DNA of 64,000 bases from Alphaproteobacteria bacterium (GTDB taxonomy: Bacteria > Pseudomonadota > Alphaproteobacteria > Micavibrionales > Micavibrionaceae): contig JAUHVY010000001.1 of assembly GCA_030424975.1 (NCBI GenBank), positions 369,093 through 433,092 on the forward strand, in the 5' to 3' direction. Under the pieces are notes generated by a model. The model was not told where the DNA came from and searched no databases. It saw only the letters and a list, made by a program, of their open reading frames with translations. This document shows, one piece after another, positions 1 to 64,000 of the stretch. Both the position numbers and the translations under genes were made by a program. How positions within the stretch are numbered: the first letter of the stretch is position 1; each line of letters opens with the position of its first letter.

Positions 1-483
1 CCTGAAATGTCTGATGAGCAACTTAAAAAAATGAATTTTTACGTTAGCACATTAGCCGTTCCGGCTAGACGAAATGTGGATGATCCTGTCGTCTTAATGG
101 GCGCAAATGCATTCGAAAAGGCCGGTTGCGTTCAATGCCACAAACCGCGCGTTAAAACAGGCGCATATGAAATTTCTGCATTATCCAATCAAGATATACA
201 ACCTTTCACAGATTTGTTGTTGCACGATATGGGGGAAGGGTTAGCGGATAACAGACCCGATTTTGAAGCCAACGGACGTGAATGGCGTACGCCGCCTCTG
301 TGGGGGATTGGTTTGGTCAAGACTGTGAACAAGCATACAAATTTCCTTCATGATGGCCGTGCCCGCAACCTTGAGGAGGCGATCCTTTGGCATGGAGGAG
401 AAGCAGAAGCCTCAAAAGACGCATTTAAGACGATGAGTATAGAGAAACGCACAGCACTCATTGAATTCCTAAGAAGCCTGTAA
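1..483 (+). CDS. Dihaem c-type cytochrome of the DUF1111 (thiol oxidoreductase-like) family, C-terminal part
   Basis: The reading frame is open from the first base of the window, so the 5' end lies outside it and the methionine codon at 7 is probably internal. The visible 160 residues hold one c-type haem site, CVQCH, at nt 127-141, followed by WRTPPLWGIG and the segment NFLHDGRARNLEEAILWHGG. These features match the C-terminal haem domain of the DUF1111 dihaem oxidoreductase family. Such proteins are exported to the periplasm and, in other bacteria, often belong to iron-regulated imelysin loci; no imelysin gene is visible here. Substrate unknown. Confidence 0.8.
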   Translation, partial: PEMSDEQLKKMNFYVSTLAVPARRNVDDPVVLMGANAFEKAGCVQCHKPRVKTGAYEISALSNQDIQPFTDLLLHDMGEGLADNRPDFEANGREWRTPPLWGIGLVKTVNKHTNFLHDGRARNLEEAILWHGGEAEASKDAFKTMSIEKRTALIEFLRSL

Positions 484-524
484 TGTCCTTTTTGTTCTTT
501 GAAAAACGCTTCAATAGTCTGTGT

Positions 525-1226
525 TTAGGCTTGCGATCGCTTAGCAAAAAACGCATGAATTAATCCTGCTTGATAAAACTGAACCGGAAAATCAAAACCA
601 CCTGATGCGATAATGGATGCAACCTGCTTTGGTGGCAGAATTGCAACGTCTTTTGCATATGCTGTCTTCATCTTTTTTATGTTGTCTTCAGATAAATCTG
701 ATTGTGCCATTGATGTTAGCCATGTCTTTAGAAGTTCATTATAATTGTCAGCATTTGTGTCTGATGCTAAATCGGAATTGACGAGAATTCCTGCTGGTGT
801 GAGTTTATTGGCTATTTGCGTAAAGAAAGAACGACGTTCTTCTTCGTCGAGGAAAAAATGAGAAACATTAAAACATGTTGCGGCATTGTGATTTTCCTTG
901 AGGGGTAGGGAATCTATGTAGCCTTCATGGAAAAAACAACGAGAGGTGAGGTTGTTGCGTTCTATATTTTCACGGCAAAATTGCATCATAACACTTGACG
1001 GTTCAACAACTGTAAAAGTCCAATTAGGAAACTTTTCAGCGAGATAAATGATTTCTTTTCCGGTACCCGCACCAACGCTTAGAACACGAGATTGAACAGG
1101 TAATTTATCAAAGATAGGCCCTAGAAAAAAATACAATCCATCGTTTATTGGTGCCATTTTTTTCCATTGTTGGTCATATTTGGGGGCTTGCTGGTCAAAC
1201 AGGTTGTTGAGTTCTTCTTTGTTCAT
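525..1226 (-). CDS. Class I SAM-dependent methyltransferase
   Basis: A 233-residue Rossmann-fold methyltransferase. Motif I is VLSVGAGTGKE (about residues 44-54), and the acidic residue that would bind the ribose follows in FTVVEPSS. Later strands contain AATCFNVSHFF and a stretch resembling post-motif III. No signal peptide or membrane segment is seen. It is transcribed divergently from the Rrf2-type regulator gene at 1326, and the 99-bp gap between them carries repeated GTTACAT elements. That arrangement suggests the regulator controls this gene. The substrate cannot be deduced; small-molecule or quinone-like methyl acceptors are possible. Confidence 0.75.
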   Translation of the reverse strand: MNKEELNNLFDQQAPKYDQQWKKMAPINDGLYFFLGPIFDKLPVQSRVLSVGAGTGKEIIYLAEKFPNWTFTVVEPSSVMMQFCRENIERNNLTSRCFFHEGYIDSLPLKENHNAATCFNVSHFFLDEEERRSFFTQIANKLTPAGILVNSDLASDTNADNYNELLKTWLTSMAQSDLSEDNIKKMKTAYAKDVAILPPKQVASIIASGGFDFPVQFYQAGLIHAFFAKRSQA

Positions 1227-1248
1227 TTGAATCTCTTTTTATATTAAG

Positions 1249-1312
1249 GTAACATTTGAGGTTACATATTTTAGCCGTAAAGGCAATATATGTAATTATA
1301 AAAGTTACATAT
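1249..1312. promoter_or_regulatory. Operator-like repeats between the methyltransferase and Rrf2 genes
   Basis: GTAAC (1249-1253) and GTTAC (1261-1265) form one inverted repeat with a 7-nt spacer. ATATGTAA (1288-1295) and TTACATAT (1305-1312) form a perfect 8-bp inverted repeat with a 9-nt spacer. GTTACATATT also occurs twice in direct orientation, at 1261-1270 and 1304-1313. The second dyad ends 13 nt before the Rrf2 start codon. Autoregulation by the Rrf2 protein is the simplest reading, but it is inferred. Confidence 0.5.
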
Positions 1313-1325
1313 TAAGGGGTATTTT

Positions 1326-1730
1326 ATGAGAAAAGACAGTCGTATATCACGTGTGCTTCATATATTGGTGCATATGGATGCAAATGACGGCTCCATGACA
1401 TCGGCTCATATAGCCCAGATGTTGTCGACAAATCCTGTCGTTGTAAGAAGGATCATGGGTGGTTTAAGGGATGCAGGATATGTACGTACGATTAAGGGGA
1501 GAGGCGGAGGGTGGGTGCTTGCCTGTCCTTTGAGTAGTATAACTCTTTTGGACATATATAATATATTTAATGAAACATCTTTATTTACGATTGGATTAAC
1601 GGATGAGCATTCTGATTGTTTTATAGAGGGGAATATCAATAAGGAACTTGGAAACATTATGAATGATGCTTCAGATCTTATGTTGGGACGTTTTGGTGAA
1701 GTTACTTTAGATCGTCTGAGTAGGCGGTAG
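1326..1730 (+). CDS. Rrf2 family transcriptional regulator
   Basis: A 134-residue winged-helix regulator of the Rrf2 family. The N-terminal half has the DNA-binding fold, with SAHIAQMLSTNPVVVRRIM as the recognition helix region and RTIKGRGGGWVLA as the wing. Only one cysteine (HSDCFIEG) lies in the region where Fe-S-binding Rrf2 proteins such as IscR or NsrR have three, so an Fe-S cluster is unlikely. It looks closer to the YwnA-type branch, which senses by thiol chemistry or not at all. The ATG follows an AAGGGG Shine-Dalgarno sequence. The divergent methyltransferase is the likely target. Confidence 0.85.
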   Translation: MRKDSRISRVLHILVHMDANDGSMTSAHIAQMLSTNPVVVRRIMGGLRDAGYVRTIKGRGGGWVLACPLSSITLLDIYNIFNETSLFTIGLTDEHSDCFIEGNINKELGNIMNDASDLMLGRFGEVTLDRLSRR

Positions 1731-1762
1731 CCGAAAACAATGTTGTTTTCATGTGAAATAAG

Positions 1763-3703
1763 TTAGTAGTGTGGACGGTACTCGCTGTTACTTTTTACCG
1801 TGTTTATAACCTCCCATGACAGGGTATTCGCTTCATTAATAAGTTTGTTTTTACCGAGCGGAATTTTATACCCCGTACTTATCACGCTGCTAATTTTATC
1901 TGTTTTAAAGTTATCTTCTATGTACTTTTGGAAATCAGGGATGTCGTATACAAGGTTGAATGCTCTTCTGTTTTGATGATCCAAAAAGTATTCTGTGAAA
2001 ACAATATTTAATAATACAGGATCATAGTTGGTTTTTGCCATAAGGTATGTATCAATGGCGTTGTAGGTTTCTTCTCGTTGCGCTTCATCAACATTTTCAT
2101 CATCAACCACGTTAAGCAGTTTATGAATAATAGATTTCTTTATTTTTTGATCAATATCTTTTGTTAAAAATACCGCGTCGCCTAATACCGTTTCAGGAGA
2201 TTTAACGGATCTGTTGGAAAATGCTGAGGAAAGAAAATCGGTTAACCAAGCGTATTCTTTTTTTCCTGATGAATAGACTAATGCTTCATATTGTCCCAAT
2301 GTGAAATGGCATAGCACAGCAAAATAAGGGGTGTTACCCGTGTATTTAGATAGGTCTTGAATGTTGTTTTGTAAGTTTTCCAGATCTTCACGATAATAAT
2401 TGCTGCAATCATCTTTGTGGGCAATCAAGGCATGGATATCCCAAAGCGGGTCTAACATATATCTGTCCTTAGCGCTGTAACTACCGATCGGGGTTTTTGA
2501 GATTTCTAAAATTTTGGGTGTTTCAAAGTTCTCTACCGACGTTTTATGATCCTTTTCATAGGCGTGTAATTGTTCGTAGTTTGATAAGAGCGCATCTATT
2601 TCTAATCTGACTTTTTCAGTTATTTTTTCTTTAGGAATATGGGCCGAAATACACTGAGGAAAAGTCATGGTGGAACAAATATCAGAGATATGTTTGAACT
2701 CTTTTTGTTGTGCGAGTTCACTACTATTGGAAACGGAATGAAGGAGAGATTTTAATAGTTCAAACCGATAGTCGAGGTCCTCTATATCTTTATAAATTAA
2801 AAAAGACAATTCTGTCGGATGCTTTTTCAGATTATAGACCGGGAGTATATCTTTTTCCCTCTGTAGCTTATTTTTGTTTTCTTGGAAAAGAGTTAAAGCT
2901 TTCATATCATTTCGCGCGGCATAATAGGAAATGAGTTCTTTTATTAAAGTTTGAGAACTATTTAGATCTTCCAGTACTTTTTTCTCAATGAGGTCAAAAA
3001 TAGGATGGGGTTGGTCATTTTCATGACTTTTTTGAACAATTGAAATCGTAAGTTTGTCGATTTCTTGTTTTAAAATGTTTCGCCTTAAAGCGTTGCCCGC
3101 CATAATGGATATAAATGATGAGAAACGATTTGCTACGTTAAAATCCTTGTGTAGCAGATTTAGTTTTTCATAGATGTCTATAATGTCGTCTCTATTCAAG
3201 TGCTCCGCGCCTTTAGAGAGGGATTTCGGCGTGCAAGTCGTATCATTGAGAAGTTTGATTATAAGGTCCACTCTTTTTTGAGCTGTATATATTTGTACCG
3301 CAGCTTTGCATATAGGCAGGCTCGTACCCTCTGTGTTCAGATATGAAATAACCTCATCATTTTGACCGCGGAGCATATATTGAGCAAAGATCGCGCTACG
3401 GTTATATCTAAAATTTTTTCGGCTTGGATATGTTTTATATGATTGGTCGAGATATTCCTCTGCTTTATCTATGTTGCCTATATTGGCATAACCAAGTGAT
3501 AGGGTATATGCGGGGCCGCTTAATTTTTTTTTATCAGAATCCTGCTGCTCTGAAAGTTGAAAATAAACATTTTCGAGTTGGTTAATTTTCGAACAAAGTT
3601 TTTCTTTTTCGGGGGGGCAATCTAAAACATCTGCAGCGGAGATTGTTGGCGAAAACAAAAATAAAAAATAAATGCAGGCTTTTAGTGTAAATCTGTATTT
3701 CAT
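1763..3703 (-). CDS. Exported helical-repeat (TPR-like) protein of unknown function
   Basis: The 646-residue product starts with a clear Sec signal peptide (basic MKYRFTLK, hydrophobic core, cleavage near ISAA-DV). The first 150 residues resemble tetratricopeptide repeats, for example AYTLSLGYANIGNIDKAEEYLDQ, and the rest is a charged helical region with no family that I recognise. It is probably periplasmic. The downstream neighbour (Rrf2) is convergent and the upstream gap is 302 nt, so the gene is probably transcribed alone. The exported 855-residue repeat protein encoded at 28127 has a similar architecture, but I see no convincing sequence match between them. Confidence 0.7.
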   Translation of the reverse strand: MKYRFTLKACIYFLFLFSPTISAADVLDCPPEKEKLCSKINQLENVYFQLSEQQDSDKKKLSGPAYTLSLGYANIGNIDKAEEYLDQSYKTYPSRKNFRYNRSAIFAQYMLRGQNDEVISYLNTEGTSLPICKAAVQIYTAQKRVDLIIKLLNDTTCTPKSLSKGAEHLNRDDIIDIYEKLNLLHKDFNVANRFSSFISIMAGNALRRNILKQEIDKLTISIVQKSHENDQPHPIFDLIEKKVLEDLNSSQTLIKELISYYAARNDMKALTLFQENKNKLQREKDILPVYNLKKHPTELSFLIYKDIEDLDYRFELLKSLLHSVSNSSELAQQKEFKHISDICSTMTFPQCISAHIPKEKITEKVRLEIDALLSNYEQLHAYEKDHKTSVENFETPKILEISKTPIGSYSAKDRYMLDPLWDIHALIAHKDDCSNYYREDLENLQNNIQDLSKYTGNTPYFAVLCHFTLGQYEALVYSSGKKEYAWLTDFLSSAFSNRSVKSPETVLGDAVFLTKDIDQKIKKSIIHKLLNVVDDENVDEAQREETYNAIDTYLMAKTNYDPVLLNIVFTEYFLDHQNRRAFNLVYDIPDFQKYIEDNFKTDKISSVISTGYKIPLGKNKLINEANTLSWEVINTVKSNSEYRPHY

Positions 3704-4005
3704 AAAATTGCCCTGATAAAGGTTATTATCATTAATGTTGACAACTATAAATATATATTGGCGTTTATATTGTAAAGGGGTTGCACTCGTAAGATTGGCT
3801 TATTTATGGGTGTATACAACGAATTGCCATGCCGATTATTATACCCAAGAGATGAGCAAGTACCCCTAATAGTGTCATTATCAAAATCATAATCAGAAGT
3901 TTTTTAAAATGGAAATAAACCCTTGTAATAATGTGTATTATTTTGCAAAAAATTACTCTGTATGTATATATTAGATACATAAAAGATTAAAAATACGGCG
4001 GGATA
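3704..4005. other. Intergenic region with one possible small hydrophobic ORF
   Basis: This 302-nt AT-rich gap separates the divergent exported-protein gene and the acidic-protein gene, so it must hold promoters for both. No clean -35/-10 pair stands out. GGGTGTATA near 3808 and TATACCC near 3840 form a loose inverted repeat. The only other visible content is the short minus-strand frame listed separately at 3804-3890. Confidence 0.5.
3804..3890 (-). CDS. Possible 28-residue hydrophobic peptide
   Basis: An ATG-to-TAA frame encodes MILIMTLLGVLAHLLGIIIG followed by MAIRCIHP. That is a single predicted membrane helix with one arginine near the C-terminus. Size and composition resemble small membrane peptides, including type I toxins. 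There is no Shine-Dalgarno sequence before the ATG and no visible antisense gene or terminator, so it may be a chance frame in AT-rich DNA. Confidence 0.2.
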   Translation of the reverse strand: MILIMTLLGVLAHLLGIIIGMAIRCIHP

Positions 4006-4605
4006 ATGGCTGATTTAACTGTAAATTCTTATGATACTGATGTTTCTGTTCCTGAGAGTAAGGACCGAATTGATACTTTTGTGAAGGGTTACCTATCTTT
4101 TAATGAAAGTTTGGCGGGGCTGGTTGCGGATAATGACTCTACGGCGCAGGAGCGTTTTATAGAGTATATTCAGCTTTACCAAGGTAAGGCCGGACCTTTA
4201 ATTTCCAAGCTATCTCAAATGACGGACTGGGAAGGGGAGGTTTCCACAATTCAAGCTGAAGGTGCGGATTTATATAATTTTAATGAAACTGCGTTAACAA
4301 CTGATTTTACTGTAGATGCGGTGCAGGAACTAATGGATCATGCTGATCAGGTTGATATCATGGATGTTGCGACGCGGCTACAGTCTGCAAATGAGGAAAC
4401 ACTGAGCATGGAGGAGGCTGAGCAAGCGTTTCATGCGGAACGTTTAATAGCACATGTTAGTGCATTGAGTGTTTTTCAGAGCTTTGAATTGATTAATGAT
4501 ATTGCGCAGTCAAATATGGATGACGTTGATCTGCTTGATGCAGACGCGAATACATTTGAGAGCGAAATAGAGAGCGTTGAATTACGTTCCGGATATTCTA
4601 TATAA
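4006..4605 (+). CDS. Acidic hypothetical protein, probably the N-terminal part of an interrupted gene
   Basis: A 199-residue acidic, mostly helical protein with no signal peptide, membrane segment or family that I recognise. It begins MADLTVNSYDTDVS and ends RSGYSI. The ATG follows a GGCGGGA ribosome site. The stop (TAA, 4603-4605) is followed in the same reading frame by another 72 sense codons, ending at 4824. The frame from 4006 to 4824 is therefore continuous except for one stop codon. A nonsense mutation in an originally 270-residue gene is a good explanation; two genes is the alternative. Confidence 0.6.
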   Translation: MADLTVNSYDTDVSVPESKDRIDTFVKGYLSFNESLAGLVADNDSTAQERFIEYIQLYQGKAGPLISKLSQMTDWEGEVSTIQAEGADLYNFNETALTTDFTVDAVQELMDHADQVDIMDVATRLQSANEETLSMEEAEQAFHAERLIAHVSALSVFQSFELINDIAQSNMDDVDLLDADANTFESEIESVELRSGYSI

Positions 4606-4611
4606 TATATT

Positions 4612-4824
4612 ATGCGTGAAATTGAGGCGGACCTTGTTTCACTGGGTGTGGAATATGATCCTTCTATTTTCGAGCAAAATGATATAGGGGCAGTGATTTC
4701 AGGTGTGAATGCAGCGATTAACGATCACGATGGCTTTATTGAACCGGCTCCGGAAGAGAATGCTCAGGCAAGTTTAGTAACGGCAGGGCCTACGGCGCAA
4801 GCGCCATCTTTTAGAGTGTATTGA
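4612..4824 (+). CDS. In-frame continuation of the acidic protein gene (possible C-terminal fragment)
   Basis: Seventy codons from an ATG that lies 6 nt after the preceding stop and in the same phase. The product is acidic (MREIEADLVSLGVEYDPS) and ends with a proline/alanine-rich tail. No Shine-Dalgarno sequence precedes the ATG; the upstream bases are only A and T. Independent translation is thus doubtful, and it reads better as the severed C-terminus of the upstream gene. A strong hairpin terminator follows 30 nt later. Confidence 0.4.
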   Translation: MREIEADLVSLGVEYDPSIFEQNDIGAVISGVNAAINDHDGFIEPAPEENAQASLVTAGPTAQAPSFRVY

Positions 4825-4854
4825 CACCAAGCTGCGATTTTATATTTATTATAA

Positions 4855-4881
4855 AAACGGCCCCGCAATACGGAGCCGTTT
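4855..4881. terminator. Bidirectional intrinsic terminator between the acidic-protein gene and katG
   Basis: AAACGGC (4855-4861) pairs with GCCGTTT (4875-4881) and CCG (4863-4865) pairs with CGG (4871-4873), around a CAATA loop with one C/A mismatch. The A-rich left flank gives a U-tract for katG transcripts on the minus strand. The right flank is T/A-rich for the plus strand. Confidence 0.7.
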
Positions 4882-4903
4882 AATTACTTAGTTTTCCTTC
4901 GTT

Positions 4904-7386
<2,483 letters not shown>

Positions 7387-9486
7387 ATGAGCGATAAATC
7401 AAGCCAAAATACAGATGGTAAAAAGGTCAATCTCCACGATGATTTTGACAAATCGCGTGGTGACGCATTAATGATTGCGCCGTGTACCGTGAAGGGTACG
7501 AACATTGCAATGGGAAAGGTAACAAAATTTCTTGATGCCTATGAGGAGCCGCAACGCGGACCTGAGTTTGGTGTCGGGTTAGAGGTCTTGAGCGAGCTGT
7601 CACCGGATGCGCAAGAAACATTAAAGGCTAAGTTTGTAGAAGAGCAAACACAACGTATTCAAAAAGCCCATGAACATGTTACCGAAATGTATCGTCGTCA
7701 CCTTTGGATACAGGCGCAAAGCCTGGAGGATTCAGTGGCGAAGCATGGTGGGACTGTTGAATTTAAGAATAGTGATGCACCATTAGAGGATCGGTTTTCC
7801 AGTGCAAAGATTACAGGCATAGATGATAAGAAAACTTTATCTTTGTTGGAGAAGCGTCAATACAATATTCAAAGCACCGCTGCAGCGGCTACTGTTCTCG
7901 CACAGAATGGTGCAAAAAAGAATATATTAAATCATGTTGCCTTTGGGCGTCGTGCTGAAGTGGCCGTGAATAATGGCTACAACGAACTTATCGAGAGATT
8001 TCAGGCGATGGATAGTCCTGAAATTCAAAAATTTATGCACGATCTGGAAGATTTTAAACGTGAGACTGTTCGCGGCCTTGAGGGTCGGGCGTCTATGAAA
8101 ATGAGCTCTATTCCCGATGGTGCCGTTGTTCTGGCCGATAAAATCCCTTCGCTTATGGCGGTGCATGAATTAAAAGACCCGGATACAGATGAGGGGCGTG
8201 TGGCTGCGCTTTTAATTAGGGGAAAAAGCTTAACTGCGCATGCATTATTTGTCGCGCAATCTTATGGCATTACAGTTGGGTTGATCGATCAGGAAACTTT
8301 TGATCGGGCTAATGATCGTGATATGTGCATTGTTTCCGGGTTGGATGATTTGGTTTTGATTGAACCTAACCAAACGGCATTGGATAATTTTAAAGGATTG
8401 ATGGAGGCACAAAGTGACGCGCAGGCCATTATGAATCGTCAATCTAAACAACATAAATCACCAAAGACCCTAGATGGTGCGAAGGTGAATGTTCGTTGCA
8501 ATTACGAAGATGTGAATGAAAATATTATGCGTACGGCAAACCCGGTCGGCTTTGGCCTGGTACGATCTGAAAACCTGTTCAATGATGATGGGGATGTCGC
8601 TGATTTATCGGATGTAACCGAAGATCAATGGTATGAGGCATTTAGGAAAGTCATGACAAACTATGGTGATTTGTCAAAGTCAGGTTACACAAAGGCAACA
8701 ATCAGGTTCATTGATACCGCAGGCGATAAAGTGGAGAAGGCCGGTGGTGTCGCACGTAATAATGAAGAACGTGAAGAATATGAGGGGCCTATTCGTGAAC
8801 GTCAAATGGGAGCTTTGCTAAGGCTGCGTGATGATTTGTCAAAGCCGCATGACGGCGGTAGAACGTATGAGGGGATGCTCGATGTTATGATGCCGATGGT
8901 GTCATCGAACGGACATTTAAAATCGATCCAAAATAAAATTGATACTGTTGCACAAGAGCGTGGGCTGGATTCCATACACATAGGCAGCATGGTTGAAATT
9001 CCGTCATACGTGTATGAGCTCGATAAATCAGAAGCGAAGTTTGTATCGATTGGTTCTAATGATTTGAGTAGCTTTATGCAGGCGCAAAATAGATATGAGG
9101 GAAATAGTGATTTGCTAAACCCTGCTTTCTTAACAGCGATGGAGCAAACAGTAAAAGGCGCGGATGCGGCCGGCATTCCATCCAGTATATGTGGTGACAT
9201 GGCATCTGACCCGAAGATGGTGCCGGTGTTGCTGGGGTTGGGTTTGCGTAACCTTTCAACACAGGTGATAATCGCCCCGCAGGTGAAAACGATTGTTTCT
9301 CGTGTGGACACAGACGAGGCGTATGAGTTGGTGCAGGAAATAAAACAAGCAGACACCCCCGAGGAGCGTATGGCGGTTTTGAGCCGTTTTAACGAAGAAC
9401 GTCTCGGGCTGGCGGTGGGTAAGCCATTATCTATGGATTGGACACCTCCAAAAGGCCCTTATCACCCTTCACCGAGCAATGATTAA
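7387..9486 (+). CDS. PEP-utilising enzyme, phosphotransferase-system Enzyme I-like
   Basis: A 699-residue protein with the domain order of PTS Enzyme I. It has a helical N-terminal region, a swivelling phosphohistidine domain with His285 in KSLTAHALFVAQ, and a C-terminal PEP-binding barrel. The barrel keeps Arg393 (GFGLVRSENLF), MVEIPSYVYE, IGSNDLSSF and Cys602 in CGDMASD, the position of the catalytic cysteine. Canonical Enzyme I has TSH and RTEFLF, so this is a divergent paralogue. It is also longer (about 575 is usual) and has no GAF domain as in PtsP. No HPr or EII gene is visible nearby. The next gene encodes a GgpPS-type enzyme. Confidence 0.75.
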   Translation: MSDKSSQNTDGKKVNLHDDFDKSRGDALMIAPCTVKGTNIAMGKVTKFLDAYEEPQRGPEFGVGLEVLSELSPDAQETLKAKFVEEQTQRIQKAHEHVTEMYRRHLWIQAQSLEDSVAKHGGTVEFKNSDAPLEDRFSSAKITGIDDKKTLSLLEKRQYNIQSTAAAATVLAQNGAKKNILNHVAFGRRAEVAVNNGYNELIERFQAMDSPEIQKFMHDLEDFKRETVRGLEGRASMKMSSIPDGAVVLADKIPSLMAVHELKDPDTDEGRVAALLIRGKSLTAHALFVAQSYGITVGLIDQETFDRANDRDMCIVSGLDDLVLIEPNQTALDNFKGLMEAQSDAQAIMNRQSKQHKSPKTLDGAKVNVRCNYEDVNENIMRTANPVGFGLVRSENLFNDDGDVADLSDVTEDQWYEAFRKVMTNYGDLSKSGYTKATIRFIDTAGDKVEKAGGVARNNEEREEYEGPIRERQMGALLRLRDDLSKPHDGGRTYEGMLDVMMPMVSSNGHLKSIQNKIDTVAQERGLDSIHIGSMVEIPSYVYELDKSEAKFVSIGSNDLSSFMQAQNRYEGNSDLLNPAFLTAMEQTVKGADAAGIPSSICGDMASDPKMVPVLLGLGLRNLSTQVIIAPQVKTIVSRVDTDEAYELVQEIKQADTPEERMAVLSRFNEERLGLAVGKPLSMDWTPPKGPYHPSPSND

Positions 9487-9558
9487 TTCTGTAGATTATC
9501 GGTTATTTTCTAAAAAGTGGCGGTTTTCTTGAACTTTTTCGTTAGGTTTGTTATTAGT

Positions 9559-9578
9559 AATGCACGCCGTGATGCATT
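9559..9578. repeat. Inverted repeat upstream of the HAD-GT20 gene
   Basis: AATGCA (9559-9564) and TGCATT (9573-9578) form a 6-bp dyad with an 8-nt spacer in the 145-nt gap before the HAD-GT20 gene. It may be an operator or the base of a small RNA hairpin; no T-run follows. Confidence 0.3.
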
Positions 9579-9631
9579 GCACAAAAACGGGGTGAAAAAA
9601 TTTAAAAGAAAACAAACAGGAGAAGGTAGCT

Positions 9632-11935
9632 ATCACCGACCTCAAAAAGGATCAGGTATATGTTCTGGCAACAGATTTGGATGGAACATTTTTAGAAAGT
9701 AGTAATAGGCAAAAAGACGAATTATATCAATTCCTTAAAGATAATCCGAATTTCTTGTTGGTCTTTGTAACTGGCCGAAATACGGAACTTATTCTTCCTG
9801 TATTGGATGATATGTTTATTCCCACACCCGATTATATCATCGGCGATGTCGGGGCCACGGTCATCAACGGTAAAACACAGGAACACATTCAACCACTGCA
9901 GCATAATATATCGAAACGCTGGCAGGAGGCTTTGAAAGATATTTCAAAAATCCCCGAATTAAAATCACTGGATGTTCAAGACCAGCCGCAAGAGCGCCGT
10001 AAATCGTTTTACATTGACGAGGAAAAGGTTGATCCGCAGGCGATCATTAAAATGTTGGAGGCTTGCAATTGTGATGTTTTGCACTCTAACAGTATTTACT
10101 TAGATATCCTTCCCAAGGGCGTCAATAAGGGAGCAACGCTTCATGCTCTGATCGAACAGCTTGGTATCCCGCATGAAAATGTGATGGTAGCCGGTGATAC
10201 AATGAATGATTTCAGTATGTATGATAAAGGCTATCGCGGTGTTGTTTTAAACAATTCAGAACAACCGTTGAAAGACGCAGCAAAGGGTCTGGATAATGTT
10301 TATTATTCCGCCAAGGATGGCACGGATGGCATAATGGAGGCGCTGGACCATTTTGATATGCTTAAGCGTGTAGAGAGTGTAGAGGAACCGGTAGAGTACG
10401 GTGATTCCGATTTGGTGATGGTTTATCACCGCCTGCCGTTTAAAGAGGTGCAAGAAGGCAAAAAAACCATCCGTCAAAAGCACAGTAGCCCGAACGGTAT
10501 TATTCCGACATTGCTTGGATTCTTTAGTGAGAAGCAAAAGGGGTCTTGGGTTGCGTGGTCTTTATCGGACACACGTCATCCGGAAGATTTTGAAGAGCAT
10601 GTATATGTTGACCGTGAAAAGTATGAAAACCTCAAGGTGTGTCGTGTACCGCTGACTGAAAAAGATGTAAAGATTTTCTATGAGGTCTTTTCAAAAGAGG
10701 CGTTTTGGTTGCTTATCCACTCATTCCATGAAAAGGCTGTGTTCAATCACGATCATTGGGATCATTTCGTAGAGATTAATCGCATTTTCGCGGAAAAAGC
10801 AGCACAAGAAGCGTCGAAGGGGGCAACTGTATGGGTTCATGACTATAATTTATGGTTGGTTCCGGGGATTTTGCGTGGCCTTCGCCCTGATGTGAAGATT
10901 GCGTTTTATCATCATACACCGTTCCCATCGGCTGATATTTTCAATATGTTGCCATGGAGCCGCGAGATTATAAATTCACTGTTGCAGTGTAATTATGTGG
11001 GCTTTCATATTCCGCAATATGTCGATAATTTTGTGAATGTTGTGCGTTCAAATTATAAAACCGAGATCAATAAGCGTGAATATTCTGCGCCGCGTTTCAA
11101 ATCCTTTGGTTGTGCCATTGGTGTGGAGCGTTATGTGACCTCACTGACGACTGAACTTAATACTTTGCGTCTTGGTGCGCATCCGGTAGGCATTAACTGT
11201 AATAATGTTGAGAACCTGGTGAATACCGAAACGGTGCAGGGGCTGTATGATAAGATCCGGGAGGAGATTGGCGATCGAAAGTGTATTTTGTCGATTGAGC
11301 GTACGGATTACACCAAGGGGCCGATTGAAAAGCTGAAGGCTTTTGAAAAGTTCTTGGAAGATTATCCGGATATGCGTGACAGGGTTTCGTTGATTATGGT
11401 GTGTACACCTGCGGCGAAGGGTATGAAAATCTATGACGAGATCAGTCAGGACATTGCCTATCATGTTGGTATTATCAATGGGCGCTACGGTACCTATAGC
11501 TGGACACCGATTAAATATATTAACCGCATGGTTCCTTTTGAAGATGTGATTGCATATTACAAGGCCGCAGATGTGGCATGGGTGACACCGCTTCGGGACG
11601 GTTTGAACCTTGTCTCCAAGGAATTTGTGATGGCAAAGCATTACGCAGATATTCCGGGCGCATTGGTCTTGTCTGAATTTGCGGGTGCGGCTGTGGAATT
11701 ACATGGTGCCTTCTTGGTAAACCCGTATGATGTTAAAGACATGTCGGAAACATTACACCGTGCATTGACCGCAACGGATGCAGACAAAAAATCACGTATT
11801 CGCCGCATGGCATCAATCATTAAAACATATGATGTTTATGCATGGGGTAAGGATTTCTTGAATAGTATCAAAGCAAAAAAGCCCTCACTAAAGGTGGTCA
11901 AAGATGATGACACACCGCCGTCAAAGGCCGCTTAG
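9632..11935 (+). CDS. ggpPS: HAD phosphatase-GT20 glycosyltransferase fusion, probably glucosylglycerol-phosphate synthase/phosphatase
   Basis: Residues 1-250 are an HAD-IIB phosphatase: Asp15/Asp17 in DLDGTF, VFVTGRN, LPKGVNKG and GDTMND (188-193). The rest is a GT20 synthase: YHHTPFP (426-432), ERTDYTKGP and TPLRDGLNLVSKEFV. Phosphatase before synthase is the order described for GgpPS, which joins ADP-glucose to glycerol-3-phosphate and dephosphorylates the product to glucosylglycerol. Plant trehalose fusions have the reverse order, and trehalose synthesis remains an alternative. No ATG, GTG or TTG lies between the upstream stop (9593) and the HAD motif. I place the start at ATC 9632, 9 nt after AGGAG; CTG at 9665 is the alternative. 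Confidence 0.75.
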   Translation: MTDLKKDQVYVLATDLDGTFLESSNRQKDELYQFLKDNPNFLLVFVTGRNTELILPVLDDMFIPTPDYIIGDVGATVINGKTQEHIQPLQHNISKRWQEALKDISKIPELKSLDVQDQPQERRKSFYIDEEKVDPQAIIKMLEACNCDVLHSNSIYLDILPKGVNKGATLHALIEQLGIPHENVMVAGDTMNDFSMYDKGYRGVVLNNSEQPLKDAAKGLDNVYYSAKDGTDGIMEALDHFDMLKRVESVEEPVEYGDSDLVMVYHRLPFKEVQEGKKTIRQKHSSPNGIIPTLLGFFSEKQKGSWVAWSLSDTRHPEDFEEHVYVDREKYENLKVCRVPLTEKDVKIFYEVFSKEAFWLLIHSFHEKAVFNHDHWDHFVEINRIFAEKAAQEASKGATVWVHDYNLWLVPGILRGLRPDVKIAFYHHTPFPSADIFNMLPWSREIINSLLQCNYVGFHIPQYVDNFVNVVRSNYKTEINKREYSAPRFKSFGCAIGVERYVTSLTTELNTLRLGAHPVGINCNNVENLVNTETVQGLYDKIREEIGDRKCILSIERTDYTKGPIEKLKAFEKFLEDYPDMRDRVSLIMVCTPAAKGMKIYDEISQDIAYHVGIINGRYGTYSWTPIKYINRMVPFEDVIAYYKAADVAWVTPLRDGLNLVSKEFVMAKHYADIPGALVLSEFAGAAVELHGAFLVNPYDVKDMSETLHRALTATDADKKSRIRRMASIIKTYDVYAWGKDFLNSIKAKKPSLKVVKDDDTPPSKAA

Positions 11936-11972
11936 CTTATTATAGATATAAACGGATAAGATTTATTAAAGG

Positions 11973-11992
11973 CGCCGCGTAATTATGCGGCG
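11973..11992 (+). terminator. Hairpin at the convergent ends of ggpPS and nhaA
   Basis: CGCCGC (11973-11978) and GCGGCG (11987-11992) form a 6-bp GC stem with an 8-nt loop. It overlaps the last codons of nhaA and is followed by TCTTCTT on the plus strand. It probably ends the ggpPS transcript, although the U-run is weak. Confidence 0.5.
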
Positions 11993-13194
11993 TCTTCTTG
12001 GTCTGGGGCTTTGGGCAGGCTTACATGTAGGATGCCGTATGCAATAGCCGCAGAAATGATAGAGCCGATAAGGATACCGAAGCGATCACCATTAAAGCCT
12101 TGTCCATGTTCAAAGGCCAAGCCGGCGATGAACAAGCTCATTGTGAAGCCGATACCACAGGCACAAGATACGCCGAAGATCTGCTTCCAATTTACGCGAT
12201 CAGGCAGTGATGCGAATCCGGAGAGGACAGCCAAGCCTACAAAAATCATGATACCCAGAGGTTTGCCGATCACTAGGCCCGATACAACACCCATCGTGAT
12301 AGGGTGGAATATATCCGAAATGCCAATGCCTCCCATATATAACCCTGCATTTGCAAAGGCGAATATAGGTAAAATAGCATAGGCTACTGGCGTGTGAAGG
12401 TCGTGTTCTAATTTATAAAGAGGTGAATTCCCGTCTTCATCACGCATTGGAATACAGAACGCGATTAACACACCCGCTAGCGTTGCATGAACACCTGATT
12501 TCAGAACAGCTACCCATAGTACAATCCCGAGTAATATATAACCTGATGTCTTTGTTACGCCCATGCGGTTCATTAGGATACCAATCCCAAGGGCAACACC
12601 CCCAATCATGAGCGCGTTGTAGGACAGATCGCCGGAATAGAATATGGCGATAATCACAATTGCGGCCAAGTCGTCAAAAATTGCCAGTGTCAATAAAAAC
12701 ACTTTAAGTGCGGTGGGTACACGTTTGCCGAACAAGGAAAGCAGAGCCAGTGCAAAGGCGATGTCGGTTGCGACGGGAATTGCCCATCCATCCAATGCGA
12801 CACTGTTATCCCAATTGATGCCCGCATATATAAGGGCCGGAACAATCATCCCGCCTAATGCCCCAAGACCGGGCATTACGATTTGATCAAAGGAGGAAAG
12901 CTCGCCCTCTAAAATTTCTCTCTTGATTTCCAAGCCGATAACAAAGAAGAAAATTGCCATTAGCCCGTCATTAATCCAAAGCAATAAGGGTTTTGCAATT
13001 TTTAAATCGCCTATTTGTATGGCGACTTTGGTTTCCAAGATCATGTCATATAAAGACAAGAACGGTGAGTTTGCAATGATCATCGCCAGAATAGTGGCAG
13101 CCAGAAGCAATATGCCGCCAGTAGATTCCATGCGCATGAATTCGCGAATTTTCAGAGTAATATCTGCGGATATGATTTTCGTATTCATGTCCAC
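11983..13194 (-). CDS. nhaA: Na+/H+ antiporter NhaA
   Basis: A 403-residue inner-membrane protein with about 12 hydrophobic segments. It keeps the NhaA ion-binding aspartates: Asp144 in PVATDIAFALA and Asp174/Asp175 in AIFDDLAAI. The spacing between them is the same as between Asp133 and Asp163/164 of E. coli NhaA. It exchanges internal sodium for external protons in sodium and pH homeostasis. It lies tail to tail with the probable glucosylglycerol gene, so two salt-adaptation functions are neighbours, although they are not co-transcribed. The C-terminus (KAPDQEDAA) is short and acidic. Confidence 0.96.
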   Translation of the reverse strand: MDMNTKIISADITLKIREFMRMESTGGILLLAATILAMIIANSPFLSLYDMILETKVAIQIGDLKIAKPLLLWINDGLMAIFFFVIGLEIKREILEGELSSFDQIVMPGLGALGGMIVPALIYAGINWDNSVALDGWAIPVATDIAFALALLSLFGKRVPTALKVFLLTLAIFDDLAAIVIIAIFYSGDLSYNALMIGGVALGIGILMNRMGVTKTSGYILLGIVLWVAVLKSGVHATLAGVLIAFCIPMRDEDGNSPLYKLEHDLHTPVAYAILPIFAFANAGLYMGGIGISDIFHPITMGVVSGLVIGKPLGIMIFVGLAVLSGFASLPDRVNWKQIFGVSCACGIGFTMSLFIAGLAFEHGQGFNGDRFGILIGSIISAAIAYGILHVSLPKAPDQEDAA

Positions 13195-13255
13195 AGATAT
13201 AATGACAATTTATGTTTTTTCAAGTGAAATCGAATAGTTTGTGAACGATTTCTCC

Positions 13256-14182
13256 TTAATCCAGGTTCAAATATTCAACGATAGTCTCGGGTAATGTCTT
13301 ACCGTACGTGTTGATCAAGCCTTCATTTAGCGTCGCAGGAGAGTGATCGGCTTCCTCTAAGATTAAAAGCTCATAGTTTGTGCCCGAAGCTGCAAAAACT
13401 GACTTTGTTGATTCTTGCGAGTTGTAATCAGTTTTTTTGTTGAATCCTTCAACAGTGTGTCCTCCCTCAACAGGAAGATTTGTATCCTTTGCGCCATGTA
13501 TGTTTTTAATGCGACTGCCTTTTGATTTCGTGCAAGTCTTTACATCCATCTGTAATGTACCTGATAAGGTTATAGCGTCTTTATATAGGTCGGTTTCGCA
13601 TATGATCCTTTGTGTCATCATTGCGCCGTTCGAATGGCCTGTACCATATACATGGCTTTTATCAATGCCATAGTTATTATGCATATACTCAATGGCTCCT
13701 GAAATAAAACTTACATCGTCTATATTATTTGCTTGTGGCTGGCCGCAGCAGTCACCGGCATTCCAACCTTTGAATTTTTCGGGTAATTTTCTGGCGACCT
13801 GTGTGCCGTCCATATAGGCCACAGCAAATCCGAACTTATCGGCTAGTGGGTCGAGGCCTATGTAATTTTGAATTTGTTTCGCGCTACCAAAACCGCCATG
13901 TAGAACGATGAGTAAAGGGCGGTTTTTTGTTTTGTCGAATGATTTTGGTGTATATAGGGTGAATGTCCTGTCACCAAGTTGAAGGTTCTCGGATTTTCCG
14001 GAGCCTTGAATATATAGGCCTTCTTTTGATCCTTTGTTATTGTTTTCGTTTTCGCGTTGTTCCATTTTCTTTTTAATTATTTTCCCTAAGAAGCCCTCGC
14101 TGTTTTTTTCACGGCTGTGTGATGGCTGGGGGTAAAGGGAAGTGATTAATAATAAGCATAAAGTAAGTGTGTAATATTTCAT
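13256..14182 (-). CDS. Secreted PHB depolymerase/LpqC-type esterase
   Basis: A 308-residue alpha/beta hydrolase with a signal peptide (cleavage near PSHS). The oxyanion region is LIVLHGGFGSA. The catalytic triad would be Ser184 in GHSNG, Asp233 in HGAKDTNLP and His280 in EEADHSPA. The motif WNAGDCCGQPQ is typical of the LpqC/PHB depolymerase-like family (COG3509), which also includes feruloyl and acetyl-xylan esterases. The basic, asparagine-rich linker before the hydrolase domain (about residues 30-55) is unusual. It is exported, but the substrate is not identifiable; polyester or plant-type ester cleavage is possible. Confidence 0.85.
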   Translation of the reverse strand: MKYYTLTLCLLLITSLYPQPSHSREKNSEGFLGKIIKKKMEQRENENNNKGSKEGLYIQGSGKSENLQLGDRTFTLYTPKSFDKTKNRPLLIVLHGGFGSAKQIQNYIGLDPLADKFGFAVAYMDGTQVARKLPEKFKGWNAGDCCGQPQANNIDDVSFISGAIEYMHNNYGIDKSHVYGTGHSNGAMMTQRIICETDLYKDAITLSGTLQMDVKTCTKSKGSRIKNIHGAKDTNLPVEGGHTVEGFNKKTDYNSQESTKSVFAASGTNYELLILEEADHSPATLNEGLINTYGKTLPETIVEYLNLD

Positions 14183-14337
14183 TTTTTTCGTTTTCTCTAA
14201 AATTTTTTTATAGTGATGTGACGATCATATTTTCATATTCCCTTCGAAAAAAAATAAAATTTATTGCTATGGTTTTTATTTTTGATGCGTTAGCCTTTGT
14301 TCATAAATAGACATTTCGTGTGGAAAGGGAGGGAGCC

Positions 14338-15573
14338 ATGAGCAGGGTTTTCTTGTTATCAGTATCAATATTATCCATTAGTTTTGGCGCAAATAGCTAT
14401 GCGGCGCAATCATTACCAAATGATGCCGCCTCTTTTCACAATGCTTTCGGTTTTCAAATGATTGCCTATAACACGCAGGCGACAAAAGATTTGATCGCTC
14501 TGACGCAAGCGAAGAAAACTGATGATGTCGCGGCCCTGAAAAAGTTTTTGGATCAGGGAGCTGATATTAACGCGAAGAATGGTTTTGGGGCGACGGCGCT
14601 GGCTATGGCCGCAGATAACGGCCATACTGAAGCCGTTAAGTTACTTGTTGCGCGTAAGGCAGATGTTAATTTGGTAGAGAACAGGGGGGTGACGCCACTG
14701 TTTATGGCAAGTTTGAAAGGTTATGGCGAAATTGTAAATATTTTGTTATCTGCCAAGGCGGATCCGGATGTGAAAGATGCGCGCAGAGGTTTTGCTGCCC
14801 TGTCTGTTGCTGCTCAATTCGGTCATTTGAATGTAGTCAGAAGCCTTGTTAAGGCAGGGGCAGATGTAAACACGCAAAGCAATAGTGGTAAGACTCCCCT
14901 ATATATGGCTGTGCAGAAAAAGGGGAATTTTGACGTCGTGAGTGCGTTGTTAAGCGCGAAGGCCGATTTGCTATTAGGTGAGAAAACGAAAGATGGTGTT
15001 CGTACGCCCTTGCTTGAAGCTTATAAGGCGGGTGACAAAAAAATCATAAACGCAATTGAAGCCTCTTTGCCGTCATGCATACAATCTAAGAAGATGGGTG
15101 ATTGGGATGTGATGATTAAACCAGGTGGGTATACTTTGACCCCAAAATTGACAAAGGTGAAGGACACCAAAAAAAATCAGAGCATTACTTTTTCAAAATA
15201 CAAAGATAAAGTGTCCTTTAATTATAACCATACCATAACGGGTCATAGTGCAAGTGACGCATATAAAATTTACGTAGATAATCAAATGGTATTTGAGGCT
15301 GTTTACGATGTTGAGTATAAGAACGATAAAAAAGTTTCTGAAACAATGCCGGTTATTCCATTGAATATTATAGATAAAATGTCATCCGGACAAAGTGCAA
15401 AGGTGCAGCATATCCGCTTTGCTAAAACAAACAGCCGAGAAGGGGATGTTGCTTATTTTTCACTTCAGGGTATGGGGAAGGCAATAGAAATCGCAGAAAA
15501 AGGTGCTGAGCTTGCGGAAAAAGAGAAGGCTTCAGGGCGTTGCGCTGTTTTTAATATTTTCGCGCTTCAATAA
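14338..15573 (+). CDS. Exported ankyrin-repeat protein
   Basis: A 411-residue protein. The ATG at 14338 follows AGGGAGGGAG; an upstream in-frame GTG (14320) is less likely because the signal peptide MSRVFLLSVSILSISFGANS starts at the ATG. Residues of about 60-230 form four to five ankyrin repeats, for example FGATALAMAADNGHTEAVKL and GVTPLFMASLKGYGEIVNIL. The C-terminal 180 residues (from about PSCIQSKKMGDWDVM) form a lysine-rich, beta-looking domain that I do not recognise. The repeats imply protein binding in the periplasm or outside the cell. Confidence 0.85.
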   Translation: MSRVFLLSVSILSISFGANSYAAQSLPNDAASFHNAFGFQMIAYNTQATKDLIALTQAKKTDDVAALKKFLDQGADINAKNGFGATALAMAADNGHTEAVKLLVARKADVNLVENRGVTPLFMASLKGYGEIVNILLSAKADPDVKDARRGFAALSVAAQFGHLNVVRSLVKAGADVNTQSNSGKTPLYMAVQKKGNFDVVSALLSAKADLLLGEKTKDGVRTPLLEAYKAGDKKIINAIEASLPSCIQSKKMGDWDVMIKPGGYTLTPKLTKVKDTKKNQSITFSKYKDKVSFNYNHTITGHSASDAYKIYVDNQMVFEAVYDVEYKNDKKVSETMPVIPLNIIDKMSSGQSAKVQHIRFAKTNSREGDVAYFSLQGMGKAIEIAEKGAELAEKEKASGRCAVFNIFALQ

Positions 15574-15664
15574 TTTTTGATCAAATTTATATATTTTTTC
15601 GGGGGCGTGCATCGCCCCTTAAGCTTCTGGAATGAGCGTGTGATTCTTCACATGTCTGCGTGTG

Positions 15665-15967
15665 TTATTTCCCACCCATGAGGTGTTTGATTTCATCTTC
15701 CAGGCGCGCTATATGCTCATAAGATTGATCAATCATAGAGGGGATGAGGCGGTAAACAGGGACGCGTAGTGCTTTTGCGAGTTTGTATACGGTTTCAAGC
15801 TTTGGGCTGGCTGAGCGGTTTTGTAGAATATCGCGCACGGCGGTTTCCCCTAATCCTGCCTCTATGGACAGGCGTTTGGGATTGGTTTTTGCTTTTCGCT
15901 CTTTGAGGATCTCAGCAAGGTTCTTTTTGAACTCTGCTGTTAACGCATCCGTATCAATGTCTTTCAT
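15665..15967 (-). CDS. Small XRE-family (Cro/C1-type) DNA-binding protein
   Basis: A 100-residue helix-turn-helix protein. The HTH spans about residues 28-72, with LSIEAGLGETAVRDILQNRS as recognition elements and ETVYKLAKALRVPVYRLIP as the closing helices. A short helical tail (YEHIARLEDEIKHLM) may help dimerisation. It is a repressor-type domain alone, with no peptidase or sensor domain. Its neighbour in the same orientation is a hydrophobic small protein, but a strong terminator lies between them, so they are separate transcripts. Target unknown. Confidence 0.85.
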   Translation of the reverse strand: MKDIDTDALTAEFKKNLAEILKERKAKTNPKRLSIEAGLGETAVRDILQNRSASPKLETVYKLAKALRVPVYRLIPSMIDQSYEHIARLEDEIKHLMGGK

Positions 15968-16023
15968 GCTGGTATGATGACGTTTTAAGTGCGGTTTGTG
16001 AAGGAATAGGGTGTTTTGGGCAT

Positions 16024-16047
16024 AAAAAAACCCTGCATAACGCAGGG
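16024..16047 (-). terminator. Intrinsic terminator of the hydrophobic protein gene
   Basis: GCAGGG (16042-16047) and CCCTGC (16031-16036) form a stem with a 5-nt loop. On the minus strand it is followed at once by seven U residues (16024-16030). It lies 22 nt beyond the stop codon of the 16069-16452 gene. Confidence 0.8.
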
Positions 16048-16068
16048 CTTGTTTTAAAATTTATAACT

Positions 16069-16452
16069 TTATGCCGGGTCAAGCGGTGTGAAGTCCGTAC
16101 CTGTGACGAAGTCGCTAACGCCGCCAACAGCGCTGCTGCCCAAATCCCATGCTCCGGACCATACCGGCCCGCTATTTGCAACGCCTGTGCCGATATAGGT
16201 TGCAGCGTTACCCATAGTTTGGAGAATTGTGCCGCCTAAGGTGTCTGCCGCCGCTTGTGTGCCCAAATTGCCTGCTACTGCCGCCAAAAGTTGTGGTTGC
16301 ATTGCAAAGGAAACGCCAGCTACGAGTGTTCCGGCCATAAGGGCGTATTTACCAACTTTAACTGCTGTGTTGAAGCCAGACTTGATGTTGCCCCACGCTC
16401 CGCGTCCGGCATTTTCTACGCTATCAACTGTGTTTGTTATTGGATCCGCCAT
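16069..16452 (-). CDS. Small alanine/glycine-rich hydrophobic protein, function unknown
   Basis: A 127-residue protein with one or two hydrophobic segments (VGKYALMAGTLVAGVSFAM and LLAAVAGNLGTQAAADTLGG) and a glycine/serine-rich C-terminal half. It has no conventional Sec signal peptide: the N-terminus is MADPITNTVDSVENAGRGAW. The gene has its own strong terminator, so it is probably a single-gene unit. I do not recognise the family. Composition resembles small membrane-associated or secreted glycine-rich proteins, including some bacteriocin-like peptides, but no specific motif supports that. Confidence 0.6.
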   Translation of the reverse strand: MADPITNTVDSVENAGRGAWGNIKSGFNTAVKVGKYALMAGTLVAGVSFAMQPQLLAAVAGNLGTQAAADTLGGTILQTMGNAATYIGTGVANSGPVWSGAWDLGSSAVGGVSDFVTGTDFTPLDPA

Positions 16453-16548
16453 GCTTTAAATCCTTCATTCACCCAAATTATTTATTATTTTCATATTTTT
16501 TTACACTTTATCATGCCCGAAATATTTATTGCAAGCTTTTTGTTGCGC

Positions 16549-19419
16549 TTATTCAGCGGCTTCAGTGAGTGTTTTGGGTTTTTCCAACATGGGTTTGAGG
16601 AATGTTCCTGTGTGGCTATTTGCGTGTTTACAGATATCTTCGGGTGTGCCTGTGGCTACGACATTTCCGCCTTTGTCGCCACCTTCAGGGCCGATATCGA
16701 TGATGTGGTCTGCGGTTTTGATGACATCAAGGTTGTGCTCGATGACAATAACGGTGTTGCCTTGGTCGACTAATTTATGAAGTACAATCAATAGTTTGCG
16801 CACATCTTCAAAGTGTAATCCTGTGGTTGGCTCATCAAGGATATATAGTGTTTTTCCTGTTGATCGCTTTGACAGCTCTTTTGATAGCTTTACACGCTGG
16901 GCTTCGCCGCCGGACAGTGTGTTGGCTTGTTGTCCGACTTTGACGTAGGATAGCCCGACATCTTTCAATGTTTCCATTTTATCGCGAATAGAGGGGATTG
17001 CCTCGAAGAATTCTGCGGCTTCTTCGACCGTCATATCAAGGACATCAGCGATGGATTTGCTCTTATACTTTACTTCCAATGTTTCGCGGTTGTATCGTTT
17101 CCCGTTGCACGATTCGCATTCTACATAGACATCCGGAAGGAAGTGCATTTCGATTTTGATAACGCCGTCCCCTTGGCATGATTCGCATCGTCCGCCCTTC
17201 ACGTTGAACGAGAAGCGTCCGGCCTTATACCCTCTGGCCTTAGCCTCCGGCAAGCCGGCGAACCAGTCACGAATCGGCCCAAATGCGCCCGTATACGTTG
17301 CTGGGTTTGATCGCGGGGTGCGCCCGATGGGGGATTGGTCGATATCAATCACTTTATCGACATGCTCAAATCCTGTTATGTCCGCATAGGGGAGGGGCGT
17401 TTCCTTTGATTTCATAAGCGTACGGCTTGCGGCGCGGTATAGTGTATCAAGTGTCAGTGATGATTTTCCTGACCCCGAAACACCTGTTACACATGTAAAC
17501 GTGCCAAGTGGGAAGGTTGCGTCCACGTTTTTAAGGTTGTTGCCTGTTGCGCCTTTTACGGTAATTGATTTTCCCTTTTTACCTTTACGGCGTTTTTCTG
17601 GGATGGGTACATCTTTTTCGCCGCGCATATATTGGGCGGTAATGCTGTCTTTGTGCTTGAAAACCTCTTCTGGGGTTCCTTGTGCGATGACCTGTCCGCC
17701 ATGTACGCCTGCGCCCGGGCCAATATCAATCAGGTGGTCTGCTGTGCGGATGGCGTCTTCGTCATGTTCAACTACGAGAACGGTATTCCCAAGGTCACGC
17801 AATCGTTTAAGTGTTTCAAGCAGGCGGTTATTATCACGTTGATGTAGCCCGATAGATGGTTCGTCCAGAACGTAGAGTACGCCTGTTAAGCCTGAGCCTA
17901 TTTGTGACGCTAATCTGATACGTTGCGATTCCCCGCCCGACAGGGTTCCTGATGCGCGTGATAAATTCAGATAATCCAATCCGACATTCCGCAGGAAGGT
18001 CAGGCGCTCTAAAATCTCTTTTAGGATTTTTTCGGCGATTTGCGATTGTTGGTTGCTTAGGTTTTTATCAACGGATGTGAACCATTTATGCGCCTCTTCG
18101 ATGCTCATGGCGGTGATCTGCGCAATGTCTTTGCCGTCAATTTTGACCGCCAGCGGTTCATCCTTCAGGCGTTTGCCGTTACAGCTATGGCATGCTGATG
18201 TGATCATGAATTCTGAGAGCTTCTCGCGTGCAGCGTTGCTTTCTGTTTCGATCATGCGTCGTTTCAGGTTGTTTATGACCCCCTCAAACGGCTTGTTACT
18301 TTTCCATGAACTGTCATTTTTGCTTGTATACGTGGTCTTGATGGCTGTTTTGCCTGACCCGTGCATCATGATGTCTTTATGCTTGCGATCCAGCTCTTCC
18401 CAAGGGGTGTTGACGCTGAACCCGTAATGATCCGCAACTGCCTCCATAGCTTGCATGTAAAATGGTGCGAAGTTTTTTGACCATGGAACGATTGCGCCTT
18501 CGGCGATGGATTTGCTCGGGTCGGGAACCACAAGGGATTCATCGAAATCGTTTTTTTCACCCAGGCCGTCACAAGACGGGCAGGCGCCGTGCGGCGAGTT
18601 GAATGAGAATAGGCGCGGTTCAATTTCGGCGATTGTGAACCCTGAAACGGGGCAAGCAAATTTCTCGGAAAATAGCTTTTGCGCGCCGCTTGTGGCGTCT
18701 TCGGCTATCACTAAACCATCCGCCAATGAGAGGGCTGTTTCGACGGAATCCGCAAGACGTTTTTGTAATGTGTCTTTTGAATCATTGCGTATCACAAGGC
18801 GGTCTATCACAACCTCGATGTTGTGCTTTATTTGTTTGTTAAGCTCCGGCACGTCTTCAATATCATAAAGCTCGCCGTCAACCTTAATTCTTGCATAACC
18901 TTTTGCTTGTAAGTCTTTGAATTCTTTCCTGTATTCGCCTTTGCGCCCGCGCACGATCGGGCTGAGGATGTAGAGCTTTGTGCCGTCTTCCATCGCAAGG
19001 ATTTGATCCACGATTTCACTGACGGTTTGGCTGGTGATCGGCTCGCCCGTAGTCGGGGAATACGGTATGCCCACGCGCGCCCACAACAGGCGCATGTAAT
19101 CGTAGATTTCTGTAACCGTTCCAACGGTAGAACGTGGGTTTTTACTGGTTGTTTTTTGTTCAATTGAAATGGCAGGTGATAGGCCTTCGATGCTGTCGAC
19201 ATCGGGTTTTTGCATCATTTCCAAAAATTGACGGGCATAAGCGGATAAGCTTTCGACATAGCGACGTTGCCCTTCGGCATAAATCGTATCAAACGCAAGA
19301 GATGATTTGCCCGAGCCGGACAGGCCGGTAATCACCACCAGCTTATCTCGCGGGATGTCGATGTTTATGTTTTTCAGGTTATGTTCACGCGCGCCGCGCA
19401 CACTAATTTCTGTCAGCAT
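16549..19419 (-). CDS. uvrA: Excinuclease ABC subunit A
   Basis: The 956-residue damage-recognition ATPase of nucleotide excision repair. Two ABC modules are present: Walker [10 protein letters not shown] near residue 33 and GVSGSGKSS in the second half, each with an LSGGE signature and a DEPS or DEPT Walker B. Zinc-binding cysteines occur in CPSCDGLG and in the CESCQGDG / CESCNGKRY pair. The dimer loads UvrB onto damaged DNA. mfd in the same window would direct the system to stalled RNA polymerase. uvrA diverging from ssb, with a GGDEF gene inserted between them, fits alphaproteobacterial gene order. Confidence 0.98.
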
Positions 19420-19477
19420 GTTTTCTTTATGGCTGATCTTGAGATCGAAGAAAAGAAAAGTTTTGGCTTTTGCCGAA

Positions 19478-20617
19478 TTAATTTAATCCGGGCTCGTTAT
19501 CAAACGGAACCTCTACGAAATCAACGTCATGCGTAATGTCTACGCCGGCTTTTTCAAGGGTTTCGATTGCGTTTGCCATATCTTCGCCATTGCTTCGGAC
19601 GCTGATTTGGATTGCGCCGGCTTCTTGTAGGTTGAAGATTGCCTTTACAATGTCGTCGGGCGTCAGTTCTCCGCGTTTGTCACGAACGATTTGTAAATTT
19701 TCTGCCCCTGACTCTTGAAGCGCTTCGACAGTTTCTGCGTAACGTTCTTTCTTGCTGGCTTTGTGATCCAGAAGATGGAAGTCAGCCTTTTCCAGGGCTT
19801 CTTCAACGGTGTCTCCTGCTTCAAGAACATGCATACCCATGCTTGATACAAGAGGGAAGGTCATACCGTCATGTTCGAACGATAAAACGCGTAAGTTCTC
19901 TTTGATGCGCTCAAAACCAATATTGAATTTTTCTTGTGCTTCTTCCTGACTTTTTGCCTTAACGTTCATCAAGAGAGTGAATTCATCGCCACCCAGACGT
20001 GTGAGTGATTTATCACCACCGTGTAGGCCACCGCGGCCAAATGAATTGAAGAGCTCGTCACGATCGTGGCGTGTTATGTTCGTTAAGGCACCGGAAAACG
20101 CCTGTAATCCTGCATCGCCGGCACGGTGCCCATAGTCATCATTCAGACCTTTGAAGCGATCCAGGTCAAACATAACAAGGGCGAAATATGTGTGTTCGTC
20201 AATTTGTTCTTCGGTCGGGGGGAGTGCTTCTCTGTCCGCGACATCTTTAATGGCGGCCTTGATCTGCGGAGTGAATACCGCGCGATTGTGAAGCTTTGTT
20301 AATTCATCTGTCTGTGCGGCCTGTTCATTTCTTTTTGCAATGCCCTGAGCAATTTGTTTATTGCCTTTGCGCATTTCGGAGATACCGGTCTCATTCGCGT
20401 AACCGACGAAGTTTTCAACCCCTGCACGTGCAACTGCAACGCTATCATGTGTTAAATCGTTATAGGCATATGTTAAAATAATATCGGTATTTTGGATTTT
20501 GCGCTCAATCCCGGCTTTGCGTTTCGGGTCCGCATTCAGATCCTCATGATTACGCAAACGCGATGCATAATCATTAAAAATTCCGTCCAGTTCTTCAAGC
20601 TCTTTGATGAGACTCAT
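19478..20617 (-). CDS. Cytoplasmic GGDEF-domain diguanylate cyclase
   Basis: About 379 residues. I start at the ATG at 20617; an in-frame GTG lies three codons upstream. A helical N-terminal region (1-105) precedes a GGDEF domain that begins [13 protein letters not shown] and contains [20 protein letters not shown] and an intact RLGGDEF. An insertion of about 20 residues ([20 protein letters not shown]) separates these two parts, which is unusual. No membrane segment or recognised sensor is present. The C-terminal 80 residues (from about [13 protein letters not shown]) form an extra domain of unknown role. It should make cyclic di-GMP. Confidence 0.85.
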
Positions 20618-20839
20618 TGTAATCACCCATTTTTTTGCCGCTTTTTACGGTATATTCCGTGAAAAGTCAATTTTTTCAATGGTACACCCTGCGGGGTTTT
20701 CTCTGCAATATTTAATTTAAGGTGTTGTTTGGTGCCTGTATTGAATAAATCGTGTAAATTGTATGGAAAGGGCTTTAGGTTTGCGGAGTGGGGGGCTATA
20801 CTCTGATTCTCTTAAAATATAGACGAATGGAGTAAACAC

Positions 20840-21331
20840 GTGGCTGGTAGTGTCAATAAGGTTATTTTGGTTGGAAATCTAGGGGCAGACCCCGATATCA
20901 GAACAATGCAGTCAGGTGATAAGGTTGTGAACCTTTCAATTGCGACTTCTGAAACCTGGAAAGACAAAATGTCAGGTGAGCGCCGTGAGAAAACGGAATG
21001 GCACCGTGTTGTTGTCTTCAATAAAGGTCTTGTAACGGTTTGTGAGAATTACCTTAAAAAAGGTGCAAAGGTTTATATTGAAGGCCAGCTTGAGACGCGC
21101 TCATGGGATCAGGACGGGCAAAAGAAATACACAACAGAAGTGGTCTTGCGTCCTTTCCGTGGTGAATTGACGATGCTTGATTCTCGTGGTGGCGGTGCGT
21201 CTGCAGGTGGTGGATATTCGCAAGAATCCTCATTTAATGATGGTGGTTATGGCGGAGGGTATGATTCCGGCGCACCGGCGCAAAAACAGGCTGCACCTGT
21301 TGATGCAATGGATGATGAAATCCCATTCTAG
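20840..21331 (+). CDS. ssb: Single-stranded DNA-binding protein
   Basis: A 163-residue SSB with a GTG start preceded by TGGAG. Residues 1-110 form the OB fold ([38 protein letters not shown]). A glycine-rich linker leads to the acidic tip DDEIPF, which docks SSB-interacting repair and replication proteins. It binds ssDNA as a tetramer in replication and repair. A passenger protein of the insertion sequence at 30883-33214 ends with a very similar tip. Confidence 0.98.
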
Positions 21332-21347
21332 TATATAGTTTTTAATG

Positions 21348-21372
21348 TATGCCTCGTGTTTATCGGGGCATA
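21348..21372 (+). terminator. Hairpin downstream of ssb
   Basis: TATGCCTCG (21348-21356) pairs with CGGGGCATA (21364-21372) with one G-U pair and a 7-nt loop. It lies 16 nt after the ssb stop. No T-run follows, so it may stabilise the 3' end or terminate only weakly. Confidence 0.45.
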
Positions 21373-21421
21373 TGCTTATAGTAAAGGTATGTAAGATCAA
21401 TAGACTTAGTCAGGTGTTGTT

Positions 21422-22024
21422 ATGAAGACAGGAAATCAAACAAAAATTATGATGCTTAGTGCTGGTACAGTGTTGCTGTTATGCGGTGGTGCGATGCCCG
21501 GTTATGCACAAGAGGGTCAAGCACAAAGCGCGGATGATTTCCTTTCCGGTAATGGCGGGGCGTCTTCTGCTGCGTCAGCATCAACGCAAGGGGGGGGCGA
21601 GCAAAAGTCACCTGAGCGTATTGCTATTGAGAAAAGTATGGAGGAGGCCAAGGCCGAACTTCAGGACAAGGAAGTGGCAGCGAAAAAGCTTGAGCTTGCA
21701 AAACAGATGCATGAGATCCGCCCGACACGTGATCAGGTTGATGCCGCGGTTAATCGCGCTGCAACTATGTTGCCACAATATGAGCAACGCAGTTTTGTCA
21801 ATGCGATGAAGACGATGCTTAACTATAACGCGATTGAGCGCATTTCCATTGATGCTATGGTCGAAACATATACGCTTAAAGAGTTAGAGGCGATGGTCGC
21901 ATATTACAGCTTGCCTGAAGCCAAAAGTGCAAGTTTCAAAATGGGCGCTTGGGCACAACGTGTTCAGCCTGAGATCGTGCGCATGATCGATAAGGCGATG
22001 ATCCGCATCAGAACGGGTCAGTAA
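21422..22024 (+). CDS. Exported DUF2059-like protein
   Basis: A 200-residue protein with a signal peptide (cleavage near GYAQ-EG) and a low-complexity linker rich in Ser, Gly and Ala. The C-terminal helical domain contains TLKELEAMVAYYSLPEAKSA, a pattern typical of DUF2059, followed by amphipathic helices. Proteins of this family are periplasmic with no established function. It lies between ssb and gyrA in the same direction, with short gaps (90 and 32 nt), and may be co-transcribed with gyrA. Confidence 0.7.
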   Translation: MKTGNQTKIMMLSAGTVLLLCGGAMPGYAQEGQAQSADDFLSGNGGASSAASASTQGGGEQKSPERIAIEKSMEEAKAELQDKEVAAKKLELAKQMHEIRPTRDQVDAAVNRAATMLPQYEQRSFVNAMKTMLNYNAIERISIDAMVETYTLKELEAMVAYYSLPEAKSASFKMGAWAQRVQPEIVRMIDKAMIRIRTGQ

Positions 22025-22056
22025 TTAAATAAGTATAATTAACGTAAAGTACGAAT

Positions 22057-24867
22057 ATGAGTGACGATATAATTTCCGAAGAACCACAAGAGAAAAAACC
22101 AAGCATTGCATTAGAAGAGGAGATGAAACAATCTTACCTCGATTATGCGATGAGCGTGATCGTATCACGTGCGCTGCCTGATGTGCGCGATGGTTTGAAA
22201 CCGGTTCACAGACGCATCTTATATGCAATGCGTGTCGGCGGTTATACATCTGATAAGGCATATAAGAAGTCAGCACGTATTGTCGGGGATGTGATGGGTA
22301 AGTATCACCCTCATGGTGACTCTGCGATCTATGACTCACTTGTGCGTATGGCACAGCCATGGTCATTGCGTGTGCCACTGGTTGACGGGCAAGGTAACTT
22401 CGGTTCTATGGACGGCGATAGCCCCGCTGCGATGCGTTACACTGAGGCGCGTCTTGAAAAGGCCGCAGAAACGGTTCTTGATGATATCGAAAAAGACACG
22501 GTTGATTTTCAACCTAACTATGATGAAAGTGAAAAAGAACCTGTTGTTCTGCCGTCACGTATTCCGAATTTATTAGTCAATGGTGCCGGTGGTATTGCCG
22601 TTGGTATGGCGACGAATATTCCGCCGCATAATTTGGGTGAAGTTATTGACGGGTGCTGCGCTTTTGTTGAAAACCCGGATATTACAACCGAAGAATTGAT
22701 TCAAATTATTCCCGGGCCTGACTTTCCGACAGGCGCAAGTATCTTAGGGCGTTCGGGAATTCACTCCGCTTATCATACCGGAAACGGTTCAATAAAGATG
22801 CGTGCTAAAACCTCGATTGAGGAAATGGGTAAGCGCGAGGCGATTATCGTTCATGAGGTTCCGTATCAGGTCAATAAGGGTAAGTTGCTGGAGCGTTTGG
22901 GCGAAGTAGGACGTGAGAAAATCGTCGAAGATATTCATGAGATCCGCGATGAATCCGACCGTGACGGTGTGCGCGTCGTGATTGAGCTTAAGGTTGGTGC
23001 AAATGCTGATGTTGTTTTGAACCAACTCTATAAATATACTGCGTTGCAGACGAATTTCTCCGCGAATATGGTCGCTCTTCATAACGGCAAACCGCAAATC
23101 ATGGTTCTGCGTGATATGATCAAGGCCTTTGTGAAATTCCGTGAAGAGGTTATCACACGCCGTACAATCTATGAACTTGGCAAGGCGCGCGATCGTGCGC
23201 ATGTCTTGGCCGGTCTTGCTGTGGCTGTTGCGAATATTGATGAAATAATTGCATTGATCCGTAACGCACCGAACCCGACCGTTGCACGCGAAGGTTTGAT
23301 GGCAAAGCGTTGGCCCGTTCATGATGTCGGCCCGTTGATTGAATTGATTGATGACCCTGAACATCCTGTAGAAGAAGACGGCACTTATCAAATGTCAGAA
23401 GTGCAGGCGCGCGCTATTCTTGATTTGCGTCTTCATAAACTTACTGGTCTTGAGCGTGAGAAGATCAGCGATGAATTGAAAGAAATCACAGATCTTATTG
23501 CTGAATTGCTTCATATCTTGCGTGATCGTGCGCGCTTGCTTGAGGTTTTGGTTGAAGAGCTTCGTGAGGTTAAAGAGCGCTTTGACACGCCGCGCCGTAC
23601 AGAAATCATCGAGGGTGACTTTGATGTTGATATGGAAGATTTGATTCAGCGTGAAGATATGGTCGTAACGATTACGCATGGTGGATACGCAAAACGTGTT
23701 CCTCTTGATACGTATCGTGCGCAACGCCGAGGTGGTAAAGGGCGTTCAGGTATGTCGATGAAGGATGATGACTTTATCTCTGACTTGTTTGTAGCAAGCA
23801 CCCACACGCCGATCTTATTCTTTACATCGCGCGGGATTGTTCACCGTATGAAGGTTTACCAAATTCCGCTTGCGACTCCGCAAAGTCGAGGTAAGGCGCT
23901 TGTGAACCTGCTGCCGCTCGAAAAAGACGAGAATGTCAGCGTATATATGCGCATGCCTGAAAATGAAGATATTTGGGATGACTTGGATATTATGTTTGCG
24001 ACAAGTCACGGTTCAGTGCGTCGTAACAAATTGTCTGATTTCAAAAATATCAGATCTAATGGCCTGATTGCTATGAAGCTTGGTGATAATGAGAGCCTTG
24101 TTTCCGTTAAAATCTGTAAGGAAGATGAGGATATCTTGCTTGCGACGCGCAAAGGGAAGGCGATTCGTTTCCCTGTGACGGATATCCGCGTGTTCTCCGG
24201 CCGTACATCAACAGGTGTCCGTGGTATCAAGCTCAAGGAGGATGAGGATGAGGTTATCTCTATGTCTGTCTTGAAGCATATTGACGTCACGCCGGATGAG
24301 CGTAATGCATTCCTGAAGATGGCAGGGCAAATGATCGGTGATGAGTTCGGTAATGTTGAATTCGAAGATACGGATTATGAACTGTCGCAAGAACGATTCA
24401 ATGAACTGCTCGAAAAGGAACAAATCCTTTTGACGGTTTCAAATAAAGGCTTTGGTAAACGAACATCGGCCTATGAGTATCGTGTGTCGGGCCGTGGCGG
24501 TCAGGGCGTTGCGAATATGGCGCTGACGAAGAAAAACGGCGGTGAGGTTGTTGCAACCTTCCCTGTAACTGATAGTCACCAAATTATGCTTGTGACTGAT
24601 GGTGGGCAGTTGATCCGTACATTGGTGAAAAATGTCCGCGTCACAGGCCGTAGTGCACAAGGGGTCACAATTTTCCGCGTCGGCAGTGATGAGAACGTTG
24701 TTTCTGTCGCATGGTTGGTTCAGGAAGAGGGTGATGAAGAGTCTGAAGACGGTCAAATCGATGCTGCTGAAGCACATGAAGGTGAAGAGGTCGCCGTGTC
24801 AGATGATGGTTCATCGGATGATGTTGATGCTTCAGGTACAGGTGCGGAAGAGAGCGGTGACGTTTAA
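22057..24867 (+). CDS. gyrA: DNA gyrase subunit A
   Basis: A 936-residue type II topoisomerase subunit that breaks and rejoins DNA while GyrB supplies ATP hydrolysis. The catalytic tyrosine is Tyr128 in AMRYTE. The quinolone-resistance region [10 protein letters not shown] keeps Ser89 and Asp93 (E. coli Ser83 and Asp87), which predicts wild-type fluoroquinolone susceptibility at this locus. The C-terminal beta-pinwheel contains the GyrA box region RGGKGRSG. The last 50 residues form a strongly acidic tail. rlmJ begins 17 nt downstream. Confidence 0.98.
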
Positions 24868-24884
24868 CCTTTTGATGGTGCGCT

Positions 24885-25682
24885 ATGCTGTCATATCAAC
24901 ATATCTATCATGCTGGCAGTTGGGCAGATATACATAAACACAGCATTCTTTGTGCTGTATGGAATGCAATGGGCGCGGCGAATAAATTTCCGCGCCTTTA
25001 TTGTGATACGCATGCCGGGCGCGGTGTTTATGATTTGACCTGTGCGGAGGCGCAAAAGATATCTGAATATGAAACGGGAATAACGCGTATTGACCCTTCG
25101 CGCCTACCCAAGAATTTCAAGCCGTATGCACGGGCGATAAAATCGTATACAGAACCACTTTACCCCGGTTCGGCCGGATGTATATCCGCATTGCGACAGG
25201 GGCAGGATAAGTTGCACCTGTTTGAATTGCATAAGGGAGAGGTCAAGTTCCTGCGCAGGGCATATAATGGAGCGCGTCATATTGTTATAGAGCAAAAGGA
25301 CGGGCACGCGCATGTGGTTGATGCATTGACGCAATATAACGGGGTTTCCCCGCTTGTGCTTATTGACCCTAGTTATGAGGTCAAGACTGAGTATGCGCAA
25401 ACAGCACAGACAGCGCGAAACATTCTGGCTTCCTCCCCAAATGCGGTTGTTGTGATCTGGTATCCTGTTTTGGCGGGTGCGCCGCGTTATGATGCGCTTC
25501 TGAGTGGTCTTGAGGGTTTATCTTGCATCCATAGTGTCATGGATGCGCCATTTGACCCTTTGCCTGAGAAGGGGATGATCCGCACAGGTTTGGTGATATT
25601 TAATGCACCGGAGGGTGTTTCACACAAAGTTGAAACCATGACTGAGCTTTTGACCCGTATTCTAAAAACCAAAGGGGATTAA
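24885..25682 (+). CDS. rlmJ: 23S rRNA (adenine-2030 N6)-methyltransferase RlmJ
   Basis: A 265-residue N6-adenine methyltransferase acting on 23S rRNA. The N-terminus MLSYQHIYHAGSWADIHKH matches the RlmJ family (LSYRHxFHAGNxADxxKH). The catalytic motif is DPSYE, in LVLIDPSYEVKTEY, where the family usually has DPPYE; the substitution is conservative in this D/N-P-P-Y/F-type motif. The SAM-binding region includes CDTHAGRGVYDL. The ATG is 17 nt after gyrA in the same direction, so the two genes are probably co-transcribed. Confidence 0.93.
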   Translation: MLSYQHIYHAGSWADIHKHSILCAVWNAMGAANKFPRLYCDTHAGRGVYDLTCAEAQKISEYETGITRIDPSRLPKNFKPYARAIKSYTEPLYPGSAGCISALRQGQDKLHLFELHKGEVKFLRRAYNGARHIVIEQKDGHAHVVDALTQYNGVSPLVLIDPSYEVKTEYAQTAQTARNILASSPNAVVVIWYPVLAGAPRYDALLSGLEGLSCIHSVMDAPFDPLPEKGMIRTGLVIFNAPEGVSHKVETMTELLTRILKTKGD

Positions 25683-25740
25683 GCGTTTTTTCACAATGCT
25701 TTGTCTTGCGCGCGGCGTATTGCTCCTGTACAACTCGATT

Positions 25741-26253
25741 ATGAACAAAGAAAGCGGAAAATTTATCACAGGTGTCTATCCTGGATCCTTCGATCCGGTG
25801 ACAAAGGGGCATTTACACCTTATCAGACGCGCCAGCCGAATGGTTGATCATTTAATTGTTGCTGTGGCTGACAGTTCACGTAAAGGGCCGTTATTCACCC
25901 ATCAGGAGCGTTTGGATATGATACGGCGCGATATTGATAATATGCCTGATAAGGGATGTGAAATCGAAGTGATGTCGTTTAATAAATTACTCGTTCACTT
26001 CGCAAAGGATGTTAATGCATCATGTATTTTCAGGGGGTTACGAGCTGTTTCTGATTTTGAATACGAATTTCAAATGACGGGTATGAATTCGAAATTGGAC
26101 CCTGATATTGAAACCGTTTTTTTGATGGCCGCTGATAAATGGCAATTTGTTTCATCATCGTTTGTTAAAGAGATTGCAAGCCTTGGCGGGCAGGTTTCGG
26201 AGTTTGTTACGCCGCAAGTGGAAGAACATCTGAAGAAAAAATTCAAAAAATAA
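25741..26253 (+). CDS. coaD: Phosphopantetheine adenylyltransferase
   Basis: A 170-residue nucleotidyltransferase that converts 4'-phosphopantetheine and ATP to dephospho-CoA, the fourth step of CoA synthesis. The ATG at 25741 is chosen over an upstream in-frame start because YPGSFDPVTKGHLHLI must lie near the N-terminus; His24 corresponds to the catalytic His18 of E. coli. Other family motifs are GLRAVSDFEYEFQM and the C-terminal SSSFVKEIASLGG. The order gyrA-rlmJ-coaD is typical of the class. Confidence 0.97.
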   Translation: MNKESGKFITGVYPGSFDPVTKGHLHLIRRASRMVDHLIVAVADSSRKGPLFTHQERLDMIRRDIDNMPDKGCEIEVMSFNKLLVHFAKDVNASCIFRGLRAVSDFEYEFQMTGMNSKLDPDIETVFLMAADKWQFVSSSFVKEIASLGGQVSEFVTPQVEEHLKKKFKK

Positions 26254-26263
26254 AATTGAATGC

Positions 26264-26292
26264 TTGACGCGGCACATCGAAATACATATTGT
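26264..26292 (+). promoter_or_regulatory. Sigma-70-type promoter of tRNA-Lys
   Basis: TTGACG (26264-26269) and TATTGT (26287-26292) are separated by 17 nt, matching the -35/-10 layout. The tRNA starts 38 nt after the -10 box. Confidence 0.55.
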
Positions 26293-26329
26293 GCTGCCAA
26301 TCAAACGGTTCTGCCGTTATTTTATTCGT

Positions 26330-26405
26330 GATCGCGTAGCTCAGCCGGTAGAGCAACTGACTTTTAATCAGTAGGTCGAGAGTTCGAATCTCTCCGCGAT
26401 CACCA
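26330..26405 (+). tRNA. tRNA-Lys (UUU)
   Basis: A 76-nt tRNA with an encoded CCA. Acceptor GATCGCG pairs with CGCGATC, the anticodon stem ACTGA pairs with TCAGT, and the loop CTTTTAA has anticodon TTT at 26363-26365. GTTCGAATC forms the T loop region. Its 3' 23 nt are part of a 27-bp segment duplicated at 30809-30835, so this gene is the integration site of the following island. Confidence 0.97.
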
Positions 26406-26409
26406 CTTT
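26383..26409. repeat. Left attachment repeat (attL) in tRNA-Lys
   Basis: A 27-bp segment covering the T-loop, the 3' acceptor strand and CCA of tRNA-Lys plus CTTT. It recurs perfectly at 30809-30835 in the same orientation. This is the usual signature of tyrosine-recombinase integration, in which the tRNA is restored by the incoming copy. Confidence 0.85.
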
Positions 26410-26461
26410 ATTCCCATATATATCAATAGTTTATTTGTTGCCAGTCACTTAGGATTACCAC

Positions 26462-26481
26462 TGTCACACAGAAGTGTTACA
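26462..26481 (+). repeat. Left copy of the 20-bp island-end repeat
   Basis: TGTCACA and TGTTACA as direct heptamers separated by CAGAAG. The same arrangement, with 18 of 20 positions identical, occurs at 30724-30743. It lies 52 nt inside attL and just upstream of the integrase remnant. It is a candidate integrase arm-type or excisionase site, or an int promoter operator. Confidence 0.5.
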
Positions 26482-26489
26482 CACGAGGT

Positions 26490-27224
26490 ATGGAAGAGGT
26501 GGCTAAACAGACTTATCTAAAGCGGCGTGGTGCGGTGTATTACTTCCGTATCCGTATCCCGAATGATGTCGCCTATGCCTATAAGGAAAAGGTGTTATGT
26601 TTCTCTCTTAAGACCTCAGATTATCATGAGGTAATCAAAAAGGTACGTCTTGAGGCCGCTAAAGTAGAACAAGAGTTCGATGAGCTGACGTGAGAAGCAG
26701 CGTTTATCTTCCCCAGCGCAAGACGATATATCTCCTGAGAAACTTCAATACATTTATGATATTTATTACCATTGCTTATTAGATGAAGCCGAGGAGGTCT
26801 TAAGTTGGGATGATGTGAATCTGAATCTAAAGGGAGTATCGGATTTAATAAGGTAGTAAGGAAGCTCCAAGAGGCCAGCATTCGCGCAAGCGAGGTCATA
26901 CAGAAGAGAAACGAGGGTTTGGTAGGGATGCACCAGCCTACCCTAAAGATCGACTTAGTGACTCTCTAGTGGACTCTAAAGCCCCATTCCTATCCACTGT
27001 AATAGATGAATGGCTTACTGATAAGTCGAGAACAGCGGCATGGGTTAAGAAGACAAAGGATGGTCATGAGTATTGGGCTAAGGTGTTCTTAAGTGGGCTG
27101 GGGGGATAGGCCTATCGATCAGTATACAAAGTCAGATGCAAAAGCGTTCAGAAAGGCTCTCCTACAGTTGCCTCCTAGGTGGCACGAGAGGAAGGAGCTT
27201 ACTCTAGGCCACCTGCTAGTGTGA
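26490..27224 (+). pseudogene. Decayed tyrosine-recombinase integrase (catalytic domain lost)
   Basis: The frame opens with 67 intact codons (TYLKRRGAVYYFRIRIPNDV), typical of the N-terminal domain of tRNA-site integrases, and then stops at 26691. Coherent fragments continue in shifting frames: SPEKLQYIYDIYYHCLLDEA, then FNKVVRKLQEASIRASEVIQ, then FLSTVIDEWLTDKSRTAAWV, then RPIDQYTKSDAKAFRKALLQ followed by a stop at 27222. The last two pieces resemble the core-binding (SAM-like) domain. No Arg-His-Arg-Tyr catalytic domain follows, so the gene is both frameshifted and truncated. Confidence 0.85.
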
Positions 27225-27296
27225 TACTAAGGACATCTGATGGTCGAATACTAGGGAATGGTTACGAGGGACTATAGTTAGGCTTAAGGGAGTTAT

Positions 27297-27815
27297 TTAG
27301 CACCTTGTAACAGTAATTCCTGAATTTGATATTTCTTTGCATCCGTTAAGAGCTGCTTTTTCCTTCCATTTCATCGCCTCTTTATCGTCTTTTTCAACAC
27401 CGATTCCAGCGCTGTAGTATAGAGATAATGTTTGTTGGGCAGACGCATAACCTTGATTTGCTGAAGCTTTTATTAGCTCCACGCCCTTGGCAATGTCTTT
27501 TTCAACACCAAGACCTACAATATAAGCGGTTCCTGCTGAATGTTGGGCTATAGCGTTACCCGCCTCAGCTGATTGTATGATCCACTTAGCAGCCTCAACA
27601 CGATTAACAGCTACACCACGTTCGCCCTTTGAATAGGCCGCACCTAATGCAAGTGCTGCATCTGAATCACCTTGTTCAGCCATTTGTTTTAACTGCTGTA
27701 TAGAAAGGCTATTATATGCCTCCATTTGCATTAGATGTTGTTTAGGTGTCGGATCGTTACTGGTAACGCACCCCATTAGAGTTAATACGCAGAACGTCAT
27801 AATGAAAAGGCGCAT
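27297..27815 (-). CDS. Sel1-repeat lipoprotein
   Basis: A 172-residue protein. I start at 27815, where GGAG lies 6 nt upstream and the next residues form a lipoprotein signal: MRLFIMTFCVLTLMGC with lipobox LMGC at Cys16. Longer in-frame starts would add a second hydrophobic stretch. The mature part has three Sel1-like repeats, including ALALGAAYSKGERGVAVNRV, AQHSAGTAYIVGLGVEKDIA and AQQTLSLYYSAGIGVEKDDK. Sel1 repeats bind proteins. It lies inside the tRNA-Lys island, between the integrase remnant and a divergent exported TPR protein gene, and may interact with the product of that gene. Confidence 0.85.
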   Translation of the reverse strand: MRLFIMTFCVLTLMGCVTSNDPTPKQHLMQMEAYNSLSIQQLKQMAEQGDSDAALALGAAYSKGERGVAVNRVEAAKWIIQSAEAGNAIAQHSAGTAYIVGLGVEKDIAKGVELIKASANQGYASAQQTLSLYYSAGIGVEKDDKEAMKWKEKAALNGCKEISNSGITVTRC

Positions 27816-27967
27816 GAAGTGCTCCATTGTAAAAATGTATATTTTATTGATAGGGTATTTAGTTGGTGTAGGCAACAAACAGAAAAAGAAAACAGATACA
27901 AAGGCACATAAATAGGAATACATTCTATAAAGGGAGCCCAAGGAGCCCCTACAGTATGTATATAGTT

Positions 27968-27991
27968 GCCCCTCAGGTCGCCCCTCAAGGA
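27968..27991 (+). repeat. Two tandem 12-nt units in the island
   Basis: GCCCCTCAGGTC is followed by GCCCCTCAAGGA, a tandem pair with a 12-nt period. Two related GAGCCC motifs lie at 27934 and 27943. The repeat sits between the divergent Sel1 and TPR genes. It may be a regulatory or degenerate coding remnant; nothing more can be said. Confidence 0.35.
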
Positions 27992-28126
27992 TACACTCAA
28001 GTCTACACTCTCAGATTTTTGTGGTGTTTTTTAGTGCTAAGATAAGTGAAGTCAAAATAACAACTATAGATGTAATTCTTGATAGGTTATAATGGATATA
28101 TCATTTATTACGTGTTTGGGTATTTT

Positions 28127-30694
28127 ATGTTTAGCTCTAAGTGTCAATTTTTTATTTTACGTTTTATTGCAGTGTTTATTGGCTCCTATTCTGTTTTTGG
28201 GGGAGCTTCTCTATCTTATGCTGAGATCAAATTGCAAGATCAATTCATTACTCGGTCAGGTGTCTTAGATCGTAAAAACGTTGAGAGTTTCAGAAAGGAA
28301 AAAGAGCGCGTAGGGCAGATGATGTCTAATGGTGATTATCAAGCTGTAATCGCCAGCTTAAAGAACGCAAGAATAAGTTCTGAGGATTCTATTGTGGTTC
28401 GGGGGATGAATTTTTCTTCTGCTCAATTTATGGACATATTGTCGTTAATTGCGTTGTCCTTGGCAGAAGAGGGGCGTTATCAAGAGGCCACCGAAGTTAT
28501 TGATCAGCTGTTTACCCCACTCGTTGAGCAGCACACTAAAGCTGAGCCTAAAAAGAATTTATGGTTAGATAGGGTTTTGGCCAATGAAGCTAAAATAAAC
28601 GGTGATCGTAAATTTTTTCCAGATTTTAAAAAAGACATGGCTGCTCGTATTAAAGCTGTGCAGATTGACCTCGGTCTATTAGCTGAAGAGCCGATGCCTT
28701 TATCGGATGATGCTATTATATCGCCACCACCGTCTGATTATTTACAAGGTTTGGTTGCTTATCTTTCTGTTTTGTCTGAGCAGGGAGAGGTGTCACGTTT
28801 TGAAAGGGTTCTTAATGAGTTGGAACTTTTAGACGGTTTGGTTCTGGATCCTGAAAAGTATAAAGATGCTCAAAATGAAAAACAATTTCGAAGTTTTAAT
28901 AAATATAGAACCACACAGGCTTTGTTATGGTTAGCTGTGGCTAAAGTTTATGCAGGTAAGTGGCAAGAGGCTTTTGATGTTGCAGAGAGGCGGGTTGTTG
29001 GTTTCACGGGAATTGTTGAAAACATGCAGATCGGAAGATTATCGCTGAAAGTTAAGCCTTGGTATCGAATAGCTAAAACGCTTATGCACCTTTCTGAATA
29101 TCCGTTGGCGATAAAGGCTGCAAATAACATAAGTAACAACACCCTTCGCCTAAGCGTCTTGGTGGAAATTGCCAATGAGTTTCCAAATAAAAAGCGGTCT
29201 GAAAAATTGTTAGCTTCCCTAGTGGATGAAATTGAACGCGTTAATGCTTTAGATCCAAAAGGGTATTTTTACTGCAAAATGGCTCGTGCATATTTTAAGA
29301 AGGGCAATTCTAAGCAGGGCAGGTATTTTTTGGATAAGGCCGCCAATGTTTATATGCCCAAACATGAAGATGTTTCCAGATCAGCTTTTACACCTAGAGT
29401 CATATTCCAGCCATATGATCTTATTGTGCAGACATATATTGAATATGGTGAAGTTGAGGGTGCTCTTGCTGCTATGAAATTATCCGGATACACAAAATTC
29501 CCACCATACCAACGGCTAGAAAGCGCAGCATTAGTGGCTGCTCAAAAAGGGTTGTATGATAAGATGAAAGTACTTACTGATTTGTATGAAATGTCTTTTA
29601 GAGACCATCTTATGAAGCGTTTTTTAGACAATGGTGCTTTCAAGAGTTCTTATGGTTATTCAGAGTTTATACAATATGAGGGCTTCTATTGGCGGCTGGC
29701 GTTACGTTTACTTCTAGATGGCAGAGATGAAGAGGCTCAACAATATTATGATAAGGCTTTGTTGGTATCGAAAGAGCTGGTTCTTTATTCATCCCACCAT
29801 TATCCGCGTAGTAAATACGTGCGTTCATACAAAGGCGAATTAGAAACAAATGCGTTTCTTATGAATCAAATTAACGTCTTAATGGTGAATGAGTTGCGAA
29901 ATGGTAGAAATAGTTTTTCAGCCGCCGCTAAATTAGACATGCAGTCATACTTGGTTTCTAATGCATATAGCTTAGATGATATTCTGGCCGCAGCAGAATT
30001 GTTACAAGAAGGCAAGTTTTATGAAGAGGCTAAGGGTGTCTTGTTATGGGAGAAAAATCATTCAAAGAAACGAAGGCCGGAAGATTGGAGTGCCGCGGCT
30101 ACAGCCCTTGCAAGGTACGGGTTGTATGATGAGGCCGAAGTGCTCTTAAGAATTCCTTTGGTTTCATCTTCTTATAAGTATATTCCCGACACACTTAGCT
30201 CTATGTATCGTCTAAAAGATCAGATATTGGCAAAAGTCGCTATTGAGGCGTATAAGGCAGGAAATATTGCTGATCTTAAAATTATAAAAGAACATGTGGG
30301 TGTAAAGTTTTACCGCCTTTTTGTTGAGGTGCTTATGAGGGGTGAAAATAAGCCTGATCCTTTTAAAATAGAATTTCAGGATTTGTTAGAAGGGGCTTCT
30401 TCTGAGCGTGATTTGGTAGAGATTTTTCCTTATTTGGCATTTTTATCTTTATCCGCAAAAGAGAGGGGAGAAGATGCTACTTATTTAATAGAATATGCGG
30501 AGGTGGTATTGGAAACTATAGATGATAGGCATACCTTTACAGATGCATGTTTATTACTCAGTTCGTATTTTATAGAAAGCGGTGAGCTTGAAAAATATCA
30601 GAAATATTTGGTCTTAGCCCGAGCAAGTTCAGTGGCTGCTTCTACGTCAGAGCGCATTAAAAAGTTAGAGGCGTTAGCAGGAACAGTGAAATAG
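28127..30694 (+). CDS. Large exported TPR-like protein, island cargo
   Basis: A protein of about 855 residues. The ATG at 28127 is preferred because a signal peptide follows directly (hydrophobic segment RFIAVFIGSYSVFGG, cleavage near LSYA-EI); an upstream TTG would add 16 residues. The mature protein is helical throughout, with repeated pairs such as LSLIALSLAEEGRYQEATEV, KMARAYFKKGNSKQGRYFL and AATALARYGLYDEAEVLLR, consistent with many tetratricopeptide-like units. It is probably periplasmic or surface-exposed. It occupies more than half of the tRNA-Lys island and is thus its main cargo. No enzyme motif was found. Confidence 0.75.
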   Translation: MFSSKCQFFILRFIAVFIGSYSVFGGASLSYAEIKLQDQFITRSGVLDRKNVESFRKEKERVGQMMSNGDYQAVIASLKNARISSEDSIVVRGMNFSSAQFMDILSLIALSLAEEGRYQEATEVIDQLFTPLVEQHTKAEPKKNLWLDRVLANEAKINGDRKFFPDFKKDMAARIKAVQIDLGLLAEEPMPLSDDAIISPPPSDYLQGLVAYLSVLSEQGEVSRFERVLNELELLDGLVLDPEKYKDAQNEKQFRSFNKYRTTQALLWLAVAKVYAGKWQEAFDVAERRVVGFTGIVENMQIGRLSLKVKPWYRIAKTLMHLSEYPLAIKAANNISNNTLRLSVLVEIANEFPNKKRSEKLLASLVDEIERVNALDPKGYFYCKMARAYFKKGNSKQGRYFLDKAANVYMPKHEDVSRSAFTPRVIFQPYDLIVQTYIEYGEVEGALAAMKLSGYTKFPPYQRLESAALVAAQKGLYDKMKVLTDLYEMSFRDHLMKRFLDNGAFKSSYGYSEFIQYEGFYWRLALRLLLDGRDEEAQQYYDKALLVSKELVLYSSHHYPRSKYVRSYKGELETNAFLMNQINVLMVNELRNGRNSFSAAAKLDMQSYLVSNAYSLDDILAAAELLQEGKFYEEAKGVLLWEKNHSKKRRPEDWSAAATALARYGLYDEAEVLLRIPLVSSSYKYIPDTLSSMYRLKDQILAKVAIEAYKAGNIADLKIIKEHVGVKFYRLFVEVLMRGENKPDPFKIEFQDLLEGASSERDLVEIFPYLAFLSLSAKERGEDATYLIEYAEVVLETIDDRHTFTDACLLLSSYFIESGELEKYQKYLVLARASSVAASTSERIKKLEALAGTVK

Positions 30695-30723
30695 TATTCT
30701 TGTTTAAGTTTGAGCTTGAAAAT

Positions 30724-30743
30724 TGTTACACAGAACTGTTACA
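30724..30743 (+). repeat. Right copy of the 20-bp island-end repeat
   Basis: TGTTACA twice in direct orientation with CAGAAC between (30724-30730 and 30737-30743). It matches the site at 26462-26481 at 18 of 20 positions and lies 65 nt inside attR, mirroring the position of the left copy relative to attL. Confidence 0.5.
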
Positions 30744-30808
30744 TTAGGTGCAGCATTTGGCGTCATAAGTGATTGATTTTTATGTGTAATGTGGTTTTTG
30801 AGTGAGTT

Positions 30809-30835
30809 TTCGAATCTCTCCGCGATCACCACTTT
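30809..30835. repeat. Right attachment repeat (attR)
   Basis: A perfect 27-bp copy of 26383-26409, the 3' end of tRNA-Lys plus CTTT, without the rest of the tRNA. It marks the right junction of the island. Confidence 0.85.
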
Positions 30836-30874
30836 CTCTCCCCGTTACATTATTGTTCTATTTAAAAACGCAGT

Positions 30875-30882
30875 AATTCTTT
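30875..30882. repeat. Target-site duplication, left copy
   Basis: AATTCTTT directly abuts the left inverted end of the insertion sequence and is repeated at 33215-33222. An 8-bp duplication fits the IS1 and IS1595 groups. Confidence 0.85.
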
Positions 30883-30901
30883 GGTAGTGTCTCAGTTTGA
30901 A
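30883..30901 (+). repeat. Left terminal inverted repeat of the insertion sequence
   Basis: Nineteen bases identical to the reverse complement of 33196-33214; the match stops at the next base. Confidence 0.9.
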
Positions 30902-30947
30902 AAATGAGCATATAGCATAATTTCCCAGCGTCTGCTATTATATACGC

Positions 30948-31169
30948 ATGAGCAAGACACCGAAAAGACCACGAGACCCAAACCAGTTAGCAAAGCTAAT
31001 ATGCGATATTGCTACGGGTGAGGAAGAGAATAAGCAGCCAGAAGAGAAAAAAGAGGGGCAACAGCGTGGGGGATTAGAGGGCGGCAAAGCGAGAGCAAAA
31101 GTGTTAGGCGCAAAAGAAAGAAGTGATATAGCCAAAAAGGCCGCAGAAGCGCGATGGAAAAAAGATTGA
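30948..31169 (+). CDS. Passenger gene 1: small basic histone H1-like protein
   Basis: A 73-residue protein starting MSKTPKRPRDPNQLAKLICD and ending in a lysine/alanine-rich tail with GGKARAK, KERSDIAKKAAEARWKK. The tail is the short KARA...EIAKKAAxARW motif found in many small proteins annotated as histone-like or RNA-binding in alphaproteobacteria. It lies 46 nt inside the left end of the insertion sequence, with an AT-rich TATTATATA upstream that may be the promoter. A role in binding the element's nucleic acid is inferred only. Confidence 0.75.
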   Translation: MSKTPKRPRDPNQLAKLICDIATGEEENKQPEEKKEGQQRGGLEGGKARAKVLGAKERSDIAKKAAEARWKKD

Positions 31170-31265
31170 TTTTTTGTTTGATATTTTTTTCTAAAAATGA
31201 GATTCTGGTAAAAAGAGGCGGATAAACAGACCGCTAAGTTCCAAGTCAACTATACTTATCGTGTC

Positions 31266-31342
31266 GGATACGAACGGCAATGTGCGCTAACACATTCTAG
31301 CCGTCCGTTCCGCATTCTCGTATATGCCCGTACGGATACGGG
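31266..31342 (+). other. Two adjacent RNA-like hairpins inside the insertion sequence
   Basis: First structure: AATGTG (31279-31284) and CACATT (31291-31296) close a CGCTAA loop, extended below by GGC/GCC and CG/CG pairs with bulges (31266-31311). Second: CCCGTA (31327-31332) and TACGGG (31337-31342) form a perfect stem with a CGGA tetraloop. They lie in a 288-nt non-coding stretch between passenger genes and have no T-run, so a plain terminator is unlikely. Confidence 0.4.
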
Positions 31343-31457
31343 TCTTGGGAAAATGCAAAACATATTGCTCTCCTTTTGTTTACTTTATTGTAAAGACTGG
31401 TTAAAGCCAGTCGCTCCGGTTTGCATCATTGCATTCCGCGCTGTTTCAGAACGCGTC

Positions 31458-31667
31458 ATGACAAAACCAAAGCCAAAAAAAGAACGGCCTGTTTATCCTT
31501 ATTTTGAATATACACTAAATAGACATCAGTATGCAACCCCTGAATACATTGAATACAAAATTTTAGAGACAGTTGAATTAAGGCTTGTCTCCTATGTTTT
31601 TTCGATGTATGTTATCAATCATGGAAGATTCTTTTGTAAATATGATTTCTCGCAAACAAAAGCTTGA
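31458..31667 (+). CDS. Possible passenger gene 2 (or 5' part of passenger gene 3)
   Basis: A 69-residue frame starting MTKPKPKKERPVYPYFEYTL. It has no clear Shine-Dalgarno sequence and overlaps the following passenger gene by 74 nt in another phase. A run of six T residues at 31597-31602 lies in the overlap. Adding one base of phase there would join the two frames into one product. It could be an independent gene, the original N-terminus of the next gene split by an indel, or a chance frame. Confidence 0.35.
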   Translation: MTKPKPKKERPVYPYFEYTLNRHQYATPEYIEYKILETVELRLVSYVFSMYVINHGRFFCKYDFSQTKA

Positions 31668-32094
31668 GAAAAGCATTAAAACGCTTGAAAAGCGCATGGA
31701 ACGTGAGAAAAAAGAATATGATGAACTTTGTATTGCTATTGATGTGATGCAGAGGTTTGGTGTGCAGGTTGATGAATCTGGAAGCGCAACACAGGAAGGT
31801 ATACCTGCAACAATAGGTGATATGGCACTTGAGATACTAAAAGAGTATCCAGATGGCCTGACAGCAAGCCAAATTTTAAAGGAAATCCAAGATAGGTGGA
31901 AGCCAGAGCTTGTTAGAACAAGCCTTTCCCCGCCGCTGTCGCGTCTAAAAGAGAAAGAATTAATTGAGTATATAGATAGCAATGCTCATTGGAGAATACC
32001 TAAAAACGAAGAAAGCTCAAGTGCTGTAACACTTGAGCCTTCAGGCAATTTCGATCAAGGAGATGATTATGATGAAGATGAAATACCATTCTAA
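31594..32094 (+). CDS. Passenger gene 3: coiled-coil/winged-helix protein with an SSB-like C-terminal tip
   Basis: About 166 residues from ATG 31594, which has AAGG about 10 nt upstream; ATG 31621 is the alternative. A basic coiled coil (KLEKSIKTLEKRMEREKKEY) is followed by a winged-helix-like domain (IGDMALEILKEYPDGLTASQ to AHWRIP, with VRTSLSPPLSRLKEKELIEY as the recognition region). A disordered acidic tail then ends DEDEIPF. This window's own SSB ends DDEIPF, and such tips dock host repair and replication proteins. The layout suggests a DNA-binding adaptor carried by the element to engage the SSB interactome. That is inference. Confidence 0.7.
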   Translation: MFFRCMLSIMEDSFVNMISRKQKLEKSIKTLEKRMEREKKEYDELCIAIDVMQRFGVQVDESGSATQEGIPATIGDMALEILKEYPDGLTASQILKEIQDRWKPELVRTSLSPPLSRLKEKELIEYIDSNAHWRIPKNEESSSAVTLEPSGNFDQGDDYDEDEIPF

Positions 32095-32128
32095 TCAAAA
32101 CCTTGGAACTTCAAACAAGGAGGTTTTT

Positions 32129-32170
32129 ATGGCTTGGTATCGCCAGTCCTTATTATCGGTTAGCGTCTGA
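32129..32170 (+). CDS. Possible 13-codon ORF with a perfect ribosome binding site
   Basis: AAGGAGG (32117-32123) is placed 5 nt before an ATG that opens MAWYRQSLLSVSV and a stop. It sits between passenger gene 3 and a terminator-like hairpin, upstream of the transposase. It may be a leader peptide or the 5' remnant of a lost gene. Confidence 0.25.
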   Translation: MAWYRQSLLSVSV

Positions 32171-32206
32171 TAAAACCGTACTTAATCGGCGATTTTACAG
32201 ACGGGG

Positions 32207-32222
32207 GGCGGCTTTTGCCGCC
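32207..32222 (+). terminator. Terminator-like hairpin upstream of the transposase gene
   Basis: GGCGGC, a TTTT loop and GCCGCC form a perfect GC stem followed by TTCCTTATTTCT. It would end passenger transcripts and insulate the transposase gene from outside transcription. Confidence 0.6.
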
Positions 32223-32338
32223 TTCCTTATTTCTACTTTATATATCTTGAGACAAATAAGCAATCAATAATTGCTTTTAATGGATTCTAAGTGAACTTTA
32301 TGCTTGACTGAATCCAGATAATTCACTATGCTTAAATC

Positions 32339-33205
32339 ATGAATAAGAAATCGATAAAAGAACGCGCACAAATCCTTAGTCTTCTCGTAGAAGGCAATAG
32401 CCTACGCGCAACAACTCGCATCATCCGTGATATTCAGGGTGGATGCTCTATTAACACAGTTACAAAGCTGCTTGAAGAAGTTGGTGAGGCTTGCGCTTGG
32501 TATCAAGATAAAAACCTTCGTAACCTTCCTTGTAAGCGTGTGCAGGTTGATGAAATCTGGTCATTTGTATATTCAAAGCAAAAGAATACACCAGACGAAA
32601 AGAAAGACGTTGCGGGCGATGTTTGGACATGGACAGCGATTTGCGCGGATACAAAACTTATTCCATCATGGCGCATTGGAAGCCGTGACGCTGCAACAGC
32701 GCAAGACTTTATTGCCGATCTAGCAGGACGCATGGCAGAACGTATTCAACTCACTAGTGACGGATTTACAAAATATAAAGACGCTGTAGAAAACTCATTC
32801 GGCGCGGATGTTGATTATGCAATGCTTGTTAAAATCTATGGCGATAGCGTAGAAGGTCAAAAGCGTTACAGCCCTGCACATTGTACGGGCGCACAGAAAC
32901 GCCGCATCACAGGCAACCCAGAACAGAGCCATGTGAGTACAAGCTATGTAGAACGTCAGAACCTAACAATGCGTATGTCTATGCGCCGTTTTACCCGTTT
33001 AACCAATGCTTTTTCAAAGAAGCTAGACAATCACGCTCATGCTATTGCACTTCATTTTATGCACTATAATTTTGTGCGTATTCACAAGAGCCTTAAAGTT
33101 ACACCTGCTATGGCGGCAAATGTAACACAAAATCTATGGTCTCTTGAGGACGTTGTGAAAATGAGTGATGAATATTGGGATGAAAAAAATAATAATTCAA
33201 ACTGA
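32339..33205 (+). CDS. IS1-group DDE transposase
   Basis: A 288-residue transposase. An N-terminal HTH (RATTRIIRDIQGGCSINTVT) precedes the DDE core: QVDEIWSFVYSK gives the first Asp and LTSDGFTKY the second. A later conserved block, STSYVERQNLTMRMSMRRFT, supplies the Glu. The segment DVWTWTAICADTKLIPSW is characteristic of transposases annotated as IS1 family in alphaproteobacteria. The frame is intact and ends inside the right inverted repeat, a common IS arrangement. No programmed frameshift is needed, unlike classical IS1. It should be able to mobilise the element. Confidence 0.92.
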   Translation: MNKKSIKERAQILSLLVEGNSLRATTRIIRDIQGGCSINTVTKLLEEVGEACAWYQDKNLRNLPCKRVQVDEIWSFVYSKQKNTPDEKKDVAGDVWTWTAICADTKLIPSWRIGSRDAATAQDFIADLAGRMAERIQLTSDGFTKYKDAVENSFGADVDYAMLVKIYGDSVEGQKRYSPAHCTGAQKRRITGNPEQSHVSTSYVERQNLTMRMSMRRFTRLTNAFSKKLDNHAHAIALHFMHYNFVRIHKSLKVTPAMAANVTQNLWSLEDVVKMSDEYWDEKNNNSN

Positions 33206-33214
33206 GACACTACC
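33196..33214 (-). repeat. Right terminal inverted repeat of the insertion sequence
   Basis: Exact reverse complement of 30883-30901; it overlaps the last codons of the transposase gene. Confidence 0.9.
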
Positions 33215-33222
33215 AATTCTTT
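33215..33222. repeat. Target-site duplication, right copy
   Basis: AATTCTTT, identical to 30875-30882, immediately after the right inverted end. Confidence 0.85.
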
Positions 33223-33309
33223 TCGTTTCTTGCACTGTTACGATTGTTTATGGTAAAAATCTATAATAATTAAGAAATTACTATATAATAGTATTTAAGG
33301 GTGTAAATT

Positions 33310-34935
33310 ATGGGGCAATCAGGTGCAAATGGCATAGGTGGAGGAAACTCCGCTGATTCTTATCAAGTTCCCGGATATGAAAACTTCTCGAACCGCGCGG
33401 TCAGGGGGGGATCGGGCATTAAAACCGATAACTTTTCACATGGGCAGCGTTATACGCAGGTAAATATTAATACGGATGGTTATAATTATAGGGGCTCTGT
33501 GTCTCTTCGTAATATTGTGACCGTACCTGAAATTCATAGTAAAATTGAGGTAGTAGAACCGCAAAAAATTGAGGAAAGTGGTGGGTTGTATTTTGAGCAT
33601 GGATATGACGCACACACACCTAAAGATATTGTTGCCGCCAGTGGGTATGAGAATGTGGATATAGATGCCGTTGCCCATACATTGGTCACTCAACCTGATT
33701 TTGAGCTTAAAATGACCGGGCATGCGGATACTTCCGGAAATGCGCAGAAAAACCAAACACTGTCTGAAAATCGTCTTCATACTGCGGAAGTATTGCTTAT
33801 GGCTGCATTACAACGTCAAGGTTTGAGCGAAGATGAAGCGAAGGCGCTTTATGAGACGCGTGTGGCGCCGCATTCAACGATTATTGCATTGGGCGAAGAT
33901 GAAGGCCCTGTTGCAACCAGCGATGAAACGAAGCACCAAGGGAACCGCGTTGTAACATTCGACCTTATCAGTGAGACAAAAGGTGATCGGCACATTACCA
34001 CATCAATGCATAAAGGTAATGACATGGATAATCACGAGCATGTCGTAATCCTTAATCTCGGTGATCGTAATAAAACGGATCACATGAATTTTTATCCAGA
34101 AAAACATGAAAATTACTTACGTTCTAATCAATTTTCAATAGCGGATGAGCGAACCCATTTTGTTTTTAAAATTGATGAGAACCGTGATTTAGATGCAGCC
34201 CATGAATTTACGCTTAATTATAAGGCGGATGACAATTTGGTTGCGGATAACACGAACTTCGTTATCGAACATGATACTCCAGGCGCGGTGACGAGCGCGT
34301 ATAACTTTGTCACGAATACAGTGGATTTAAGTATTAACGGTGATGTCGCTGTGAAAATTGGTGTTCCTGATAATATTGATCCTGCTCTTATTCGAGTCGG
34401 TCAGATTACATCCGAGGGGCAGGTTTCGATCAGCCCCGTTGAGAATTTTGATGAACTGCAGCCATTAAGTGAGTCTCGCACTATTGTGGGGGAACGCAAC
34501 ATTCTGACGCAGGCCGCTGATGATGTTACACGTATCTCAATTGAGGCGAAGCATATATTTATCAATAATGATGAAGACTCGCAGGCGCGTCAGAACGCTA
34601 TGGCGGAATATGATATGGCAGGTAAACTTGATGTGGCATTCGCAGAGTTGGAAAATGCCGGAGTGGACACTGCGCCGTATAAAGAGCTTTTGCTGAACCA
34701 GTATCAAAATGAGGGTTCTGCCCTTTATAATCCTGATCAGGTCGTTTTTCCGTTTCAAACCTTCCAAGTTTTATACGAGACTGAGGTCGGAGCAGGGAAG
34801 TTAGAGCAACACGAAAATGATAAAGCATATAATGCTCTTGTCAAATACGTCGATACCATGGCAGATGAACGGAATATAGAAATGAATATTCCATCGCCCG
34901 CTGCCGGGGTCTCTCCTGAGGGAATGAAGTTTTAA
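33310..34935 (+). CDS. OmpA-like domain protein without a signal peptide
   Basis: A 541-residue protein beginning MGQSGANGIGGGNSADSYQV, with no export signal. Residues of about 95-225 resemble an OmpA C-terminal peptidoglycan-binding domain: LYFEHGYDAHTP, FELKMTGHADTSGNAQKNQT, LSENRLHTAEVLL and a closing QGNRVVTFDL. The rest is an acidic, mostly beta region with no family that I recognise. OmpA domains normally work in the periplasm, so the lack of a signal peptide implies another secretion route, a misplaced start or a cytoplasmic role. A TATAAT lies about 20 nt upstream of the start. Confidence 0.7.
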   Translation: MGQSGANGIGGGNSADSYQVPGYENFSNRAVRGGSGIKTDNFSHGQRYTQVNINTDGYNYRGSVSLRNIVTVPEIHSKIEVVEPQKIEESGGLYFEHGYDAHTPKDIVAASGYENVDIDAVAHTLVTQPDFELKMTGHADTSGNAQKNQTLSENRLHTAEVLLMAALQRQGLSEDEAKALYETRVAPHSTIIALGEDEGPVATSDETKHQGNRVVTFDLISETKGDRHITTSMHKGNDMDNHEHVVILNLGDRNKTDHMNFYPEKHENYLRSNQFSIADERTHFVFKIDENRDLDAAHEFTLNYKADDNLVADNTNFVIEHDTPGAVTSAYNFVTNTVDLSINGDVAVKIGVPDNIDPALIRVGQITSEGQVSISPVENFDELQPLSESRTIVGERNILTQAADDVTRISIEAKHIFINNDEDSQARQNAMAEYDMAGKLDVAFAELENAGVDTAPYKELLLNQYQNEGSALYNPDQVVFPFQTFQVLYETEVGAGKLEQHENDKAYNALVKYVDTMADERNIEMNIPSPAAGVSPEGMKF

Positions 34936-34955
34936 ATAATGTTCATCCATGACTT

Positions 34956-34980
34956 TCCGGGCTTTTGGTCCGGGCTTTTG
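34956..34980 (+). terminator. Tandem 12-nt repeat able to form a weak terminator
   Basis: TCCGGGCTTTTG occurs twice (34956-34967 and 34969-34980). The self-complementary CCGG cores can pair around a 9-nt loop, followed by GCTTTTG. It lies 20 nt after the OmpA-like gene. Confidence 0.35.
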
Positions 34981-35072
34981 ATGAAGTCGTCTACGTATAA
35001 TCAAATACTTTGTATCTTGTGTTTATCAAGCAATCGCGGCATAGTGCCACATTGAATTGTTAAGGTTTTGCC

Positions 35073-35795
35073 ATGTCAGAAACAGAACAAGAAATTATTA
35101 TCGACGAAGCAACCAGTTCGCGCGGGCCAATGTCGCGCCTGCGTCGGTATTTACTGACAGGTATTCTTGTTACCGCGCCGATCAGTATTACAGTCTATCT
35201 AACCTATATTTTCCTCACCTTTGTCGACAGCAAGGTTGTGCGCCTTCTGCCAAAGGAATGGTATGACGCATTATACGGTCATACGGTCATTCCGGGGTTG
35301 GGACTGATCATTGCGCTTGTGTTTTTTGTTCTGATTGGGTGGTTCGCGACAAATTTCCTTGGTCGCCTGATTATTCGCATTTCAGAATATTTTGTAGAAC
35401 AAATGCCTGTAATTCGCACACTCTATAGTGCGATTAAACAAATTTTTGAAACCATTATGGCCAGCCAGTCGAATGCATTTCGTGAGGTTGTCATGCTTGA
35501 ATACCCGCGTAAAGGTGTTTGGTCGATCGGTTTTGTAACCGGCACGTCTGAAGGTGAGGTTCAGGAGCTTACGGCGCAGGAAACTGTGAATGTGTTTGTT
35601 CCGACTACACCAAATCCGACATCGGGTTATCTGCTGTTCGTTCCGAAAACGGAGCTTAAATACCTTGATATGAGTGTAGAAGAGGGCGTGAAGCTTGTCG
35701 TTTCAGCGGGGATTATTACCCCGGATATGAAAGAGAAAAAGGACAAGAAAGATAAGAAAGCCAAGGGCAGAAAGGCTGTGACAAAAGATGTGTGA
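35073..35795 (+). CDS. DUF502 family inner-membrane protein
   Basis: A 240-residue protein with two strong membrane segments (YLLTGILVTAPISITVYLTY and VIPGLGLIIALVFFVLIGWF) and the conserved DUF502 core: GRLIIRISEYFVEQMPVIRT, LYSAIKQIFETI, then VPTTPNPTSGYLLFVP. The C-terminus is a lysine-rich cytoplasmic tail. Function is unknown; the family is common in Proteobacteria and cyanobacteria. The stop overlaps the start of cysE by 8 nt, so translation of the two is probably coupled. Confidence 0.9.
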   Translation: MSETEQEIIIDEATSSRGPMSRLRRYLLTGILVTAPISITVYLTYIFLTFVDSKVVRLLPKEWYDALYGHTVIPGLGLIIALVFFVLIGWFATNFLGRLIIRISEYFVEQMPVIRTLYSAIKQIFETIMASQSNAFREVVMLEYPRKGVWSIGFVTGTSEGEVQELTAQETVNVFVPTTPNPTSGYLLFVPKTELKYLDMSVEEGVKLVVSAGIITPDMKEKKDKKDKKAKGRKAVTKDV

Positions 35796-36471
35796 GCTGA
35801 TTAAATCTATCCAAGAGCGTGACCCTGCAAATCCGACCTATCTGGAGGTCATGTTTGCATATAACGGTTTTCATGCCGTGTGTTTGCACCGTATGAATAA
35901 CTGGTTTTGGAACCTTGGGCTTCATGCGTTGGCGCGCTTTTTCGCAAATGTTACACGTATGCTTACGGGTATTGAGATTCACCCCGAGGCGCAAATAGGG
36001 CGCAGGTTTTTCATCGATCATGGCACCGGTGTTGTTATCGGGCAGACGGCTGTTATTGAAAATGATGTCACAATTTATCATGGCGTGACTCTTGGCGGCG
36101 TCGGCAAGGTCGGGGAAGTGCAAGGTAAGCGCCATCCGACTCTGAAGGAAGGTTCCATCGTTGGCGCAGGCGCGCAGGTGCTTGGGGATATAACGGTCGG
36201 AGTGCACGCTAAAGTCGGTGCAAATTCTGTGGTAACGAGTGATATTCCCGACGGTGCAACGGCGATTGGTATTCCCGCTCGCGTTATTGGCGGCGACGAC
36301 AAGGCGCGTGCCTATGGTATGCCATCGCGTCAAGAGATGGAGGATGTGACCTTCACCATTGACTGCATTATTCGTGAAATGGGTAAGATTAAACGCGAAT
36401 TAAATATTGATGAAAACACGCCTGAATCTATAGAAGACTGTGCGACGAAACATCGCGACGCGGCTGAATAA
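35788..36471 (+). CDS. cysE: Serine O-acetyltransferase
   Basis: A 227-residue enzyme that acetylates L-serine with acetyl-CoA to give O-acetylserine, the substrate of CysK (gene at 58766). The left-handed beta-helix of hexapeptide repeats includes IEIHPEAQIGRRFFIDHGTG and VVIGQTAVIENDVTIYHGVT. The catalytic histidine pair is in IDHGTG and YHGVTLGG, followed by the GKRHPTL loop. It is the short CysE type without the long N-terminal helical domain of enteric enzymes. It overlaps the DUF502 gene and is followed, convergently, by recG. Confidence 0.94.
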   Translation: MCELIKSIQERDPANPTYLEVMFAYNGFHAVCLHRMNNWFWNLGLHALARFFANVTRMLTGIEIHPEAQIGRRFFIDHGTGVVIGQTAVIENDVTIYHGVTLGGVGKVGEVQGKRHPTLKEGSIVGAGAQVLGDITVGVHAKVGANSVVTSDIPDGATAIGIPARVIGGDDKARAYGMPSRQEMEDVTFTIDCIIREMGKIKRELNIDENTPESIEDCATKHRDAAE

Positions 36472-36477
36472 ACTCTC

Positions 36478-38565
36478 TTATCCGCCTCTGAAATATTTTA
36501 TCGCTTGATCCCGTTCGAAGAGGTAGAGGAGCGTTTTGAGCGCATCACCACGTTCCGATTCTAATGTTGGGTCACGGGATATTATCAATTTTGCGTCATC
36601 ACGGGCGGCGGCGAGCAAATCGCCATGCGCCGCAAGATTGGCAATTTTGAAGTCCGTTGCACCGCTTTGTTTTGTTCCTAAGATATCTCCGCTACCGCGC
36701 AGTTCCAGGTCTTTTTCTGCAATCACAAATCCGTCTTCGGTTTCGCGCATGATGCTTAATCGTTCCTTTGCGACTTCACCAAGCGGGGCGGAGTAAATAA
36801 GGAAACAGTATGATTGTTCGCTGCCTCGACCGACGCGTCCGCGTAACTGGTGTAACTGCGACAGGCCAAAACGCTCCGCATGTTCAATAACCATAATTGT
36901 GGCTTCGGGCACGTTCACCCCAACCTCAATAACAGTGGTTGCTACCAAAATATCCAGATCACCACGCGCAAATTTTTCCATGACGTCGTCTTTATCCGTG
37001 GCTTTCATACGGCCATGAACCAATCCGATGCGTTCACCGAAATGCGCCTTGAGGATGTCATAGCGTTCCTCAGCCGCCGCAAGGTCCATGACTTCGGATT
37101 CTTCTACAAGCGGGCAAACCCAATATACACGGGTGCCTTCGGCAATTTTGCGTGTTAATCCGGCAACGACTTGATCCATTTTTTCCTTGGAAAATAGCAT
37201 GGTTTCAATCGGCTTTCGTCCCGGGGGCTTTTCATCAAGCTTTGAAATCTCCAAATCGCCATACGCCGTTAAGGCCAATGTGCGAGGGATAGGGGTTGCC
37301 GTCATCACAAGAATATCGGTGCCTTTGCTTTTATTCGAAAGCTCCAGACGTTGATGCACACCAAATCGGTGCTGCTCGTCAATAACGGCGAGCCCTAAAT
37401 CGTGATAATCGACGTCCGCCTGAAATATTGCGTGTGTACCGATAATGATTTGTGCTACGCCGTCACGTATTTGTTTAAGGATGAGTTCACGTGATTTCCC
37501 TTTATCACGCCCAGTAAGTGTGACGAAACGCACACCCGCAGCATCAAGCCACGGCTTCAAGCTTTCACCATGTTGCCGCGCTAGAATTTCAGTCGGCGCC
37601 ATAAGGGCTGCTTGTGCGCCGTTTTCAACTGCATTCATCATGGCCATAGCCGCAACAATTGTTTTACCGCTGCCGACATCACCCTGTAATAATCGCAGCA
37701 TTCGGCCAGGTTGCCCCATGTCATGATCAATTTCATACAGGCTGCGTTTTTGTGCACCTGTTAAGTTAAAGGGTAAAACATGCTCTATCTTTTCGCGTAG
37801 CGTCGTGGATTGTTCAAAAATGCGGCCGTTTATTTTGCGTTGCCTATCCCGCACAAGCGCAAGCGTGAGCTGGTTTGCAAGCAGTTCATCATAGGCTAGA
37901 CGCATGCGGTTTTTGTGCATGGGATCAAGTTCTTGCTCGCTTTGCGGTTCGTGCAAAGATTTTAACGCGATATGCCAATCATTCCATCCTTCGCGATTTT
38001 TATGTGCATCATCAACCCATTCGGGTAGGGCGGGGATGAAAGAGAGGGCAGATTGCTGTGCCTTGCGCAGGACTTTGTTGGTTATGCCTGCCGTCAGGGG
38101 GTAAATAGCTTCCACTGTTTCCAATGTGTCGCGGGCACTTGGTTTTGCAATATCAGGGTGCATCATTTGCGGCTGCCCTTGGAAGTATTCAACCTTGCCA
38201 CTGATGATGACGCGCTCACCAATAGGCAGAAGTTTTTCCAGCCAAGGCTTTTTTGCATGAAAGAAGACGAGGGATATTGCGCCGCTCTCATCACTTGCCT
38301 TTACGCGATAGGGCAAAGATTTGCGCGCATTCGGAAAATGTCGCTCAATCGTGACTTCCGTGGTCATAATTTTACCGTTCGGTGCATGGGCAATGGGGCA
38401 AGAGAATCGCCTGTCTATGAAATCGACGGGGGCATGAAACAATAAATCGAGGATTTTAGGCCCGCTAATAAGGTTTTCAAGCAGCTTGCCATTACGCGGG
38501 CCGATACCGGGGAGGCCGGTAACCGCACGAAATAGAGGATCTAATGCAAAAGGGCGTTGACTCAT
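36478..38565 (-). CDS. recG: ATP-dependent DNA helicase RecG
   Basis: A 695-residue branch-migration helicase that remodels stalled forks and recombination intermediates. The N-terminal wedge/OB domain (about 1-250) contains LPGIGPRNGKLLENLISGP. The helicase motor has Walker A LLQGDVGSGKT, motif Ia APTEILARQH, motif II VIDEQHRFG, motif III MTATPIPRT and motif VI QLHQLRGRVGRGS. The length and motif set are complete. recG lies head to head with sdhE, and mfd is a little further on, a familiar alphaproteobacterial cluster. Confidence 0.97.
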   Translation of the reverse strand: MSQRPFALDPLFRAVTGLPGIGPRNGKLLENLISGPKILDLLFHAPVDFIDRRFSCPIAHAPNGKIMTTEVTIERHFPNARKSLPYRVKASDESGAISLVFFHAKKPWLEKLLPIGERVIISGKVEYFQGQPQMMHPDIAKPSARDTLETVEAIYPLTAGITNKVLRKAQQSALSFIPALPEWVDDAHKNREGWNDWHIALKSLHEPQSEQELDPMHKNRMRLAYDELLANQLTLALVRDRQRKINGRIFEQSTTLREKIEHVLPFNLTGAQKRSLYEIDHDMGQPGRMLRLLQGDVGSGKTIVAAMAMMNAVENGAQAALMAPTEILARQHGESLKPWLDAAGVRFVTLTGRDKGKSRELILKQIRDGVAQIIIGTHAIFQADVDYHDLGLAVIDEQHRFGVHQRLELSNKSKGTDILVMTATPIPRTLALTAYGDLEISKLDEKPPGRKPIETMLFSKEKMDQVVAGLTRKIAEGTRVYWVCPLVEESEVMDLAAAEERYDILKAHFGERIGLVHGRMKATDKDDVMEKFARGDLDILVATTVIEVGVNVPEATIMVIEHAERFGLSQLHQLRGRVGRGSEQSYCFLIYSAPLGEVAKERLSIMRETEDGFVIAEKDLELRGSGDILGTKQSGATDFKIANLAAHGDLLAAARDDAKLIISRDPTLESERGDALKTLLYLFERDQAIKYFRGG

Positions 38566-38635
38566 AGTTTAAAAATCGTTTCTTTACGTGCTATAGTTTA
38601 GCCTCTAAATCACAGAATATCGAGAGTGAAGTGTT

Positions 38636-38917
38636 ATGGAAGCCACAGGCGCAAAAGATGAAGACACGGATAACAAACGCCGTCGTTTGATTTTTCGTTC
38701 CGGTCATCGCGGAACAAAGGAAATGGATATCATTATGGGTTCCTTCGCAACTGAGTTCGTGCCGAATTTCAGTGAAGCGGAGCTTAGCGAATATGACGAG
38801 CTATTATGTAATAATGACCCTGATTTGTATAATTGGATCACACGTAAGGATGAACCGCCGCAAGATGTCGCCGCAATGTCAGTGTTTAAAAAGTTGATGG
38901 CATCAAAGGGGTTTTGA
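38636..38917 (+). CDS. sdhE: Succinate dehydrogenase assembly factor SdhE
   Basis: A 93-residue protein of the SdhE/Sdh5 family, which helps attach FAD covalently to the flavoprotein subunit of succinate dehydrogenase. The signature RGxxE is present as GHRGTKEMD, followed by the helical bundle with MGSFATEFV, ELSEYDELLCNNDPDLYNWI and FKKLMASKGF. The N-terminal 18 residues are an acidic extension. The stop codon overlaps the start of the next membrane-protein gene by one base. Confidence 0.92.
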   Translation: MEATGAKDEDTDNKRRRLIFRSGHRGTKEMDIIMGSFATEFVPNFSEAELSEYDELLCNNDPDLYNWITRKDEPPQDVAAMSVFKKLMASKGF

Positions 38918-39240
38918 TGTCAGATAAGCCAATACCATATCGGAAATTTTCTATTCAATTTACGGTTTTGAATTTCTTAATTTTGGCGCCCCTTTTTTTT
39001 ACTTTTATTTATCAGCCAAGTATTGTGGGCATTCAGGCACTTTCATTTTCTTTGGAGTCTGACCCGATTGAAACATGGTTCACACTGGGGTTGGGATGTG
39101 TTGTTTTTATATCCGTGGTTTTGTTCTTGTTCAAAATGTATAAAGCAGCCTTCTATCTGGCTGCTTTTCCGGTGTTCTTGTTATTATTTTCTATTATTGG
39201 GGGGCTGATGGTCGGATTATTCAGCTCTATGCTTTCTTAA
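38917..39240 (+). CDS. Small inner-membrane protein of unknown function
   Basis: A 107-residue protein with three hydrophobic segments (FTVLNFLILAPLFFTFIY, TLGLGCVVFISVVLFLF and FYLAAFPVFLLLFSIIGGLM). The ATG overlaps the sdhE stop (TGATG), indicating translational coupling. An in-frame TTG one codon upstream is less likely. Its 3' end overlaps btaB, on the other strand, by 14 nt. I do not recognise the family. Confidence 0.7.
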   Translation: MSDKPIPYRKFSIQFTVLNFLILAPLFFTFIYQPSIVGIQALSFSLESDPIETWFTLGLGCVVFISVVLFLFKMYKAAFYLAAFPVFLLLFSIIGGLMVGLFSSMLS

Positions 39241-39913
39241 AGACTGCACGATATGCATAGCCTTTATACATATGCTGAACCGTGAGTGATCCCTTTTTTT
39301 CTGCTTCTAATCGTTTCAGGTAATCCAAGATTTCCGGCTTGTGATAAACATGGAATTGATCGAGCCACCAGAATACGAATTTACTGAATGCTTTTGGTAA
39401 CTCTTCTTGACCGCCGAAATCAACAATATGAATTTCCCCATCTTGCGGGAGCAGCTCAAGTGCATGATCGATTGATTCCTGCCATGGCGGAATAATTGAT
39501 AGAGCATAAGAGAACATGATTTTATCAAGCGGCGCATCTAAACCGAAAAGCGTTTGCGGTTCAAAATTTTGTGAAAATCCCTGTTTCAGAATGACATCGT
39601 TTTCCGCATTTTGCTGTTTCAGGTTTTTTTGTGCGGTTTTCAGCATCTCATCTGATGCATCTAGGCCATAGAAATTTGCCTCCGGGTATTTTTTTGCATT
39701 TTTAACCAGGTTGCGCGCGGTGCCGCAGCCAACTTCGCAAATGTTTTGACCTTCTTTTGCGTCAAGGTTCTCGATCAGCTGGTCGCGTCCTAAGAGATAA
39801 TATTTGCGTGTCACATCGTAAATATGCCGTGTCCAACGATACATGTTATCCATGTTTTTCTTGATCTGATCATCAGTTGAACTTTTTTTCTTCGGCATAG
39901 CTTGTGTTGTCAT
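39227..39913 (-). CDS. btaB: BtaB-type SAM methyltransferase for betaine lipid synthesis
   Basis: A 228-residue methyltransferase with motif I CEVGCGTARN and acidic motif II FYGLDASDEML. The region IVDFGGQEELPKAF near the active site and FWWLDQFHVYHKPE fit BtaB, which trimethylates the amino group of diacylglycerylhomoserine to give DGTS. The start is 3 nt after the stop of btaA on the same strand, so the two form an operon. Assignment rests mainly on the adjacent BtaA; alone it could only be called a class I methyltransferase. Confidence 0.85.
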   Translation of the reverse strand: MTTQAMPKKKSSTDDQIKKNMDNMYRWTRHIYDVTRKYYLLGRDQLIENLDAKEGQNICEVGCGTARNLVKNAKKYPEANFYGLDASDEMLKTAQKNLKQQNAENDVILKQGFSQNFEPQTLFGLDAPLDKIMFSYALSIIPPWQESIDHALELLPQDGEIHIVDFGGQEELPKAFSKFVFWWLDQFHVYHKPEILDYLKRLEAEKKGSLTVQHMYKGYAYRAVFKKA

Positions 39914-39916
39914 CTC

Positions 39917-41227
39917 TTATGCGGCCTCTGTTTTTGATGAATCATCTGACTTCGTATCGGCTTTTTTACGGTTCAGTGTATATGTGTGGAAACCGCCATA
40001 GATAGAAGAACGGTCTTGTTCGTTCCGAGGTGCTGCCAATGACGGGTCATATTCCCATGGTGATAGATTGTCCTCACTTAGGCTTTCTGTCAATGGTGAT
40101 TCATCTCCGGCGGTGCGGAAGATGACACGCGCACCATCTGTCGCGGAACGCAGAACCGCCGCCCACAGGTCGTTCAGCTGTTCATCATTCATCCAGTCCT
40201 GAGCATCAAGGAAAACAAAGCAATCAACGCTGTCGGGACCTTGTGAGTCTAAATATTCAGTGATTGTTGTGTGAACCACTTTTGCATTTTGGACATTCTT
40301 TTTCAGAAGGTCATAATTATCTTCTTTTAAATAGCGTGGCACGGCAACGCGGCCCTCGCGGTCGTAGCCACGACCAAAGGCTTGCCATGCGAAATAATTA
40401 TCTTGGATAGGGAATTGACACGCCATGCGTTCCAAACGCGCCTTAAGAAGGCTGGCCATGTCACCTTTTGCTGATTCGTTCAGTTCATCAAATTGTGATG
40501 GTGGAATACCAAGGCCATATAATGACTCAGGCTTGCCGCACATTTTTTTGATAAATTTCTTTTCAAATAACGGGCCGAGCGTGCGGTCAAAGATGGCACG
40601 TTGCTCTTCCATTGTTTTGGCCTTTAAGAGGTCACGTGGGTCTTGGCCATAAATTTTCGCAACCAAGTGAACCATACCAATGAACTTGCCGAGCAGTCCA
40701 AAACGGTAGAGGTTCTTTTTAAACAAGTTAATGCGGCGGCCATGAGGGAATACTTTCTTCTCCCAATAATCGCGCGTGTATTTATCAAGATTTGGAGCGA
40801 TATATTTATCGTAATTTTCAATGTTTTTCGGATCATCCGCATGTCCGAAGAATAAGAAGAAGCTTTCATAATCGGGAAGATGTTTCAGCGCCGCAATTTT
40901 CAAGCGACCCAATGCTACGTGGTGCGGGTTCAAATCTACCGCCGTAACAGAAGCCGGTGATTCCGTCAGGTAGTTCATCATATTACAACCGCCGGAACAG
41001 ATCGTCATGATACGAGATGTCGAATCAATTTTCATAGCCGGGATGTCAACTTCAGGGTCTTCCCAGATTTGCGGGTATACGAAGCCGCTGAATGCCCATG
41101 TGAACATGCGCTCCTGAAATCCACGTTTTGTTGTGACCTTGTTGCCGTCACCTAGCACCGCTTTTTTCAAAAGCTGTTTATCTGCGACAGTGTTATTGTC
41201 GTCCGAAAATTTTACATCCGCACTCAT
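39917..41227 (-). CDS. btaA: BtaA, SAM:diacylglycerol 3-amino-3-carboxypropyltransferase (DUF3419)
   Basis: A 436-residue DUF3419 protein. BtaA transfers the aminocarboxypropyl group of SAM to diacylglycerol, the first step to the phosphorus-free lipid DGTS. The N-terminal part has QERMFTWAFSGFVYPQIWED. The SAM-binding part is IMTICSGGCNMMNYL followed by VTAVDLNPHHVALGRLK. The C-terminal region includes FVFLDAQDWM. The gene diverges from mfd across about 100 nt, in which I find no obvious Pho box. The pair sits inside the recG-sdhE-mfd cluster, which suggests insertion there. Confidence 0.9.
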   Translation of the reverse strand: MSADVKFSDDNNTVADKQLLKKAVLGDGNKVTTKRGFQERMFTWAFSGFVYPQIWEDPEVDIPAMKIDSTSRIMTICSGGCNMMNYLTESPASVTAVDLNPHHVALGRLKIAALKHLPDYESFFLFFGHADDPKNIENYDKYIAPNLDKYTRDYWEKKVFPHGRRINLFKKNLYRFGLLGKFIGMVHLVAKIYGQDPRDLLKAKTMEEQRAIFDRTLGPLFEKKFIKKMCGKPESLYGLGIPPSQFDELNESAKGDMASLLKARLERMACQFPIQDNYFAWQAFGRGYDREGRVAVPRYLKEDNYDLLKKNVQNAKVVHTTITEYLDSQGPDSVDCFVFLDAQDWMNDEQLNDLWAAVLRSATDGARVIFRTAGDESPLTESLSEDNLSPWEYDPSLAAPRNEQDRSSIYGGFHTYTLNRKKADTKSDDSSKTEAA

Positions 41228-41325
41228 GATTTATACGCCTCTTGCAATAGACTGAAACCTATATATAAAAAGCGAAGCGCTGGCAAACAACAAATAACTG
41301 CAAAAAAGATGATTTTTTGCACATC

Positions 41326-44300
41326 ATGGAACAAAAGAGCATGAAAATTGACACGAATGATATGATTTATGGTGTGCCGGAAGGGGAGGATGCCCGTTTT
41401 CTGGCTGAGCAGGCGCGCGCAATCATGCCTGATGATCGTGTTTTGGTTCATGTTGCCTTGAGTGATGCACGTATAGAAACGTTAAAAGACCTGCTTTCAT
41501 TCTTTGCGCCGGATGTAAAGGTTCTTACGCTACCTGCTTGGGATTGTCTGCCTTATGATCGTGTTTCACCACATAATGATATTGTGGCGCATCGTGTTTC
41601 GACGTTGACCAAGCTCATGGCATGGGATCATGAGAAAGAGCGTTACCCACGTATTTTAATTACAAGTGTTAATTCGGCTCTACAACGTGTCATGCCACGA
41701 AAGATCCTGCGTGAATCTACATTCGCAGCCAAAGTCGGGCAGCGTATAGATATGGATCACATGAGCCTGTTTCTGACGCAGAACGGTTACATGCGTAATG
41801 ATACGGTGCGTGAGGCAGGAGATTTTGCCATTCGCGGGGGGATCATTGATTTGTTTGCTTCGGGTTATGAGAAGCCCTTACGGATTGATTTATTCGGTGA
41901 TGAAATTGAAAGTATTAAAACCTTTGATCCGCTGTCTCAACGTACCGAAGAGGCGTTAAAAGAATTCAGTCTTGAGCCTGTCACAGAATTCTTTTTGGAT
42001 GATCCGAGTATTGCACGTTTCCGCAGTGCATATCGCGAAATGTTTGGAGCAGTACAAAAGGATAACCCCTTGTACGAAGCAATTAGTGAAGGGCGCCGAT
42101 ATAACGGGATGGAACATTGGTTACCATTGTTTTATGACGCAATGGAAACCGTATTTGATTATGCGCCAAATGCTCAGGTGACATTTGATCCGCATGTGCA
42201 GGATGCCTATACGCAGCGTATGGAGCAAGTTCTTGATTTCTATCAAGCGCGAAAAGTCATTGAAAATTCCGCACAAAAGAAGAGTGGGGCAACAAGCCTT
42301 TCGGGTTCTGTATACCACGCTGTGCCGCTGGAGATGTTATATATCCCGCAACAAGAGTGGCAGCAATTAAGTGGTGATAGCTATAAAATGCACGGCTTTG
42401 GTGCACCTGATCAGGTGGATGCCGTTGATCGTGCTGCGCGCAAAGCGAAAAATTTTGCGGATGAGCGTGCAAAACCGGATGGTGATGTTTTTGCGGCTTT
42501 AAAAGATTATATTGCATATCTGCAGAATAAAAAGCACAAGGTTTTGATTGCGTGTTATTCCGAAGGCTCTTTGGCGCGTATGAAGGGTTTAATGGGCCAT
42601 GCCGCAATAAAAGATATTTGTGATGTTGCGGATTATACTGCGTTCAAAAAGGCGAAGCCGTATCAGGTTTGTGCATGCGTAATGCCCTTAGAAGGTGGCT
42701 TTGTTGCACCTGATATTGCAGTAATTACAGAGCAAGATGTTTTGGGTGATCGTCTTGCGCGCAAAGCAAAAAAGACACGTAAGGCCGATAACTTCCTGAC
42801 AGAAGTCTCTGCATTGAATGAAGGTGATCTTGTTGTGCATGTTGATCACGGAATAGGGCGCTTTATTGAGCTTGAGACAATTAATGCTGCGGGTATTGTG
42901 AATGATTGTTTGAAGATCGAGTATGCGGGGGGCGATAAATTATATGTGCCTGTCGTTAACTTGGATGTTCTTTCACGTTTTGGCTCGGATGAGGGCACAA
43001 CACCGCTTGATAAATTAGGTGGTGCAGGTTGGCAAGCTCGTAAAGCGCGCGCAAAAAAGAACCTGATGGAGATTGCCGATAAGCTGCTTGGGATTGCTGC
43101 GGCAAGGCAGCTTAAGAAAGCGGATAAGCTTGAGGTTGGTGCGGAGCTTTATAACGAATTTGTTGCGCGCTTTCCCTATAACGAAACAGAGGATCAGGAG
43201 CGATCTATTGAATCAGTGTTGCAGGGCATGGCAGGTGATTACCCAATGGATCACTTGGTCTGCGGTGATGTCGGTTTTGGTAAGACAGAGGTTGCATTAC
43301 GCGCCGCATATGTCGCAGCAATGTCAGGTGTTCAGGTTGCTGTGGTTGTTCCGACGACGTTACTGGCGCGCCAACATTATAATAACTTCATGAAACGCTT
43401 TGCAGGTATGGGAATCCGTATTGAGCAATTATCGCGTATGGTGCAGCCCAAAATCGCAAAACTTGCGAAGGTAGGCATAGCAGACGGATCGGTACAAATC
43501 GTTATCGGGACGCATGCATTATTCGCAAAAAGCCTATCATTTCATAATTTGGGATTATTGATTGTCGATGAAGAGCAGCGTTTTGGTGTGAAGCAGAAAG
43601 AAAAGCTCAAGGAGCTTAAGAATAACATCCATGTTTTGACCTTAACGGCGACACCTATTCCGCGAACATTGCAAATGTCATTAACAGGTGTAAAAGAAAT
43701 GAGCCTGATTACAACCCCACCTGTTGACAGGTTGGCTGTGCGCACATTTGTGATGCCGATTGATCATGTGGTTATTCGAGATGCATTGTTGCGCGAAAAA
43801 TACCGTGGAGGACAGAGTTTTTATGTGGTTCCGCGCATCAAGGATTTAAAAGAAATCGCGGATATGCTGCGCGAAATTGCACCGGAAATTAAGGTGATAG
43901 AAGCACATGGCCAGATGAGCCCGACTGAATTAGAAGATCGTATGAGTGCATTTTACGACGGGCAGTATGATGTTTTGCTAGCAACAAATATCATTGAAAG
44001 CGGTATTGATATTCCGACGGCGAATACAATGTTTGTGCATCGTGCCGATATGTTTGGCTTGGCGCAATTATATCAAATTCGCGGTCGTATCGGACGATCA
44101 AAAGTACGAGCTTATGCGTATCTCACATATAAGCCAAATATGATATTGAGCCCGCAGGCGCAGAAGCGTTTAGAGGTCATGGAAACCTTGGATACGCTTG
44201 GTTCAGGGTTTCAGCTTGCCAGTCATGATATGGATATACGTGGCGCAGGGAACTTGCTTGGTGATGCACAGAGCGGTCATATCCGTGAGATTGGTGTTGA

Positions 44301-44829
44301 GCTGTATCAGCAAATGTTAGAGGAAGCCGTAGCCGCGGCACGTGCGGGTGTCACAAATATTGAGGAAATGGAAAGCGATGATTGGTCGCCGCAGATCAAT
44401 GTCGGAGCATCGGTTCTTATTCCAGAAACATATGTTGAAGACCTTGGTGTGCGCATGAGCCTATATCGTCGCTTAACGGATCTTGATGAGAAGCAAGAAA
44501 TCGAAGGGTTTGCAGCCGAATTGATTGATCGCTTTGGTGCTCTGCCGGAGGAGGTTGAGAACTTACTCGAGATTTTGACCGTGAAGCAATATTGTAAAAA
44601 GGCGGGTGTGTCGCATATTGATGCAGGTCCAAAAGGCGCCGTTATTGCGTTCCATAAAAATGCGCCGCCAAATGTTGAGGGTTTAATGCAGTGGATCGGT
44701 AGAAAGGCCGGAACCGTTAAGATCCGACCTGATCAGAAGATTAGTGTGATCCGCTCTTGGGATAAGCCTATGCGCCGTATCAAAGGGGTGCAGACTATCG
44801 TTGCGGAGCTTGCCGCCCTAAGCGCTTAG
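41326..44829 (+). CDS. mfd: Transcription-repair coupling factor Mfd
   Basis: A protein of about 1,167 residues that removes stalled RNA polymerase and recruits UvrA. A UvrB-like N-terminal region (VLTLPAWDCLPYDRVSPHND) is followed by the polymerase-interacting domain (LNEGDLVVHVDHGIGRFIEL). The RecG-like motor has Walker A VCGDVGFGKTEVALRAA, DEEQRFGVKQ, TATPIPRTLQ and YQIRGRIGRS. The C-terminal TRCF domain includes LGVRMSLYRRL. ATG 41326 and ATG 41341 are both possible starts. The 3' end overlaps the next, convergent gene by 4 nt. Confidence 0.98.
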   Translation: MEQKSMKIDTNDMIYGVPEGEDARFLAEQARAIMPDDRVLVHVALSDARIETLKDLLSFFAPDVKVLTLPAWDCLPYDRVSPHNDIVAHRVSTLTKLMAWDHEKERYPRILITSVNSALQRVMPRKILRESTFAAKVGQRIDMDHMSLFLTQNGYMRNDTVREAGDFAIRGGIIDLFASGYEKPLRIDLFGDEIESIKTFDPLSQRTEEALKEFSLEPVTEFFLDDPSIARFRSAYREMFGAVQKDNPLYEAISEGRRYNGMEHWLPLFYDAMETVFDYAPNAQVTFDPHVQDAYTQRMEQVLDFYQARKVIENSAQKKSGATSLSGSVYHAVPLEMLYIPQQEWQQLSGDSYKMHGFGAPDQVDAVDRAARKAKNFADERAKPDGDVFAALKDYIAYLQNKKHKVLIACYSEGSLARMKGLMGHAAIKDICDVADYTAFKKAKPYQVCACVMPLEGGFVAPDIAVITEQDVLGDRLARKAKKTRKADNFLTEVSALNEGDLVVHVDHGIGRFIELETINAAGIVNDCLKIEYAGGDKLYVPVVNLDVLSRFGSDEGTTPLDKLGGAGWQARKARAKKNLMEIADKLLGIAAARQLKKADKLEVGAELYNEFVARFPYNETEDQERSIESVLQGMAGDYPMDHLVCGDVGFGKTEVALRAAYVAAMSGVQVAVVVPTTLLARQHYNNFMKRFAGMGIRIEQLSRMVQPKIAKLAKVGIADGSVQIVIGTHALFAKSLSFHNLGLLIVDEEQRFGVKQKEKLKELKNNIHVLTLTATPIPRTLQMSLTGVKEMSLITTPPVDRLAVRTFVMPIDHVVIRDALLREKYRGGQSFYVVPRIKDLKEIADMLREIAPEIKVIEAHGQMSPTELEDRMSAFYDGQYDVLLATNIIESGIDIPTANTMFVHRADMFGLAQLYQIRGRIGRSKVRAYAYLTYKPNMILSPQAQKRLEVMETLDTLGSGFQLASHDMDIRGAGNLLGDAQSGHIREIGVELYQQMLEEAVAAARAGVTNIEEMESDDWSPQINVGASVLIPETYVEDLGVRMSLYRRLTDLDEKQEIEGFAAELIDRFGALPEEVENLLEILTVKQYCKKAGVSHIDAGPKGAVIAFHKNAPPNVEGLMQWIGRKAGTVKIRPDQKISVIRSWDKPMRRIKGVQTIVAELAALSA

Positions 44830-45251
44830 CCGTTTGCCGCAACAGGTAAGTCCAAATCATCATCATTGTGATGGCTCAGTGCGCTTGGTGTTGATTTTTG
44901 TGATACATAATCAAGCGCTTTCATAACCCGTGCATGAACATCATCACTGCTGTATTTATGTGGTTGAACCTGTAGCGTTAACTCGCCCGTAATGTATGAC
45001 AAATTTCCATCTTTCGCGGGGGTTGTGACGGTCTTGTTCACAGTGTAATCACCTTCGTTTAAGATGCCGGTATCAACCAGTGCTTCTTTTAAGTTATCGG
45101 CAACGGCGTCAAATTGCTCGTCACCACGGCATATGAATTGAAAATCACGCGATTGACCAGCAACCGGTGCAACAGCGACAGAGAAAACTTCTCGCACTGC
45201 GCGTGACATATATTTATTGGGGTTCTCCCATGCAGAATTGTCTGTAGACAT
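44826..45251 (-). CDS. Hypothetical protein, cytoplasmic
   Basis: A 141-residue protein without signal peptide or membrane segment, beginning MSTDNSAWENPNKYMSRAVR. The middle reads FQFICRGDEQFDAVADNLKE and GNLSYITGELTLQVQPHKYS, an alpha/beta pattern suggesting a small ligand- or nucleic-acid-binding fold, and the C-terminus is acidic (HHNDDDLDLPVAANG). I recognise no family. It is convergent with mfd (4-nt overlap) and separated by 171 nt from the next gene, which is divergent. Confidence 0.65.
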   Translation of the reverse strand: MSTDNSAWENPNKYMSRAVREVFSVAVAPVAGQSRDFQFICRGDEQFDAVADNLKEALVDTGILNEGDYTVNKTVTTPAKDGNLSYITGELTLQVQPHKYSSDDVHARVMKALDYVSQKSTPSALSHHNDDDLDLPVAANG

Positions 45252-45422
45252 ATTTATTTACCCTCTTATGTTATGATTGATGACATAATGTGATGAATTT
45301 ATGCCAGCCGTCAAGAAAATGCTGTGGTCATTATTTGGGTTTTGTTTGGTTATATGAGTGAAATGTGGCAAACTATTACCTATTGTTGATTATAAATGAT
45401 GACCCGAAAGGGGGCTTATGTA

Positions 45423-45815
45423 ATGTCCAGAGAATATGCGGATACAAAAATACGCGAAGCGTTGAAGCTCTGTAACGGGAATATGGCTCTTGCGCGAAAG
45501 CAGATTATTACATTGGCGCAGAATGATTCTGCTCTTCTTCAAGCACTGACGCAGCCGCATTTGGATGGTATCGTCGCATATCAGATAGAACGCGTTGCAT
45601 CGGGCCGAGCGGAGATCGAAAACAGATTTCCGGATGAGCCACCCCCGAAAAAAGAGGAGAATTTTGGTATGGAGTTGTTACGTGCCATTGCTTCATCCGA
45701 TGTACAAATTTTCGGACAGGAAAATACGAGCTCAGGTGGCAAGCGCAAATCGGCATCACGCCAACATATTGATGCCATCCATAAAATCGCCTCAAGTCGC
45801 AGAAATAAAAAATAA
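45423..45815 (+). CDS. Conserved-looking alphaproteobacterial hypothetical protein
   Basis: A 130-residue protein. The ATG at 45423 has AAAGGGGG about 8 nt upstream and is preferred over an upstream ATG at 45396. The N-terminal helical part (REYADTKIREALKLCNGNMA, then ARKQIITLAQNDSALLQAL) looks like a small helical bundle. The C-terminal part is proline-rich and then basic (GGKRKSASRQHIDAIHKIAS). The stop is 9 nt before the kinase-like gene, so the two are likely co-transcribed. No function can be assigned. Confidence 0.65.
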   Translation: MSREYADTKIREALKLCNGNMALARKQIITLAQNDSALLQALTQPHLDGIVAYQIERVASGRAEIENRFPDEPPPKKEENFGMELLRAIASSDVQIFGQENTSSGGKRKSASRQHIDAIHKIASSRRNKK

Positions 45816-45824
45816 CGAATAACG

Positions 45825-46856
45825 ATGATTGATAAGCAGACATTAGCCCGTAAATTGGGCGTTGATGATCTTGAGACATTGCCGCGTGATGTTTCGCCGC
45901 GCCACTATTTCCGTGGCAATAAAGACGGGAAGGCATTTATTGTGATGCTCTACCCTGATGCCAGCGCGGAAAATTTGAATGAATTAAAAGGTTTTATTGA
46001 TATTGGTCGTTGGTTAGACGAGCAGGGCGTCAAAACACCTTCGCTATATGAGATTAGCGAGCAAGATTGCTATGGCGTATTCGAAGACCTTGGCACAACC
46101 TCATTCGGAAAGTGCTATCATCAGGGGGTATTGGATAAGCCGAACCTGTATGCTTTTGGCACTGATGTTTTAGTGCGCATAAAAGATGCCGAACATGTTA
46201 TTGATGGTTTGCCGCATTATAGCCAGAGCCGTATCAACCAAAACCGTAGGCAGTTGCTTGATTATTACCATGCATATCGCACAGGTGTAAAAACAGCAGA
46301 GGGCAAAGTTGATGAATTTTTCAATGTTTGGGATGAAATAGAGGCGGGCTTGCCGCCATGTCCGCAAGGCTTTGTTCATGGTGATTTTCATCTTGAAAAT
46401 TTGATGTATTGTGAAGCCGAAAAAGGTATCAAGCAATGTGCGTTGATTGATTATCAGGACGCGTTATTTGGGCCGTTGCCTTATGATTTGGTAAATCTGC
46501 TAGAGGATGCGCGTATTGATGTTCCTGATGATATCAGACAAAAGATGATCAAGCGTTATTGCGCAGGTATGAGCGAGCAGGAAGAGCAAGCCTTCCTATG
46601 TTGGTATCGGGTTTTATGCGCACAGTTTCATGGCCGCGTGTTGGGCTTGTTTATTAAGCTCGCTGCAGAGCAAGAGCGTGATTCCTATCTTATTCATATC
46701 GCAAGATTGCAAGATTACATGCGAAAATCACTCCAAGACCCTGTTTTAGCCCCATTAAAGGCATGGTTTGATAAAGAAGGGGTTGATTTCACACCTTTAA
46801 ATGAATTAGATGGTAATCACATACGTAAGGTTTTCCGAAACATATCGTTTCCTTAA
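45825..46856 (+). CDS. AmgK-like sugar kinase/aminoglycoside phosphotransferase fold protein
   Basis: A 343-residue COG3178-type protein. The N-lobe has SPRHYFRG and FEDLGTTSFGKC. The catalytic loop is HGDFHLENLM, and the metal-binding aspartate lies in ALIDYQDALFGPLPYDLVNL. That last pattern is typical of AmgK, which phosphorylates MurNAc/GlcNAc at the anomeric position in peptidoglycan recycling. The usual partners tsaE and murU are not next to it here, so the substrate is uncertain. Drug resistance is not implied by the fold alone. Confidence 0.75.
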   Translation: MIDKQTLARKLGVDDLETLPRDVSPRHYFRGNKDGKAFIVMLYPDASAENLNELKGFIDIGRWLDEQGVKTPSLYEISEQDCYGVFEDLGTTSFGKCYHQGVLDKPNLYAFGTDVLVRIKDAEHVIDGLPHYSQSRINQNRRQLLDYYHAYRTGVKTAEGKVDEFFNVWDEIEAGLPPCPQGFVHGDFHLENLMYCEAEKGIKQCALIDYQDALFGPLPYDLVNLLEDARIDVPDDIRQKMIKRYCAGMSEQEEQAFLCWYRVLCAQFHGRVLGLFIKLAAEQERDSYLIHIARLQDYMRKSLQDPVLAPLKAWFDKEGVDFTPLNELDGNHIRKVFRNISFP

Positions 46857-46906
46857 TTTTGCGCTATGTTTTTTATGAACCGTCATAGGGTGTCATGGCG
46901 CAAAAT
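46856..46906. promoter_or_regulatory. Nested long inverted repeat upstream of the aminotransferase gene
   Basis: ATTTTGCGCTATG (46856-46868) pairs with CATGGCGCAAAAT (46894-46906) over 13 bp with one G-U pair. Inside the loop TATGA (46874-46878) pairs with TCATA (46883-46887). The structure starts at the stop codon of the kinase gene and ends 37 nt before the aminotransferase start. No U-run follows the outer stem, so a regulatory RNA element or operator is as likely as a terminator. Confidence 0.5.
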
Positions 46907-46925
46907 GAAATCATGATCCCTATAA

Positions 46926-48164
<1,239 letters not shown>

Positions 48165-48180
48165 TCTAATAAATTAAGAT

Positions 48181-49326
48181 TTAATAGCTATCAGGGGATA
48201 GGTCTTCGTATGTATGACCTGTCCCTTTATTATATTGATAATGTGCCAAGGCTTCGCGATATTCGTACTCTTCTTCGCTTTCGGGGGTATTCAGGTTATT
48301 CCAATTATCGGTCATTTCCTTCATTGCGGCCATAATTAGTTGACGCGCTTCCTTGGATTCGAGGAAGGGGTTGTGATATGTATCAAATTCGCAAAAACGA
48401 GCGTCAAATTCATCAGCTACTTTTTTGATGTAGTTCTTACAAGATACAAAATCTTTTGATCCTCCAATCATAACCATCGGAAATTCTTTTGCTGCGTCCG
48501 GCACGCCTTCCTCACGTATACGGCGCTCCAGAATTTCACCCTCGATATTTGAGTATAATATCTGCCCATGTGTTGTTGCTGTGTTTTCGCGTGTGATGGG
48601 GCTATGGGTTACTTTACTCTTTTCCTCGAATACATGTGCCGTATTTGATTTCATTAGCCCTGATTTTTGTAATTTTTCTTTTACTGTATCTATGGCGCTC
48701 CATGTCCAGTCAAGCGGTGCCTCGCCATATGATTTATCGGAAAACACTTTGCAATAACCTGTGTAAAAGGCATTCAGGAGTGGTTTTGATCTGTATGGTG
48801 ATGAGAAGTGTGGTGCTATTAATACTGCACCGGCATAGTTGCTTACCACTTCTTCTGCAAAATCATCATGCAGCATATTTGCAATAAATGCGCGTCCCCC
48901 AAGAGAATGCCCGAATATATAATTCGGAATATCAGGTTTTAAGCCGCCCTCTAATGTGCGGCCAGCTAATACTTCACGCACAATAGCCTTATTGTCATGC
49001 AAATACCCGACTTCGGTTCCCGGATCAGGAAGGGGGATGATGTCAATCTCTACGCCGGCACGTTGCAGCGCACGGAGTTGTGGTGTGTTGTAATCTATGA
49101 CATTTGATTTAAAGCCGGAGATAAACGTGATTTTTGATTGTGGTTCTCCACCATATGCATGGGCGCGAACACACCCTGTATATATGCCGGCCGGAGCAAA
49201 ATCAATATATTCCCAGTGGTCAGGGAGCATTTGTGGAGCGGGGCAACTCGTCAAGTAGTTTAGAGGTTCAGTAGGCAACACCGGTCCGCTGAAAATCCAG
49301 TTTAGACGTTTTGAAATGCTGCTCAT
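48181..49326 (-). CDS. Alpha/beta hydrolase, lysophospholipase-like
   Basis: A 381-residue cytoplasmic-looking protein. The nucleophile elbow is FGHSLGGRAF, and ITFISGFKSNVIDYNTPQL precedes it as an oxyanion-side loop. A late aspartate in VMIGGSKDFVS and a histidine in FDTYHNPFLESKEA would complete the triad. The segment between the elbow and the aspartate is large, as in lysophospholipase-type lids. The tail is acidic and tyrosine-rich. Its stop is 16 nt from the stop of the convergent aminotransferase gene. Confidence 0.8.
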   Translation of the reverse strand: MSSISKRLNWIFSGPVLPTEPLNYLTSCPAPQMLPDHWEYIDFAPAGIYTGCVRAHAYGGEPQSKITFISGFKSNVIDYNTPQLRALQRAGVEIDIIPLPDPGTEVGYLHDNKAIVREVLAGRTLEGGLKPDIPNYIFGHSLGGRAFIANMLHDDFAEEVVSNYAGAVLIAPHFSSPYRSKPLLNAFYTGYCKVFSDKSYGEAPLDWTWSAIDTVKEKLQKSGLMKSNTAHVFEEKSKVTHSPITRENTATTHGQILYSNIEGEILERRIREEGVPDAAKEFPMVMIGGSKDFVSCKNYIKKVADEFDARFCEFDTYHNPFLESKEARQLIMAAMKEMTDNWNNLNTPESEEEYEYREALAHYQYNKGTGHTYEDLSPDSY

Positions 49327-49460
49327 ATTAAAATGTGATGCGATACCTATTTTTTATCTCCCGCTAACTATTTTTATTATCGTTCTTTATTATAAAAATA
49401 TTATGAATATTAGATAATGTAAATTTTTATCTGTGCTGCACTGCGCAAGGGCGGGAGCGG

Positions 49461-49560
49461 AAAAAAGAAAACCGGACACAAAGGTCCGGCGAGTTGAACA
49501 GGGAGGTTTTGCGTCTTGGGAGACGCAGGATCGAATGTTTCGACCCTTATGTAGGTGTGT
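49461..49560 (-). ncRNA. Probable small RNA with three hairpins and an anti-Shine-Dalgarno linker
   Basis: Read on the minus strand, the order is as follows. Hairpin TCGAA/TTCGA (49543-49531) comes first, then GCGTCT/AGACGC with loop CCCA (49526-49511). A linker containing AAAACCTCCCTG (about 49510-49490) leads to a terminator hairpin CCGGAC/GTCCGG (49489-49472). That is followed by TTTTCTTTTTT (49471-49461). CCTCCC is complementary to Shine-Dalgarno sequences, as in many alphaproteobacterial trans-acting small RNAs. The 5' end is not defined; the RNA could also be processed from the 3' UTR of the LysR gene. The 349-nt gap holds nothing else I can support. Confidence 0.55.
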
Positions 49561-49675
49561 ACTACATATCCTTAATATACTTATATTAGGAAAATATAAC
49601 AAACAGTATTATGGTATGTTGGGTATGCGCATAATGCATGGCTCTGAAGTGGAAACCTTTGTATTTTACAGCAGG

Positions 49676-50566
49676 TTATATTTTACCTTTATTAATGCTT
49701 TCCATCAGGAAGTCTCGCAAAACAAGTATACGCTTGGAGTTTCGGCGTTCTTGCGGGTATACGAAATACATGTCAACTTCCGGTATTTTGATATCCGGGA
49801 AAAGAATTTCTAAATCCGGATCTTGATAAGCCACATATTTTGGAAGAACAGAAATACCGGTTCCGTTTTTTACGGCTGTGTAACGAGCATGCATTGAATT
49901 AATCAGCAACATGTTTGGGTTATTCTCAAGATCGATATTGAGCTTGTTAAACACCCAGTTGGGCTTTACGAAAGGCGCGTGCGTTCCGCGAGGATAGCCA
50001 ATGAGTTGATGGTCTTTTAGTTCTTTTTCATTTGTCGGATGCCCGTGCTGCGCTAAATATTCTTTTGATGCACAAAGTGTAAAGCCTATCGTTGCCATAT
50101 GTTTTTCAACAAGATCACTATTTTCAACTTTATATAGGCGAAGAGCAACATCGGCCTCTCTACGGCTGAGGTCATATACACGATCATCCAGAAGGAATGT
50201 AAGTTGCATTTCAGGATACATTTTCTTGAACTGAGGAATCTGTGGTGATAGCCAAGTTGATGCAATGAATTCCACAGTTGTTATTTTAAGGGGCCCTTCA
50301 GCAAGCTGACGTGAATCACTTATTTGTATCTGAACTTTTTGCAAGCGTTCAAAAACGTTACTGGTTGTTTCGAACAGGATTTCCCCTTGTTCGGTAAGAA
50401 CGAGCCCACGCGCGTGACGATGGAAGAGGGCAACCCCCAATGATGTTTCCAGCGTGCTGATTTGGCGTGAGATTGCAGATTGGCTGAGGTTTAGTGCTTC
50501 CCCGGCATGTGTAAAGCTTCCGGCTTCGGCCACAGTTTTGAAAATTCTAAGCTTATCCCAATCCAT
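49676..50566 (-). CDS. LysR family transcriptional regulator
   Basis: A 296-residue LysR-type regulator. The N-terminal winged HTH is MDWDKLRIFKTVAEAGSFTH with LSQSAISRQISTLETSLGV as recognition helix. A linker helix and a periplasmic-binding-protein-like effector domain follow (LKITTVEFIASTWLSPQIP, VALRLYKVENSD). It lies 22 nt downstream of trxB on the same strand, so it is probably co-transcribed; trxB flanked by Lrp- and LysR-type genes recurs in alphaproteobacteria. Effector and targets are unknown. Confidence 0.92.
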   Translation of the reverse strand: MDWDKLRIFKTVAEAGSFTHAGEALNLSQSAISRQISTLETSLGVALFHRHARGLVLTEQGEILFETTSNVFERLQKVQIQISDSRQLAEGPLKITTVEFIASTWLSPQIPQFKKMYPEMQLTFLLDDRVYDLSRREADVALRLYKVENSDLVEKHMATIGFTLCASKEYLAQHGHPTNEKELKDHQLIGYPRGTHAPFVKPNWVFNKLNIDLENNPNMLLINSMHARYTAVKNGTGISVLPKYVAYQDPDLEILFPDIKIPEVDMYFVYPQERRNSKRILVLRDFLMESINKGKI

Positions 50567-50588
50567 AACGGTGGCCTTGTTCGTTTAA

Positions 50589-51560
50589 TTATTCAGCAGC
50601 CTGTGCATTGCTATCATCACTTTGTCCGTTCACCGTCAAGAAACGATCCGCTTCTAATGCGGCCATGCATCCCATACCTGCTGCGGTGACGGCTTGACGG
50701 TAAGTGTGGTCTGCAACATCGCCTGCGGCATAAACACCCGGTACTGTTGTAGCCGTAGAATCAGGTGCAGTAATAAGGTAATTAGAATCATCCATATCCA
50801 ATTTACCCTTGAACAGTTCCGTTGCAGGTGCGTGGCCGATGGCGACGAATACACCATGTTTTGAGATTTCGGAAATATCACCATTTTCTGTGCTTTTGAC
50901 TTTTAGCCCTGTGACGCCCATAGCATCGCCGACGATTTCCTCAACCGTATGGTTCCAGAGAACCTCGATCTTCTCATGTTCGAATAGTCGTTTTTGTAAA
51001 ATCTTCTCTGCACGAAGCTCATCGCGACGGTGGATCAGCGTTACCTTTGAGCAGAAGTTTGTCAGGAACAGGGCCTCTTCAACGGCTGTATTCCCGCCGC
51101 CGATAACGGCAACCTCTTTACCGCGATAAAAGAACCCGTCACATGTGGCGCAAGCCGATACGCCTTTGCCCTGAAACTCTTGTTCAGATGGCAGGCCAAG
51201 CCATTTTGCTTTTGCACCTGTGCATATAATGACCGTATCACCGCTATAGGTGTTACCCGAATCGCCAGTTGCCTTAAATGGGCGCTTGGAAAGGTCGACA
51301 TCTGTAATATAGTCATTGATTATTTGTGTACCAACATGCTCCGCCTGGAGCTTCATTTGCTCCATGAGCCATGGCCCTTGAATGACGTCTGCGAAGCCGG
51401 GGTAATTCTCAACTTCTGTTGTAATCATAAGCTGACCGCCTTGTTCCATGCCCGTTACCAATACCGGTTCAAGACCTGCGCGCGCCGCGTAAATGGCTGC
51501 GGTGTAACCTGCTGGGCCTGACCCGATGATCAAAACCTTTGTATGCGTTTGTATCGCCAT
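50589..51560 (-). CDS. trxB: Thioredoxin reductase
   Basis: A 323-residue NADPH-dependent flavoenzyme that reduces thioredoxin. The ATG at 51560 (MAIQTHTKVLI, preceded by AAGGG) is chosen; an upstream start would add 27 unrelated residues. FAD-binding GSGPAGYTAA, redox-active Cys137-Ala-Thr-Cys140, NADPH-binding GGGNTAVEEA and the C-terminal GVYAAGDVAD are all intact. It is cytoplasmic. It lies between the ELM1-like gene and the LysR gene on one strand, with short gaps. Confidence 0.96.
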   Translation of the reverse strand: MAIQTHTKVLIIGSGPAGYTAAIYAARAGLEPVLVTGMEQGGQLMITTEVENYPGFADVIQGPWLMEQMKLQAEHVGTQIINDYITDVDLSKRPFKATGDSGNTYSGDTVIICTGAKAKWLGLPSEQEFQGKGVSACATCDGFFYRGKEVAVIGGGNTAVEEALFLTNFCSKVTLIHRRDELRAEKILQKRLFEHEKIEVLWNHTVEEIVGDAMGVTGLKVKSTENGDISEISKHGVFVAIGHAPATELFKGKLDMDDSNYLITAPDSTATTVPGVYAAGDVADHTYRQAVTAAGMGCMAALEADRFLTVNGQSDDSNAQAAE

Positions 51561-51591
51561 AATGCTACCCTTGTAATGTATTGTCTGTATC

Positions 51592-52563
51592 TTAACAATC
51601 ACGCAAGCTGAGTAAAGCCCCAAAGCGTGATTTAATCTCATTTGCTACCATTTTTGCATCATTCAGCGGTTCATAGTCATAAGTTACAAGTTTACCATCA
51701 AAAATCTTGAGTTTTCCGCTTTCAATAAGATTGTTATGCATCGCATTTATACGTTTTGAGCCACCCTCTAATGGGATCATGAATGTTGGCTTTCCAGTCG
51801 TGCAGCTTTCCGAAATCATGGAAGCGCTATCTGCTGTGACTAAAATATAATCTGCCCAGGCCAGTATGCCCAAATATGGATTGGCTCCTGAACCGTCCCA
51901 AAAGAAGTTTTGATTAGTATTCAATGCGTTCTTTAGGATTTTGAGGTTTTCATCACCTGTCCGACGAGAACATGTGATCATCAGTGATGCATCGAGTTTT
52001 GATAATGTGTCTGCAAGCTTTTGTGTAATCTGCGGTGTCATGTCATAAGCTTGACTACTGCCGCCGATTAAGACGGCAACACGCGGAGAGGGCAGACGGG
52101 ATAGTGTGCTAAATTCTTCTTTTGCGCCTGAGAGTAGGGTTTGTGTGATTTTGTTGGGGGTCGCCTCGGTTACGATCACATTTGAACCTCGTAACGGGTC
52201 ATGCTTGGGGACAGCGATAAGATCAAAATGCTTTGCACTTACACGAGGATCTTGCACCTGCACTGTGAGGGTTTTACCGCCGCTTTTTCTTTTAATATAG
52301 CGAGAGCAAGCAATGCTTTTACGTCCGCCTGCTATCACCAATTCAGGCCAAGGTGGTACAAGTTCGGGAGAAAATGCCTTTGGGCATTCAAATCCAAGAT
52401 ATGGGGATAGCGATTTCCAAGGCTCATTAAGGTTTATGCGCTTAATCGCGAAATCTATACCAAGAGAATTAGCGATGCCAATGCACTGATTCTCCGTGCC
52501 TGCAATGCCTTCTGTGATAATCCAGCATTGCGATTTATCGTCTATTGGCTTGGTGTTAATCAT
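51592..52563 (-). CDS. Mitochondrial fission ELM1-like protein (DUF1022)
   Basis: A 323-residue protein of the ELM1/DUF1022 family, which is found in plants and alphaproteobacteria and is related to glycosyltransferases. Characteristic pieces are CWIITEGIAGTENQCIGIAN, PELVIAGGRKSIACSRYIKR, VQVQDPRVSAKHFDLIAVPK and ILVTADSASMISESCTTGKP. In plants ELM1 recruits dynamin to mitochondria; the bacterial role is not established, and a cell-envelope glycosyl transfer is a reasonable guess. It lies 31 nt upstream of trxB and is divergent from the Lrp gene. Confidence 0.9.
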   Translation of the reverse strand: MINTKPIDDKSQCWIITEGIAGTENQCIGIANSLGIDFAIKRINLNEPWKSLSPYLGFECPKAFSPELVPPWPELVIAGGRKSIACSRYIKRKSGGKTLTVQVQDPRVSAKHFDLIAVPKHDPLRGSNVIVTEATPNKITQTLLSGAKEEFSTLSRLPSPRVAVLIGGSSQAYDMTPQITQKLADTLSKLDASLMITCSRRTGDENLKILKNALNTNQNFFWDGSGANPYLGILAWADYILVTADSASMISESCTTGKPTFMIPLEGGSKRINAMHNNLIESGKLKIFDGKLVTYDYEPLNDAKMVANEIKSRFGALLSLRDC

Positions 52564-52689
52564 TTAATTAGGCTTTTCTAAAGTTTGTAATTTTATTACT
52601 AAACCACTTGCAATTTATGTATGTTAAATCTATATACGTAGGTTTGAAGATAAGAGCCATTCTTAGTAAAGGCAAGGGTACTTAGTAGC

Positions 52690-53160
52690 ATGAAACGTTC
52701 GCGTTTAGACAGAATTGATCGTAACATATTGAAACGGTTGCAAAGTGAAGGCCGCGTTACGAACGTAGAATTAGCAAAATCTGTGGGCATTTCCGCCCCG
52801 CCATGTTTAAGACGAGTTCGTGCATTACAAGAAGAGGGGTTCATCAAAGGTTTTTATGCCGAGGTGGATCAAGCAAAGCTAGGGTATGGTGTAAATGTGT
52901 TCGCTATGGTGAAGCTTCGTTCTCATGCAGAAGATGAGTTAACGCGCTTTGAAAATTTTATTAACAATCAAGAAGAGGTTCGTGAGTGTTATATGCTTGC
53001 GGGGGATATCGATTTCTTGCTTAAAATTGTTTCTAAAAATTGGGATACATACCAAGATTTTCTTACACATACGCTAACGAAGGCACCCAATGTAGATTCC
53101 GTGCGCTCCTCGCTGTCTGTGCGTCCATCGAAATTCAAACCGGGCGTTCCGATTGACTAA
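52690..53160 (+). CDS. Lrp/AsnC family transcriptional regulator
   Basis: A 156-residue regulator. The N-terminal HTH is LDRIDRNILKRLQSEGRVTN with VGISAPPCLRRVRALQEEGF as recognition region. The RAM/AsnC effector domain follows (KLGYGVNVFAMVKL, VRECYMLAGDIDFLLKIVSK). Such proteins form octamers and sense amino acids. It diverges from the ELM1-like/trxB group, which is its likely target by position. Confidence 0.93.
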   Translation: MKRSRLDRIDRNILKRLQSEGRVTNVELAKSVGISAPPCLRRVRALQEEGFIKGFYAEVDQAKLGYGVNVFAMVKLRSHAEDELTRFENFINNQEEVRECYMLAGDIDFLLKIVSKNWDTYQDFLTHTLTKAPNVDSVRSSLSVRPSKFKPGVPID

Positions 53161-53163
53161 AAT

Positions 53164-53838
53164 CTAAGAATTGCTGCGATTGAATTCTTCATGCTGCAAG
53201 AAGTATAGAGCCTGATTAATGACTTGCGGGTTGAACATCATGAATGAGTGTGTTGCGGGCATGATGATATGATCCTTCATACCCTCAATTTTTGTACGTT
53301 CAACAGGTACGATGCCGTCATGTTCACCATCTAATATCCACGGTGCCAGAGGGTTTATTGATGCGTTTCCTGCGATGACGCCTAACGGGTAGTTAATTTC
53401 GCGATCTATATGTTTATGTTTTGTTGTCAGCTGTTGTCCTGCAGGGCCGAACAGCATTTTGTAAATTGGGGCTAAAGCTTCTGTTTCGGTAAGCCAGTCT
53501 GCAAATTCGCTGCCTGTATTTGGTGGCCCAAGCATAACAACTTTCCCAAGGTTTTTAGGTTTATAACGCGCAATATAATATCGCGTTATTAAACCACCCA
53601 TAGAGTGGGTTACAAAATTAACTGTGGTATCATCACTATACCCCGGGTGGTTTATGATTTTTTCATGTACAAATTCGCTTAAGTCCTCGAGACTCTTTTC
53701 ACGCGACGGGTAAAGAATATTGAGTGTGTCATATCCGTTCTCTTCAAAGTTTTTACGCAAAAATAACATGTCTGTTTTGCTGCGTAATATACCGTGCAAA
53801 AGTACGACGATTTCCTGTTTTTCCTGCGCTTGTATCAT
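53164..53838 (-). CDS. Alpha/beta hydrolase, lipase-like
   Basis: A protein of about 224 residues; the ATG at 53838 is preferred over a GTG two codons upstream. VLLHGILRSKTDM forms the oxyanion loop and THSMGGLITRYYIARY the nucleophile elbow. The acid and histidine would be in LDGEHDGIVPVE and PATHSFMMFNP. The fold and motifs match small bacterial lipases and PGAP1/palmitoyl-thioesterase-like enzymes. There is no signal peptide, so the substrate is intracellular. It is convergent with the Lrp gene and 20 nt from trmFO. Confidence 0.85.
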   Translation of the reverse strand: MIQAQEKQEIVVLLHGILRSKTDMLFLRKNFEENGYDTLNILYPSREKSLEDLSEFVHEKIINHPGYSDDTTVNFVTHSMGGLITRYYIARYKPKNLGKVVMLGPPNTGSEFADWLTETEALAPIYKMLFGPAGQQLTTKHKHIDREINYPLGVIAGNASINPLAPWILDGEHDGIVPVERTKIEGMKDHIIMPATHSFMMFNPQVINQALYFLQHEEFNRSNS

Positions 53839-53858
53839 GCTCACTCTTTCTTATGTTG

Positions 53859-55247
53859 TTATGCGGCCTCAATATTTTTGTTAGCAATCCAACTGTCCAT
53901 GTCTTGCAGTGCTATATCGCTATATACTTTTTTACGGTCTTTGCCGCGTAATTTTTTGCGGCGTCCGTTTTCTTGACGTGGCCGCATTAAATCATCTGAA
54001 GGCAGCGGGAACAGGCCGAAGTTAATATTCATGGGTTGAAATGTTTCTGCATTGGCTCCACCGGTGATATGGCTTAGCAATGCGCCATGTGCCGTTGTGT
54101 GTGGTGGTTTTTGTGCACTGTCACCATTAATTTCTTGCGCAAAAAAACGTCCCGCCATCAAGCCTACACTCGCGCTTTCGACATAGCCTTCGCACCCTGT
54201 TATTTGGCCGGCAAAACGAATGCGTTTATCGGTGTTTAGGCGTAGTGTATCATCCAATAGTTTTGGAGAGTTGATGAAGGTATTGCGATGCATGCCGCCA
54301 AGGCGTGCAAATTCTGCATTTTCCAATCCGGGGATCATCCGAAAGATGCGAACCTGTTCGCCGTATTTCATTTTTGTTTGAAATCCAACGATGTTATAAA
54401 TTGTGCCCAAGGCGTTGTCTTGGCGCAATTGCACCACCGCATAGGGCTTTTCCGGTGCATGCGGGTTGGTTAAACCGACAGGTTTCATCGGGCCAAAACG
54501 TAGCGTTTCAACACCTCGAGATGCCATAACCTCAATTGGCATACAGCCTTCGAAGTAGGGTGTATCCTTTTCCCATTGTTTAAAGTCGCCATACTCTGCG
54601 TTAATAAGGGCGTCTACGAACCCCTCATATTGTTCCTTATTCATCGGGCAGTTCAAATAATCCTTACCATCGCCCGCCGGACCGACTTTGTCGTATCGTG
54701 ATTGGAACCATGCTTTGCTCATATCGACGCTTTCCAGATGCACAATCGGTGCAATTGCGTCAAAGAATGCGAGCTTGTCTTCACCTGTCATGCGCGTGAT
54801 GTTCTGCGCCAGTTCGTCTGATGTTAACGGGCCCGTTGCAATTAGAATATGTTGCCAATCATCAGGGATTTCATTGATTTCGCCACGTTCTAGGGTGATG
54901 TTCTCATGCGCCTTTAATGCATCTGTCACACCTTTGGAGAAGATGTCACGATCAACCGCAAGTGCACCGCCTGCGGGCACAGCTGCTTTGTCACCCTCAC
55001 GCATAATTAATGAACCAAGGCGTCGCATCTCTTCGTGTAAAAGTCCCACCGCATTGTACTGCGCATCGTCAGAACGGAAAGAGTTGGAGCATACCAGCTC
55101 TGCGCAGCCATCGGTTTGGTGCGCGGCGGTACCTTTGTCGGGGCGCATTTCGTGTAATATCACTTTTACGCCTGCATTTGCGGCTTGCCAAGCGGCTTCG
55201 CTACCTGCCAGACCTGCGCCGATAATGTGTAATGTTTTATCTGTCAT
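53859..55247 (-). CDS. trmFO: Methylenetetrahydrofolate-tRNA-(uracil-5-)-methyltransferase TrmFO
   Basis: A 462-residue flavoenzyme that makes m5U54 in the T loop of tRNAs using methylene-tetrahydrofolate. The ATG at 55247 follows a GAGG ribosome site; an upstream start would add 18 residues. FAD-binding [35 protein letters not shown] and the conserved cysteines in [12 protein letters not shown] and [11 protein letters not shown] are present. It is the folate-dependent alternative to TrmA, usual in alphaproteobacteria and Firmicutes. Confidence 0.95.
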
Positions 55248-55291
55248 GGTAGAAACCTCTATCAAAAAGGGGGCGTTACGGCAATCATAAT

Positions 55292-56581
55292 TTAATCCCA
55301 AAATTCATGTGTTTCGGGGACGCGCGAAAATGCGATTTTTGTGCCGACATATCCGGCAGATGTTTTTGGCGTCATACCGATCGTGACGACATCCTTTTGG
55401 TATTTTGCCTGTAGCCCCTCTAGGGCAGATATAAGCGCCTCGTTTTTTGTTGCTTTGATGATGTTTTGCTGCGTGGTTTGTGCGAATAAATCATCGGTTA
55501 TCATACTCTCCTTGGTAAGCTTGAGTAGCTTTACAGATACTTTTTTAATCAACAGGATTTCGCGTTTATGGATGTTATTTTGCATGAATGTTGCGATGAT
55601 GTGGCGCCACAAAATGTCGATATGCTGTATCATTGTGATGGTATCCTGGGTTGCGGGCATTGATGCGCAATATGATTGATACTGCCCCGTTGTTGTGCGT
55701 GCGGAAATGATAATCATGCGCGTGTATAGCCCCTTGTTTCGCATGCGTGTTGCGGCCTTCATCAAAAGTTTTCTTAGGATTGTTATTGCGCGATCCGGTC
55801 TGCGTAAATTCGGGTCAAGAATACGGCTGTGGCCGATCATTGATGTATTTGTTGCAAGTTTCGGAACCTCGTAACCATGCAATAAATACCAAAAACGTTC
55901 GCCCTCGACGCTGTTCCATATTTTGCGCGCATGTTTAGGTGCAATATGCCAGAAATCGTGCATTGTGTGGATACCTGCATTGCGTAAACGTTTGTTCATG
56001 TTCTGGCCGATTCCGGGGAGGTCTGTTAATTCCAGGTGCAGTAATGATTGCGGTAAACTTTCCTGTTCCAATATCGTCAAGCCATCGGGTTTTTGCATTT
56101 CACATGCGATTTTTGCGAGGAGAGAGTTCGGCGCAAACCCGATAGAGCAATTTATGGCTTCGCCAACATTGCGCCAGATCCCTTCCTTGATTTTTTGTGC
56201 GATTTTTTGTGCATCTTCTTTGTTGCGTTTATTAGGCGGTAAGCGGCTTGAAAGCTCATCAATTGACCAAATGTCATTAATGGGGGTGTGTTTGATAACT
56301 TCTTCGATAATGCGGTGATGATATGCAACATATTTGTCATGTCGCGCCATAACGCAGTGCAAATTGGGGCACATTTTTTTTGCATCTTTTACCATGGTCC
56401 CTGTTTTTATACCGTATGCTTTCGCTTCATAACTGGCAGCGATCGCGCAGGTATAATCCGTATCCATTGGGGTCACAATGACGGGCTTTCCGCGCAATTT
56501 CGGATTTTCTTGTTGCTCGACGCTCGCGAAATAGCTGTTGAGGTCGAGAAAAAGCCATTTAATGCCTGCTTCACGTTTCAT
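55292..56581 (-). CDS. Divergent Y-family DNA polymerase
   Basis: A 429-residue translesion polymerase. The palm has the first metal site in [14 protein letters not shown] and the second in [10 protein letters not shown], where DinB normally has SIDEAYLD, so the carboxylates are kept but the context differs. A thumb HhH ([20 protein letters not shown]) and a little-finger domain follow. No beta-clamp motif is obvious at the C-terminus ([10 protein letters not shown]). It is cytoplasmic and upstream of trmFO on the same strand. It resembles DinB more than ImuB or UmuC but is a distinct branch. Confidence 0.85.
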
Positions 56582-56720
56582 GGCGATGCCTGTTCTTTGT
56601 TTTGATGGTGATCTTTTATAGACTTAAAGCAGGAACAAATCAAGAACATTTTTCATTTTAATGATTGAGTTCTTGCCATGTTTACTGCGAATATGTTCAA
56701 ATAAATGAAAGGGTTGTACG

Positions 56721-57203
56721 ATGAGCTTATATAATTTTTTTACTCCGGATGATGAGATGTTCTGCCTGTGGCGGGCGGTTTTTGCATTGGTGCATGTTGA
56801 TGGTGATTTTTCGGATGATGAAAAGGCGTATATTGAAAAAATATTTAGCGTTTTTTCCTTTTCTTCGTCACAAATCGACGCCGTAAACCATGATCTTGAG
56901 TATCAGGCGAGTGTGGCAGACCTGTTTTTTGAAATAGAAAGCGATGATTACAAGCGTCAATTCTTCATTATTGCGCGCACGATTGTATGGTGTGATGGTT
57001 TTTTACATGATCTTGAAGTAGAAGCTATTAATAAAATTGTAAAAAATTTGGGGCAGAATGCAGATAAGTTTCAAAAGGAATTGCGCTGGATTAATCGCAA
57101 GCCCATTATAAATGAAGGTCAGGCATCGAATGTGCCGCAGGAAGATGTAATGGAAACAGTTATAAACCAAATGGTTGTGTTTTATAAGGAAATGAATTTA
57201 TGA
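56721..57203 (+). CDS. TerB-like protein, first of a tandem pair
   Basis: A 160-residue helical protein. The repeated acidic units HVDGDFSDDEKAYIEKIFSV and VWCDGFLHDLEVEAINKIVK are typical of TerB/tellurite-resistance-like (DjlA-type) domains, which carry D-G-D-x-x-x-x-E loops thought to bind metal. No membrane segment is seen. Its stop overlaps the start of the next gene (ATGA), and the two products are clearly related, so this is a tandem duplication within one operon. Stress or metal sensing is inferred from the family only. Confidence 0.8.
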   Translation: MSLYNFFTPDDEMFCLWRAVFALVHVDGDFSDDEKAYIEKIFSVFSFSSSQIDAVNHDLEYQASVADLFFEIESDDYKRQFFIIARTIVWCDGFLHDLEVEAINKIVKNLGQNADKFQKELRWINRKPIINEGQASNVPQEDVMETVINQMVVFYKEMNL

Positions 57204-57694
57204 GTGAGGGCGTCGATAAAAGCCAGTTTTATATGTGGCGTACGCTGTTTGCCGTTGCACATGCGGATAATGTTGTAACTGATGAAGAAATATCATTTAT
57301 GGCGCAAATACTCGAAGATGTGGATTTTTCGGATGCGCAGACACAAATTTTAAAAGACGATATCATAAATGCCAAGAACGTAGAGGATATGTTTGCCGGC
57401 ATTACGTCGGAAAATGACCGCGTTAAATTTTTTGAATTTGCCCGGGATCTGGTTTGGGTAGACGGTGACTTCGGTTCAGAAGAGCAAACGGTAATGATTA
57501 AGCTTTACCAAACCCATATGAAAGACACGAATGTCGATGAGATGATTGGTAAGATTTCCTTGCAGTTAGAAGACGATCAGCCAACTCAAAGACCCGATTC
57601 AGAGTATATGGCTACGTCGTCACGTAAGGGTGGTGTGCGTGGGTTTGTTTCTGCCTTTGGTCAATGGTTCAAGGGATATGAAAGCAACGACTAA
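57200..57694 (+). CDS. TerB-like protein, second of a tandem pair
   Basis: A 164-residue paralogue of the preceding protein. It has AHADNVVTDEEISFMAQILE and LVWVDGDFGSEEQTVMIKLY at the same positions, but the first D-G-D loop is changed to ADN. A basic glycine-containing tail (SSRKGGVRGFVSAFGQWFKG) is added at the C-terminus and could bind membrane. The ATGA overlap with the first gene implies coupled translation, and perhaps a heteromeric complex. Confidence 0.8.
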   Translation: MSEGVDKSQFYMWRTLFAVAHADNVVTDEEISFMAQILEDVDFSDAQTQILKDDIINAKNVEDMFAGITSENDRVKFFEFARDLVWVDGDFGSEEQTVMIKLYQTHMKDTNVDEMIGKISLQLEDDQPTQRPDSEYMATSSRKGGVRGFVSAFGQWFKGYESND

Positions 57695-57717
57695 AGCTTT
57701 ATTCTTTTGTTTAAAAA

Positions 57718-58299
57718 CTATGGAAAGACCTTGGTGAGTTGCGGCGCTGGATGATCAGGATAGGTTGGGGCGCTTTCGGGGGCTTCATTATATTTATGCC
57801 CATCAAAAGATAGTATCGCATAACGCGCTTTATCGTGCTTTCCGGATAAATGAATAATTAAATCGCGAACGCCATGGGTCGATTGTTTTGAAATATAAAG
57901 CGGCGTGCGAATTTGCGGCAAAGTGCCAATCAGTTCAAAGGATGTGTTACGTGCCAAAAATGCTAATATAGTACAACCATCGTCACCGCACCAATGGCCG
58001 TATGGGGCTTTCATTTTCACCAATGCGTCAAGTTGCCCGTCATTGTTTAAATCAGATCGTACATAATCATAACGCGTATATTTCGGCGCATTATTGCGCG
58101 CAATATAATCGGTCATTGCCAGTTTTAAATATCGATCATCAAGATCGCCGGAGGTATCGGCTGAAGGTAATGGCAAGAGCGGTTCGTTCGGTGTATTCGT
58201 CTCAAAAAGGCTACATGCGCTCAGGCTGCATAAGCTAAGGGTAAGTGCCGTCAGTAAGTGGCAAGTGATAAATGGTTTTTGGCGCGGATTTCTTTGCAA
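57718..58299 (-). CDS. Lipoprotein of unknown function with a TTG start
   Basis: About 193 residues. No ATG precedes the lipoprotein signal without running into the divergent ferredoxin gene. A TTG at 58299 with AAGG about 9 nt upstream gives a normal signal: basic QRNPRQK, hydrophobic segment, lipobox LSAC. The mature part has a calcium-loop-like YVRSDLNNDGQLDALVKMKA and GHWCGDDGCTILAFLA. It is probably membrane-anchored in the periplasm. It diverges from fdxA. Confidence 0.7.
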   Translation of the reverse strand: MQRNPRQKPFITCHLLTALTLSLCSLSACSLFETNTPNEPLLPLPSADTSGDLDDRYLKLAMTDYIARNNAPKYTRYDYVRSDLNNDGQLDALVKMKAPYGHWCGDDGCTILAFLARNTSFELIGTLPQIRTPLYISKQSTHGVRDLIIHLSGKHDKARYAILSFDGHKYNEAPESAPTYPDHPAPQLTKVFP

Positions 58300-58372
58300 A
58301 AGCTGTTGCCTTATTCGTGTGCGGGTTCTAGTGTATCTTACACTTTTGTAACCCAAGGAGCGAGAGAATAAA

Positions 58373-58711
58373 ATGACGTTCGTTGTGACTGATGCCTGTA
58401 TCCGATGCAAATATACCGACTGTGTCGAGGTATGCCCTGTTGATTGTTTTTATGAGGGCGAGAATATGTTGGTTATTCACCCTGATGAATGTATCGACTG
58501 CGGTGTATGTGAGCCTGAATGCCCGATTGAGGCGATTTTGCCTGACACCGACTCAAATGCTGAAAAATGGGTTGAGATAAACCGTCAATATGCAGAGGAG
58601 TGGCCAAATATTACGGTCAAGAAAGATGCCATGCCTGAGGCGGAGGAAATGAAAGATAAGCAAGGTAAGTTTGAAAGTGATTTCAGCGCGGAGCCGGGTG
58701 AAGGAGACTAA
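58373..58711 (+). CDS. fdxA: Seven-iron ferredoxin FdxA
   Basis: A 112-residue ferredoxin of the Azotobacter FdI type. Cys9, Cys17 and Cys50 would bind the 3Fe-4S cluster, and Cys21, Cys40, Cys43 and Cys46 the 4Fe-4S cluster; extra cysteines are Cys12 and Cys25. The acidic C-terminal 50 residues are usual for this family. It carries electrons at low potential, and the ferredoxin-NADP reductase encoded 1.1 kb downstream is a plausible partner. Confidence 0.95.
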
Positions 58712-58765
58712 CCGGCGCGCGTTCTTGCGATTTTAAATGAATTTTGAAAAGAGGAGATGAATACC

Positions 58766-59767
58766 ATGACTTTTCCAGCAGTAAAAAATGAAAATGAAGC
58801 ATTGAAGCCAAATGCGGAGTATAGAGGCCGCGTTTATGACAGCATTCTTGATACAATTGGCGCGACGCCGCTTGTTCGTGTGCCGCGCTTTACAGAGAAA
58901 TATGGTATCGAGGCAGATATCTTGGCAAAACTTGAATTCTTTAACCCGATAGCCTCGGTAAAAGACCGTATTGGTTTTGCGATGATTGAGGATGCCGAAC
59001 GTTCAGGTAAAATTACACCTGGTAAAACAGTTTTGGTTGAGCCGACATCAGGGAATACAGGTATTGCTTTGGCATTTGTCGCAGCCAGCAAGGGGTACAA
59101 GTTGATTTTGACGATGCCTGAGAGCATGTCGATTGAACGCCGTAAAATGTTGAAATTCTTTGGTGCGGAATTGGTTTTAACACCAAAAGAAAAGGGAATG
59201 TCAGGCGCGATTGCGAAGGCGGAAGAATTGCTATCTGAATATGATGATGCATTCTCTCCGGGGCAGTTTGAAAATCCTGCAAACCCACAAATCCACCGTG
59301 AAACAACAGCTGAAGAAATTTGGAATGATACAAATGGCGGCGCGGATATTCTTGTATCCGGTGTTGGTACGGGCGGTACGTTGACGGGAACATCACAAGT
59401 GTTGAAAGCACGTAAGCCGAGCTTTAAGACATATGCGGTTGAGCCGGAAGAAAGCCCGATCCTTGCGGGTGGTCAGCCGGGACCACACAAGATTCAAGGG
59501 ATTGGCGCCGGTTTTATTCCATCAATTCTTGAAACTGGTTTGATTGATGCTTCTGTACAAATCGATAGTGAAACGGCGTTGCAAACGGCACGCGAAGTTG
59601 CTCGTTTGGAGGGGATCCCTTGCGGTATTTCATCCGGTGCAGCGTTTGCGGCGGCAAGAAAAGTGGCTGAAATGCCTGAAAATAAGGGCAAGACTATCGT
59701 TGCGATTATCCCTTCCTTTGCTGAGCGTTATATCTCCAGCGTTTTGTTTGATGGGATTGAAGATTAA
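58766..59767 (+). CDS. cysK: Cysteine synthase A (O-acetylserine sulfhydrylase)
   Basis: A 333-residue PLP enzyme that makes cysteine from O-acetylserine and sulfide. The ATG at 58766 is chosen because AGGAG ends 9 nt upstream; the ATG at 58757 abuts that ribosome site. The PLP lysine is Lys66 in [30 protein letters not shown] is the substrate loop and [17 protein letters not shown] the phosphate-binding loop. CysE (35788) supplies its substrate. A strong terminator follows. Confidence 0.95.
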
Positions 59768-59794
59768 TTGTTATAAAATGACATAAGCATTAAA

Positions 59795-59820
59795 AAAAGG
59801 CGCAGTTTTATGCGCCTTTT
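59795..59820. terminator. Bidirectional terminator between cysK and the ferredoxin-NADP reductase gene
   Basis: AAAAGGCGCA (59795-59804) pairs perfectly with TGCGCCTTTT (59811-59820) around a 6-nt loop. T-runs occur on both strands, so it serves both convergent genes. Confidence 0.85.
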
Positions 59821-59844
59821 GTTTATTCGTATCATATTTTCATA

Positions 59845-61002
<1,158 letters not shown>

Positions 61003-61015
61003 TTAGAGGTTGGTT

Positions 61016-61780
61016 GTGTCTGAAGAAGTAAACACAGATATTTTTGAAACAACAAAAGATGTAATGGGTGGTAAATTTGAGGAGTTAATATCTCGATTTT
61101 TGTCTAACTCTGATTCCTATATCCATACAATTCAAAATGGTCTGGAGAATAGCAATTTTAAAGCTGTAAAAGATGCAGCTCATCCTTTGAAATCTTCCTG
61201 CGCGATGATTGGCTTTATGGGTATGTCTGAGCATGCAAAATTGATTGAGGCTTGCGCAAAAAAAGATGATATATCGCAAGATGATATAGATACAATGCAG
61301 GCATCTTTTGTATCTCTTATGCAATCATATGAAGGTGTTAAGCTCTATATAGATTATGTTTTAATCTCTGCTGATGATACGGATCAGCTCAATGATGAAA
61401 ATATTCCCAATATTAAGAAGCTTAAGGTTTTGCATATAGATGATGATGTGGTGGTTTGCAAGGTTACAAAAGGATTCCTAGATAGGAACGGTGCGTATCA
61501 TGTGCAAAGCTATGCCGATTTAAAACAGGCAATATCAAATATCTCGTCTTTTTTGCCGGACGTTATTTTGTTGGATTACAATTTAAAAGATGTTAGCGGA
61601 GAGGAGTCAGTTGATTTCTTGCGCTCATATACAAAAACCAAAGATGTTCCGGTTATTCTTGTGACAGGGGTAGATGAGAAAAATATCGATCAGGGTGTTT
61701 TGCAAAATGTATCCGGGTATCTTCATAAGCCGTATAGAGCAGAAAATTTAATTAATAAAATACAGGCAGTTGTGTCTTAA
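61016..61780 (+). CDS. HPt-receiver fusion phosphorelay protein
   Basis: A 254-residue protein; the GTG at 61016 with GAGG 6 nt upstream is chosen. Residues 1-118 form an HPt domain with phosphorylatable His56 in AAHPLKSSCAMIG. Residues 135-254 form a receiver with Asp142-144 acidic pocket, acceptor Asp187 in ILLDYNLKDVSG and a Lys in YLHKPYR. Having HPt before receiver with no output domain suggests a relay or phosphate-sink role. No histidine kinase gene is adjacent. It converges on a CheY-like gene with only one base between the stops. Confidence 0.9.
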   Translation: MSEEVNTDIFETTKDVMGGKFEELISRFLSNSDSYIHTIQNGLENSNFKAVKDAAHPLKSSCAMIGFMGMSEHAKLIEACAKKDDISQDDIDTMQASFVSLMQSYEGVKLYIDYVLISADDTDQLNDENIPNIKKLKVLHIDDDVVVCKVTKGFLDRNGAYHVQSYADLKQAISNISSFLPDVILLDYNLKDVSGEESVDFLRSYTKTKDVPVILVTGVDEKNIDQGVLQNVSGYLHKPYRAENLINKIQAVVS

Positions 61781-61781
61781 C

Positions 61782-62150
61782 TTAACGGAATAAATTTTTT
61801 AAACGAATGATCAAATTGTCATGATCAAACGGTTTTACAATATAATCTCTCGCACCTTTCTCAAGGGATTCGGAAATATCCTTAATATCGTTTTTCGCTG
61901 TGAGCATCATAACGGGAATATTTTTCGTACTCTCATCAGATTTTAACTGATCAAGTACTTCATCGCCGCTCATATCCGGCATGTTTCGGTCTAAAATAAT
62001 GGCATCAGGTGGCATTGTATTTACAATTTTTAATCCATCGATACCATCAGAGGCCGTAAGAACACTATACCCGTTCTTTTCAAGTGTCGCTTCAACGATG
62101 GATAATATCGTTTCGTCATCATCAATGATCAGGATGGTTTTATTTTTCAT
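61782..62150 (-). CDS. Single-domain CheY-like response regulator
   Basis: A 122-residue receiver with acidic pocket IIDDDE, acceptor Asp54 in ILDRNMPDMSG, the conserved Thr in MLTAKND and Lys in YIVKPFD. It has no DNA-binding or enzymatic output. It may act by protein contact, as CheY and DivK do. It lies between the convergent HPt-receiver gene and mutS, and could exchange phosphate with the HPt of its neighbour. Confidence 0.93.
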   Translation of the reverse strand: MKNKTILIIDDDETILSIVEATLEKNGYSVLTASDGIDGLKIVNTMPPDAIILDRNMPDMSGDEVLDQLKSDESTKNIPVMMLTAKNDIKDISESLEKGARDYIVKPFDHDNLIIRLKNLFR

Positions 62151-62250
62151 GAAACACCTATTTAAAAAAATGCATAATGCTCAGAATTATTAAATAAAGA
62201 TATCCGCGTTTAATGCGCCGCACAAGTGCGTATAACAGTTAAGTTTAAAA

Positions 62251-64000
62251 TTATAGTTTTTCTTTTAACGTATAGAGAAAATTCAGCGCATCACGCGGCG
62301 ATAGGGCATCTATATCTATCTCCTCGATGGCTTTGTCTATATCTGACTTTTTCTGTTTATCGCTTTTATTGCTCTCTTCCTTATGATGTTCGGAAAATAG
62401 CGGCAGATCATCAATTATTGCAGATTGTTTGTTTTTACTCTTATCATTCCCAAGGTGCGAGAGGATGTCGTTTGCACGTGAGACAACAGAAGGCGGAATA
62501 CCGGCCAGTTGCGCCACATGAATACCGTATGATCGGTTCGCGCTGCCTGAAATGACTTTATGCATAAAAATAATGTTATCTTCCCATTCTTTGACTTGAA
62601 CGGAATGACACGATAATGCATCAAGGCTGCCCTCCAATGTGGTGAGCTCATGGTAATGTGTGGCGAATAGGGATCTGCATTTATTGATTTCATGTAAATG
62701 CTCAACACATGCCCATGCAATAGATAATCCGTCATAGGTGGCTGTGCCGCGTCCGATTTCATCAAGTATAACCAATGACTTCGGTGTGGACTGGTTCAGA
62801 ATGGCTGCTGTTTCAACCATCTCAACCATGAATGTAGATTGCCCGCGTGCAAGGTCATCTGATGCACCAACGCGGCTGAAGCATTTGTCTATGATCCCGA
62901 TATGTGCAGATTGCGCCGGGACATATGACCCCATTTGCGCCATGATTGCGATAAGTGCATTTTGTCGCAAGAATGTTGATTTACCAGCCATGTTTGGCCC
63001 GGTTAAAAGCCATAAACGTTGGTTATCGGAAAGGTGACAATCATTGGGAACAAATGGCTCGCTGTTCTTTTTCAATACAGATTCTACAACGGGGTGGCGG
63101 CCGTTTGAGATGTTAAATTCAGTGCTGTCATCGATGATCGGTCGACAATAATTCATTTCTTGCGCTAGCTTTGCAAGAGCACAGGCGACATCAATTTTTG
63201 CGACGGTTACAGCGATGCTGCGAATATATTCTGAAAGTGCAGTGACGCGCGCCACAAGATTTGCAAAAATATCCAGTTCTATTGCGATTATTTTTTCTGC
63301 TGCGGATGTAATATCACGCTCCAGATCACTAAGTTCTGGCGTGGTAAAGCGCACTGCATTCGCGAGGGTCTGTCTATGTACAAACTGGCTGTTGTTTTGG
63401 TTTTGTGCATCGTTGTTATTCGCACTCACCATCAGGCTGTCTGCCTGTTTTGCAGGGGTTTCGATGAAATACCCCAGGACATTATTATACTTTATCTTCA
63501 GGGATGATATTTGTGTTTTTTCTTTATATTTGTTTTGCAATGCTGCGATTGTGCTGCGGCTGTTTTCACGTAAATTTCTAAGCTCATCAAGTTTTGCATG
63601 GTGTCCGCTTCGTACAAATCCACCATCACGGGCAAGGGCAGGTGGATCATCATTTAACGCCAGTTTCAAAGTGTCTTGCAAAGCCGTAACATCAGGGTGC
63701 TGGGTTAAGGTTTGTAGAATCGGCATAAAAATATTTTTGGCGGAATTATTGTATTGGATTTCTGCGCGGATAAGTTCACTACGGAGTAGGCCTTCACGGA
63801 TCATAATAAGATCTTTCGGACCGCCACGGCCAAGACTGATACGGGATAGGGCGCGTTGCATGTCCGGAATGCTGCGCAAGTTTTCACGTAAAATATCACG
63901 CAATTCCGTTTGCTCGATGAGGCATTGTACACGGTTCAGGCGCTGCTCAATCTTTGCAGCATTGGCTAAAGGCTGCGATAAATATGTTTGTAATACGCGT
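62251..64000 (-). CDS. mutS: DNA mismatch repair protein MutS, 5' end outside the window
   Basis: About 583 C-terminal codons; the frame stays open to the window edge (TYLSQPLANAAKIEQRLNRV just before it), so the TTG at 63903 is internal. The lever and clamp helices lead to the ATPase with Walker A LLTGPNMAGKSTFL, Walker B LVILDEIGRGT and signature STFMVEMVETA. The C-terminal helices end LSPRDALNFLYTL. The missing part is the N-terminal mismatch-binding region. It starts mismatch repair with MutL. Confidence 0.97.
   Translation of the reverse strand, partial: RVLQTYLSQPLANAAKIEQRLNRVQCLIEQTELRDILRENLRSIPDMQRALSRISLGRGGPKDLIMIREGLLRSELIRAEIQYNNSAKNIFMPILQTLTQHPDVTALQDTLKLALNDDPPALARDGGFVRSGHHAKLDELRNLRENSRSTIAALQNKYKEKTQISSLKIKYNNVLGYFIETPAKQADSLMVSANNNDAQNQNNSQFVHRQTLANAVRFTTPELSDLERDITSAAEKIIAIELDIFANLVARVTALSEYIRSIAVTVAKIDVACALAKLAQEMNYCRPIIDDSTEFNISNGRHPVVESVLKKNSEPFVPNDCHLSDNQRLWLLTGPNMAGKSTFLRQNALIAIMAQMGSYVPAQSAHIGIIDKCFSRVGASDDLARGQSTFMVEMVETAAILNQSTPKSLVILDEIGRGTATYDGLSIAWACVEHLHEINKCRSLFATHYHELTTLEGSLDALSCHSVQVKEWEDNIIFMHKVISGSANRSYGIHVAQLAGIPPSVVSRANDILSHLGNDKSKNKQSAIIDDLPLFSEHHKEESNKSDKQKKSDIDKAIEEIDIDALSPRDALNFLYTLKEKL

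Follow-up and report, generated by a model that had tools for sequence, protein, structure and literature searches.

The passenger gene of an IS1-type transposon in the window, i.e. the complete 64,000-nucleotide stretch of alphaproteobacterial DNA analyzed in this study, encodes a predicted winged-helix protein with a disordered acidic tail that closes like the C-terminal tip of the SSB from the same window. As the most likely explanation, which we hold with cautious confidence from the sequences compared, this protein would use a genuine SSB-type peptide to dock partners of the host SSB. An earlier sequence-only reading had given DEDEIPF as the end of the passenger and DDEIPF as that of the SSB, and both ends were confirmed from the frames. 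The SSB gene (20840..21331, + strand) matches TIGR00621, and its product ends in MDDEIPF.

The transposon and its passenger gene

The transposon (30883..33214, + strand; 2332 bp) has perfect inverted ends (GGTAGTGTCTCAGTTTGAA) and is flanked by an 8-bp target-site duplication (AATTCTTT; left copy 30875..30882, right copy 33215..33222). The passenger gene thus lies inside a bounded element, and its earlier description as transposon-borne holds. The transposase (32339..33205, + strand; 288 aa in one frame) is of the IS1-type DDE kind and scored 31.7 bits with PF03400 (cut-off 24.1). Perfect inverted ends, 8-bp duplication, transposase type and passenger placement are shared with IS1/IS1595-type transposons bearing passengers, but the transposase reached only 61.6 bits with NF033558, the NCBIfam IS1 transposase equivalog, and thereby misses its cut-off of 100. 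IS1595 relatives carrying passenger genes have been described in print. A 73-aa ORF (30948..31169, + strand; RPRDPNQLAK...GGKARA...AAEARW) had no match in Pfam or NCBIfam; related ORFs were found in L037/L069, L051 and L065, and the G079 element has one recognized by its motif. Transposons with the ends GGTAGTGTCTCAGTTTGAA were recovered with inverted ends and an 8-bp target duplication at several insertions (window, AATTCTTT; L037, AAAAATAC; G079, GCGACGTT; L065, GAGTGTTG). Passengers sit between the 73-aa ORF and the transposase. Relatives of the window transposase were present in 37 of 385 genomes of the class, its own counted in. Passenger and transposase each gave one match in their own genome. 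When plasmids were compared with the whole element by a distant DNA search, five records matched, all inside the transposase part.

The frame 31594-32094 (+ strand), which had been taken in full as the gene, is open to the tip and ends in ...GDDYDEDEIPF* (NFDQGDDYDEDEIPF; tip codons 32071..32091, + strand). Its start was revised: the ATG at 31621 (MEDSFVNM...) is the likelier start codon, since the start in the sister element (MKDSVANM...) stands at the matching place. The passenger gene is accordingly placed at 31621..32094 (+ strand; 157 aa).

Some further features were observed around the gene. Between the 73-aa ORF and the passenger (31240-31360), a stretch of about 50 bases is nearly identical in the sister element; this block, which had no match in Rfam, folds with -42.2 kcal/mol (z -3.15), a value reached by 2 of 200 shuffles. 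A micro-ORF of 13 codons after AAGGAGG is present at 32129-32170 (MAWYRQSLLSVSV) as well as in the sister element (L037:2014; MAWYRQSSSSVDV). The 3′ end of a tRNA-Lys (26378-26409) is repeated 4.4 kb downstream at 30804-30835 (32 nt, 94%), a pair placed as if bounding an integrated island, which would include a DUF6538 fragment and a TPR protein, and the transposon begins 47 bases past the right repeat.

Predicted structure of the passenger protein

The structure model (mean pLDDT 81.7, pTM 0.48) consists of a single long helix (residues 2-45), a winged helix predicted with confidence (about 61-129) and an acidic tail modelled as disordered. An OB fold is absent from this model, and no SSB model was among the Pfam or NCBIfam matches of the protein; the SSB-family trait present in it is the acidic C-terminal tip closing in P-F (DEDEIPF). 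The body had earlier been read as a coiled coil with a winged-helix-like domain. The model agrees with the long N-terminal helix and the winged helix; the coiled coil itself goes beyond it, and the helix would probably form a dimerizing one. With Foldseek, no match to the model was obtained at E 0.001 or better, and a second look returned generic winged helices (linker histone, Fur, PadR, cullin; Z up to 9.5), from which therefore no function was read. The winged helix, generic as its fold matches are, probably binds nucleic acid.

HARE-HTH (PF05066), itself a winged helix, had weak matches in 8 of 38 family members (E up to 0.01, the lowest being 4.2e-5), but all scores printed, including 16.5 bits for the window protein, were under the curated cut-off of 25.9 bits. 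Weak matches were also obtained to phrog_1123 (12 of 38 members) and NF050184, a VpaChn25_0724 family phage protein (8 of 38), whereas the window protein matched neither at the limits used. Matches of family members in PADLOC were scattered and weak.

Distribution of the family and of the tip

Its relatives place the passenger in an unnamed family of Alphaproteobacteria with a patchy distribution. We call it patchy because matches were few: a relative was found in 4 of 142 genomes of an order-level sample (own counted in), and a class-wide draw of 385 genomes yielded six matches including its own both in a single-sequence search, where one of the other five was false, and in a profile search. 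Scanning for a conserved stretch detected 36 loci in species genomes, all alphaproteobacterial by title, and four loci in viral contigs. The passenger as single-protein query had no match in genome contigs, plasmids or viral contigs; L052 had none in plasmids and L044 none in phages, and in viral contigs L044 matched itself alone. The candidate L006 was dropped as a relative, its 525-aa frame resembling a UbiB-type kinase by eye.

For the family count, a protein was scored as tipped when it closed in [ITV]PF preceded by acidic residues, and L002, L037 and L038, being the same genes as L051, L069 and L048, were counted once each. The tip occurs in 8 of 44 distinct aligned members, i.e. the window protein, L069, L048 (Micavibrio UBA6139; LEEEIPF), L049 (Agrobacterium vitis; ENDIPF), L050 (Novosphingobium; DSEIPF), L052 and L053 (Rhizobium and a Rhizobiales genome; DDDIPF) and L044 (viral contig; EDDTPF), and is thereby kept in three Rhizobiaceae-type genomes. 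The remaining 36 lack it, as do the family-like L003 (cut off at the contig start, ending NQAAE), L090 and L091, which stand outside alignment and tree. Therefore, the tip is dispensable for whatever the family does, and the frequent retention of the body without it speaks against a tip-centered function for the family as a whole. Conservation of the tip among homologues, proposed earlier as a check, was thus found in the close relative described below and not in these members, which keep the body alone. A retained body with a lost tip, named earlier as a refutation, is accordingly seen in most distant relatives but not in the only close one. On a tree built from rows cut 26 residues past the SLSP motif, with many long branches, the tip label required four changes compared to a shuffled mean of 7.5, and none of 500 shuffles was as low.

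Other ends were noticed among the tipless members. Phe is penultimate in 8 of 36 (L039, L045, L047, L058, L063, L064, L067, L072), and L076 and L079 carry QPSLF, which resembles a beta-clamp motif; both kinds of ends are possibly other docking peptides.

The closest relative found, L069 (G417, JAIOYC010000080.1), is 63% identical to the passenger, lies in a complete sister transposon with the duplication AAAAATAC, and ends in EFEEEIPF. Between both genes, dN is 0.25 and dS 2.19, a value that brings synonymous sites close to saturation; the three terminal residues are unchanged and the Ile codon differs synonymously. In this only close relative found, the tip is, judged by these substitutions, kept under purifying selection.

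Rarity of the tip

The DNA pattern used to search for tips, [DE][DE][ILMV]PF followed by TRR, also admits TGG, which is no stop. In the own genome (2,428,954 bases), it matched three times, namely at the SSB, the passenger and one TGG, and a reversed control pattern gave no match; the frames truly ending in [DE][DE][ILMV]PF are only those of SSB and passenger. In 16 further genomes, 30 matches were obtained, eight of them with TGG. The 22 with true stops comprise one SSB per genome (16), the proteins of G079, G417 and G432, whose genomes were picked for these tipped proteins, and three others; by eye, these are an aldehyde-dehydrogenase-like protein, a short-chain-dehydrogenase-like protein and a small one encoded close to a Rep-like frame. 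A looser tip pattern was applied to 5168 frames of at least 60 aa from 84 sources (666,057 bases, partly overlapping loci), a sample biased by the choice of sources holding relatives or transposases; it returned 17 rows, 13 of which represent nine distinct tipped proteins, some more than once, while two are SSBs (the one in L047 identified by eye) and two are unrelated. Since the pattern counts in the own and the 16 further genomes are so low, the tip on any given small protein is far above chance, and eight of the 44 aligned relatives are tipped.

At L109:997-1518 (G009), a small protein ending in AVDDEIPF lies close to a Rep-like frame and is not annotated as SSB; it may belong to a phage or plasmid and bind ssDNA.

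Properties of the C-terminal tails

Tipped tails comprise 27-54 residues with a net charge of -6 to -12, and their linkers differ in length and sequence. This strong acidity is consistent with an autoregulatory tail, whose tip would fold as a DNA mimic onto the winged helix or a partner subunit and tune DNA binding with no host partner involved. PMC8509808 reports that part of the SSB C-terminal region sits in the ssDNA-binding site of SSB. However, acidity alone needs no exact I/T/V-P-F end, the tipless members L055 (net -7) and L083 (net -9) have acidic tails as well, and the tail is disordered in the model; we regard autoregulation as improbable.

Where the passenger tail begins, the gene contains within its coding sequence a perfect 9-bp stem with a 6-nt loop (32015..32038, + strand; codon-shuffle p 0.015). 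Perfect stems of at least 8 bp at the tail start were found in 18 of 41 family genes (three of the 44 have tails too short to be counted), compared to 1 of 41 preceding cores and 16 of 275 other ORFs, which were taken from the same loci with their last 105 nt and some of which are perhaps not genes. The corresponding Fisher P values of 9e-6 (versus cores) and 1e-9 (versus other ORFs) treat related genes as independent. In 15 of 18 cases, the stem begins no more than 35 nt into the tail segment. Carriers are L004, L005, L057, L059, L061, L063, L064, L065, L067, L070, L072, L073, L074, L078 and L083 together with three of the eight tipped members (window, L049, L053). The hairpins measure 8-14 bp and differ in sequence between members yet remain paired; they may represent regulatory hairpins or former terminators absorbed into the frame.

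This bears on the possibility that the tail is a functionless end, arisen by read-through of former 3′ sequence, with PF ends owing to chance and descent. Besides the hairpin excess, as expected from an absorbed terminator, the wide differences between tails from member to member and the few origins allowed by the tree counts agree with it. On the other hand, the window protein and its sister keep the tip with synonymous sites near saturation, the tip persists in the three Rhizobiaceae-type members and recurs in the sequence-unrelated G079 passenger described below, and just three other non-SSB proteins have such an end in the 16 genomes. A functionless end is the least probable of the readings considered here.

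By eye, the region at about 6390-6470 in L052 and L053 and the tails of L057 and L065 resemble 3′ ends of tRNA or tmRNA. This was not borne out, as ARAGORN, run on 12 loci including these four, detected nothing in the tails, and Rfam gave nothing in the tails of L052, L053, L057 and L059. Between L052 and L053, pS is 0.17 in the tail and 0.93 in the core, as if the tail had been exchanged or constrained as DNA.

Genomic settings of tipped members

Tipped members are found in different surroundings. The gene of L048 is flanked by hsdS and hsdM, and the type I restriction locus to which these belong also holds an Abi_2 gene and one of the ImmA type. L049, L052 and L053 lie near pheT (gene identified by eye) in Rhizobiaceae. 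Scans of L048, L049 and L052 for inverted ends around the gene found none, and for L050 gave partial matches alone (71-86%) among the matches listed (five of 12 pairs). L044 resides in a viral contig within a different transposon, with 23-nt perfect inverted ends (5833-5855 and 8185-8207) and an IS1595 transposase (NF033547, E 1e-53). L065 from Brevundimonas belongs to an element of the window's kind with the same 19-nt ends and the duplication GAGTGTTG, in which the family member is tipless and oriented opposite to the transposase. Hence tipped members occur in two kinds of transposons, of which that of the window carries both tipped and tipless members, and the tip is a trait of part of the family, not of transposons or of transposition as such. 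The former view of the tip as a transposon feature is not supported, given L048, L049, L052 and L053, tipped with no transposon found, and the tipless L065 element.

These settings also allow the protein to be seen as a decoy or inhibitor, whose tip would fill SSB-tip pockets and keep off host nucleases, helicases or SSB-sensing defences. This would either shield the mobile element or be part of a locus for defence or counter-defence. Such a role is suited by the carriers in transposons (window, L069, L044, G079) and in the restriction locus with its Abi_2 gene, as well as by the dinD gene adjoining the G079 carrier. However, the carriers beside pheT resemble, by eye, ordinary chromosomal genes, and SSB is abundant, so that a low-copy protein with a single such peptide would be a poor competitor unless its winged helix concentrated it locally. 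We consider a decoy rather unlikely.

A second tipped passenger

Among 29 transposase loci other than the window's own, scanned for tips with flanks of up to 1.5 kb, G079 has the only other tipped passenger (154 aa, ending in ESDDDVPF); the other 28 have none. The G079 element is complete (3481 bp, 20-nt perfect ends, duplication GCGACGTT) and also holds a small ORF of the GGKARA type. Its tipped passenger adjoins a dinD gene, which scored 243.2 bits with the NCBIfam model of DNA damage-inducible protein D, just above the 242 bits required. The family profile gave the G079 protein a probability of 4%, and the two appear unrelated by sequence; by eye, the G079 passenger may likewise consist of a coiled coil and a winged helix. 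It had no match in plasmids, and L096-L099 matched it weakly (E 0.001-0.005).

G079, a single case, is the best support for the idea of the sequence-only reading, by which a mobile element could use the tip to draw host helicases, nucleases or the replisome to transposition intermediates or to block them. In its broadest version, transposons would have repeatedly recruited SSB-tipped DNA-binding passengers, as the family in IS1-like and IS1595 elements and the unrelated G079 passenger by dinD may suggest. At single-stranded intermediates of transposition or repair, the tip would draw away helicases, nucleases and recombination mediators that partner with the host SSB, and the family would serve as a platform swapping short C-terminal docking peptides (SSB tip, QPSLF in L076 and L079, penultimate Phe). 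This extended version is doubtful; a role of the passenger in transposition is possible.

Proposed docking of host SSB partners

For the docking of SSB partners, which we prefer, the following mechanism is proposed. The tail of one set of members, including the passenger, would end in an SSB-type docking peptide, which would fit the SSB-tip pockets of host genome-maintenance proteins such as RecG, encoded in the window (36478-38565), and RecO and PriA, encoded elsewhere in the genome; partners docked in this way would be tethered to DNA bound by the winged helix. The analysis shows the tip with its conservation and selection, the genomic settings and the fold prediction, whereas DNA binding, dimerization, docking, the choice of partner and the role are all inferred. 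Because some relatives, both in and outside transposons, keep the tail, it is probably a working docking handle.

Docking is considered the most likely reading given the rarity of the tip, its retention in the closest relative and in three Rhizobiaceae-type genomes, the modelled fold, the presence of RecG, RecO and PriA, and published work on the SSB tip. According to PMC5872125, SSB partners recognize the terminal Phe together with acidic residues, and the tip has over 14 partners; direct binding of RecG to the tip is given in PMC10164576. According to PMC8509808, PriB fused to the SSB C-terminus gained stimulation of PriA, and the peptide is thus able to function away from SSB. This chimera likewise presents the SSB C-terminus on another DNA-binding body, but it was engineered, whereas the present case is natural. 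As in SSB-Ct (DDDIPF in E. coli), acidic residues and a terminal I-P-F follow a disordered linker of variable length; the difference is that here they end a winged-helix protein instead of an OB-fold SSB. The beta sliding clamp, another replication hub, is bound by transposases of several families, as stated in PMC4549789. Such transposases are similar in that a mobile-element protein addresses a replication hub of the host through a short peptide; there, however, a transposase contacts the clamp, while here a passenger bears a putative SSB-type docking tip.

In open-library searches, which cover few subscription papers and thus give a weak negative, no natural protein other than SSB was found described as bearing such a tip on a winged helix, in agreement with the sequence-only reading, which knew of no description either. 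An acidic C-terminal tail ending in Phe is also present in phage T7 gp2.5, itself an ssDNA-binding protein, and one study on DdrB reportedly uses the phrase "SSB-like C-terminal".

The SSB tip is a hub peptide of bacterial genome maintenance, and its proposed function here is easily tested with peptides against well-studied partners. If docking holds true, a natural display of this tip on a non-SSB winged-helix protein would constitute a ready-made adaptor or competitor and would reveal one route by which mobile DNA reaches the repair enzymes of its host.
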